Assembly (NCBI GenBank): GCA_021372515.1
Contig: JAJFUG010000102.1
Location: 1 to 41,545 of the forward strand
DNA: 41,545 nucleotides
Source of the DNA: a bacterium
GTDB lineage: Bacteria; Gemmatimonadota; Glassbacteria; GWA2-58-10
Reading direction: 5' to 3'
Part shown: piece after piece, positions 1 through 41,545 of the stretch
Numbering within the stretch: the first letter of the stretch is position 1
Layout of the letters: every line of letters starts with the position of its first letter
Made by a program: the position numbers and the translations under genes
Notes under the pieces: generated by a model
Told to the model about the DNA's origin: nothing
The model's input: only the letters and a program-made list of their open reading frames with translations
Databases searched by the model: none

Positions 1-54
1 CACTTTGTGGACATTGTCTGGGTGCTGCTGTTTTTCAGCCTCTACCTGATCTGA
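1..54 (+). CDS. Haem-copper oxidase subunit III, C-terminal end (partial)
   Basis: The first 17 codons visible, ending in TGA at 52-54, read HFVDIVWVLLFFSLYLI. This matches the last transmembrane helix of cytochrome c or quinol oxidase subunit III, where a W-H-F-V-D-x-V-W motif is followed by a hydrophobic run to the C-terminus. The protein is an integral membrane subunit of the proton-pumping terminal oxidase. Only the tail lies in the window, so the cytochrome c and quinol forms cannot be told apart. The other oxidase subunits would be expected upstream, outside the window. Confidence 0.7.
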   Translation, partial: HFVDIVWVLLFFSLYLI

Positions 55-137
55 GCCGGGGCAGGGGAGGACAAGCCCTCTTCCCGCCGTGGATTGCCCG
101 CCAGGAAGCCTTTTCCCGCCCAAAAACATCTGGCTGC

Positions 138-166
138 TTGACATACCGCTTCTGAAGCGTTAATCA
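138..166 (+). promoter_or_regulatory. Candidate promoter with palindrome in the spacer, upstream of the desaturase
   Basis: A perfect -35 hexamer TTGACA (138-143) is followed after 17 bases by a poor -10, TAATCA (161-166, 2 of 6 matches). The spacer holds the perfect palindrome CGCTTC-T-GAAGCG (147-159), where a repressor would block polymerase. The desaturase starts 78 bases downstream. The -35 and palindrome are seen directly; function is inferred, and the weak -10 keeps confidence low. Confidence 0.35.
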
Positions 167-244
167 ATACTAAGGTTGTTGCGATACAGAAACAGTGCCC
201 GTGGGCCAATAACATGAGAATGTATCTCATTTAGGATTGAACGC

Positions 245-1210
245 ATGAGCGAGCCGAAATATTTCTGGGCCGAGGCCTCGCGCGAGCTGCGCGAGGAGCT
301 TAAGGCCACGATCGATCATAACGAAACCGCCCGCTTGCAGCGTAAGCAGCCCTGGCGTCACTTTGCGGTCGCGGCGCGGCAGTTCGTTTTCCTGGGCCTC
401 TCCACCTGGGCCCTGGTGCGCTACCGCACGCTCTGGGTGGTTGTTCCTGCCGCGCTGCTCTCGGGGGTGACAGTGTTCAATTTCACGGTCCTGCTGCACG
501 AGCAGCTCCATAACCTGATCTTCCGCGGCCACCACCCGCACCTCAACCGTTTTCTCGGCCACCTGTACGCGTTCTGGAGCGGCATCTCCAGCTCGCAGTT
601 CACCCGCTGGCACCTCGACCATCACCTCCAGTTAGGCCACTCGACCCTCGACCCCAAGCGTCACCACCTGTCGCCCAAGAGAAATTCACGTCTGGTGAAA
701 ACACTCTATTTCACCCCGGCGCTGTTCTTTATCTATTTTCGCGCAGCCGCAAGAGAAGCAGCCACTTATCCGTCGGACCTCAGAAACAGGATCAAGCGCG
801 AGCGATTGGTCTCTGTCGCCGGCCACCTGGCTTTCCAGGTCCTTCTTTTCTGGCTGGGCGGGGCCGGGGCCTGGTTCAGGGCCTATGCACTGCCGGTGTA
901 TTTCGTGTTCCCGCTCGTTTTCGCCCTCAACCGGGTGGGCCAGCACTACAACATCAAGACCGGGGACCCGGCCGGCTGGACCACCTGGATCGCGGGCCAC
1001 TGGTTCTGGGATTTCCTCTACCTCAACTCGAACTACCACCTGGAACACCACTATTTCCCGGGGGTTCCTTTCTACAACCTGCCCCGCCTGCAGCGCCTTC
1101 TCACCCCGCTCTACTGTCGCCACGGCCTGGAGCCGTTTTCGTACCCGCGCCTGTTGTACGGCTACCTGGTGCTCAACCGCACGCCCCACACCGAGTGGGA
1201 TTTCGCCTGA
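245..1210 (+). CDS. Membrane fatty acid desaturase family protein
   Basis: 321 aa di-iron membrane protein of the FA_desaturase family, which inserts double bonds or hydroxyls into acyl chains or carotenoid-like lipids. Three histidine boxes are visible: HEQLHN (residues 85-90), HLDHH (123-127) and HLEHH (265-269), the last inside a family-typical stretch ending in FPGVPFYNLPRL. An extra His lies in NRVGQHYN (about 230-236). Hydrophobic segments lie at about 43-82 and 192-232, as expected for an inner-membrane enzyme with cytosolic His boxes. The ATG is preceded by AGGA at suitable spacing. The gene stands alone between an oxidase operon end and a minus-strand gene. The exact substrate cannot be read from sequence. 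Confidence 0.85.
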   Translation: MSEPKYFWAEASRELREELKATIDHNETARLQRKQPWRHFAVAARQFVFLGLSTWALVRYRTLWVVVPAALLSGVTVFNFTVLLHEQLHNLIFRGHHPHLNRFLGHLYAFWSGISSSQFTRWHLDHHLQLGHSTLDPKRHHLSPKRNSRLVKTLYFTPALFFIYFRAAAREAATYPSDLRNRIKRERLVSVAGHLAFQVLLFWLGGAGAWFRAYALPVYFVFPLVFALNRVGQHYNIKTGDPAGWTTWIAGHWFWDFLYLNSNYHLEHHYFPGVPFYNLPRLQRLLTPLYCRHGLEPFSYPRLLYGYLVLNRTPHTEWDFA

Positions 1211-1304
1211 GCGGACGGCATGGCCCTTGAACGGAATAAAAATGGGGGCTATCTTAAACAGAGCGTGATTCGGGGGGTACTATCCGTGGTGAGCGTGCAG
1301 AGTT

Positions 1305-1781
1305 TCAGCGGGAGAAAAACCCCTTGATCGAGCCACCCAGCATGTTGTGTTCCTGAAGGAACCGGGCGGTGCTGTCGGAAAGGTCCGAGACCGCGCTGTC
1401 GGGCGATTCGATGGACCCGGTCGTGGCGCCCTCGAAACCTCGGATCAGGCCGAAAATCTTGGGGTTGAAATCCAGGCTGGTGTGGAAGAACAGTATATCG
1501 ACCGGGGCCTTCCAGCTCAACTCGATATAGATAATCTCCCCGTTGATAGTCTGCACCCGGAGGTCCTCCGGCCGGACACTCAGGTTCAGGTCCTCGGCCT
1601 TGGCGGCCAGGAAAGCGCGCACCCGCTCCTCGGACTGCGAGGCGAAAAACATCCTCGACTGGGTCTGCATCAGGTCTTTCATCACCCAGAGCTTGCTATA
1701 GGGGACCCAAAAACTGACCGCGGCGTACACGGCCAGCAGACCGAGGACCAGGTAGATTTTGCGGCGCAGGTCTGAATCCAT
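1305..1781 (-). CDS. Hypothetical protein with N-terminal membrane anchor
   Basis: 158 aa, family not recognised. Residues 9-27 (IYLVLGLLAVYAAVSFWVP) form one transmembrane anchor after a short basic N-terminus, so most of the chain should be periplasmic. The remainder alternates short beta-like stretches (residues about 60-105) with an acidic/serine-rich linker (about 120-140). The start is supported by GGTGGAGC directly before the ATG. It is transcribed divergently from the DUF4159 gene with only 42 bases between starts and converges on the desaturase. No catalytic motif is visible. Confidence 0.65.
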   Translation of the reverse strand: MDSDLRRKIYLVLGLLAVYAAVSFWVPYSKLWVMKDLMQTQSRMFFASQSEERVRAFLAAKAEDLNLSVRPEDLRVQTINGEIIYIELSWKAPVDILFFHTSLDFNPKIFGLIRGFEGATTGSIESPDSAVSDLSDSTARFLQEHNMLGGSIKGFFSR

Positions 1782-1823
1782 GCTCCACCCTTCGGGGCGA
1801 GACCGGGGAAAGGTTAATCGTAC

Positions 1824-2543
1824 ATGAGGCTGTCGAGAATGAAACCCAGGCTCGGAACTGCTCTGCTGCTTCTTGCCGCGGCGGTCTTGACGCGCCCGTC
1901 AGCGGCCCAGACGCCGAACCCGCCTGTGGCCCCATCCACCACGGGTGCGCGGCTGACAATCGCCCGGGTGATCTACGAGGGTGGGGGAGACTGGTACTCC
2001 AACCCCTCCTCGCTGCCCAATCTGCTGGCTGCGATCAGAAAGTATACCGGATTGTCGGTAGACAAGCAAGAGGCACAAGTGCGCCTGAAAAGCGCCGAGC
2101 TGTTCCGCTACCCCTTCCTTTACCTGAACGGCCACGGCAATGTCTCGTTCGATGAGGAGGAGGTGGTCCGCCTGCGCAAGTACCTCCTGGGCGGCGGGTT
2201 CCTGCACGCGGATGATAACTACGGCATGGATGCCAGTTTCCGCCGTGAGATGAAAAAAGTGTTCCCGGACAAGGAGTTTGTGCCGGTGCCGTTCGACTAT
2301 CCGATCTTCCACACGGTGTTCGATTTCCCGGGCGGCCTGCCCAAGGTGCACGAGCATGACGGGGGCCCGCCCAAGGGGCTGGGAATTTTCGCCGCCGGTC
2401 GTCTGGTGGTGTTCTACAGCCTGAACACCGACCTGGGCGACGGCTGGGAGGACCCGGAGGTTCACAAGGACCCCGAGCCGGTCCGTCAGGCCGCCCTGCG
2501 CATGGGAGTGAACATATTCATGTACGCCCTGACTCGCGAGTGA
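1824..2543 (+). CDS. DUF4159 family exported protein
   Basis: 239 aa. The N-terminus is a cleavable signal peptide: a basic start, LGTALLLLAAAVLT and an AxA-like site near PSAAQ. The mature part matches the DUF4159 family: NLLAAIRKYTGL, FLYLNGHGNVSF, then GGFLHADDNYG, a fold like the N-terminal Rossmann-type domain of glutamine-amidotransferase-like proteins. ATG 1839 is an alternative start that gives a more compact signal peptide. The DUF4175 gene follows four bases after the stop, so the two are almost certainly co-translated. DUF4159 proteins are usually found with MoxR ATPase, DUF58, VWA and DUF4175 genes. Here only the DUF4175 partner is present. Biochemical function is unknown. Confidence 0.8.
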   Translation: MRLSRMKPRLGTALLLLAAAVLTRPSAAQTPNPPVAPSTTGARLTIARVIYEGGGDWYSNPSSLPNLLAAIRKYTGLSVDKQEAQVRLKSAELFRYPFLYLNGHGNVSFDEEEVVRLRKYLLGGGFLHADDNYGMDASFRREMKKVFPDKEFVPVPFDYPIFHTVFDFPGGLPKVHEHDGGPPKGLGIFAAGRLVVFYSLNTDLGDGWEDPEVHKDPEPVRQAALRMGVNIFMYALTRE

Positions 2544-2547
2544 AAGT

Positions 2548-5500
2548 ATGGCCACATTCGACCACATACCGCCAGCCAGTCAGATAGAGTCCACCCTGCG
2601 GCGAGTCCGCGCCCGTCTGCTGCGCGCCGGTTTAATCGCGGTGGGGGAGCGTCTTCTGGCCGCCGCCGCGCTGGCCGTGGTGCTCCTGACCGGCCTGGAC
2701 AGCCTGTTCTGGCTGCCGGGAGTATGGCGGCTGGGGCTCCTGACCGCATTGGCCGCGATTCTGGCCGGGATTCTCCAGTGGGGCCTCTGGCGGGCCTGGC
2801 AGGTATACGGTCGTCTCGAAGCAGTGGCCCGCGCCTGCGACCATGCCGCGCCCGAGTTGCACAACGGCCTGGAGTCGGCCCTGCAGTTCATGGGAGGGGC
2901 TTTCCGGTCCGGAGAATTCTATTCGACTGAACTGGTGGCAGCCGCGCTGGAGCGCACCGCCTCCAATGTGAGAGGGTCTGAGGCGCAGAAACGCCTTTTC
3001 GACAATATCACCGCGCCCCGCGCGGCTCAGGTGCGCCGCAGACGGCGTATTCTGCTGGCGGCCTGCAGCCTCTGCCTGGGGTTGTTCCTCTACCGTCCCC
3101 TGGCCGTGGGCCAGAGCCTGCGCGCCTGGGCCGACCCGTTCGACCTGATCCGCCGCGAGCGCGCCTACCACCTGATCGTAAGCCCCGGCAATATCACCCT
3201 GATGCGGGGAGATTCGCTCAGCGTGCGGGCGGTCGGCTCGATCCACCGTCCGGGACGGGTGCGCCTGGACTGGTGGCAGGCCGGTAAGGTGGGCCAAAGC
3301 CGGGAAATGTCCTACCTGCGTGACCAGTTTGAGTACCGCGCCGACCTCGGCCCGCTTGAGAGCGACCTGAGCTACGTGGTGTCGCAGGGGAGCACAGTGA
3401 CCGACACTTTCCGGGTCACCGTGACCAGCAACCCCTTTGTCACCAGCCTTCACCTGCGCTACGAGTACCCGGCCTACACCGGCCTGGGAGTCTACGAGAC
3501 CGAGCGCGACCGGGCGGTCCAGGCCCTGCGCGGCACACGGGTGGTCCTGAGCGGACGGGCCAGCAACCCGCTGGCCGCGGCCGAGTTGCGCCTGGAACGT
3601 GGCGAAGTGCACCGGATGCCGGTCACTGCGGAGCGTGTGTTCTGCGACACTCTTGTCCTGGATGCGGACACCCGCTACAGCCTGCGCCTGACCGACACCT
3701 GGGGCCTGGCCAACACCGACACTCTGCCGTACCCGGTCACTGTGCTGAACGATGAGGCGCCGCGGATAGTGCTGCTTTTTCCGGAGGCCGAGGCCAACCT
3801 GGGCCGGGAGATGGTCCAGCCCCTGATGTACGAGGCGGCGGATGATTACGGCCTGAGCCGGGTCAGCCTGAGCTACCGCAAGGAGAAAACGGGCGGACGG
3901 AGGGAGGACCAGGAGCGCAGCCTGAGCCTGCCCGCGGGTTCTTCCAGCGGGGCCACCCACGTCCTGGAGCGTTTCAACTGGGAGCTGGGCGAGTTGCACC
4001 TTCTGCCCGGTGAGTCCGTGCTCTATCGCCTGACCGCCTGGGACAACGACCGGGTCAGCGGCCCCAAGGCCACCGCCAGCGCCGAGTTCCGTCTCAAGTT
4101 CCCCTCGCTTGAGGAGATATTCAAGCAGGGCGAGAAACAGCAGGAGCAGATCGCATCGCGCCTGGATGACCTGGGCCAGGAGGGCCAGAAAACCCTGGAG
4201 CAGGTCAAGAAAATGCAGGAGGCCCTGGAGCGCGGCCACGAGATGGACTGGCAGGAGAAACAGCGCCTGGGGCAGGCCCTGGAGCGCCAGAAACAGATCT
4301 CCGAGCAGGTGGGCCGTCTGGCCGACCAGATGAAACAGAACATCGAGCGCATGCAAAGCGCGGGGGCCAGCTCGCCCGAGCTGCTCGAAAAACTCCAGCG
4401 CGTGCAGCAGCTGATGGACGAGATCTCGACCGATGAGGTCAAAGAGCTGCTCTCCAAGATACAGTCCTCCCTGGACAAGCTCGACAACAAGGCGCTCTCG
4501 GACCAGATGAACAAGCTGGAGTTCTCGCAGGAAAAGCTGCTGGACAAGCTGGACAAGACAATCAGCGTGCTCGAAAAGGTCAAGCTCGAACAGCAGATGG
4601 ATTTCCTGGTCAGCCGCACGCGCGAACTGGCTGCGGCCAGCGAGGCCCTGGCCGACAGCGTGGCCGTGAAATCTCCAGACGGTGAACAGAAAGGTGAGAG
4701 CGCCGACTCGCTGGCCGCCTCAGGCGCCAAGCCGGGCCAACCGGGCAGTGAGGCCTCCGCCGACAGCCTCGGCGCCCCCGGAAGCGCGCTCAGCGACTCG
4801 ACGCAGGCCGGGGGCCAGTCCTCCAAGCGCGAGACCGAGCAGTCACCCCTGGAGCGCGAGCTGACCGGCAAGGAGCCCGCCGAGGCCCTCGACCAGATGA
4901 AAAAGCTGACCGCCGAGGTGTTCGACCGGATGGGAAACGCGGTCAAGAGCTTCGACCGGGCGGGCCAGAAAGAGCTGGCCGCGAAGCTGGGCCAGGAGTC
5001 GGCGCCCGAGCAGCGGGAATCTTTCGAGCAGGATTACGAGGAGACAGAACAAGCCCTGGAGGCCGAGCAGCCGGGCAAGGCCGCCGGCTCCCAGCGCCGC
5101 GCGGGCCGCAGGATGGATGCACTGCACGAACGGATGGAGAAATACAGCCGGGAACTGAAAGAGAAATGGCGGCAGGAGGTTTCCGAGGCCATACTCCGGG
5201 CGTTCGACAACCTGGATTATCTGTCCAGGCACCAGGAGGAGGTGGCCGAGCAGATACAGGCGGAGACTGATTTCAGCCATCCGGACGTGCTCAAGATCGC
5301 GGGACAGCAGCAGGAGGTCTCACGGGGGCTGTCCACGGTGCTGGCCGGGCTGGTCGAGTCCGCGCGGGACAATTTTTTCATCAGCGTGCGCCTTCTGGAT
5401 ATAGTGGATGCGGCCAGCGCACGCAGCGAAAGCGCGGCCAGCCTGCTCAGCGCCGAGGAGCGCAACAAGGACCAAGCCTTCCAGGCCGCGGCCGGCGCCC

Positions 5501-6231
5501 TGGCCGCGATCAACGCCGGCATGCTCAGCCTGATGGAAGACCACGACAACCTTCTGCAGTCGAGCAGTGGGGTAGGGATGGACCGGATGATGAAGCAGCT
5601 CGAGCAACTCTCACGCCGCCAGGAGGAGCTGAACCGGAACATGCAGCAGCAGATGGGTAGCAGTCAGCGCCGCCGGAACGGCCAGAACCCCTCCGGCACA
5701 GGCTCCGGGCTTTCGCTGCCGCCGCAGTCCGCACAGGGTCAGATGCAGGAGATGCTGCGCCAGATGGCGGCCGAGCAGCGGGCAATCCAGGAGCAGTTGG
5801 CCCGCATGGCCGAGCAGGCCGGCCAGTCGGCGCAGACCGGGCGGCTCAAGGACGCACTGGAGGGGATGGAAAAAGAGGCCAGCGAGGTGGCGGAACAGAT
5901 GCTGAAAAGGGGTGTGACGCCCGAAACCCTGCAGCGCCAGCAGCGCCTTCTCGACCGCATGCTAAGCGCCCAGCACTCCCTGCGCAACAACGACAGCCGC
6001 GACAACGAGCGCAAGAGCGAGACCGCGCGGGATTACACTCCGGCGCCACCCTCGGCGCTCAGCCCCGACCTGCTCGATCCGGCGGCCAGACAGTCGGAGC
6101 TGGAGGCCATATTCCAGAAATGGAACGGCGCCTACCCTGAAAGCTACGAGAACCTGATCCGCAAGTACTACGAACGTCTGAACGCTCCGCAGGCCGGGCC
6201 GGAGAAAGGCCGGGCCGACGGTAACGAGTAG
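2548..6231 (+). CDS. DUF4175 family large membrane-anchored coiled-coil protein
   Basis: 1227 aa. Two hydrophobic N-terminal segments (about residues 38-76) and a third at about 166-187 after RRRRR-type basic residues anchor it in the inner membrane. Residues about 210-510 are beta-rich with Ig-like repeats. Residues about 520-700 and 860-1180 are Q/E/K-rich heptads predicting long coiled coils (many EQL, QMK and MEKE repeats), separated by a low-complexity S/G/A/D linker (about 705-780). This arrangement is typical of DUF4175 proteins, which accompany DUF4159 and MoxR-type chaperone modules. It begins four bases after the DUF4159 stop with only a weak Shine-Dalgarno, which suggests translational coupling. 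A scaffold or envelope role is inference only. Confidence 0.8.
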   Translation: MATFDHIPPASQIESTLRRVRARLLRAGLIAVGERLLAAAALAVVLLTGLDSLFWLPGVWRLGLLTALAAILAGILQWGLWRAWQVYGRLEAVARACDHAAPELHNGLESALQFMGGAFRSGEFYSTELVAAALERTASNVRGSEAQKRLFDNITAPRAAQVRRRRRILLAACSLCLGLFLYRPLAVGQSLRAWADPFDLIRRERAYHLIVSPGNITLMRGDSLSVRAVGSIHRPGRVRLDWWQAGKVGQSREMSYLRDQFEYRADLGPLESDLSYVVSQGSTVTDTFRVTVTSNPFVTSLHLRYEYPAYTGLGVYETERDRAVQALRGTRVVLSGRASNPLAAAELRLERGEVHRMPVTAERVFCDTLVLDADTRYSLRLTDTWGLANTDTLPYPVTVLNDEAPRIVLLFPEAEANLGREMVQPLMYEAADDYGLSRVSLSYRKEKTGGRREDQERSLSLPAGSSSGATHVLERFNWELGELHLLPGESVLYRLTAWDNDRVSGPKATASAEFRLKFPSLEEIFKQGEKQQEQIASRLDDLGQEGQKTLEQVKKMQEALERGHEMDWQEKQRLGQALERQKQISEQVGRLADQMKQNIERMQSAGASSPELLEKLQRVQQLMDEISTDEVKELLSKIQSSLDKLDNKALSDQMNKLEFSQEKLLDKLDKTISVLEKVKLEQQMDFLVSRTRELAAASEALADSVAVKSPDGEQKGESADSLAASGAKPGQPGSEASADSLGAPGSALSDSTQAGGQSSKRETEQSPLERELTGKEPAEALDQMKKLTAEVFDRMGNAVKSFDRAGQKELAAKLGQESAPEQRESFEQDYEETEQALEAEQPGKAAGSQRRAGRRMDALHERMEKYSRELKEKWRQEVSEAILRAFDNLDYLSRHQEEVAEQIQAETDFSHPDVLKIAGQQQEVSRGLSTVLAGLVESARDNFFISVRLLDIVDAASARSESAASLLSAEERNKDQAFQAAAGALAAINAGMLSLMEDHDNLLQSSSGVGMDRMMKQLEQLSRRQEELNRNMQQQMGSSQRRRNGQNPSGTGSGLSLPPQSAQGQMQEMLRQMAAEQRAIQEQLARMAEQAGQSAQTGRLKDALEGMEKEASEVAEQMLKRGVTPETLQRQQRLLDRMLSAQHSLRNNDSRDNERKSETARDYTPAPPSALSPDLLDPAARQSELEAIFQKWNGAYPESYENLIRKYYERLNAPQAGPEKGRADGNE

Positions 6232-6249
6232 AGCTGTAACCGGAACGTG

Positions 6250-6287
6250 AAAGGCCGCTGCCCGGTCACCCGGACAACGGCCTTTTT
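6250..6287 (+). terminator. Rho-independent terminator after DUF4175
   Basis: AAAGGCCG (6250-6257) pairs with CGGCCTTT (6278-6285) and the run of T continues to 6287. It lies 18 bases after the DUF4175 stop. The minus-strand DUF1573 gene ends just beyond it, so weaker bidirectional use is possible. Confidence 0.75.
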
Positions 6288-6308
6288 GTCAGCGCCTGTT
6301 AGCGGACC

Positions 6309-7028
6309 TTAGTCCACCGCCCGGCTGTAAAGCTTGATTGTCACTTCTTTCTGCGGGCCGGTGAAATGGATGGTCATACTGCCGGTGAGCTTGGTCTCGC
6401 GCGTGACCTTGTCCACGACCAGCAGCATCTGGGTGTTCTCGCCGGGCTTCAGTTTCAGCTTGGGCAGCTCGAAACGGACATCCGGCACGGTGCAGGAGAC
6501 CTCGGTGATCCCGATCGTGATCTCGGAGGTGTTCAGCAGGTTGATCTTGCGCTCGATCCGCTCACCCTCCTTGAGCCCGGAGAAATACATCTGATTGGGC
6601 GAGACGCTCAGGTCCACCCGGACCTCACCCTCCAGGGAGAGCTTGGTCACCGGTTGGAGCGAGTCGTTAGACTGCACGTATATCTCTTTCTGCACCTTGC
6701 CCGAGAAGCGTCCCGAATCGAAGGAAGCCGAAATGTACGTACTTTCGCCCGGGGCGACTTCTTTCTTGTCGGCCAGGGCCACGGTGCAGCCGCAGCTCGA
6801 ACGGACATTGTCGATCACGAGAGTTGCCCGGCCCACGTTGCGCAGGGAGAACTTATGCGTGACCACGGCCCCGCGGTAGATGGCGCCGAATTCGTAATTG
6901 GGCTGCAACGCTTCGATCTTGGGACCGCTCTGCGGCTGCTGCGCCGAGAGTTCTCCCAACGACAGAACAGACATGCCGAGCACGGTCGCGGTGACCAGAG
7001 GGGAAATAAATTCCTGCAAAGATTTCAT
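6309..7028 (-). CDS. DUF1573 domain exported protein
   Basis: 239 aa. A signal peptide (residues 1-30, ending near LSAQQ) precedes a DUF1573 Ig/ASPM-like domain at about 38-135. It shows the family hallmarks: YEFGAIYRGAVVTHKFSLRN, then SSCGCTVA (Cys pair at about 90-92) and a PGES turn. A second beta-sandwich-like half covers about 140-239. Such proteins are periplasmic or outer-envelope and often bind or scaffold other proteins; no enzyme activity is established. It lies 47 bases downstream of the TPR gene on the same strand and is probably co-transcribed from the promoter at 7714-7742. Purine-rich GGAGGATATGCAGGA precedes the ATG. Confidence 0.8.
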   Translation of the reverse strand: MKSLQEFISPLVTATVLGMSVLSLGELSAQQPQSGPKIEALQPNYEFGAIYRGAVVTHKFSLRNVGRATLVIDNVRSSCGCTVALADKKEVAPGESTYISASFDSGRFSGKVQKEIYVQSNDSLQPVTKLSLEGEVRVDLSVSPNQMYFSGLKEGERIERKINLLNTSEITIGITEVSCTVPDVRFELPKLKLKPGENTQMLLVVDKVTRETKLTGSMTIHFTGPQKEVTIKLYSRAVD

Positions 7029-7075
7029 TCCTGCATATCCTCCCAGTGCGGCTTAAGCATTTCCTAAAGACGGCT

Positions 7076-7684
7076 TCAGGACAGTCCTGCGGCTTTCTCG
7101 CTCAGTTTTTTGTCCATCTCCCAGGAGCTCTTGTAGGCGTTCATGGCCTCGTAATACTGACCATTGCAGCGTAAAGACTCTCCGAGATAGTAATATATAC
7201 CCGGAAATTCAGGCTTTGAGTCAATCACTTTCTGAAACTGGTTCTGAGCCTTGTCATACTGGGCGAATCGCATATAGGCGATGCCCAGGGTGAATTCCGG
7301 CTCCACATCGAACGGGTTAAGGTTCTTGGCGGAAAGGTATTCGGCGTAGACAGTCTGAAGGTCCTTGCCCTCCAGATTGAGCCGGAGCCCGGACATCTCG
7401 AGGCTTCTGAAATCTATGTCATCCGGGGATTCGATGGAGGTGGATCTCGTATCGGCAGTGTCCAGCAGTGGCTCCACCTCCTGGTTGCCACCGGACATGA
7501 CTATCTCGCGGAAACGCTCGGTGTCCAACGGCGCCAGGCCGCTTTCCCGCAGCTTGTCACTCAGGGTTTTGGGCTTGCGGTTCAGGTTCATCTTTTCGAC
7601 ATTGCTCATCTGCTGGGCGATAAATACAGCCACAACAAAGAGGATCACTACAAAAATGCCGGCTACGATTATCATGTTCGGCAT
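7076..7684 (-). CDS. Membrane-anchored TPR protein
   Basis: 202 aa from ATG 7684. One transmembrane helix at residues 4-25 (IIVAGIFVVILFVVAVFIA) is followed by a charged linker and at least two tetratricopeptide repeats in the C-terminal third (PEFTLGIAYMRFAQYDKAQ and GIYYYLGESLRCNGQYYEA). TPRs mediate protein contacts, so it probably assembles a periplasmic or membrane complex. I chose ATG 7684 over the in-frame TTG at 7699: GGCGAGG lies just upstream of the ATG, and the promoter at 7714-7742 would leave the TTG almost no leader. The DUF1573 gene follows in the same direction. Confidence 0.75.
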   Translation of the reverse strand: MPNMIIVAGIFVVILFVVAVFIAQQMSNVEKMNLNRKPKTLSDKLRESGLAPLDTERFREIVMSGGNQEVEPLLDTADTRSTSIESPDDIDFRSLEMSGLRLNLEGKDLQTVYAEYLSAKNLNPFDVEPEFTLGIAYMRFAQYDKAQNQFQKVIDSKPEFPGIYYYLGESLRCNGQYYEAMNAYKSSWEMDKKLSEKAAGLS

Positions 7685-7713
7685 CGGAGACCTCGCCAAA
7701 AAGGTGATTAATT

Positions 7714-7742
7714 AATATAGATCGACAATGTTTCATTGGCAA
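7714..7742 (-). promoter_or_regulatory. Sigma70-type promoter for the TPR-DUF1573 pair
   Basis: On the minus strand TTGCCA (7737-7742) is followed after 17 bases by TATATT (7714-7719), giving 5 of 6 matches at each hexamer. The predicted transcript starts near 7707, leaving about 22 bases before the ATG at 7684. Confidence 0.6.
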
Positions 7743-7760
7743 GCGCTATGCCACGGTTTA

Positions 7761-7790
7761 TTGACAAATGCCCGCCGAGAGACCTATAGT
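7761..7790 (+). promoter_or_regulatory. Sigma70-type promoter for the MotB-like gene
   Basis: TTGACA (7761-7766, perfect) is followed after 18 bases by TATAGT (7785-7790, 5 of 6). It diverges from the minus-strand promoter at 7714-7742, with under 20 bases between the two -35 boxes, so one regulator could act on both. The transcript would carry a leader of about 165 bases before the ATG at 7964. Confidence 0.65.
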
Positions 7791-7875
7791 ATAGATGATT
7801 CGAAAAAACCGCCTTCCGGCAATTACCATCTCTTGTTTGCGCGCTGATATTTTCCGAACCCGGGTGGGGCAGTCT

Positions 7876-7931
7876 CCGGTTTGTGTTGCACGGTTTTTGC
7901 ATACAAGAGTGAAACCGGTTTTTCTCTTTTT
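7876..7931 (+). promoter_or_regulatory. Attenuator-like leader structure before the MotB-like gene
   Basis: AAACCGG (7912-7918) runs straight into a T-rich tract (TTTTT, C, T, C, TTTTT; 7919-7931), like an intrinsic terminator. Two upstream segments can each pair with it: CCGGTTT (7876-7882) and CGGTTT (7891-7896). A third segment, AAAAACCG (7804-7811), is fully complementary to CGGTTTTT (7891-7898). Such mutually exclusive pairings resemble a transcription attenuator 32 bases before the ATG. Complementarity is seen; regulation is inferred. No known riboswitch class was recognised. Confidence 0.35.
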
Positions 7932-7963
7932 CATCGGCATGCTCTCAGACACGGATACAGACA

Positions 7964-8674
7964 ATGGCCAAAGAAGAATGCGAATGCCCGGAAGGCGCAC
8001 CGCCCTGGTTGTGTACGTACAGTGACCTGATGTCGCTGCTGCTGTGCTTTTTCGTTCTGATCGTCTCGATGTCCTCGACCGACCCGAACCCATTCAACAA
8101 AGCCGTGGGAGCGCTGAAAGGTTCTCTCGGCGTTCTCACCGAGGATTCCTCGTCTCCAGAGATGCAACAGGCGGTGGTCTGGAAAGTCAGCGACGTGGAC
8201 ATGGGCGAACTGTCCATGGCTATTTCAGCGCTGCAGGATTTCGCCGAAACGCAGAATGAGAAGAAAAGCCTCAGCGTCAAGATCACCAGCGAGGGGATCG
8301 CGGTGCGTGTCCTGACTCCGATCCTTTTCGAGCAGGGGAGCGCCGAGATACGCCCCCAGGGCATGCCGTACCTGGCCAAGATATTCGAGTTGGCCAAGAC
8401 CTTCGATAACGATATCCGGGTCTGCGGATACACCGATGACACTCCGATCAGCGGAGGACTCTACAATTCCAACTGGGAGCTGGCCTACGCCCGTGCGCGC
8501 AACGTGGCCAAGTTCGGCATGAACTATTCCAAGCTCGACCCGAAACGCTTTTCCGTTGTTTCATACGGCGAGTTCCGTCCCGCATTCCCGAACGACACCG
8601 AGGAGAACCGTAAGAAAAACCGCAGGATCGAAATATTTATAGAATATAAAGTTAATCTCGATCCCTTGACGTAG
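7964..8674 (+). CDS. MotB/OmpA-family protein
   Basis: 236 aa. The N-terminus has the MotB signature: PPWLCTYSDLMSLLLCFFVLIVSMSS at about residues 14-39. One transmembrane helix begins just after the Asp in TYSD, which corresponds to the proton- or sodium-carrying Asp of MotB stators. Residues about 120-230 form an OmpA-like peptidoglycan-binding domain (GYTDDTPI, ELAYARARNVAKF and RKKNRRIEIFIEY). It should sit in the inner membrane and reach the cell wall. MotA, normally encoded directly upstream, is absent from the window, as are other flagellar genes. A role in a non-flagellar motor or as a wall anchor therefore remains open. It is followed at 47 bases by the zinc-ribbon membrane gene. Confidence 0.85.
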   Translation: MAKEECECPEGAPPWLCTYSDLMSLLLCFFVLIVSMSSTDPNPFNKAVGALKGSLGVLTEDSSSPEMQQAVVWKVSDVDMGELSMAISALQDFAETQNEKKSLSVKITSEGIAVRVLTPILFEQGSAEIRPQGMPYLAKIFELAKTFDNDIRVCGYTDDTPISGGLYNSNWELAYARARNVAKFGMNYSKLDPKRFSVVSYGEFRPAFPNDTEENRKKNRRIEIFIEYKVNLDPLT

Positions 8675-8720
8675 TTTCTCGCATTGTGCGCCGCCACACA
8701 CAATTAACTGCGAGGTGTCG

Positions 8721-9314
8721 ATGAAACCCTGCCCGGTGTGCTATTCCCAGATTAACGCCCATGCCATTAAATGCCCTAAATGCCTGTCCTATATCCGTCC
8801 CAGAATCAACGAGGGACAATTCTGGGGCACCTGCATGATGATCTGCGGCATCCTGGGGGGCGCGGCCAGCTACATCTGGTACCTGTCCAATTTTAACGAG
8901 ATGACCATTCTGTTCATGCGGGTCGGAATTTTCATGGCCTATATCGGTTTCCTGGTCTATGGCCTGGGGACTTTTCTGTCCTGGTTCCGCAAGCGGGGTG
9001 AGCAGAGCGAACTCGAAAAGATACCCGTGTCCGAGGGCATGAAACGCTGCTGTTTCTGCGGCGAGGAGATCGATGTGCGCGCTGTGCGCTGCCAATTCTG
9101 CCACAGCTACCAGCGTCAGGAAAGAGGCAAGATACTTGCGACTTTTGTCGTGGTGAGCGGAATCCTGATCCTGACCACGGCCTATATAATGTTCCTGGCC
9201 AAGAACCTTCAATCCGAGTTCTACATGCAGGCCGGCCTGCTGATTATTTTCATCGGCGTGCTCGCGTTCCTGTACATGGTAATCCGCAACCGGTATTCCT
9301 TGCGCGGTTTCTGA
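8721..9314 (+). CDS. Duplicated zinc-ribbon/transmembrane protein
   Basis: 197 aa, no named family recognised. The protein is an internal duplication. Unit one is a four-cysteine ribbon (CPVC...CPKC, about residues 4-22) followed by two hydrophobic helices (about 38-56 and 68-88). Unit two is CCFC...CQFC (about 111-129) followed by two more helices (about 141-160 and 169-188). Each ribbon has C-x2-C pairs that could bind zinc on the cytoplasmic side. The start is ATG 8721 with CGAGG just before it; a GTG at 8715 is in frame but overlaps that ribosome-binding site. It follows the MotB-like gene and ends in a very strong terminator, so the two probably form one transcript. Confidence 0.7.
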   Translation: MKPCPVCYSQINAHAIKCPKCLSYIRPRINEGQFWGTCMMICGILGGAASYIWYLSNFNEMTILFMRVGIFMAYIGFLVYGLGTFLSWFRKRGEQSELEKIPVSEGMKRCCFCGEEIDVRAVRCQFCHSYQRQERGKILATFVVVSGILILTTAYIMFLAKNLQSEFYMQAGLLIIFIGVLAFLYMVIRNRYSLRGF

Positions 9315-9340
9315 CCCGTCAAGTTCGGTGGAAAGCAAAG

Positions 9341-9384
9341 GCCCCGGTCCGTGTAATTGCTCGACACGGACCGGGGCTTCTTTT
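9341..9384 (+). terminator. Strong Rho-independent terminator
   Basis: GCCCCGGTCCGTGT (9341-9354) and ACACGGACCGGGGC (9364-9377) form a perfect 14 bp GC-rich stem with a 9-base loop, followed by TTCTTTT. It lies 26 bases after the stop of the zinc-ribbon membrane gene. Confidence 0.92.
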
Positions 9385-9525
9385 ATCAGGGAGGGGATTG
9401 CCGAAAAGCTCCACCGGCCGAACGCTTCTCTGACGAGAAACATTTCCCATGGTTTACATAATATATCTTATGCGACATCGGTTAAATCAACTCTTTGGCG
9501 GCCAATGCGATCCGTAACTTATGCC

Positions 9526-9539
9526 GGAATGCGCATTCC
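9526..9539. repeat. 14-bp perfect palindrome in the gap 9385-9567
   Basis: GGAATGCGCATTCC is a perfect palindrome 28 bases downstream of the reductase stop, in an otherwise featureless gap of about 180 bases. It has no T-tract and a 14-bp palindrome can occur by chance. It could be an operator or a weak terminator stem. Confidence 0.3.
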
Positions 9540-9567
9540 TTAAATCGTACCTGCCATTCAGCACGAC

Positions 9568-10560
<993 letters not shown>

Positions 10561-10601
10561 ACCAAGCCTCCTTCGGCTGTCCGATACACACTGAAACAAA
10601 T

Positions 10602-10638
10602 AAAAAAGCCTCCAGACTGATCTCCAGTATGGAGGCTT
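10602..10638 (-). terminator. Rho-independent terminator of leuS
   Basis: On the minus strand AAGCCTCCA and TGGAGGCTT (10606-10614 and 10630-10638) form a 9 bp stem with a 15-base loop, followed by a T run (complement of 10602-10607). It sits 38 bases after the leuS stop and before the reductase start. Confidence 0.85.
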
Positions 10639-10676
10639 CCCTGCCCGCTTCATTATACTGCTTTCCGGCCCGCGGT

Positions 10677-13208
10677 TCAAGCCACCACGAAATTCAGCAG
10701 CTTGTCGGGCACGTAGATAATCTTACGGATTTTGCTGCTGTCCACGTAGCGGCCGACTTTCTCATCCGCCAGGGCCAGCTCGCAGGCCTTATCCTGGCTT
10801 AAGCCCCGCGGCGCATCGAGGTGCGAGCGCAGCTTGCCGTTGACCTGCACCACCAGCGTGACCACATCCTCTTTGAGGATTTCCTTGTCCCAGGACGGCC
10901 ACTCGCTGCGGAACACGCTGCCGTTGCGCCCCAGGGCGCTCTGCCAGAGCTCCTCGCAGAAATGCGGGGCGAACGGCGCCAGGAGCTTCACCAGAACCTC
11001 CAGAGCCTCGGCCAGAAACGTCAGGCTTACTGGCGCGTTGCCCGTTTCCTCGCCGGCGTACGGCACCAACACGTTAACCAGCTCCATGATCCGGCTGAGC
11101 GCGGTGTTGAAATGCATGCGCTCCAGGTCGTCCCCGGCACCACGGATCGAGTTGTGCATCACGCGCAGGATGTCCTGCTCGGCGCGGCCCAGGCCCGCCA
11201 GGGCCGACGGTGTGGTCCGCGCGGGCTCCACGCCGCGCACCCGTTCGGCATTGTGCTGCACCAGGCGCCAGACCCGGCCGATGAAACGGTTCATGCCCTG
11301 GATCCCGGTGTCGTCCCAGTCGCCGCCCTGGGAGTAGTCACCCATGAACATGATGTAGCAGCGGAACGCGTCCGCGCCGTAGCGCTCCAGGAAATTCTCG
11401 GGGTTGATCACGTTGCCGCGGCTCTTGCTCATCTTGGCGCCCTGGTTCGTGATCGTCCCCTGGTGGCTCAGGCGCTGGAACGGCTCCTCGAACGGAATGT
11501 GTCCCAGGTCGTGGAGCACCATGGTCACAAAACGGGCGTACAGAAGGTGCATCACGGCGTGCTCGGCCCCGCCGACATAATGGTCCACCGGCAGCCACTT
11601 GGAGACAATCTCTTTGTTGAAAGGCTGTGTGCTGTCGGCCGGGTCAGGGTAGCGCAGGAAATACCAGGAGGAGTCGACAAAGGTGTCCATGGTGTCGATC
11701 TCACGCCGGGCCGGCTTGCCGCAGAGCGGGCAGGTGGTGTGGACAAACTCCTGGTTCGTGGCGAGCGGGCTCACTCCCTTGACCGCTTTCTTGAAATCCA
11801 CCTCGTAGGGCAGCAGCACCGGGAGCTGGTCCTCCGGGACCGGCACCTCGCCGTGCTCCTCGCAGTAGACCACCGGGATGGGCACGCCCCAGTAGCGCTG
11901 ACGGCTGATCAGCCAGTCGCGCAGCTTGTAGTTGATCTTGAAATCGGCCTTGCCCGCCGCTTTCAGCTTTTCCACCAGGGCGCGGCCGCCGGCGCGCGAC
12001 TCGCGGCCGTTGAACTCGCCCGAGTCGACCATGGTACCCGGCTCGGTGTAGGCCTGCTCCAGCGGCTGCCCGGCCTGACCACCCTGCGGAGCGATCACCT
12101 CGCGCACCGGAAGGCCCAGCTTGCCCGCAAACTCGAAATCGCGCTCATCGTGCGCCGGCACAGCCATCACAATCCCGGTGCCGTAGGAGGCCAGCACGTA
12201 GTCCGCGATCCAGACCGGCACCCGCTCGCCGTTGGCCGGATTGACCGCGTAGGCCCCGGTGAACACGCCGGTTTTCTCCTTGACCGTGCTGGTGCGCTGG
12301 ATTTCGTTCTGGCTGCGGGCCAGCGCGACATAGTCCGCCACGTCCGCGCGTCGCTCCGGCACGGTGATCCGCTCCACCAGCGGGTGCTCCGGGGCCATCA
12401 CCACGTAGGTAACGCCGAACAGCGTGTCGGGACGGGTGGTGAAGACCTTGAAATTCCGTTCCTCGGGGCCCAGACGGTCGGCGCCGGGGGTGTCCGTGGC
12501 GAAGCTGAACGTGAGTTCGGCCCCCTCGCTGCGTCCGATCCAGTTACGCTGCATGGTCTTGGTCTTCTCGGGCCAGTCGATTTTGTCCAGCCCGGCCAGC
12601 AGACGGTCGGCGTAGCGGGTGATCCCGAAGAACCACTGGACTAAATCCTTGCGCGTGACCGGGGTCTCGCAACGTTCGCAGGTTCCCTCGGGCAGGACCT
12701 GCTCGTTGGCCAGCACGGTCTGGCAGCTCGGGCACCAGTTGACCGGGGCCTTGGCCCGGTAGGCCAGCCCGGCCTTGTAGAGCTGCAGGAAAATCCACTG
12801 GGTCCACTTGTAGTATTCCGGCGCGCTGGTGTTGACCTCGCGCGACCAGTCGTACATCGCTCCGATGGCCTTGAGCTGGCCGCGGATAAACCGGATGTTG
12901 TCGCCGGTGGAGTTCCAGGGGTGCACGCCGTGCTTGATCGCGTAGTTCTCGGCCGGCATGCCGAACGCATCGTAGCCGATGGGCTCGAAGATGTTCCAGC
13001 CCTGCATGCGGCGGAACCGCGCCCAGGTGTCGGTGGGCCCGTAGTTGTACCAGTGGCCGATATGCAGCTTGTCGCCCGAGGGGTAGATGAACATCACCAG
13101 TGTGTAGCACTTGCGGGCCGCATCGCTCAGGTCGGCGTGATGCAGGCCCTGTTCTTCCCACCAGGCCTGCCATTTCTTTTCCACTGCCTTGAAATCGAAC
13201 TTTTCCAT
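10677..13208 (-). CDS. leuS: Leucyl-tRNA synthetase
   Basis: 843 aa class I aminoacyl-tRNA synthetase that charges tRNA-Leu in the cytosol. Visible motifs: [11 protein letters not shown] with HIGH at residues 49-52; the bacterial zinc-type insert CPSC...CERC (about 160-185); the CP1 editing domain with [13 protein letters not shown] and [19 protein letters not shown]; a second CPLC cluster; and KMSKS at about 592. The C-terminus is the short anticodon/DALR-type domain of bacterial LeuRS. GGAAGGTG precedes the ATG. A promoter (13301-13329) lies upstream with a repeat-rich leader. The gene is monocistronic, given the terminator downstream. All catalytic motifs appear intact. Confidence 0.97.
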
Positions 13209-13268
13209 TCAGGCACCTTCCAACGGTTCGTATTATTTCCGTCCCGCCGCGGGGCCGGATGAATGTAT

Positions 13269-13301
13269 CACTTGAGGTTCAAGCACTTGATGAAGGTTCA
13301 A
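13269..13301 (-). repeat. Tandem repeat able to form alternative hairpins in the leuS leader
   Basis: On the plus strand CACTTGA-GGTTCAAG (13269-13283) is followed directly by CACTTGA-TGAA-GGTTCAA (13284-13301). In leuS RNA two short exclusive hairpins are possible: CTTGA/TCAAG within 13271-13283, and TCAAG/CTTGA within 13279-13290. The array begins at the predicted transcript start. It could be an operator or a leader regulator; function is not established. Confidence 0.4.
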
Positions 13302-13329
13302 TTTTAATAAACTCACCTCCGCCTGTCAA
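13301..13329 (-). promoter_or_regulatory. Sigma70-type promoter of leuS
   Basis: On the minus strand a perfect TTGACA (13324-13329) and TAAAAT (13301-13306, 5 of 6) are separated by 17 bases. The transcript would start near 13294, leaving a leader of about 85 bases. Confidence 0.65.
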
Positions 13330-13357
13330 AGGAAACGGGCGTTGACTCGCGGGCGGA

Positions 13358-13386
13358 TTGCCCGGCGCAGACTTAGGTTATATATT
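13358..13386 (+). promoter_or_regulatory. Candidate promoter of prmC-murA
   Basis: TTGCCC (13358-13363) and TATATT (13381-13386) are separated by 17 bases. It is divergent from the leuS promoter with about 28 bases between the -35 boxes. The leader to the proposed prmC start holds two small hairpins: CCGGAA/TTCCGG (13401-13416) and AGCCTT/AAGGCT (13427-13442). Confidence 0.5.
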
Positions 13387-13474
13387 GTCACAGCAGAAAA
13401 CCGGAAGCTTTTCCGGCTTTGCGCACAGCCTTAAGAAAGGCTTGGAACATATTTTCTTTCATTGAGATGCAACA

Positions 13475-14371
13475 CTGAAGAAACTGATTGAAATACTCCG
13501 CCTCTGCCAGGCGCACCTCGAGGAGCACGGCGTGCCGGGAGCGCGCCGCAGCGCCGAGCTGATCCTCTGCGCCGTGCTGGGCCTGGACCGTCTGGGCCTC
13601 TACCTGAACCACGAGCGCCCGCTGACCGAGGACGAGCTGGAGCGTTGCCGGGAGCTGTTGCGTCGACGGGCGGCGCACGAGCCGCTGCAGTACATCACCG
13701 GCCGCACCGCGTTCCGTCACCTGGACCTGGCCACCGGCCCCGGCGCTCTGGTGCCGCGTCCCGAGACCGAGCTGCTGGTGGACCTGGTGCTGGAGGAACT
13801 GAAAGCCAAGGCAGGGGAGAGCGTGGCATCCCCTACCCTGCTACCCCGCGTGCTCGACCTGGGCTGCGGGACCGGCGCTGTGGGCCTGGCCCTGGCCGTG
13901 GAGCACCCGGCCGCCCGGTACGTGCTGAGCGACCTTTCGGCCGAGGCCCTGGCCTGGGCCGTGCGCAACGCCCAAGCCCTGCCCGCGGGCGCGGGAGCGG
14001 TCTCTTTCTGCCGCGCGGACCTCTTGAGCGCGTTCGCCGCCCGGCCGATTTTCGATATTATAGTCTCCAATCCGCCCTATGTCAGCCCGGCCGAGATGCT
14101 CTCCCTGCCGGATGAGGTACGCCTGTACGAGCCGCAACTGGCCCTGGACGGCGGCGGGGCGGACGGGACTTCTGTGATCGAGCGCCTGACCGCCCAGGCC
14201 GTGGACTGCCTGCGCCCCGGCGGGCTGCTCGCCATCGAGACCGGCGAGAGCCAGCATGCCTCGCTGGAGCGGATTTTCGCCGCCCGGTCCGCAAAGCTCA
14301 ACGCCCCGGAATTTCACCGCGATCTTTCCGGACGGGAACGGTTTGTCACGGCCCGCCGGTTGAATGACTGA
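13475..14371 (+). CDS. prmC: Peptide chain release factor N5-glutamine methyltransferase
   Basis: 298 aa if translated from CTG 13475. PrmC methylates the GGQ glutamine of release factors RF1/RF2 using SAM. Visible: N-terminal helical domain, EPLQYITGRTAFRHLDL, PRPETELLVD, the SAM loop LDLGCGTGAVGLALA and the substrate motif NPPY (residues 199-202). The first ATG/GTG in frame is GTG 13532, which would remove 19 residues (LKKLIEILRLCQAHLEEHG, then Val) that fit the expected first helix of the family. No ATG, GTG or TTG lies between the upstream stop (13463-13465) and GTG 13532; CTG 13475 has GAGATG about 6 bases upstream. The partner prfA, often adjacent, is absent here. murA follows after 19 bases. 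Confidence 0.92.
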   Translation: MKKLIEILRLCQAHLEEHGVPGARRSAELILCAVLGLDRLGLYLNHERPLTEDELERCRELLRRRAAHEPLQYITGRTAFRHLDLATGPGALVPRPETELLVDLVLEELKAKAGESVASPTLLPRVLDLGCGTGAVGLALAVEHPAARYVLSDLSAEALAWAVRNAQALPAGAGAVSFCRADLLSAFAARPIFDIIVSNPPYVSPAEMLSLPDEVRLYEPQLALDGGGADGTSVIERLTAQAVDCLRPGGLLAIETGESQHASLERIFAARSAKLNAPEFHRDLSGRERFVTARRLND

Positions 14372-14390
14372 ACACTGAAAGGCACCCTGC

Positions 14391-15656
14391 ATGGACAAGT
14401 TCGTTATCGAAAAATCCCCCCCCTTAAGCGGAGTGGTCCGTACCGGCGGGGCCAAGAATTCCTGCCTGCCGTTGATGGCGGCCGCGCTTCTTACCGACAG
14501 CCCGCTGGAGCTGGGCAACGTGCCCGACCTGATGGACGTGCGCACCATGACCCAGGTGCTGCAGAACCTGGGCGTAAACGTGGAGCGCAAGCCGGGTTGG
14601 ATGCGCCTGGATGCCTCCGCGGCCGAGGGGTTCACCGCGCCCTATGACCTGGTGCGGCGGATGCGGGCCTCCTACTACGTGCTGGGGCCGCTTGTGGCGC
14701 GAAAAGCGCGGGCCGAGGTGAGCCTTCCCGGCGGCTGCGCGATCGGCCAGCGGGCCATGGACCTGCACCTCAAGGGCCTGGCCGCCCTGGGCGCCTCCAT
14801 CGACACCTCCCGCGGCTATATCCACGCCCACGCGGAGGGTGGCCTCCAAGGCGCACGGGTGGACCTGAGCGGCCCGCGCGGCTCCAGCGTGGGGGCCACG
14901 ATCAACGTGATGCTGGCCGCAAGCCTGGCCCGCGGTGTGACAGTGATCGAGAACGCCGCCCGAGAGCCCGAGATATGGGACATGGCCGAGCTTCTCAACA
15001 AAATGGGGGCGCGGGTGAGCGGCGCGGGCGGAAACGAGATAACAATCGAGGGAGTGAGAGCTCTGGGCGGGGCCGTGCACCGGGTGATCCCGGACCGGAT
15101 CGAGGCCGGCACATTCGCCGTGGCCGCGGCGATAACCGGTGGCGATATCCTGATCGAGGACTGCTGCCCTGTCCAGATGGAGGCGGTCCTGGCTCTGATC
15201 GAGGCCGCCGGCGCCACGCTGGAGCGAAGTGAAAACAGCCTGCGGGTGACACGCACCGGCGAGCTGCGGCCCTTTGACATCTGCACCGCCCCCTACCCCG
15301 GGTTCCCCACCGACATGCAGGCTCAGTTCTGCGCCCTGGCTACCCAGGCCAACGGCCCCAGCAGCATCTGCGAGACCATTTTCGAGAACCGGTTCCTGCA
15401 CGTGCCCGAACTGGCGCGCCTGGGTGCGCGCATGGAGGTGAGCGGCCAGCAGGTGACCATCCAGGGCCCGACCCCGCTTAGCCACGCCCCGGTCATGGCC
15501 TCCGACCTGCGGGCCAGCGCCGCGCTGGTCCTGGCCGCCCTGGTGGCCGAGGGCGGCGGCGAGATCAGCCGCATCTACCACCTGGACCGCGGCTACGAGA
15601 ACCTGGAGGCCAAGCTTACCCGCCTGGGAGCGCATATCCTGCGCATCTCGGAATAG
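14391..15656 (+). CDS. murA: UDP-N-acetylglucosamine 1-carboxyvinyltransferase
   Basis: 421 aa. MurA transfers enolpyruvate from PEP to UDP-GlcNAc, the first committed step of peptidoglycan synthesis, in the cytosol. Key residues are at their classical numbers: Lys22-Asn23 in GAKNS and the PEP-binding Cys115 in LPGGCAIG, which predicts sensitivity to fosfomycin. FPTDMQAQ holds the catalytic Asp and the C-terminus has DRGYENL with the conserved Arg. AAAGG lies upstream of the ATG. It follows prmC closely, an arrangement seen in several bacterial groups where prfA-prmC-murA are linked. The gene is closed by the palindrome at 15734-15762. Confidence 0.97.
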
Positions 15657-15733
15657 CCAGGCGGCGGTTGGAATGGGTGACACTTGATAACAGGACGGAG
15701 TTCAGGTCTTCGGAGTCTGCATCCCAAACGACT

Positions 15734-15767
15734 GTAGGGGCGGGTTTCAAACCCGCCCCTACGTTTT
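15734..15767 (+). repeat. REP-like perfect palindrome acting as murA terminator
   Basis: GTAGGGGCGGGTTT (15734-15747), one base, then AAACCCGCCCCTAC (15749-15762): a perfect 14 bp inverted repeat followed by GTTTTT. I recognise this sequence as a type of palindrome dispersed in many environmental bacterial genomes (REP-like element). Only one copy lies in this window. The T run makes it a plausible terminator for murA; its symmetry could also insulate the convergent lipoprotein gene. Confidence 0.75.
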
Positions 15768-15826
15768 TGCACTGCTGATTCAGGCCGTTCCTTTTATTGT
15801 CCATCTTCCGCAGGCGAGCGCGCCGC

Positions 15827-16549
15827 TCACTGGCCGCGCTGAATCCTGGCAATCGAGGAATCGGCCATCTCCTCCAGGAACTTGCCCTCGCGCGTGGGCG
15901 GGATATTTTTCTTCAGGTTTTCCAGCACCGGCAGGGCCCGCTGATCGCCCAGCATACCCAGGGCCTGGGCCACCTTGTTCTGCGTGTCGAGGTTCTTGCT
16001 TTCGGCCAGTTTCGCGATCCCGTCGAACGCCGCTGTGTACTTGCGCGCTCCCAAGACCATTGCCGCCTCGGACTGCAGGAATTCCAGGGTTATATCGCTC
16101 GGCTTGGCCCCCAGGGTGTAGGCGGGATCGAGCACCTGGGAGACGCACCGGGTGGCAGTGGTGTCATCGAACTCAGACATTGCGTACATGCAGAACAGAC
16201 GGACCGTATTGTAGGGGTCCTCCTGCAGGCCGCGGCAGAGAAACGGCACCAGAGTGGGGCCGAACTCCTTGACCCGCGACTGGGCCTCGTTGTAGAGGGC
16301 CTGCACGTACTCGACACTCTGCGTGCCCTGCAACACCTGGACTTTCCAAACCACCACGATCGAGGCGGGCTCGTTTTCATGGTTGTTGATGTTGTAGCGC
16401 GCCACGCTCATCGCATTCTGGTACTGGCCCTGCTGGTACAATTCCTCGACCTCGGTCAGCTTCGCTTTCTGCGGCGCGCTCATGCAGCCGGAGATAAGGG
16501 CGAGCAGGCCGACAAGACAGAATGAGCGGACGTGTTGATTTCTGGACAT
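15827..16549 (-). CDS. Lipoprotein with TPR/HEAT-like repeats
   Basis: 240 aa. The N-terminus has a lipoprotein signal: MSRNQHVRSFCLVGLLAL followed by lipobox ISGC, with the lipidated Cys at about residue 22. A short TPR-like helix pair follows (VEELYQQGQYQNAMSVARY). The C-terminal half consists of HEAT-like helical repeats (NTVRLFCMYAMSEFDD; TQNKVAQALGMLGDQRALPVL). Such proteins are envelope scaffolds. The start is ATG 16549 with GGAGAG upstream; the frame stays open further upstream but lacks a lipobox-compatible start. It lies 83 bases downstream of bactofilin and is probably co-transcribed with it. No enzymatic motif is seen. Confidence 0.75.
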   Translation of the reverse strand: MSRNQHVRSFCLVGLLALISGCMSAPQKAKLTEVEELYQQGQYQNAMSVARYNINNHENEPASIVVVWKVQVLQGTQSVEYVQALYNEAQSRVKEFGPTLVPFLCRGLQEDPYNTVRLFCMYAMSEFDDTTATRCVSQVLDPAYTLGAKPSDITLEFLQSEAAMVLGARKYTAAFDGIAKLAESKNLDTQNKVAQALGMLGDQRALPVLENLKKNIPPTREGKFLEEMADSSIARIQRGQ

Positions 16550-16632
16550 ACACTCTCCTCTTTCAGGGACAGTCGTTCTGGGCCGCAAGCTTTCAGTGTT
16601 CAGTCCTTCCACGGCTGCCGGTTTGAATTGGA

Positions 16633-17001
16633 TCAGCGGCGCACCATGTTGCACCGGCCGTTAAACATAACTCCATCCTCGACAGTTATCTCAGACGTTT
16701 GAACATCGCCGATAAGCAGGCCGGGGTCGTGGATCGCCAAACGGTGGGACGCGGTCACGTTGCCGTAGATCTTGCCGCTGTTGATCACCGTATCCACATG
16801 GATGTCGCCGTCGATCCGGGCCTTTTCACCGATGATCAGCGTGCTGTGTGCGCCTTTTTGCTGATCCGCGACGATTTCACCCTGCACCGCCCCATCGATT
16901 CGCATGGTGCCGGAAAAGACCAGCTTTCCATCCAGCCGGGTCGATTCTCCCAGCACGCTGCTGATGCTGTCGATGACTATCTTGTTCTTTTTACTGAACA
17001 T
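16633..17001 (-). CDS. Bactofilin
   Basis: 122 aa bactofilin (polymer-forming cytoskeletal protein). The right-handed beta-helix core covers about residues 17-112 with regular hydrophobic repeats: STRLDGKLVFSGTMRIDGAV, TLIIGEKARIDGDIHVDTVI, GKIYGNVTASHRLAI. The short N-terminus MFSKKNK is the typical membrane-targeting tail. Bactofilins self-assemble into nucleotide-free filaments that position cell-wall enzymes and shape cells. GAGGAAAA precedes the ATG. The gene lies between a membrane-anchored coiled-coil protein upstream and a lipoprotein downstream; an M23 peptidase, a frequent bactofilin neighbour, is not present. Confidence 0.92.
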   Translation of the reverse strand: MFSKKNKIVIDSISSVLGESTRLDGKLVFSGTMRIDGAVQGEIVADQQKGAHSTLIIGEKARIDGDIHVDTVINSGKIYGNVTASHRLAIHDPGLLIGDVQTSEITVEDGVMFNGRCNMVRR

Positions 17002-17033
17002 TTTTCCTCGCCCGGTTTTTACCGCCTGAACTT

Positions 17034-17711
17034 TTATTTCTGAATTCTTCTTCTGAAATTCAGCAGAAGATCGCCCGTGTCGGAATAAACCTTCACCTCC
17101 AGAATATCCGGGGGGTTCGCAAACTGAAGGACACCTTTGTACTCTTTGAAACGGCGGATGGCGAAACGGTCGCCGCGGCGATAATCCACCGGCTTGCCGG
17201 TGCGGTATTCCGCTTCCGGGAAAGAGGCCCGTATCTCGCCGGTCTTCGAATCTTTCAGCGCCAGGAACAGGTAGCCCCGCATCACTTCCTCATCCTCTGC
17301 AATCTTATGCAGGATGAAATAGTAATCCGCCTGCCCGGCGACCGAGTCGTAGTTTAGGTTCAGGTTCTCGACCGCGATGTTCTCGGGTGTGGCCGCGACA
17401 TTCTCATCCGGCGGGGCTTCCTGGGTCTGTGCCGCCGCTGACTGGGCGCTCGATGCCGTCTCATCCTCGGTATTCATGCGGTTGATTGTGTTCTGGAGAC
17501 GGCCGATGTCGGTTTTCAAGGAGCGAATAATCAGTTCGAGCTTCTGGTTGTCGCTGTTCAGGGTCAGGTACCCGCGGATGAAAAAAGCATACGTCGATGC
17601 GCTTCCCAGAAGAAGCACCACTATTAGGATCAACAGCTTGATCGACACTTCGAGCGTGACAGGCTGCCGGGTGTCTTTCATAAAAATGATGGTAAGATGG
17701 TTCTTTTTCAC
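17034..17711 (-). CDS. Membrane-anchored hypothetical protein, bactofilin neighbour
   Basis: 225 aa, family not recognised. A cytoplasmic start (MKKNHLTIIFMKDTRQPVTL) leads into one transmembrane helix at about residues 24-47 (IKLLILIVVLLLGSASTYAFFI), then a short coiled coil (about 52-80), an A/Q/E/P-rich linker (about 85-110) and a beta-rich periplasmic domain (about 115-225) ending LLNFRRRIQK. The topology resembles proteins encoded next to bactofilins that connect the filament to the wall, but similarity to a named family cannot be claimed. The start is GTG at 17711 with AAGGAG about 15 bases upstream, a long spacing; an internal ATG at codon 11 is possible. Bactofilin follows after 32 bases. 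Confidence 0.7.
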   Translation of the reverse strand: MKKNHLTIIFMKDTRQPVTLEVSIKLLILIVVLLLGSASTYAFFIRGYLTLNSDNQKLELIIRSLKTDIGRLQNTINRMNTEDETASSAQSAAAQTQEAPPDENVAATPENIAVENLNLNYDSVAGQADYYFILHKIAEDEEVMRGYLFLALKDSKTGEIRASFPEAEYRTGKPVDYRRGDRFAIRRFKEYKGVLQFANPPDILEVKVYSDTGDLLLNFRRRIQK

Positions 17712-17843
17712 TGGGAGGGTTAAATCTCCTTCTTGTCAAAAAAGGAGTCTAAAACGTCGAGTCCGGTCCGCTGGTTGCTGAGGCAAAACACCATTCTTTC
17801 CCGCGACTGCAAAATCTTTCATGGAACACGCATATCAGGCTTT

Positions 17844-17872
17844 AATGTATACATCTTACAAGTTCAAGTCAA
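17844..17872 (-). promoter_or_regulatory. Candidate promoter for the bactofilin module
   Basis: On the minus strand TTGACT (17867-17872) and TACATT (17844-17849) are 17 bases apart. The box overlaps the end of the phosphatase gene and would give a leader of about 130 bases. It would make the three shape genes transcribable separately from the ywlE unit. Confidence 0.4.
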
Positions 17873-18435
17873 TTTAAAACAGTTCCATCGGGCTTTTCAT
17901 TCTTTCCGCCGCCCGGTACGTTCAGTTCGGCCAGAAGGCTTTCGAACAGCCTGTCCACCGCCCGGCTGATCGTATCGAAGCACTGCTCGTAGGCCTGCCG
18001 GTCCCCGCCAAACGGGTCGCCGATATCCCCCCCCGGCCCGGCCTGGGCTGGGTCGAACTCGCCCAGCAGCCTGACTGTCTTGCCGGCAGGCGAGGGGTCT
18101 TTCTGCAGCATAACCCGGTGCAGGGCCTGCATCACCAGGATAAGATCGGACTCTGCCACGATTTCGCGGGTCAGGGGACGGCTGCGGTGGGCCTCCAGAT
18201 CGAGGCCGTGCGAGCGCGCCACCTCCTGCGACATGCCGCTGGCCAACTGGCCGTGCGAGGCCAGCAGTCCGGCCGAGGACACCTCAATGCGCCCGGCCAG
18301 GGGCGTCCCGGCGATCCTCGCTTTCAGCACGGCCTCAGCCAGGGGGCTGCGGCAGGTGTTGCCCGTGCAGACGAACAGGACTTTCTTTTTCACTGGCGCT
18401 TTGCTCTCTTCCGTCCCGTTTTCCTTGTCTGTCAT
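17869..18435 (-). CDS. Low-molecular-weight phosphatase, YwlE-like
   Basis: 188 aa LMW-PTP fold protein. The P-loop CTGNTCRSP spans residues 23-31 (Cys23 nucleophile, Arg29) and the general acid Asp140 is in DPFGGD. Thr27 in the loop is the residue that marks protein-arginine phosphatases of the YwlE type; classical tyrosine phosphatases carry Ile or Leu there. Dephosphorylation of phosphoarginine is therefore the favoured role, though substrate is inferred. An N-terminal extension of about 17 charged residues and a C-terminal tail (about 172-188) exceed the usual 150-160 aa. The ATG overlaps the tsaC stop by four bases (ATGA), so the two are translationally coupled. ywlC and ywlE are also near neighbours in Bacillus. 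Confidence 0.85.
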   Translation of the reverse strand: MTDKENGTEESKAPVKKKVLFVCTGNTCRSPLAEAVLKARIAGTPLAGRIEVSSAGLLASHGQLASGMSQEVARSHGLDLEAHRSRPLTREIVAESDLILVMQALHRVMLQKDPSPAGKTVRLLGEFDPAQAGPGGDIGDPFGGDRQAYEQCFDTISRAVDRLFESLLAELNVPGGGKNEKPDGTVLN

Positions 18436-19136
18436 CCCAACCTCTGCCTGAGTTCGAGTCCAGTGCGCCGTGAAATCTCCTCCGCGCTGACCGCCCCGGA
18501 GCGAAGCAACTCGAATCCGCCGCTCAGCGGACGGACCAGGCTGGAGGGCAGGCCCGTCCCGGCGCCGCTGCCAGGCGCTCGGCTCTCGATCACCGCCAGC
18601 TCCACCCGCGGTTTCGGAGGCTCATCACCCAGCTCGGCGGGAAGAACCTCGGTCAGAAAGCGGACCGGGTCCTCCGGCACGGGCTGACCGGAGCGGTTAA
18701 GGCTGGTCGAGACCATCGGCAACGCAAGCCGTTCCACCACTTTCGCGGTGAACGGGTGCGGGCTGCGGCGCAGGGCCACAGTCTCGCCCAGCCAGGGGCA
18801 GCGCTCATGGGCCGCTCCAGAGGCATTGAACACCAGGGTCAGGGGCCCGGGCCAGAATGCCTGCATCAGGGCCGCAGCCTCGGGCGAAATCCCCTGCGCC
18901 AGGCGCTCGACCCACCCGGTGTCCGGGACCAGGAACAACATGGCCTTGCCCGGCTCGCGTCCCTTGAGCCGCACGATCCGTTCGTGGGCCGCCCGGCTGT
19001 CCCAACGGCAGCCGAAACCGTGCACGGTCTCGGTCGGATGGACCACCACCGCGCCCTGCTCAAGCTTTTCCGCGGCCAGCGCCACCCACTCCGACGGGAA
19101 CGTATCCCCCTCCAGGAGCAGAAAACGCTCAACCAC
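18432..19136 (-). CDS. tsaC: Threonylcarbamoyl-AMP synthase (Sua5/YrdC/YwlC family)
   Basis: 234 aa. TsaC makes threonylcarbamoyl-AMP from threonine, bicarbonate and ATP for the t6A37 modification of ANN-decoding tRNAs. Family motifs: VVHPTETVHGFGC (about residues 30-42), the RLKGREPGKAMLFLV strand (about 56-70), FWPGPLTLVFNA, ALRRSPHP and STSLNRSGQP (about 143-152). The final SSLVRPLSG strand is in place. There is no C-terminal Sua5 domain, so this is the short bacterial form. The start is GTG 19136, with GGAG seven bases upstream lying inside the end of purE. It overlaps purE by 8 bases and ywlE by 4, forming one tight operon. Confidence 0.92.
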   Translation of the reverse strand: MVERFLLLEGDTFPSEWVALAAEKLEQGAVVVHPTETVHGFGCRWDSRAAHERIVRLKGREPGKAMLFLVPDTGWVERLAQGISPEAAALMQAFWPGPLTLVFNASGAAHERCPWLGETVALRRSPHPFTAKVVERLALPMVSTSLNRSGQPVPEDPVRFLTEVLPAELGDEPPKPRVELAVIESRAPGSGAGTGLPSSLVRPLSGGFELLRSGAVSAEEISRRTGLELRQRLG

Positions 19137-19536
19137 GCGCCAACTCCAGAATTCTCAGCGCCAGGTGCGCGGCGTTCTTCGAGTTGTTGATCCCCACCGT
19201 GGCCACCGGCACCCCCGGAGGCATCTGCGAGATCGAGAGCAGGGCATCCACCCCGGCCAGGGGGCCGGAGGCCAGGGGCACCCCGATCACCGGCAGACGG
19301 GTGAACGAGGCGCAGAAACCCGGCAGGGCCGCGGCCAGGCCGGCCCCGGCGATTATCACCCGGAAGCCCTTTTCCGCCGCGGTCTGCACCAGCTCGCGGG
19401 TGGCATCCGGCGCGCGGTGCGCACTGGAAACGTGGGTCTCCCACTGCACTCCCGCCTCGCTCAACACGGCCTCGGCCTTGGCCATCACCTCGCGGTCCGA
19501 CTCGCTGCCCATCAGGATCAGCACTTTGCCCGGCAT
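19129..19536 (-). CDS. purE: N5-carboxyaminoimidazole ribonucleotide mutase / AIR carboxylase
   Basis: 135 aa. PurE forms CAIR in purine synthesis. Motifs: LMGSESDREVM, the active-site SSAHRAPD, IIAGAGLAAALPG, PVIGVPL and a C-terminal GINNSKNAAHLA helix. The loop that reads AGAGGAAHLPG in E. coli PurE reads AGAGLAAALPG here, replacing the His. The rest follows class I PurE. purK is not adjacent, so whether the enzyme uses N5-CAIR or AIR plus CO2 cannot be decided from this window. The start is ATG 19536 with GGAAAG upstream; the frame is open further upstream but without a ribosome-binding site. Its end overlaps tsaC by 8 bases. Confidence 0.93.
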   Translation of the reverse strand: MPGKVLILMGSESDREVMAKAEAVLSEAGVQWETHVSSAHRAPDATRELVQTAAEKGFRVIIAGAGLAAALPGFCASFTRLPVIGVPLASGPLAGVDALLSISQMPPGVPVATVGINNSKNAAHLALRILELARG

Positions 19537-19614
19537 TGTCTTTCCTTTCAGAGTCACGAACACGTTGAAAATGCGTAATATTGCATTGTCTCTCATTCCG
19601 GCGCGGATGTCAAC

Positions 19615-20547
19615 CTATTCCGGCTTGATCCAGCTCTGCCAGTCGGTGGGGATGCGCCCGGCTCTGCGGTAGCGCAGCATGGAGCGCGAGCAGGGGCACT
19701 CGCGCCTCTCCCCGGACAGGCGCTCGAAGGCCAGCGCGGCGTGGCGCACGATGACCGCAAACCCCGCCACCGCGGAATCGACCTCGCGCCTCAGCTCCGG
19801 CTCCAGCATGCCCTCGAACAGCTCGCCCTCGCGATACGGCAGCTCGCGCACACCCTCGGCCCAGTTGGTCACGTAGCAGACCGGATGGTAGCACAGCTCC
19901 AGCTCGCGGGCCAGGAAACACTCCGGGGCCAGGGTCATCCCCACCAGAGCCCCGCCCAGGCGGGCGATCATCCGCACCTCGGCAGGTGTCTCCAGGCGCG
20001 GGCCCTCGGTGACCGCGTACACCGCGCCCTCATGCACCCGCCGTCCGGTCGCGCGCGCCGCCTCGGCCAGAACGGGCCGCATCCGCGGGCAGAACACCGG
20101 GTTCTGGCGGATAAAACCCAGGCCGGTGCCCTTGAAAAACGTGCTCTCGCGGCCGCGGGTCAGGTCGATCAGGTCATCCGGCAGGACATATTCGCCGGGA
20201 GTGAAACGCGTGTCCACCGCGCCGGGGCCGCTCCAGGCGAATATCCGCGTGGCGCCGATCAGCTTCAGCGCCCAGATATTCGCCCGGTAGTTGACCTCCG
20301 CAGCGGTGACATTGTAGCCCTGGCGCCCGTGACGGGACATGAAAGCGTAGCAGCCAGCGCCACCTTGCGGACGGAGGAAAGAGATATCCGCCGCCGTGCC
20401 GAAGGGGGTCTCCAGACAGAGGTCCGCGCCGGCTGGCACTCCCAGGCCGCTTTGCTCCAGGCCCAGGCTGTAGGCTCCGCTGCCGCCGATCACGGCGAAA
20501 CCGCTGAAATCCGAGGGGACCTGGATGTTTTCGGGAAACCGGCTCAT
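19615..20547 (-). CDS. Purine nucleoside phosphorylase, MTAP/MTIP-like
   Basis: 310 aa member of the PNP/MTA phosphorylase superfamily, cytosolic, cleaving the N-glycosidic bond with phosphate. Visible: GGSGAYSLG (residues 21-29), SRHGRQGYNV phosphate-site region (71-80), VNYRANIWALK (86-95), EGPRLETPAE (181-190), GMTLAPECFLARE (203-215). MTAP carries TDYD near the adenine pocket; here VTNWAEG places Asn228, as in 6-oxopurine enzymes such as S-methyl-5'-thioinosine phosphorylase and PNP. A C-terminal tail of about 35 residues holds a CPC motif (about 275-277) of unknown use. It ends the mqnE-antiporter-mqnC run, 15 bases after mqnC. Possible roles: cleaving futalosine in menaquinone synthesis, recycling 5'-deoxyadenosine, or methionine salvage. 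Confidence 0.88.
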   Translation of the reverse strand: MSRFPENIQVPSDFSGFAVIGGSGAYSLGLEQSGLGVPAGADLCLETPFGTAADISFLRPQGGAGCYAFMSRHGRQGYNVTAAEVNYRANIWALKLIGATRIFAWSGPGAVDTRFTPGEYVLPDDLIDLTRGRESTFFKGTGLGFIRQNPVFCPRMRPVLAEAARATGRRVHEGAVYAVTEGPRLETPAEVRMIARLGGALVGMTLAPECFLARELELCYHPVCYVTNWAEGVRELPYREGELFEGMLEPELRREVDSAVAGFAVIVRHAALAFERLSGERRECPCSRSMLRYRRAGRIPTDWQSWIKPE

Positions 20548-20562
20548 GGGGCTGAAAGCTCC

Positions 20563-21609
20563 TCAGAGGGTACGAATCAGGCTGTAGTCCTGATGGCGCA
20601 GCGCCGGGATAAAACCGGCCCCACGCACCAGAGCGGCGATTGCGGACTCGTCCATGACCTTGAAACTGCACCCTGCGGCGCGCACCACGTTCTCCTCCAT
20701 CATCGTGCTGCCGAAATCGTTGGCCCCGTAATACAGGGCCAATTGCGCCACCTCCGGCCCCTGGGTGACCCAGGAGACCTGCAGGTTGGGCACGTTGTCC
20801 AGCAGGATACGGCTGACGGCCAGTATCCGCAGGTAGAGCGCCGGGCCGCTCTTGGCGATATCCATTGTCGTGTTGCCGGGCTGGAAGCTCCAGGGGATGA
20901 ACGCCGTGAATCCGCCCGTGCGCGCCTGCAGACGCTGAATATGCCGCAGGTGGACCAGGCGGTCGCGGAAAGTCTCCCCCAGGCCGTAGACCATGGTGGC
21001 CGTGGTCCTGAGGCCCATCCTGTGTGCGGCCTCGTGCACCTCGAGCCAGCGCCGCACCCCGATCTTGCGCGGGCTGACCCGCCGCCGCACCCGGCTCGAG
21101 AGCACCTCGGCCCCGCCGCCGGGGATAGAGCCGAGCCCGGAGGCGACCAGGCGCTCCAGGACCGCGGGCAGGGGCAAGCCGCTCTGACCGCAGAGGAAAT
21201 CTATCTCCGGGGCCGAGTAGCCGTGCACGTGGATCGGGTGCTCGCTCCGGATGAAACGCAGCAGGTCCAGGTGCCAGCCGAGGCCCAGAGCCGGGTTCAT
21301 CCCGCCCTGCAGCAGGATCTGCACCGCCCCGGCCGCGCGCGCCTGTTCGATCCGCGCCCCGATCTCAGCGAAACTCAGGACATAGGCCTCCGGGTCCTTA
21401 TCCCGCCGGCAGAAAGCGCAGAACCGGCAGCGGCTGACACAGACATTCGTGTAGTTGATGTTCCGGTCCGAGGTGAAAGTCACCCGGCCCTCCGGGTGCA
21501 GCCGCAGCCGCACCGAGTCGGCCCGCGCGCCCAGCTCGTTGAGCGGCGCGTGCTCGAACTGTTCCGCCACGCGCCAGAGGCTCAGCCTCTCTGCCCGCTC
21601 GCTTTTCAT
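20563..21609 (-). CDS. mqnC: Cyclic dehypoxanthinyl futalosine synthase
   Basis: 348 aa radical SAM enzyme of the futalosine route to menaquinone; it cyclises dehypoxanthinyl futalosine. The iron-sulphur motif C-x3-C-x2-C is Cys57, Cys61, Cys64 (YTNVCVSRCRFCAF). Family-typical segments: LLQGGMNPALGLGWHLDLL, HVHGYSAPEID, LGSIPGGGAEVLSSRVRRRVSP, GGFTAFIPWSFQPGNT and YYGANDFGSTMMEENV. GAGCGGA lies directly before the ATG. It sits downstream of the antiporter on the same strand and 15 bases before the nucleoside phosphorylase. mqnA, mqnB and mqnD are not in the window, so the pathway is split in this genome. Confidence 0.93.
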   Translation of the reverse strand: MKSERAERLSLWRVAEQFEHAPLNELGARADSVRLRLHPEGRVTFTSDRNINYTNVCVSRCRFCAFCRRDKDPEAYVLSFAEIGARIEQARAAGAVQILLQGGMNPALGLGWHLDLLRFIRSEHPIHVHGYSAPEIDFLCGQSGLPLPAVLERLVASGLGSIPGGGAEVLSSRVRRRVSPRKIGVRRWLEVHEAAHRMGLRTTATMVYGLGETFRDRLVHLRHIQRLQARTGGFTAFIPWSFQPGNTTMDIAKSGPALYLRILAVSRILLDNVPNLQVSWVTQGPEVAQLALYYGANDFGSTMMEENVVRAAGCSFKVMDESAIAALVRGAGFIPALRHQDYSLIRTL

Positions 21610-21675
21610 TCCGCTCTATCCCCGGCCCCTTCGCTCCGGCGGCCTGAATACCCAGTCAATGCCGTAAACGACAGA

Positions 21676-21704
21676 AGCCGGTAATCACAGGCGATTGACC
21701 GGCT
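21676..21704 (-). terminator. Possible terminator after the antiporter gene
   Basis: On the minus strand AGCCGGT and ACCGGCT (21698-21704 and 21676-21682) form a 7 bp stem with a 15-base loop, about 70 bases after the antiporter stop. The following sequence (TCTGTCGTTT) is only moderately T-rich, so read-through into mqnC is likely. Confidence 0.35.
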
Positions 21705-21774
21705 CTCTGCCGCGTTCTGCTTTCTCTTATCCAAAGCCGGCCGCGGGCTTACCGCAACCCCGGCTTAAATTCTC

Positions 21775-23301
21775 TTAACCGAAGAACACCACTGTCACCA
21801 GGATGAACAGCGGGACAAGTATCCCGACCGAATAGAGCATGTAGCCGAAGAAACTGGGCATCCGGATACCGCTCTCCTCGGCGATCGACTTGACCATGAA
21901 ATTCGGCGCGTTGCCGATGTAGGTGTTGGCGCCCATGAACACCGAGCCGCAGCTTATCGCCTCGAGGAAAACTGTGTGTGTATTCATCAGGTCGTGTACG
22001 GCGGTGGCCTCGGGGATGCCCGGCAACAACTGGCCCAGGGCGCTGTTGAAGAAGGTCAGGTAAGTCGGGGCGTTGTCCAGGAAACTGGACAGGATGCCGG
22101 AAGCCCAGAAATAGTGCGCGGGCTCGTTGACCGCCTTGATCAGAAATGCCAGCGCCCCGTGCTCGCCGGCGCGCAGGATCGCCAGGGCCGGGATGATGGT
22201 CATGAAAATCCCGGCGAACAGGTAGGCCACTTCCAGGATCGGGGCCCAGGAGAACTCGTTCTCCTTGCGCACGTCCTTGGGCGTGAACACCATCGAAAGA
22301 ACGCCCATGCCCATAATAAGGACATCGCGAAGCAGGTTCTGTCCCTCGACTTCGATCCCGCCGATGTTGATCACACCCAGCTTGAGCATGCCGCTCAGCA
22401 GCACGCTGGCCACGATGCCGCCCAGGAAGATGAAGTTGTACAGGCCGACGATACGGATGGCGCTTTTCTCGCCGGTGGCGGCCTTGGTCACGCCCTTGGT
22501 CTCCCGCCGGTATACGATCGTGTCGATCACGAAGAACAGCGACAGCAGGATCAGCGACAGGAACGACATCATCGGGAGCAGGTGCAGAGTCCAGAAGAAC
22601 GAGACCCCGTGCAGGAACCCGAGGAATAGCGGCGGGTCACCCAGCGGGGTGAGGCTGCCGCCGATGTTGGCCACCAGGAAAATGAAGAAGACGATGATGT
22701 GCACCTTGTTCTGGCGGTTCTTGTTGGAGCGGATCACCGGACGGATCATCAGCATCGAGGCCCCGGTGGTCCCGACCCAGGAGGCCAGCACCGTGCCGAT
22801 CAACAGGAAAATCGTGTTGATCGCCGGTGTGCCCTCCAGCTTGCCGCGCACCAGCAGTCCGCCCGACACGGTGAAAAGGCCCCAGAGCAGTATGATGAAC
22901 GGGATGTAGTCGATCAGGTAGATGTGCAGGATCGAATGCCAGGCCGCGTGGCCGAACACCACCAGGAAAGGCACCGCGAACAGCAGCGCCCAGGCCGCGC
23001 TCACTTTGGGGAAATGATGGTGCCAGAAATGCGGGGCGAACAACGGGAACAGGGCGATGCTCAGCAGAATGCCGGCAAAGGGAATGACACTCCAGAGGGG
23101 CAGTTTCGTGCCCAGGTCCTCACCATGTCCACCCGCGGCCTCTGCCTCGGCCGTGCCGGATTCCACGATGGCCGGCTGTCCCGCATCCTGCTGGGCGAGG
23201 ACGATCTCGGCGCTGCTGGAGGGGCTCCCGGCATAGGTGCGCGAGGTGGTGAAAGCGACAAAGGCAACAAAGAGTGTCAGTACCAGAAAGGATGTTCTCA
23301 T
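21775..23301 (-). CDS. NhaD/CitMHS-type ion antiporter
   Basis: 508 aa polytopic membrane protein of the ion transporter superfamily, usually annotated as sodium:proton antiporter (NhaD/CitMHS_2 type). A signal-like N-terminus (residues 1-24, ending SRTYAG) and a Q/E/A-rich stretch (about 25-65) precede about 11-12 hydrophobic helices. Characteristic segments: GGSLTPLGDPPLFLGFLHG (re-entrant ion-binding loop) and, in the second half, a matching LSSFLDNAPTYLTFFNSALGQ. AGGGAGC lies before the ATG. It is placed between mqnE and mqnC on the same strand, so it is probably co-expressed with menaquinone synthesis. The transported ion is inferred from family only. Confidence 0.85.
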   Translation of the reverse strand: MRTSFLVLTLFVAFVAFTTSRTYAGSPSSSAEIVLAQQDAGQPAIVESGTAEAEAAGGHGEDLGTKLPLWSVIPFAGILLSIALFPLFAPHFWHHHFPKVSAAWALLFAVPFLVVFGHAAWHSILHIYLIDYIPFIILLWGLFTVSGGLLVRGKLEGTPAINTIFLLIGTVLASWVGTTGASMLMIRPVIRSNKNRQNKVHIIVFFIFLVANIGGSLTPLGDPPLFLGFLHGVSFFWTLHLLPMMSFLSLILLSLFFVIDTIVYRRETKGVTKAATGEKSAIRIVGLYNFIFLGGIVASVLLSGMLKLGVINIGGIEVEGQNLLRDVLIMGMGVLSMVFTPKDVRKENEFSWAPILEVAYLFAGIFMTIIPALAILRAGEHGALAFLIKAVNEPAHYFWASGILSSFLDNAPTYLTFFNSALGQLLPGIPEATAVHDLMNTHTVFLEAISCGSVFMGANTYIGNAPNFMVKSIAEESGIRMPSFFGYMLYSVGILVPLFILVTVVFFG

Positions 23302-23363
23302 GTTCGCTCCCTTGGCGGGGGTGGTGATGGAAACCTGAAAACCGGACTGTCTCTGTCGTCAAT

Positions 23364-24476
23364 TTATACCGTTTCAACCGCGTTGTACAGTGTGTCCCTC
23401 TCGAATGGCCGTCGTCCGGCTTCGCGGATTATCCGCACCAGCTCGCGCTCTTTCAGGTGCTGCGGGGTTTCGGCCCCGGCATCGTGGGTGATCCTTTCCT
23501 CGATCACCGTCCCATTGACATCATCCGCCCCGAAAAAGAGCGCCACCTGGGTGAGCGGCAACCCGAGCATGATCCAGAACGCCTTGATATGCCTCACGTT
23601 GTCCAGCAGCAGCCGCGCCACTGCGATAGTGCGCAGGATATCCACCGCGCCGGTCTTCACCAGGTCCGGGTAATCCGTGTTCTGCGGGTGGAACACCAGC
23701 GGAATGAAAGAGTTGAACCCGCCGGTCTCGTCCTGCAGCTCCCGCACGGCCAGCATGTGGTCCACCCGGTCGGCCCGGCTCTCGATGTGTCCGAACAGCA
23801 TGGTCACATTGGTCGGAATACCCAGACCGTGCGCCTGGCGCATCACCTCCAGGTACTGCTCCCCACTGATTTTCTCCGGGCAGATCCGGCTGCGCACCGC
23901 GGGGTTGAATATCTCGCCCCCGCCGCCCGGCAGCGAATCGAGCCCGGCCTTTTTCAGCTCGGCCAGGGTCTCGGCCACGCTCAGCCCGGCCTTGCGGGCC
24001 AGGTGTTCCACTTCCACCGCGGTGAAAGCCTGTAGGCAGACCCCGGGGTATTCCCGCCGCAGGAGCTCCAGCATATGGACATAGTAGCTCAGCGGTGCAT
24101 CCGGGTGGCAGCCGCCCACGATATGGAACTCGCGCACCCGCTCGCTCCAGAGGGCACGGGCCTTTTCCAGCACCTCGTCCGGGTTCAGGAAGAACGCTCC
24201 GGGCGAGTCGGCCCCGGCGCGACGGTAGGCGCAGAACCGGCAGCGGTTGGCACAGATATTCGTATAGTTGATGTGCGCGTTGTTGATGTAGCAGACCCGC
24301 TCGCCGTTGGCCGCCAGGTTGGCCCGGTCGGCCAGAAGACCGAGGCCCGGAATGTCGGGGGTCTCGCACAGAATAAGGGCCTCATTCCGCCCCAGGCGCT
24401 GCCCCAGTTCCAGGCCCCGGCCGATCTCCCGCAGGCGCGGGTCGTTGAGCCGCGACACATCGATCGAAAACCCCAT
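23364..24476 (-). CDS. mqnE: Aminofutalosine synthase
   Basis: 370 aa radical SAM enzyme that joins the adenosyl group of SAM to 3-[(1-carboxyvinyl)oxy]benzoate, giving 6-amino-6-deoxyfutalosine. Cluster cysteines 75, 79 and 82 lie in YTNICANRCRFCAYRR. Other family segments: EFHIVGGCHPDAPLSYYVHML, LQAFTAVEVEHLARKAGLS, DSLPGGGGEIF, GGFNSFIPLVFHPQNT and LFFGADDVNGTVIEE. The start is placed at ATG 24476 rather than the in-frame TTG 24488, which leaves no room for a ribosome-binding site. The gene follows the acyl-CoA dehydrogenase after 8 bases. The GGHP-type motif and lack of the MqnC-specific QGGMNP separate it from its paralogue mqnC. Confidence 0.93.
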   Translation of the reverse strand: MGFSIDVSRLNDPRLREIGRGLELGQRLGRNEALILCETPDIPGLGLLADRANLAANGERVCYINNAHINYTNICANRCRFCAYRRAGADSPGAFFLNPDEVLEKARALWSERVREFHIVGGCHPDAPLSYYVHMLELLRREYPGVCLQAFTAVEVEHLARKAGLSVAETLAELKKAGLDSLPGGGGEIFNPAVRSRICPEKISGEQYLEVMRQAHGLGIPTNVTMLFGHIESRADRVDHMLAVRELQDETGGFNSFIPLVFHPQNTDYPDLVKTGAVDILRTIAVARLLLDNVRHIKAFWIMLGLPLTQVALFFGADDVNGTVIEERITHDAGAETPQHLKERELVRIIREAGRRPFERDTLYNAVETV

Positions 24477-24484
24477 CAAACCGC

Positions 24485-25645
24485 TCAACCTCTCCGGCTG
24501 GCCATCTCACGCACCAGGTTGGACACGATGATCGCACGCTGGATCTGGTTCGTGCCCTCGTAGATCTGCGTGATCTTGGCGTCGCGGAAATATTTTTCCA
24601 CGGGGTAGTCTCTCATGTAGCCGTAGCCGCCCAGCACCTGAATGGCGTCGGTGGCCACCTTCATCGCCACGTCCGAGGGGAATACCTTGGCCATGGCCGA
24701 TTCCATACCGTAGTTCTTCACCCCGCCGTCCACCATGCGCGCCACCTGGTAGACCAGGGCGCGGGAGGCCTCGATCTGGATCGCCATGTCGGCGATCATG
24801 AACGAAACACCCTGGAAATTCATGATCGACTGGCCGAACTGCTCGCGCTTGTAGGCGTAATCGAGCGCGGCATCCATCGCGCCCTGGGCGATACCGAGGG
24901 CCTGGGCGCCGATGCCCGGACGGCTCTTGTCGAACGTGCGCATGGCGATGCCGAAACCCGCGCCCTCGCGGCCGAGCATGTCCTCTTTCTTCACCACGCA
25001 GTCCTCGAAAATCACCTCGTAGGTGGCCGAGGCGCGGATACCGATCTTGTCCTCTTTCTTGCCGAACTTGAGGCCGGGATTGCCCTTGCGCACCACGAAC
25101 GCGCTGATCCCGCGCGCGCCGCGGGTCTTGTCGGTCTTGGCGAACACGGTGTAGGTGTGGGCCTCGCAGCCGTTGGTGATCCACTGCTTGGTGCCGTTGA
25201 GCACGTAGTCATCGCCCACCTTGCGGGCGCTGGTCTGCATGGCGGCCACATCCGAGCCGGCCCCGGCCTCGGTCAGGCAGAAAGCGGCATACTCCTCACC
25301 CGCGGCGATGGTCGGCAGGTATTTCTTCTTCTGCTCCTCGTTGCCGCCGATAATGATCGGGAAACTGCCCAGCGAGCTGGCGGCGTAGGTCACGCCCACG
25401 CCGGCGCAGGCGCGGCTCAGCTCCTCGGTGGCCAGAACCAGCTCCAGCAGGCCGCCGCCGATGCCCTCGTACTCCTCGGGGATGTAGATCGCGGGCAGAC
25501 CGGCCTTGGCAATCTCAGCCATGATCTGGTGCGGGAACTCGCTCTTGTGGTCGAGTTCCTCACGCTGCGGGATGATGTAATTTTCGGCGATGCGTCGCGC
25601 CAGACGCTTGATTTCGAGCTGTTCTTCTGTGAGGAAGTACTCCAT
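24485..25645 (-). CDS. Acyl-CoA dehydrogenase
   Basis: 386 aa FAD-dependent acyl-CoA dehydrogenase of the short-chain/butyryl type. Visible: N-terminal helical domain, AFCLTEAGAGSDVAAMQTSA (middle beta domain, FAD/CoA contacts), KQWITNG, YAYKREQFGQSI, IQVLGGYGYMRDYPVEKYFRDAKI and the catalytic base Glu363 in IYEGTNQIQR. The enzyme oxidises acyl-CoA to 2-enoyl-CoA and passes electrons to ETF. GGAGACC lies in front of the ATG. It follows rnc by 54 bases and precedes mqnE by 8 bases. No ETF, thiolase or hydratase genes are adjacent, so the substrate chain is unknown. Linkage to menaquinone may reflect only operon packing. Confidence 0.93.
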   Translation of the reverse strand: MEYFLTEEQLEIKRLARRIAENYIIPQREELDHKSEFPHQIMAEIAKAGLPAIYIPEEYEGIGGGLLELVLATEELSRACAGVGVTYAASSLGSFPIIIGGNEEQKKKYLPTIAAGEEYAAFCLTEAGAGSDVAAMQTSARKVGDDYVLNGTKQWITNGCEAHTYTVFAKTDKTRGARGISAFVVRKGNPGLKFGKKEDKIGIRASATYEVIFEDCVVKKEDMLGREGAGFGIAMRTFDKSRPGIGAQALGIAQGAMDAALDYAYKREQFGQSIMNFQGVSFMIADMAIQIEASRALVYQVARMVDGGVKNYGMESAMAKVFPSDVAMKVATDAIQVLGGYGYMRDYPVEKYFRDAKITQIYEGTNQIQRAIIVSNLVREMASRRG

Positions 25646-25699
25646 TTGGTCTCCAGAATGATGGGGATTGAGTGAATCGCAAGATGTGCCGATATGTTT

Positions 25700-26476
25700 T
25701 CAGGACATTTCATCGCCGTGACGGGCGATCAGAAGCCCCAGCGCCTGCTGGGCGGCCTGCTTTTCCGCTTCCTTCTTGTTCGCTCCCGCGCCCCGGCCCA
25801 GGATATCTCCGCCCACGCCCACCTCGCAGACAAAGCACTTGTCGTGCTCCGGACCGCTGACCTCGACAATCCGGTACACGGGCTGGGCGCCGTAATGCAC
25901 CTGCGACAGGTGCAACAGGCGGTTCTTGGCCTCGAGCAGGTCATCCACTCCGGGACGGGCCTGTCCGCCCTCGAGCAGCACGTTCAGGATCACCCGCCGG
26001 ACCACCTCGTAGCCGCCGTCCAAGTAGATCGCCCCGATCACCGCCTCCAGGCAGTTTGAGATGATCGTGTTGAGCCCGCGCTGACGGCCGCGCACGCTTT
26101 CGCGCGCGTACAGTATGTAGCTGTCCAGACCCAGGCGCGTCCCCTGGGCAGCCAGGGCCTCCCGCGACACCAGCGAGGACTTGATCCGGGTCAGCTCGCC
26201 CTCGCGCGCTCCGGTGTACGCCTGGAACAGGTGCTCGGCCACCACCAGGTCGAGCACCGAATCCCCCAGGAACTCCAGGCGCTCGTTGCTCTCCAGGTGC
26301 GGCCGTCCGCTGCCGTTGATGTACGACAGATGCGAAAGAGCCGTCTCGAGTCGGTTGATATCCTTGAACGAATACCCGAGGCTCTTCTCAAGACGGCTCA
26401 ATTTCTTTCTTCTAACTCTTCCGGGTCCTTTCCAGCCGAAAAGCGAAAGCAGCAATTTCAGTGGGTTGACCCGCAT
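25700..26476 (-). CDS. rnc: Ribonuclease III
   Basis: 258 aa. RNase III cleaves double-stranded RNA in rRNA maturation and mRNA turnover. Signature NERLEFLGDS is at residues 64-73 with Glu68 and Asp72, and the double-stranded RNA-binding domain occupies about 180-255 (KNRLLHLSQVHYGAQPVY; AGANKKEAEKQAAQQAL). The position of E. coli Asp114 is Asn141 here (SNCLEAVIGA, codon AAC at 26054-26056), while the partner Glu144 is kept. An N-terminal basic extension of about 25 residues precedes the domain. The start is ATG 26476, 22 bases after the fabF stop. fabF-rnc linkage is classical, and the protein is otherwise full length. Confidence 0.93.
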   Translation of the reverse strand: MRVNPLKLLLSLFGWKGPGRVRRKKLSRLEKSLGYSFKDINRLETALSHLSYINGSGRPHLESNERLEFLGDSVLDLVVAEHLFQAYTGAREGELTRIKSSLVSREALAAQGTRLGLDSYILYARESVRGRQRGLNTIISNCLEAVIGAIYLDGGYEVVRRVILNVLLEGGQARPGVDDLLEAKNRLLHLSQVHYGAQPVYRIVEVSGPEHDKCFVCEVGVGGDILGRGAGANKKEAEKQAAQQALGLLIARHGDEMS

Positions 26477-26498
26477 GTTTACACCGCTCCGCGGCTGC

Positions 26499-27746
26499 TC
26501 AGATTTTCCTGAAAGCCAGTGAAACGTTGTGACCACCGAACCCGAACGAATTGCTCAGGGCCGCCCGTATGGTCAGGCTGCGCTTCTGGTTGGGGCAGTA
26601 GTCCAGGTCGCATTTCGGGTCGGGATTGCGGTAGTTGATGGTCGGGGGAACGATCCCGTGATAGATCGACAGGGAGGTGAAAATCGCCTCCACGCCGCCG
26701 GCGGCGCCCAGAAGGTGGCCGGTCATGGACTTGGTGGAGCTTACCACCAGGCCGTTTTTCGCCCGCGCGCCGAACACGTTGCGGATCGCCAAGCTTTCGA
26801 TCTGGTCGTTGTGCTCGGTCGAGGTGCCGTGGGCGTTGATGTAGTCGACATCGTCCACACTCAGCCCACCCTCGCGCATGGCGGCTGCCATGGCGCGGCT
26901 GGCGCCGTTTCCGTCCTCGGCCGGGGCGGTGATATGATAGGCATCGCCCGTATTGCCCACTCCGACCACCTCGGCATAGATCCTCGCGCCGCGCTTGACC
27001 GCATGCTCGTATTCCTCGATCAGGACCACGCCCGAGCCATCCCCCAGCACGAACCCGTCCCGGGTGACATCGAACGGACGCGAGGCGCCCTGCGGGTCAT
27101 CGTTCCGGGTGGACAGGGCCTTGCAGGCGTTGAACCCGCCCAGGCCCATCGGGGTGATCGAGCACTCGGTGCCGCCGGCCAGCATCATGTCCGACTCACC
27201 GTAGCGGATCGAGCGGAACGCCGCTCCGATCGCATGCCCGGCCGAGGCGCAGGCCGATACGGTGCAGAAATTGGGGCCTTTGGCCTGCACGTGGATCGAG
27301 ACATAGCCCGCGGCCATGTCCGAAATCATCATCGGTACGTAGAACGGGCTGATCCGCCCCGGCCCTCCGGCCAGATAGCGGTTGTGCTGGGCCTCGTGGG
27401 TTTCCAGCCCGCCGATCCCGGAGCCGATAATGACCCCGAAACGCTCCTGCTCAGCCGGGTCACTCACCTGCTCGATCCCTGCATCACGCAGGGCCATCGT
27501 GCTGGCGGCCACGGCATACTGGACGAACCGGTCGGTACGCTTGGTCTCCTTGCGGTCCATGAACAACTCGGGATTGAAACCCTTGATCTCACCGGCAAAA
27601 TGTGTATCGAACGCGCTCGCATCGAACGTGGTTATCGGGCCGATCCCGCTGCGGCCCTCCAACAGGCCCTGCCAGGTGGTCTCAACATCGTTGCCGAGCG
27701 GGGTCACGGCTCCCACTCCGGTGACTACTACTCTTCTTGTCATCAT
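26499..27746 (-). CDS. fabF: Beta-ketoacyl-ACP synthase II
   Basis: 415 aa. FabF elongates acyl-ACP by condensation with malonyl-ACP. The Cys-His-His triad is visible: Cys166 in TVSACASAG, His306 in NAHGTSTEHND, His344 in MTGHLLGAAGG. The C-terminus LSNSFGFGGHNVSLAF is family-typical. GAGAA precedes the ATG pair at 27746/27743; further upstream in-frame codons belong to the intergenic hairpin region. Unlike the other fab genes, which lie 41-80 bases apart or overlap, fabF is separated from acpP by about 215 bases holding a strong hairpin. Confidence 0.97.
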   Translation of the reverse strand: MMTRRVVVTGVGAVTPLGNDVETTWQGLLEGRSGIGPITTFDASAFDTHFAGEIKGFNPELFMDRKETKRTDRFVQYAVAASTMALRDAGIEQVSDPAEQERFGVIIGSGIGGLETHEAQHNRYLAGGPGRISPFYVPMMISDMAAGYVSIHVQAKGPNFCTVSACASAGHAIGAAFRSIRYGESDMMLAGGTECSITPMGLGGFNACKALSTRNDDPQGASRPFDVTRDGFVLGDGSGVVLIEEYEHAVKRGARIYAEVVGVGNTGDAYHITAPAEDGNGASRAMAAAMREGGLSVDDVDYINAHGTSTEHNDQIESLAIRNVFGARAKNGLVVSSTKSMTGHLLGAAGGVEAIFTSLSIYHGIVPPTINYRNPDPKCDLDYCPNQKRSLTIRAALSNSFGFGGHNVSLAFRKI

Positions 27747-27896
27747 CGGTTCTCGGTTGTTCGAATTCTCACAATACAACATCCCACTACGACTGGAGGG
27801 AGTTGTCAAAATCCACGGGTCACTCCGAAGGGCGGCCACGAGACTCGATCGGCGCGCAGCAAATCGTGCGCCCGTATCTCCCGGAGCCGGGCAGAC

Positions 27897-27940
27897 AGAC
27901 AGAAGGCCGGCCGTGTATGCATCGAGCCGGCCTTCTGTCT
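27897..27940 (-). promoter_or_regulatory. Strong hairpin between acpP and fabF
   Basis: AGACAGAAGGCCGGC (27897-27911) and GCCGGCCTTCTGTCT (27926-27940) form a perfect 15 bp stem with a 14-base loop, starting 22 bases after the acpP stop. No T-tract follows on either strand, so it is not a standard intrinsic terminator. It may partially stop transcription, or protect the 3' end of acpP mRNA after processing, so that ACP is made in excess of FabF. The rest of the 215-base gap shows no gene. Confidence 0.7.
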
Positions 27941-27961
27941 ATGTCCTCATTCCTGGACCAG

Positions 27962-28210
27962 TCAGTTAGACTTGGAGGCGAGTTTCTCTTCCAGGTACTT
28001 GATCGCCGAGCCGACCGTGGTCAGCTTTTCTGCTTCCTCATCCGGGATCTCGAGGTCGAACTCTTCCTCGAAATCCATCACCAGCTCGACCGTGTCGAGG
28101 CTGTCGGCGCCCAGATCCTCAACAAACGAGGCGTCATCAGTGACTTTTTCAGCATCCACGCCCAGCTTCTCGACGATGATTTCTTTCACCTTCTGCGCCA
28201 GGTCCGCCAT
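27962..28210 (-). CDS. acpP: Acyl carrier protein
   Basis: 82 aa acidic protein that carries acyl chains on a 4'-phosphopantetheine arm during fatty acid synthesis. The modified Ser37 lies in [13 protein letters not shown]. The four-helix ACP pattern is intact, with acidic helix II ([17 protein letters not shown]). GGAGG lies 8 bases before the ATG at 28210. It lies between fabG and fabF, the standard position. Immediately upstream on the minus strand, TACAAT at about 28250 resembles a -10 box but has no matching -35. Confidence 0.97.
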
Positions 28211-28290
28211 AAAAATAACCTCCGGCTTTGGTTTTGTGGGTATGAACAATGAAAATTGTATTCAAGCTGCTTGACAGCTAACACTGTTTA

Positions 28291-29028
28291 CTACATCACC
28301 ATTCCGCCATCCACCTGAATCACCTGCCCGGTAAGATAGGAGGAGTCCGGGCCGACCAGGAACGCGATGGCGGCAGCCACATCCGCAATCTGTCCGCCGC
28401 GACCGAGGGGGATAATCTTGTTCCAGCCGGCCTTGACCTCCTCCGGCAGATTGGCGGTCATCTCGGTCTCGATAAAGCCCGGGGCCACCGCGTTAACACA
28501 AACCCCGCGCGAGGCGAACTCCTTGGCCGCGCTCTTGGTCAGGCCGATCAACCCGGCTTTGGAGGCCGAGTAGTTAGCCTGCCCGGCATTGCCCATCAGA
28601 CCGACAACGGACGATACATTGACGATCCGGCCCGAGCGCTGTTTCATCATCTGACGGCTGACCGCGCGGACAAAATTGAAACTGCCCGTCAGGTTCACCC
28701 GCAGCACCAGTTCCCAGTCCTCGGGCTTCATCCGCATGATCAGGTTGTCGCGGGTGATCCCGGCGTTGTTGATCAGGATGTCGAGACGGCCGTACTGCTC
28801 GACCACCTTGTCCACCACCGCCTGGGCCTGATCCGCATCGGACACGTTACAGGCGAGACCCATGTGCTTGCCCGGTCCACCGAGTCCGGCCGCGGTCTTC
28901 TCGGCCATGACGGCGTCGATATCCACCAGCACCGTGCTGGCTCCATCGGAGGCCAGCCGCTCGGCCACACCCTTGCCAATTCCACGTGCGCCGCCCGTGA
29001 TCAGCGCGACTTGATTTTGTAAGACCAT
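28291..29028 (-). CDS. fabG: 3-oxoacyl-ACP reductase
   Basis: 245 aa NADPH-dependent short-chain dehydrogenase; reduces beta-ketoacyl-ACP. Rossmann motif TGGARGIG (residues 11-18), NNAG (87-90) and the catalytic tetrad Asn112, Ser140, Tyr153, Lys157 (NYSASK) are present. The C-terminus YLTGQVIQVDGGMVM is typical of FabG. The ribosome-binding site is weak (GGGTAAT), the poorest in the fab block. It follows fabD by 41 bases and precedes acpP by 80 bases. Confidence 0.97.
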   Translation of the reverse strand: MVLQNQVALITGGARGIGKGVAERLASDGASTVLVDIDAVMAEKTAAGLGGPGKHMGLACNVSDADQAQAVVDKVVEQYGRLDILINNAGITRDNLIMRMKPEDWELVLRVNLTGSFNFVRAVSRQMMKQRSGRIVNVSSVVGLMGNAGQANYSASKAGLIGLTKSAAKEFASRGVCVNAVAPGFIETEMTANLPEEVKAGWNKIIPLGRGGQIADVAAAIAFLVGPDSSYLTGQVIQVDGGMVM

Positions 29029-29069
29029 TTTAATATTACCCGTTAAAAAAGTAAAGGTTAAACCGCCGC

Positions 29070-29993
29070 TCAGCGATAAGATTCAAGCTGCTCCAGCGTT
29101 CCAACGCTTGTGGTTTCAAGCTCCCGCTCGATCCGGCGGCACAGTCCGGCCAGCACGTTGCCCGGCCCGACCTCGATGAATTTCCTTATTCCCATCCCGG
29201 ATATCGTGTTGATCGAGGCGGTCCAGAGCACCGGGCTGACAATCTGGCGCACCAGCAGCTCGCGCAGGGTTTCCGGGTTCTCCTCGGCCGTTGCGGTGAC
29301 ATTGGGCACCACCGGGATACATCCGGCGTGGATATTGGCCGAGGCCAGGCGCTCGCGCATCGGGGCGGAGGCGTATTCCATCAGCGGTGAGTGGAACGCC
29401 CCGCTCACTTTCAGTTTCTTGGCCATCCGCGCCCCGGCTTTCTGGGCCGCTTCCAGCACCTTGTCCACCCCCTGCACGCTGCCGCTCACCACCACCTGGC
29501 CCGGAGCGTTCAGGTTGGCCGGCACCACGACCTCGCCGCTGTCGCGGCAGAGGCCCTCTATCACCGCGTTATCCAGACCGATCACCGCGGCCATCGCGCC
29601 GGGGGCCTTGTCACCGGCCGCCTGCATCAGACGGCCGCGCAGGCCCACCAGCCCGACAGCTTCCTCGAAATCCACGAACCCGGCCGCGGTCAGGGCGCTG
29701 TACTCGCCCAGGCTGTGACCGGCGGCCACCGCTGGCGCGAACCCGCGCTCGGCCAGGAGCCTGAACACGGCCACCGAGTGCACGAAAATGGCGGGCTGTG
29801 TCACCCGGGTCTGGGCCAGCTCCTCCTCGGGACCCTCGAAACAGAGCTTCGCCAGGTCGAAACCCAGCTTCTCCGAAGCCCGGCCAAACAACTCGCGCAC
29901 CGGAGTGAACGCATCGAACAGATCACGGCCCATGCCCACGTACTGCGAACCCTGGCCTGGGAATATCACCGCTGTTTTAACTTCATCCGACAT
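29070..29993 (-). CDS. fabD: Malonyl-CoA:ACP transacylase
   Basis: 307 aa. FabD moves malonyl from CoA to ACP. The oxyanion loop FPGQGSQ (residues 11-17) and the nucleophile elbow GHSLGE with Ser94 are visible, and the catalytic His is in SGAFHSPLM (about 206). The start is ATG 29993 with GGAGGAATTC upstream, an excellent ribosome-binding site; the frame is open for 10 more codons that would cover that site. It lies 33 bases after fabH in the fatty-acid block. Confidence 0.97.
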   Translation of the reverse strand: MSDEVKTAVIFPGQGSQYVGMGRDLFDAFTPVRELFGRASEKLGFDLAKLCFEGPEEELAQTRVTQPAIFVHSVAVFRLLAERGFAPAVAAGHSLGEYSALTAAGFVDFEEAVGLVGLRGRLMQAAGDKAPGAMAAVIGLDNAVIEGLCRDSGEVVVPANLNAPGQVVVSGSVQGVDKVLEAAQKAGARMAKKLKVSGAFHSPLMEYASAPMRERLASANIHAGCIPVVPNVTATAEENPETLRELLVRQIVSPVLWTASINTISGMGIRKFIEVGPGNVLAGLCRRIERELETTSVGTLEQLESYR

Positions 29994-30026
29994 CCGAATT
30001 CCTCCGGGTGTTGTCAAACTCAAGAA

Positions 30027-31010
30027 TCAACCGCGCAGCAGCACTCCACCCCAGGTGATTCCGCCGCCGAACGCCAGCATCAGCAGGAGCTTTTCGGCAT
30101 CGATCAGGCCGCGGCTGCGCGCCTCGTGATAGGCAATCGGGATCGAGGCGGCCGAGGTGTTGCCGAAACGCTCGATGTTGACATAGACCTTACCCTCATC
30201 AATAGCCAGGCGCTTGACCAGCGACTGGATGATCCGGATATTGGCCTGGTGCGGGATAAGCAGATCGATGTCCGCAGAGGTAAGCTTGGCTTTCTGCAGG
30301 ATCGTCTCCGCGGTTTCGACCATCGAACGCACGGCCACCTTGAACAGCTCGTTGCCGTTCATCTTGATGAAATGCATATGGTTGTCGACAGTCTCGTGCG
30401 AGGCCGGCAGATGAGTGCCGCCGGCGGGAAGGTTGAGCAGGCCGGAAAAGGTGCCGTCACTGCCCAGATGGCTCTCAAACATGCCTTTACCGTCCTCGGC
30501 CAGGCTGACCAGCATCGCCCCGGCCCCATCGCCGAAAATCACGCAGGTCGAGCGGTCGGTGTAATCGGTGATCTTGGTCAGGGTCTCGGCGCCCACGATC
30601 AGGGCCCGGCGGAAAAAACCGCTGCTGAGCATGGAAAAGGCAATGGTCAGACCGTAGAGGAAACCGCTGCACGCGGCCGAGATATCGAACGCCGTGGCGC
30701 GCGTGGCGCCCAGCTTGCTCTGGATCACACAGGCCGTGGAGGGAAACAGGTAATCCCCCGAGGCGGTGGCGACAATCAGCAGATCAATGTCCAGCGCGGT
30801 AATACCGGCCCGCTCCAGGGCCATGGCCGCGGCCTGGGCCCCCAGGTCGCTGGTGGAAATACCGGGTTCGCTGATCCGGCGCTCCTTGATGCCCGTGCGC
30901 GTAACAATCCACTCGTCCGAGGTGTCGACCATGCGCTCCAAGTCGGAGTTGGTCAGCACTTTTTCCGGCAATGCGATGCCGGTGGACAGAACCTTAAGAT
31001 ACTTTCCCAT
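30027..31010 (-). CDS. fabH: Beta-ketoacyl-ACP synthase III
   Basis: 327 aa. FabH starts fatty acid chains by condensing acyl-CoA with malonyl-ACP. The Cys-His-Asn triad is Cys114 (SAACSGFLYG), His254 (LIPHQANIRI) and Asn284 (FGNTSAAS). N-terminal DEWIVTRTGIKERR binds CoA. The start ATG 31010 lies inside the end of plsX (17-base overlap) with no strong ribosome-binding site, so translation is probably coupled to plsX. Primer preference (acetyl or branched) cannot be read from sequence. Confidence 0.96.
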   Translation of the reverse strand: MGKYLKVLSTGIALPEKVLTNSDLERMVDTSDEWIVTRTGIKERRISEPGISTSDLGAQAAAMALERAGITALDIDLLIVATASGDYLFPSTACVIQSKLGATRATAFDISAACSGFLYGLTIAFSMLSSGFFRRALIVGAETLTKITDYTDRSTCVIFGDGAGAMLVSLAEDGKGMFESHLGSDGTFSGLLNLPAGGTHLPASHETVDNHMHFIKMNGNELFKVAVRSMVETAETILQKAKLTSADIDLLIPHQANIRIIQSLVKRLAIDEGKVYVNIERFGNTSAASIPIAYHEARSRGLIDAEKLLLMLAFGGGITWGGVLLRG

Positions 31011-32025
31011 TCGTGCTGTTATCCATCTGGTAGTTGGCCGCCGATTCACGGATCAGCTCGTTGACATTCTTGATCACCGCCAGGCGGGCGGAGCGGATCG
31101 CGTTGCGGATCGCTCTCGGGCTGCTGCCGCCGTGGCAGATTATGGTCGTACCGTCGATTCCCAGGAGCGGCGCACCGCCGTACTCGGCATAATCGAAAGT
31201 CTTCTTCATCTGCTCGAACACCTGCTTCATCAGCAGGAACCCCAGGGCCGACATCGGGTTGGCCTTGATCTGGGTGCGCAACTGGTTCACGATCAGGCTG
31301 AGCACCTTTTCGCTCAGCTTGAGCACCACGTTGCCCACGAACCCGTCGCAGACCACCACATCGGCCAGGCCCTCGAAGATACCGCCACCCTCCACGTTGC
31401 CGATGAAATTGAGCGGGCTGTCGCTGAGCAGCTTGTGGGTCTCGATCGAGAGCTCATCGCCCTTGGAGGGTTCCTCGCCGATATTGAGCAGGCCGACCCG
31501 CGGGTTGGCCACTCCCAGCACTTTATGGGAATAGACCGCGCCCATCATGGCGAAATGCAACAGATGCAAAGGTTTGGAATCTACGTTGGCCCCGACGTCC
31601 AGAACCACGCAGGGCTTGTCCACGGTGGGGAAGACACTGCAGATACCCGGGCGGCTGATACCGCCGATCCGCCCGAGACCACGGAACGAGGCGGCCATCA
31701 CCGCACCGGTGTTGCCGGCGCTCACGAACGCCTGGGCCTCCTTGCGCGCCACCAGGTCCACTCCCACCGAGATGGAGGAATTCTTTTTCTTGCGGAGGGC
31801 CACGGTCGGGCTCTCCCCCATCTCGACCACCTCGGGAGCATGCACCACCTGAATCCGGCCACGGTCGAACGAGCCGCTTTTCTCCAAGTGCTTCTGGATC
31901 AGGGCCTCATCGCCAACCAGCACCAGCTCGAAATCGGAATCGAGCTGCTCTATCGCCTCGACCGCTCCTTTAAGCGGTGCGACCGGATAGTGGTCTCCCC
32001 CCATGACATCCAGAACGATTTTCAT
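30994..32025 (-). CDS. plsX: Phosphate acyltransferase PlsX
   Basis: 343 aa. PlsX converts acyl-ACP to acyl-phosphate, the substrate of PlsY in phosphatidic acid synthesis; it is a peripheral membrane enzyme. Family features: MKIVLDVMGGDHYP at the N-terminus, SAGNTGAVMAAS, VLDVGANVDSKPLHLLHFA, NIGEEPSKGD, EGGGIFEGLADVVVCDGFVGNVVLK and the closing GGAPLLGIDGTTIICHGGSS. Length is standard. It follows rpmF by about 127 bases and overlaps fabH. The gap before it holds a hairpin (CCCGGCGC/GCGCCGGG, 32098-32130) without a T-tract. Confidence 0.97.
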   Translation of the reverse strand: MKIVLDVMGGDHYPVAPLKGAVEAIEQLDSDFELVLVGDEALIQKHLEKSGSFDRGRIQVVHAPEVVEMGESPTVALRKKKNSSISVGVDLVARKEAQAFVSAGNTGAVMAASFRGLGRIGGISRPGICSVFPTVDKPCVVLDVGANVDSKPLHLLHFAMMGAVYSHKVLGVANPRVGLLNIGEEPSKGDELSIETHKLLSDSPLNFIGNVEGGGIFEGLADVVVCDGFVGNVVLKLSEKVLSLIVNQLRTQIKANPMSALGFLLMKQVFEQMKKTFDYAEYGGAPLLGIDGTTIICHGGSSPRAIRNAIRSARLAVIKNVNELIRESAANYQMDNSTNGKVS

Positions 32026-32152
32026 TCGAAATGTTCCCGGTCCTTAAGCCTCGGTGCTCCGCCACCCGCGTCCGGGAGAGACGGATAAACGTGAACACCC
32101 GGCGCGGGTCGCGTTGCCGACAGCGCCGGGGTCCAGAATTGCCTTTCCGCCA

Positions 32153-32332
32153 TTACTCCGATTTTGCCACCACTTCGCGGCCGTTGTAGTATCCGCAGTG
32201 CGGACACACGGTGTGCTGCGGCTTGCTCTGGCCGCAATGCGAACACAGGCTCGCGCCGATGGCTTCCAGCTTGAAATGGGTCCTTCTCTTGCGCTTGGCG
32301 GTCTTGGAGGTCCTTCTGCGTGGTACGGCCAT
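32153..32332 (-). CDS. rpmF: 50S ribosomal protein L32
   Basis: 59 aa. The basic N-terminus [19 protein letters not shown] and two CxxC pairs (CSHC and CPHC, about residues 30-33 and 43-46) identify a zinc-binding (C+) L32 of the large ribosomal subunit. The start is ATG 32332 after GGGGAGAG. It sits in the conserved yceD-rpmF-plsX order. Because the zinc form is present, a zinc-free paralogue may exist elsewhere in the genome, but none is seen here. Confidence 0.96.
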
Positions 32333-32354
32333 GATTGTCTCTCCCCTCAAAGCT

Positions 32355-32382
32355 AACCGGCCGCTTTGTATTACGGCCGGTT
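32355..32382 (-). promoter_or_regulatory. Hairpin between yceD and rpmF
   Basis: AACCGGCCG (32355-32363) and CGGCCGGTT (32374-32382) form a perfect 9 bp stem with a 10-base loop, 22 bases before the rpmF ATG. No T-tract follows on the minus strand. It could tune L32 translation or separate the yceD and rpmF messages. Confidence 0.45.
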
Positions 32383-32410
32383 TCCGTTTAACAGCACTTG
32401 CCTTGAAATG

Positions 32411-32959
32411 TCACTTGTCTTCTTTTTTTTTCAGCCCAAGCAGCTTGGCCCAGCGCGGGTCGTCGCTCTCGTGATGGCAACGGCAGGCCTCAACGTTCAG
32501 GTCGGCTCCACAGCCGGGGCACAGCCCGCGGCAACTCTCGGAGCAGAGCAGGAAATGCGGATAATCCAGGACCACCGCCTCGCGCACCAAGCTGGTCAGG
32601 TCGAGGCTGTCGCTGTCCGCGGCCAGGGGAATAATATCCTGCAGCTCGCGCTCCTCATCGTTCAGCTCGAGCCGCTCCAGAGCCTCGTTGAAAGCGAACA
32701 TCCCCCGCACTTCCGGATTGCGCTCCACCGAAACGGGACGCAGGCAACGGCGGCACTCGGCGCTGACCCTGTAGCTCAGCGTGCCGTGCACGTAAAAACT
32801 CAGACGGTCCGTGGTGCTGACCCGTACATCCAGTTCCAGCGGGCCCTCGAACACCAACTCGGCCGGATCGGCGAACTGCAACTCAACCGGATCGACAGCC
32901 CCGGAGTTGCGGCACGACCCGCCGCGCAGCTTTTCAAGCTCTATTACAAGTACAGACAT
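32411..32959 (-). CDS. yceD: DUF177/YceD family protein
   Basis: 182 aa YceD/DUF177 protein, a family linked to 23S rRNA accumulation and ribosome assembly and nearly always encoded before rpmF. The domain shows LRFYV-type beta strands followed by ECRRCLRPV (about residues 88-96), acidic patches and a C-terminal cysteine cluster CSESCRGLCPGCGADLN (about 138-154) that may bind zinc. The start is ATG 32959 with GAGGAT at correct spacing; a TTG 15 bases upstream overlaps that site. It heads the fatty-acid/ribosome block, 62 bases after nnr. Confidence 0.88.
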   Translation of the reverse strand: MSVLVIELEKLRGGSCRNSGAVDPVELQFADPAELVFEGPLELDVRVSTTDRLSFYVHGTLSYRVSAECRRCLRPVSVERNPEVRGMFAFNEALERLELNDEERELQDIIPLAADSDSLDLTSLVREAVVLDYPHFLLCSESCRGLCPGCGADLNVEACRCHHESDDPRWAKLLGLKKKEDK

Positions 32960-33021
32960 GTAAAATATCCTCAATCTTTTTTTAAGTCAAGTTAAAACAG
33001 TACTGGCAAGGCTTTGGACGT

Positions 33022-34599
33022 TTATTCCGTCCCGTAAGCCTCCGCCGACACACTGTTTATCGCCTCGGGAAGAACGCGAAGAAGCTCCGTGGCGCTGACA
33101 CAATACTCACTAAGTTTCTTCGCAGCCAGGTCGGCGCACAGCCCGTGCAGGTACACCGCGCAGACCGCCGCCTCGAACGGCTCCAGCCCCTGGGCGAGCA
33201 GCCCCGCTATCATCCCGGTCAGGACATCTCCGCTGCCGCCCTTGGCCAGGGACGGCCCCCCGGTGGGATTTATCACCACCCGGCCGTCGCGGTCGGCGAT
33301 CAGGCTCGGGTTGCCCTTGAGCACCAACACCAGGCCGTGACTCATCGCGAACCCGCGCGCCACCCGCAGCGGGTCGGCCTTGATCTGCGCGGCGGACAGG
33401 CCGCTCAGCCGTCCCATCTCGCCCGGGTGCGGGGTGATCACGAGCGGAGCCTTGCAACCGGACAGCCGCTCGGCACAGCCCTCGAACGCGTTCAAGCCGT
33501 CCGCATCCAGCACGGCCGGACACTCCAGGCGCCCGACCAGCTCCCGCACCAGATCGGCGGTCTCCGGCGCCCGTCCCAGGCCCGGCCCCAGGGCCAGGAC
33601 ATCCACCCCGGCGCTCAATCGCTTCAGAAGCGGCTCCAGGGCCCCGGCGGCCAGATACCCGAGTCCGGAATCCGGCAGGGGCGCGCTCATCACCTCGGTC
33701 AGCTTGGCCTCGAACACCGCGTTGAGCGAGGCGGGCGGCGCGGCCGTGACCAGCCCGGCGCCGATAGTCATCGCACTCTGCGCGGCCATGACCGGCGCGC
33801 CGGTCAATCCGGTGGAGCCGCCCACCACCAGCACCCGTCCGTAATCGCCCTTGTGAGAATCTGGCTCGCGGGGCGGGAAATTGAGGCCCACATCCAGGGA
33901 ATCGGTCAGGAACGTGTCGAATTCCAGCCCGGCCTCGGCCGCCTCCGGGAACCCGATGTCCGCCAGCACAACCTCGCCGCAGAGGGCGCGGCCCGGCTGG
34001 ATCAGGTGGCCGACCTTGAGGTAGCCGAAAGTGACAGTCAGATCGGCGCTCAGGCAGGCCCCGGGCGCCTGGCCGTCATCCATCTGCACCCCGCTGGGGG
34101 CATCCACCGCCACCAGGGGACGGGTCCAGCCGGCCAGAAGGTCGATGACCGCTCCCACCAGGCCGCGCGGCGCACCGGCCGCTCCGGTCCCCAGGAGAGC
34201 GTCCAGGACCAGGTTGGCCCGGCCCAGGGCGTCTTTCAACGGGTCGAGGCCGCTCTTTTCCAGCTCCAGCACGTTCAGGCCGCAGGCGACAGCCACCCGG
34301 GCCATGGTCGCGGCAGCGCCGGTAAGAGCCTCCAGGCTGCCGGCCAGGAACACTTTCGGCCAGCCGGGCTCGCAGTGCTCGGTCAGCCAGCGGGCGGCCA
34401 CGAAACCATCGCCCCCGTTGTTGCCCTTACCGCAGAGCACGACCGGGCGGCGGCAATCCGCGGTCAGGTCGAACTCTACGACAGCGCAGGCCACGGCCCG
34501 GCCGGCCGACTCCATCAGCACCGCGCCCGGCAGACCCAGGCCGTCGATGGAGGCCCGGTCGATCCGCCGCATCTGCTCAGCGGTCAGCACCGGCTGCAT
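33022..34599 (-). CDS. nnr: Bifunctional NAD(P)H-hydrate repair enzyme
   Basis: 525 aa. The N-terminal YjeF_N domain (about residues 1-210) is the NAD(P)HX epimerase: TAEQMRRIDRASID, GKGNNGGDGFVAARWL (57-72), DALLGTGAAGAPRG. The C-terminal ribokinase-like domain (about 235-520) is the ADP/ATP-dependent dehydratase: GGSTGLTGAPVMAAQSAM, ALGPGLGRAPET, ITPHPGEMGRL, LKGNPSLI and GGSGDVLTGMIAGLLAQG. Together they repair hydrated nicotinamide cofactors. The start is ATG 34599 behind GGGGAGAG. It lies 124 bases after the small zinc protein and 62 bases before yceD. The GSGD motif is intact, so both activities are expected. Confidence 0.96.
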   Translation of the reverse strand: MQPVLTAEQMRRIDRASIDGLGLPGAVLMESAGRAVACAVVEFDLTADCRRPVVLCGKGNNGGDGFVAARWLTEHCEPGWPKVFLAGSLEALTGAAATMARVAVACGLNVLELEKSGLDPLKDALGRANLVLDALLGTGAAGAPRGLVGAVIDLLAGWTRPLVAVDAPSGVQMDDGQAPGACLSADLTVTFGYLKVGHLIQPGRALCGEVVLADIGFPEAAEAGLEFDTFLTDSLDVGLNFPPREPDSHKGDYGRVLVVGGSTGLTGAPVMAAQSAMTIGAGLVTAAPPASLNAVFEAKLTEVMSAPLPDSGLGYLAAGALEPLLKRLSAGVDVLALGPGLGRAPETADLVRELVGRLECPAVLDADGLNAFEGCAERLSGCKAPLVITPHPGEMGRLSGLSAAQIKADPLRVARGFAMSHGLVLVLKGNPSLIADRDGRVVINPTGGPSLAKGGSGDVLTGMIAGLLAQGLEPFEAAVCAVYLHGLCADLAAKKLSEYCVSATELLRVLPEAINSVSAEAYGTE

Positions 34600-34723
34600 G
34601 AGACTCTCTCCCCGGTGGAGTTCTGGAGTTATCCACGCTTTCAGCGCCTTGCTGCCCCGAAAGCGCCTTCTGGCCGGAGATGGGCCGCTCTGAGCGCAGC
34701 ACACCCCGGCCCGGACTCCGATC

Positions 34724-34918
34724 TTACTTGAACGACTGGCCGATATCCTTGCCGATACTGACCTCGCCGTTGTCTATGCGCAGGTGGAACCCGCACTCAG
34801 GGTTGGTGCAGACCCAAGCCTTGTACATGATCGATGCCCCGTCGCGACCGTAGTCGCTCAACGGGATCAGCACACCCTGCTTGCACTTGAGGCAGGTCGG
34901 AAAACTCTGGTCATTCAT
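34724..34918 (-). CDS. Small zinc-ribbon protein
   Basis: 64 aa, not assigned to a named family. Cys9-x2-Cys12 and Cys37-x4-Cys42 (CLKC and CTNPEC) could form one zinc site; the segment between them is polar. The start ATG 34918 follows GGGAG at good spacing. It is packed between the lipoprotein gene (42 bases upstream) and nnr (124 bases downstream) on the same strand. Its small size and intact ribosome-binding site argue for a real gene. Function unknown. Confidence 0.7.
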   Translation of the reverse strand: MNDQSFPTCLKCKQGVLIPLSDYGRDGASIMYKAWVCTNPECGFHLRIDNGEVSIGKDIGQSFK

Positions 34919-34960
34919 TTTTTCTCCCATCCCCCGTAGTTGATACAGGATTAACCGCAA

Positions 34961-35518
34961 TCACGGATTAGCCGGCTGTTGAAGGTAATAGTGCTTCGAG
35001 TCGTAATCCACGCCCGCCCGGGCCAGTTCGAGGACCTTCCCCAGGTCGACTATCCGCCAGTGACGGGTGTTCGGACGGTAGACAAGGCTGATCGAGCACT
35101 TGTTGGCCTCGGCGATCTGGCCGCTCTGTGACTGGAACTCGATCTCCAACCAGCCCTCCGCCTCCTTGCGCATCACCGCCACCTGGACTATGCTGATCTT
35201 CGCCCGGGCGAACAGCGGAATCACGGTGTCCCGGAAGATTGCGCGATAAGAGGCGGTCACGCTGTCTTTGCCGGACTGGCCGAGTGCGCTGAAATAGCTG
35301 TCCGTGACATAGTTGTCTTGCAGCACCACCCGCTCCCAGTCGACCAGCGTATCGAGCGTCGCGGTCGAGCCGGAGCGCAGGGCCTCGACAAAGACCCGCG
35401 ACACCTGCTCCGGGCTGTTCACCGCCTTCGAGCAGCCACACGAAAGCAAACCCGCCCCCAGCAGCACCAGCAGCGACACACTCAGTTTCGATCTGACCGG
35501 ACCGCTCAGTAGATCCAT
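34961..35518 (-). CDS. Putative lipoprotein, NTF2-like
   Basis: 185 aa. The N-terminus has a hydrophobic signal (LSVSLLVLLGAGLLSCGCS) with lipobox LLSC (Cys27) or SCGC (Cys29). The mature part begins SPEQVSRVFVEALRSGSTATLDTLV, a helix pattern like DUF4878/NTF2-like proteins, and continues with strands (WLEIEFQSQSGQ; SISLVYRPNTRHWRIVDLG) that complete an NTF2-like alpha+beta cone. The start overlaps the response regulator by 13 bases, so expression is coupled to it. It would be anchored in the envelope; its ligand or partner is unknown. Confidence 0.7.
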   Translation of the reverse strand: MDLLSGPVRSKLSVSLLVLLGAGLLSCGCSKAVNSPEQVSRVFVEALRSGSTATLDTLVDWERVVLQDNYVTDSYFSALGQSGKDSVTASYRAIFRDTVIPLFARAKISIVQVAVMRKEAEGWLEIEFQSQSGQIAEANKCSISLVYRPNTRHWRIVDLGKVLELARAGVDYDSKHYYLQQPANP

Positions 35519-35858
35519 TTGTCGAGCATATCCTTGATCTTGTGCGGTGTCAGCGGCTTGAGCAGAAAGTCGTTACAGCCCCGTTCCACCATCTTGCGCG
35601 CACTGTAGAGCGAGTGCGCCGTGATGGCCACCACCGGCACCGCATACAGGGTCGGGTGTTTCCTGAACTCGCGGATCAGGTCCATCCCGCCGATCTCGGG
35701 CATGGAAACATCCATGAAAATCAGGTCCGGCTTCTCGCTCTCGGCCAGCTCCATACCTTTCCTGCCGTCCGCCGCCTGCACGACCTTGTACTCACCCTCC
35801 AGCAAGCTGGCGAAAATCTCGCGGTTTCCCGCGACATCGTCAATGACGAGTACGGTCT

Positions 35859-35862
<4 letters not shown>
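35506..35862 (-). CDS. Single-domain response regulator (CheY/Spo0F-like)
   Basis: 118 aa receiver domain without output domain. The acidic pair Asp8-Asp9, phospho-acceptor Asp51 (LIFMDVSMP), Thr81 (AITAHS) and Lys102 (LLKPL) are all in place, so it should be phosphorylated by a histidine kinase. No kinase or chemotaxis gene is in the window. Its ATG overlaps the carB stop by four bases (ATGA) and its end overlaps the lipoprotein start by 13, a tight co-translated trio. The partner is probably a kinase encoded elsewhere. Confidence 0.92.
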
Positions 35863-39071
<3,209 letters not shown>

Positions 39072-39153
39072 TTTCTGCTTTACATCCCGCTTTAAGTTGA
39101 CCCGCCGTCTCAATTGATTTTCAATAGTTTAACAGGCGCAACAAAACCCTCTG

Positions 39154-39651
39154 CTACATTCGCCACAGCTCCGCGATCCGCACCTGTCGGGTGGCGGTGT
39201 CGAGCAGGGCCACGGTGGACACGCCCGAAAGCCAGGCCCCAGTCTCACCGGGGTTGATCCCGATGGCTTCACCCTCCTGCTCCACCACCACCTGGTGTGT
39301 GTGGCCGAACACCACCACATCCGCCCCGCCGGCGGCCGCCTCGGCCTGCCAGTTGTCGCAGTCGTGCAGCATGCGGATTTTGAGGCCATCCGCTTCGACT
39401 GTGATCGGCGGGTTATCGATGGAGCCGCCCACGGAGGCGGCCTTGAGCTTGAGGCCCACCTTCTCCCCGTCGTTGTTGCCGTACACCGCCCGGAACGGGC
39501 ATTTCAGCTCGCCCAGCTTTGCGATGGAAAAGGGCGAGATTATATCCCCGGCATGAAGCACCAGGTCGCAGCCCTCGGAGTTGAAAAATTCCACCGCGCG
39601 CCCTACCAGCGGCAGGTTGTCGTGGCTGTCCGACATGATTCCGACCAGCAT
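39154..39651 (-). CDS. YfcE/MJ0936-type metallophosphoesterase
   Basis: 165 aa calcineurin-like phosphoesterase of the small YfcE/MJ0936 group. Metal ligands: Asp8 and His10 (SDSHDN), Asp36 (HAGD), Asn60 (GNND), His96 (MLHD), His117 and His119 (GHTH). These bind two divalent metals and hydrolyse phosphodiesters in vitro in characterised relatives; the natural substrate is unknown. GGGGAGGGG precedes the ATG. It lies between proS (52 bases upstream) and carB (82 bases downstream) on the same strand. Confidence 0.9.
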   Translation of the reverse strand: MLVGIMSDSHDNLPLVGRAVEFFNSEGCDLVLHAGDIISPFSIAKLGELKCPFRAVYGNNDGEKVGLKLKAASVGGSIDNPPITVEADGLKIRMLHDCDNWQAEAAAGGADVVVFGHTHQVVVEQEGEAIGINPGETGAWLSGVSTVALLDTATRQVRIAELWRM

Positions 39652-39703
39652 CGTCCCCTCCCCTGTATGATATCACGCCGGGGCGGTGCTGCGTTGGACG
39701 GCC

Positions 39704-41134
<1,431 letters not shown>

Positions 41135-41168
41135 TCAAACCCCGCGTCTTGTAAACCAAGCTAAAAGT

Positions 41169-41199
41169 TTGCTCTAAGAAATGACATAAATTGCTCTAA
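41169..41199 (-). repeat. Direct repeat near the proS promoter
   Basis: TTGCTCTAA occurs at 41169-41177 and 41191-41199 (TTAGAGCAA on the minus strand), 22 bases apart, about two helical turns. The second copy overlaps the -10 box of the proS promoter, so the pair could be an operator. Function is inferred from position only. Confidence 0.35.
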
Positions 41200-41226
41200 T
41201 TTAAACGTCAATGAAAGAGGTGTCAA
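41198..41226 (-). promoter_or_regulatory. Sigma70-type promoter of proS
   Basis: On the minus strand a perfect TTGACA (41221-41226) and TAAATT (41198-41203, 4 of 6) are 17 bases apart. The leader to the ATG at 41134 is about 57 bases. A second, weaker TTGACG...TATGTC pair lies 16-17 bases downstream. A GC hairpin (TCGGGCCTG/CAGGCCCGA, 41241-41264) without T-tract lies just upstream. Confidence 0.55.
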
Positions 41227-41293
41227 TGTTAGTAACCCGTTCGGGCCTGGCCCGGCAGGCCCGATATAACTGTTTCTCAGCCCTCACGGGCAC

Positions 41294-41321
41294 AAAAAAG
41301 CCGCAGTACATACACCGCGGC
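41294..41321 (-). terminator. Terminator of the partial gene at the window end
   Basis: On the minus strand GCCGC, with a GT/AC extension, pairs with GCGGC (41300-41304 with 41317-41321), followed by a run of six T (complement of 41294-41299). It lies 31 bases after the stop at 41353. Confidence 0.65.
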
Positions 41322-41352
41322 GGTAATGTGCACCAGGCGCTTTCGCAAAGCG

Positions 41353-41545
41353 TCACTCATCGTTCTCTGCGATCAGAATGTCCTGTCCGGCCCGGACGAA
41401 CAGAAGGTCCTGGATATTCTCGAAGCCTTTGAGAAACTCTCCCTCGTCCTGTTTCATCTTGCCGATGGAGAACCCGGTTATCACCAGGTCGGCCTCGGCC
41501 GAGTTGACGCTCACCAGCGAATCGAACGACTGGTCCTCGGCCAGT
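41353..41545 (-). CDS. C-terminal fragment of an unidentified protein (partial)
   Basis: 64 complete codons are visible, ending in TGA at 41353-41355. The translation ends NIQDLLFVRAGQDILIAENDE, preceded by EADLVITGFSIGKMKQDEGE. The hydrophobic strand DLVITGF, a short helix and a closing strand suggest the last part of an alpha/beta domain. It faintly resembles the C-terminal domain of bacterial SLC12-type cation-chloride cotransporters or a universal-stress-like domain, but this is too short to assign. Codon use matches its neighbours and a terminator follows, so it is a real gene end. The 5' part lies outside the window. Confidence 0.6.
   Translation of the reverse strand, partial: LAEDQSFDSLVSVNSAEADLVITGFSIGKMKQDEGEFLKGFENIQDLLFVRAGQDILIAENDE

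Follow-up and report, generated by a model that had tools for sequence, protein, structure and literature searches.

The analysed window, the whole 41,545-nucleotide stretch of contig JAJFUG010000102.1, belongs to a Candidatus Glassbacteria-type genome that is 99.5% complete, and contains the following run of genes, in which FutP is a name coined in this work for a family of MTIP-like phosphorylases:

23364..24488, reverse strand: mqnE, aminofutalosine synthase (TIGR03700, 456.7 bits, cut-off 434.55)
21775..23301, reverse strand: CitMHS_2/NhaD-type transporter, between mqnE and mqnC and kept across the family (profile, relatives)
20563..21609, reverse strand: mqnC, cyclic dehypoxanthinyl futalosine synthase (TIGR03699, 445 bits, cut-off 428.1)
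19615..20547, reverse strand: candidate futalosine phosphorylase (FutP), 310 amino acids, a trimeric PNP/MTAP-type PF01048 protein (profiles, alignment, tree, structure model)
19129..19596, reverse strand: purE, next in the FutP run and a conserved neighbour (profile, relatives)

The FutP gene lies 15 bp downstream of mqnC, with mqnE in the same run. In each of the five Glassbacteria-family genomes sampled, mqnC is followed immediately by the phosphorylase, and the arrangement is thus not due to chance. The sequence-only reading had described a phosphorylase beside mqnC, closing a run that encodes mqnE and mqnC and lacks mqnB. The adjacency to mqnC was confirmed, but the transporter separates mqnE from mqnC, and the run continues past the phosphorylase, with purE 18 bp further on. 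The transporter probably stands outside the menaquinone pathway, and purE has no part in the pathway proposed below. The gene content also held, as mqnB is absent from the window and a genome-wide search with TIGR03664 returned nothing above 29.7 bits, where the cut-off is 124.7.

Profile searches assigned FutP to PF01048 (107.5 bits, cut-off 25.1) and returned the MTAP model TIGR01694 (190.8 bits) and the MTIP model PRK09136 (171.4 bits) as best curated matches, both below their equivalog cut-offs of 274.85 and 223 bits; three other family members scored 224.8, 196.8 and 176.5 bits with TIGR01694, again under the cut-off. The protein was not among the TIGR03664 (MqnB) matches. The AlphaFold model (pLDDT 88.5, pTM 0.90) gave 50 listed PDB matches, all MTAP or MTIP. 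Pseudomonas aeruginosa MTIP (PDB 3ozb) resembles FutP in fold (TM 0.85 normalised to the target length, 32% identity) and shares with it the Glu of GPRLET, the N.A.G base-pocket residues and the Arg-His pair of the phosphate site, but it falls outside the FutP clade, albeit as a long branch, and lacks Arg147 and Trp105 of FutP. According to the literature, MTIP has a role in salvage and quorum sensing, with no link to mqn genes. MTAP/MtnP has the same family and fold, but where FutP has Asn228 and Glu186, it shows the Asp pair of TDYD and, in most cases, Ser, respectively. In a quick tree without bootstrap, FutP formed a single clade of 48 sequences (SH-aLRT 100) apart from salvage MTAPs and PNP, so that the protein does not group with methionine-salvage enzymes, a placement that would have refuted the sequence-only reading. 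A separate canonical MTAP, in its own clade, coexists with FutP in many genomes. The possibility that FutP is simply the MTAP of the source genome was rejected as its main role, given the separate clade and the many relatives with both enzymes.

The family alignment was then used to locate the following active-site codons:

20479..20481, reverse strand: Ser23, phosphate loop, aligned with Ser12 of S. mansoni MTAP and Thr18 of human MTAP
20107..20109, reverse strand: Arg147, Arg in 82 of 84 family members and absent from MTAP and PNP
19990..19992, reverse strand: Glu186, invariant (84/84), aligned with the base-binding Glu of PNP and MTIP
19864..19866, reverse strand: Asn228 of VTNWAEG, Asn in 76 of 84 members, 6-oxopurine-type base pocket

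The position of Glu186 is occupied by Ser in most MTAPs, and FutP shows Asn228 and Ala230 in place of the adenine-binding Asp pair of MTAP. With Glu in GPRLET and Asn in N.A.G, as judged from the 3ozb alignment and the 84-member counts, FutP meets the criterion for an MTIP-type pocket, and its base pocket belongs to the 6-oxopurine (PNP/MTIP) kind. The segment VTNWAEG with Asn228 had been read correctly before, as had its association with 6-oxopurine enzymes; across the family the residue is typical rather than invariant, with Ala or Ser in its place in several members, and the invariant Glu186 had not been mentioned. These residues bear on the alternative that FutP acts directly on aminofutalosine, with its 6-amino base and no prior deamination, as MTAN does in Helicobacter. 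The MTAP ancestry of FutP, the Ala/Ser substitutions at position 228 and the lack of a demonstrated deaminase in the source genome speak for it. However, the invariance of Glu186, a pocket resembling MTIP/PNP and not MTAP, and the occurrence of a deaminase-family gene as direct neighbour in several lineages make it very unlikely.

The remaining phosphate-site residues R72, H73, S106 and T205 are intact in FutP. In MTAP the phosphate-loop Ser/Thr hydrogen-bonds sulphate, and the S12T substitution raises the phosphate KM about 150-fold (PMC5147791). On the side of the 5' group, Arg147 sits two residues beyond the site that corresponds in the alignment to the His of the MTAP 5' pocket and might bind the benzoate carboxylate of futalosine, a possibility inferred without binding data. 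Arg147, Arg292 and Trp105 are specific to the family and, by inference, would not be needed for a methyl-sized 5' group. The family-wide set of Glu186, Arg147, Trp105 and the NYAEG motif distinguishes FutP from MTAP and could provide a specific marker.

The genomic associations extend well beyond Glassbacteria. The futP gene is also the next one after mqnC in Armatimonadota, Planctomycetota, Acidobacteriota, Gemmatimonadota and one Bacillota-labelled MAG, and one locus (L177) reads ubiX-ubiA-mqnE-mqnA-mqnC-futP. In other lineages the gene after futP encodes a hydrolase for which "aminofutalosine deaminase family" ranks as the best or nearly the best model (L146, L182, L185, L186, L188, L190 and L196). 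FutP thus recurs across phyla beside mqnC or a deaminase-family gene and constitutes a previously unnamed family spread over many bacterial phyla. No description of a futalosine phosphorylase was found in the literature searched. A PF01048 gene termed mqnZ was reported to cluster with mqnC, mqnE and mqnA in mqnD-less genomes (Selenomonas, Syntrophomonas and others) and was proposed as a replacement of MqnD itself (Ravcheev and Thiele 2016, PMC4746308); it is likely to be an earlier sighting of FutP, although no sequence comparison supports this.

MqnB (TIGR03664) and FutP are proposed to perform the same step, the removal of hypoxanthine from futalosine. MqnB belongs to another PF01048 branch, acts by hydrolysis and adjoins mqnD in many Gemmatimonadota; FutP, unlike MqnB, retains a phosphate site, and most of its occurrences are in genomes lacking MqnD. 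Each of the four PF01048 proteins in the source genome was accounted for, and classification of PF01048 proteins detected no MqnB-type protein in this or any other FutP genome examined, where a functional mqnB would have counted against the replacement hypothesis. Many FutP genomes contain only PNP, MTAP or UP types in addition to FutP, which is therefore their sole cleavage candidate. An MTAN-type enzyme would also have weakened the case: the source genome does have one HpnG-type nucleosidase of unknown function, also found in some other FutP genomes, but a number of FutP genomes possess no MqnB-, MTAN- or HpnG-type protein, and there this objection is excluded. The HpnG-type protein of the source genome was considered as a hidden MqnB and rejected, as it scores far better as HpnG than as MqnB and is absent from other FutP genomes.

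These data also address a salvage role, in which FutP would clear the 5'-deoxyadenosine made by MqnC (deaminated, as 5'-deoxyinosine) or serve as MTI phosphorylase in methionine salvage, while another nucleosidase, for instance of HpnG type, cleaves futalosine. In its favour, MTAP and MTIP are the closest solved relatives, most FutP genomes have mtnA, the source genome has no canonical MTAP and does have mtnA, a FucA-like aldolase and the HpnG-type nucleosidase, and M. jannaschii MtiP reportedly accepts several hypoxanthine nucleosides (PMC6302742). Against it stand the separate canonical MTAP of many FutP genomes, the family-specific Arg147, Arg292 and Trp105, inferred to be superfluous for a methyl-sized group, and the lack of any other futalosine cleaver in those genomes without MqnB-, MTAN- or HpnG-type proteins. 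Moreover, disposal of 5'-deoxyadenosine leaves the loss of both MqnB and MqnD unexplained. We consider this explanation unlikely.

The source genome fails the canonical MqnA-E pathway at a second point, as its one PF02621 gene is MqnA and MqnD is missing. Among Ser/Thr23-type FutP genomes with any PF02621 match, 39 of 40 have exactly one such gene, which is MqnA in nearly all fetched cases; MqnD is therefore lacking in those genomes. By contrast, in the phylum of the window, 107 of the 120 FutP-less genomes with a match carry at least two PF02621 genes (Fisher p 8e-25, uncorrected for relatedness). This control covers one phylum only, whereas the FutP genomes, mostly MAGs, span many. Only one FutP clade, that of the Gemmatimonadetes, retains MqnD, and its FutPs have lost Ser23 from the phosphate loop, position 23 being Gly. 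This correlation represents a single evolutionary event. Separately, a degenerate FutP with Thr23 was found alongside MqnD in one planctomycete (L206).

Thus, the computed evidence establishes FutP as a family and a clade, along with its links in the genome, the residues of its base and phosphate sites, and the lack of both MqnB and MqnD. The phosphorolytic replacement of MqnB that had been suggested earlier is supported by the sequence evidence, its activity remaining an inference, but it is incomplete; since MqnD is absent simultaneously, the consequence may go beyond the cleavage step. Our main reading, to which we assign a probability of about 0.58, is that FutP is a futalosine phosphorylase opening a phosphorylated branch that bypasses both MqnB and MqnD. 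MqnA and MqnE would convert chorismate to aminofutalosine, which an MqnX-type deaminase would turn into futalosine. With phosphate, FutP would then release hypoxanthine and yield dehypoxanthine-futalosine 1-phosphate, in place of MqnB hydrolysis. MqnC would cyclise the phosphorylated sugar, and an MtnA-like aldose-ketose isomerase and a class II aldolase would liberate 1,4-dihydroxy-6-naphthoate and DHAP. Because the 1-phosphate is retained, the product could not use MqnD. In the absence of enzyme assays, futalosine is very likely the substrate and phosphorolysis rather than hydrolysis the likely mode of action, both by inference; the inferred MqnD-free branch is favoured by a narrow margin, and MtnA with an aldolase is no more than a possible final pair. 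This pair is drawn from the MtnP-MtnA-aldolase "DHAP shunt" of methylthioadenosine and 5'-deoxyadenosine, with which the proposal shares the logic of phosphorolysis, sugar-1-phosphate isomerisation and aldol cleavage to DHAP; for FutP it is an analogy only, as our neighbourhood search across phyla linked no mtnA, isomerase or class II aldolase gene to mqn or futP loci. Of 39 FutP genomes, 7 lack MtnA, two of these with mqn-futP operons (completeness is unknown for most), and the presence of MtnA failed as a discriminator, being equally common in FutP-less relatives. No obvious phosphate-binding signature appeared in MqnC of this branch; a few differences were seen between 3 MqnD-bearing and 19 MqnD-less sequences, but with only three of the former they are not informative. 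The enzymes that would replace MqnD in this proposed, so far uncharted branch are not identified.

Alternatively, FutP might be in effect a replacement of MqnB alone, by hydrolysis or later removal of the phosphate, with an unrelated enzyme performing a non-phosphorylated MqnD step and the loss of MqnD coincidental or separate. This remains possible: gene order and MqnB absence fit it equally well, S. mansoni MTAP can hydrolyse adenosine without phosphate (PMC5147791), Gemmatimonadetes FutPs coexist with MqnD and are there the sole cleavage candidates, and the gene ahead of futP belongs to the HAD family in two planctomycete-type loci (L185, L190). However, MqnD absence tracks FutP over many phyla, and the only MqnD-keeping clade has an altered phosphate loop while other FutPs retain all phosphate residues. 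A bolder version of the phosphorylase reading, which we hold to be slightly less likely than not, envisages a third, phosphorylated futalosine branch in Nitrospinota, Armatimonadota, Planctomycetota, Glassbacteria and others, where an isomerase and an aldolase replace MqnD and DHAP is released instead of dihydroxyacetone, and where Gemmatimonadetes FutP has reverted to a hydrolase through Ser23 loss and uses MqnD.

Much of the bacterial world uses menaquinone (vitamin K2) as its respiratory quinone. If the phosphorylase reading is correct, the cleavage enzyme goes unrecognised in current annotations, which record whole lineages as having an incomplete pathway; at least one new enzyme for the MqnD step remains to be discovered, the mqnZ puzzle of 2016 gains a chemical explanation, and the predicted metabolite dehypoxanthine-futalosine 1-phosphate could be sought directly.

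Two isolated observations were also recorded: in Thermovibrio (L247) a class II aldolase gene lies about 2.7 kb from mqnA, and in one Nitrospinae MAG (L242) a DeoC-like gene occurs near mqnC, each being a single case.

The mqn run on the minus strand comprises the following genes:

25645-24485, minus strand: acyl-CoA dehydrogenase, first of the run
24488-23364, minus strand: mqnE, scoring above the curated equivalog cut-off
23301-21775, minus strand: CitMHS_2/NhaD-type transporter, between mqnE and mqnC
21609-20563, minus strand: mqnC, scoring above the curated equivalog cut-off
20547-19615, minus strand: phosphorylase (FutP, candidate futalosine phosphorylase), matching the MTAP and MTIP models but reaching the cut-off of neither
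19596-19129, minus strand: purE, next after the phosphorylase gene
minus strand: Sua5-like gene, after purE in the same run

The long plus-strand frame opposite the run (19741-21684) appears to be an antisense reading of a GC-rich coding strand. The transporter gene (21775-23301) sits between mqnE and mqnC across the window's family of genomes, and this transporter type is not known to be connected to quinone synthesis.

The sequence-only reading had noted a phosphorylase beside mqnC, with mqnE present and mqnB absent, and had proposed it as a plausible phosphorolytic replacement for MqnB. The observation was confirmed and the interpretation was supported, the activity itself being inferred. 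The window corresponds to contig 102 in a genome of 4.87 Mb that is 99.5% complete and whose nearest named relatives are Candidatus Glassbacteria MAGs. A TIGR03664 profile search for MqnB in this genome, as the reading had proposed, returned no score near the cut-off. The four PF01048 proteins encoded are a PNP, an AMP-nucleosidase-like protein, FutP and an HpnG-type nucleosidase whose substrate is unassigned. The only PF02621 gene has solved relatives solely of the MqnA type, mostly deposited as chorismate dehydratases, and therefore MqnD is missing too. The genome also encodes a single mtnA and a pair of class II aldolase-type genes, none of them close to the mqn genes. The HpnG-type gene (contig 27, L001:1492-2133) adjoins a cyclic-nucleotide-binding protein gene, with no hopanoid cluster there; its relatives occur in other Glassbacteria and in Nitrospinota, some near mtnA.

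The distribution of FutP was then assessed in a local conservation sample of 200 genomes of the window's phylum, where relatives of at least 48% identity were found only in the window's family (five genomes with FutP, the four others at 60-65%) and in two genomes of a single further family, at 48%. In each of the five genomes of the window's family, mqnC is immediately followed by the phosphorylase gene. Most of the weaker same-phylum matches examined (33-39% identity) proved to be canonical MTAPs carrying a TDYD-type motif, and several are encoded in mtnP-apt-mtnA-aldolase operons. A cross-phylum scan of contigs from 84,980 species, using an alignment of six sequences as query, returned 80 loci, mostly 44-65% identical, from Nitrospinota, Nitrospirota-labelled MAGs, Armatimonadota, Planctomycetota, Brocadiaceae, Aquificota (Thermovibrio), Spirochaetota, Acidobacteriota, Sumerlaeota, Gemmatimonadota and others. 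The mqnC gene lies next to futP, on its upstream side, in Glassbacteria and at loci L137, L175, L177, L191, L205, L207 and L208, L177 carrying a ubiX-ubiA-mqnE-mqnA-mqnC-futP operon. At other loci (e.g. L146, L182, L185, L186, L188, L190, L196) the next gene downstream of futP encodes an aminofutalosine-deaminase-family hydrolase; its exact substrate is only inferred, because PRK08418, the best or second-best model for the neighbours scanned, scored below its cut-off. Among the gene families that recur near futP or mqnA in different phyla, the majority are futP, mqnA, mqnC/E, the deaminase, ubiA, ubiX and ubiD; genes for housekeeping or fatty-acid functions, along with antisense readings, make up the rest.

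PF01048 proteins were listed for 46 FutP genomes and most were classified using purpose-built models; no MqnB-type protein occurred among those classified, and in G095, G176, G230, G237, G206, G214, G215, G219 and G227 they were solely PNP, MTAP or UP types plus FutP. A PF02621 search of 53 FutP genomes showed one gene in 39 of the 40 Ser/Thr23-type FutP genomes having a match, and MqnA was the best match for nearly all of the approximately 30 single genes fetched. Genome G216 gave two matches with MqnA-like scores, not resolved between types, eight of the 53 gave none, four Gemmatimonadetes genomes of a second family type had two each, and planctomycete G241, with a degenerate FutP, had three. 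By contrast, at least two PF02621 genes were present in 107 of the 120 FutP-less genomes with a match in the phylum sample (Fisher p 8e-25, not corrected for relatedness). Published MqnA/MqnC/MqnD counts (Aquificae 9/9/7, Firmicutes 24/25/16; PMC3914697 Table 1) likewise indicate that some lineages lack MqnD. Some Gemmatimonadota of the phylum sample (e.g. G002, G008, G010-G013, G035) have two PF02621 genes, as expected for MqnA plus MqnD, and no TIGR03664 match at 1e-5. The FutP homologue of planctomycete locus L206 shows degenerate motifs (WSETRA, YVASYVENG) in a genome with MqnD-like genes and may be decaying or repurposed.

A possible alternative is that the window's FutP is simply the salvage MTAP of its genome, and firm placement among methionine-salvage enzymes would have refuted the sequence-only reading. 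In a maximum-likelihood tree, 48 members formed one clade (SH-aLRT 100, stem 1.09), separate from the MTAP clade (support 99); the tree was a quick search without bootstrap, with the P. aeruginosa MTIP on a long branch. MTAPs of many FutP genomes (e.g. G200, G204, G207-G210, G212, G222, G231, G233, G243) fell in the MTAP clade, thus both enzymes coexist in the same genomes, and on both grounds the alternative was rejected as the main role. Archaeal relatives L209 and L210 (34-37% identity, TNYAAG motifs) were placed close to the MTAP/MTIP split and not within the FutP clade, and are possibly MTI phosphorylases.

The FutP sequences were aligned and showed Glu186 in 84/84 members and Asn228 in 76/84, as in MTIP and PNP-type enzymes and unlike MTAP. 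The phosphate residues Ser23, Arg72, His73, Ser106 and Thr205 are kept in most members, and the family-specific positions are Trp105, Pro108, Arg147, Arg184, Leu206, Tyr225, Ala230, Glu231, Arg292 and Tyr293. In MTAP the histidine that reaches into the 5' pocket is contributed by the adjacent subunit (S. mansoni H131; PMC5147791). Arg147 aligns two residues past this position and so, by inference, may hold the futalosine carboxylate. An AlphaFold model of FutP (pLDDT 88.5, pTM 0.90) matched MTAP and MTIP structures.

Position 23 provides a natural control. It is Ser or Thr in FutPs of genomes without MqnD, whereas those of the Gemmatimonadetes clade, from genomes keeping MqnD, have Gly23 followed by Lys or Arg; this clade is nested within FutP, beside Glassbacteria, therefore the Gly23 change counts as a single event. 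In MTAP the residue corresponding to position 23, Ser12 in S. mansoni and Thr18 in the human enzyme, hydrogen-bonds sulphate, and the S. mansoni S12T substitution raised the phosphate KM from 66 uM to 10 mM (PMC5147791). The simplest reading, with both products inferred, is that Ser23 FutP would yield a 1-phosphate barred from MqnD, and Gly23 FutP a free sugar that MqnD can take.

MqnD converts cyclic dehypoxanthine futalosine to 1,4-dihydroxy-6-naphthoate and dihydroxyacetone. In the branch proposed here, FutP would split futalosine with phosphate to a product bearing a 1-phosphate, which could isomerise to a 2-ketose 1-phosphate and undergo retro-aldol cleavage to DHAP, like the MtnP-MtnA-aldolase route. 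Activity is inferred throughout: we consider it likely that FutP cleaves futalosine and probable that it does so by phosphorolysis; the phosphorylated, MqnD-free branch, whose last enzymes are unidentified, is plausible (about 0.55). MtnA occurs in 32/39 FutP genomes and is equally common in FutP-less relatives, and no aldolase or isomerase was genomically linked across phyla in futP/mqnA neighbourhoods; therefore the isomerase-aldolase ending remains a proposal only.

The literature searched contained no description of a futalosine phosphorylase. Ravcheev and Thiele described mqnZ, a PF01048 gene clustered with mqnC and mqnE in mqnD-lacking Selenomonas, Syntrophomonas and others, and proposed it as an MqnD replacement (PMC4746308); it is likely the same phenomenon in other lineages, with no sequence comparison behind this identity. 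A methionine salvage review points out that, in principle, the MtiP of M. jannaschii might function in the futalosine route (PMC6302742). The finding widens to an enzyme family that is new and a futalosine-pathway variant that is probably new as well.

Finally, a class II aldolase gene (L247:1317-1907) lies about 2.7 kb from mqnA in a Thermovibrio MAG (Aquificota). A HAD-family phosphatase-like gene, which might act on the 1-phosphate, is located directly upstream of futP at two Planctomycetota/Brocadiaceae loci (L185:98-844, L190:1654-2409), with the deaminase-family gene downstream.
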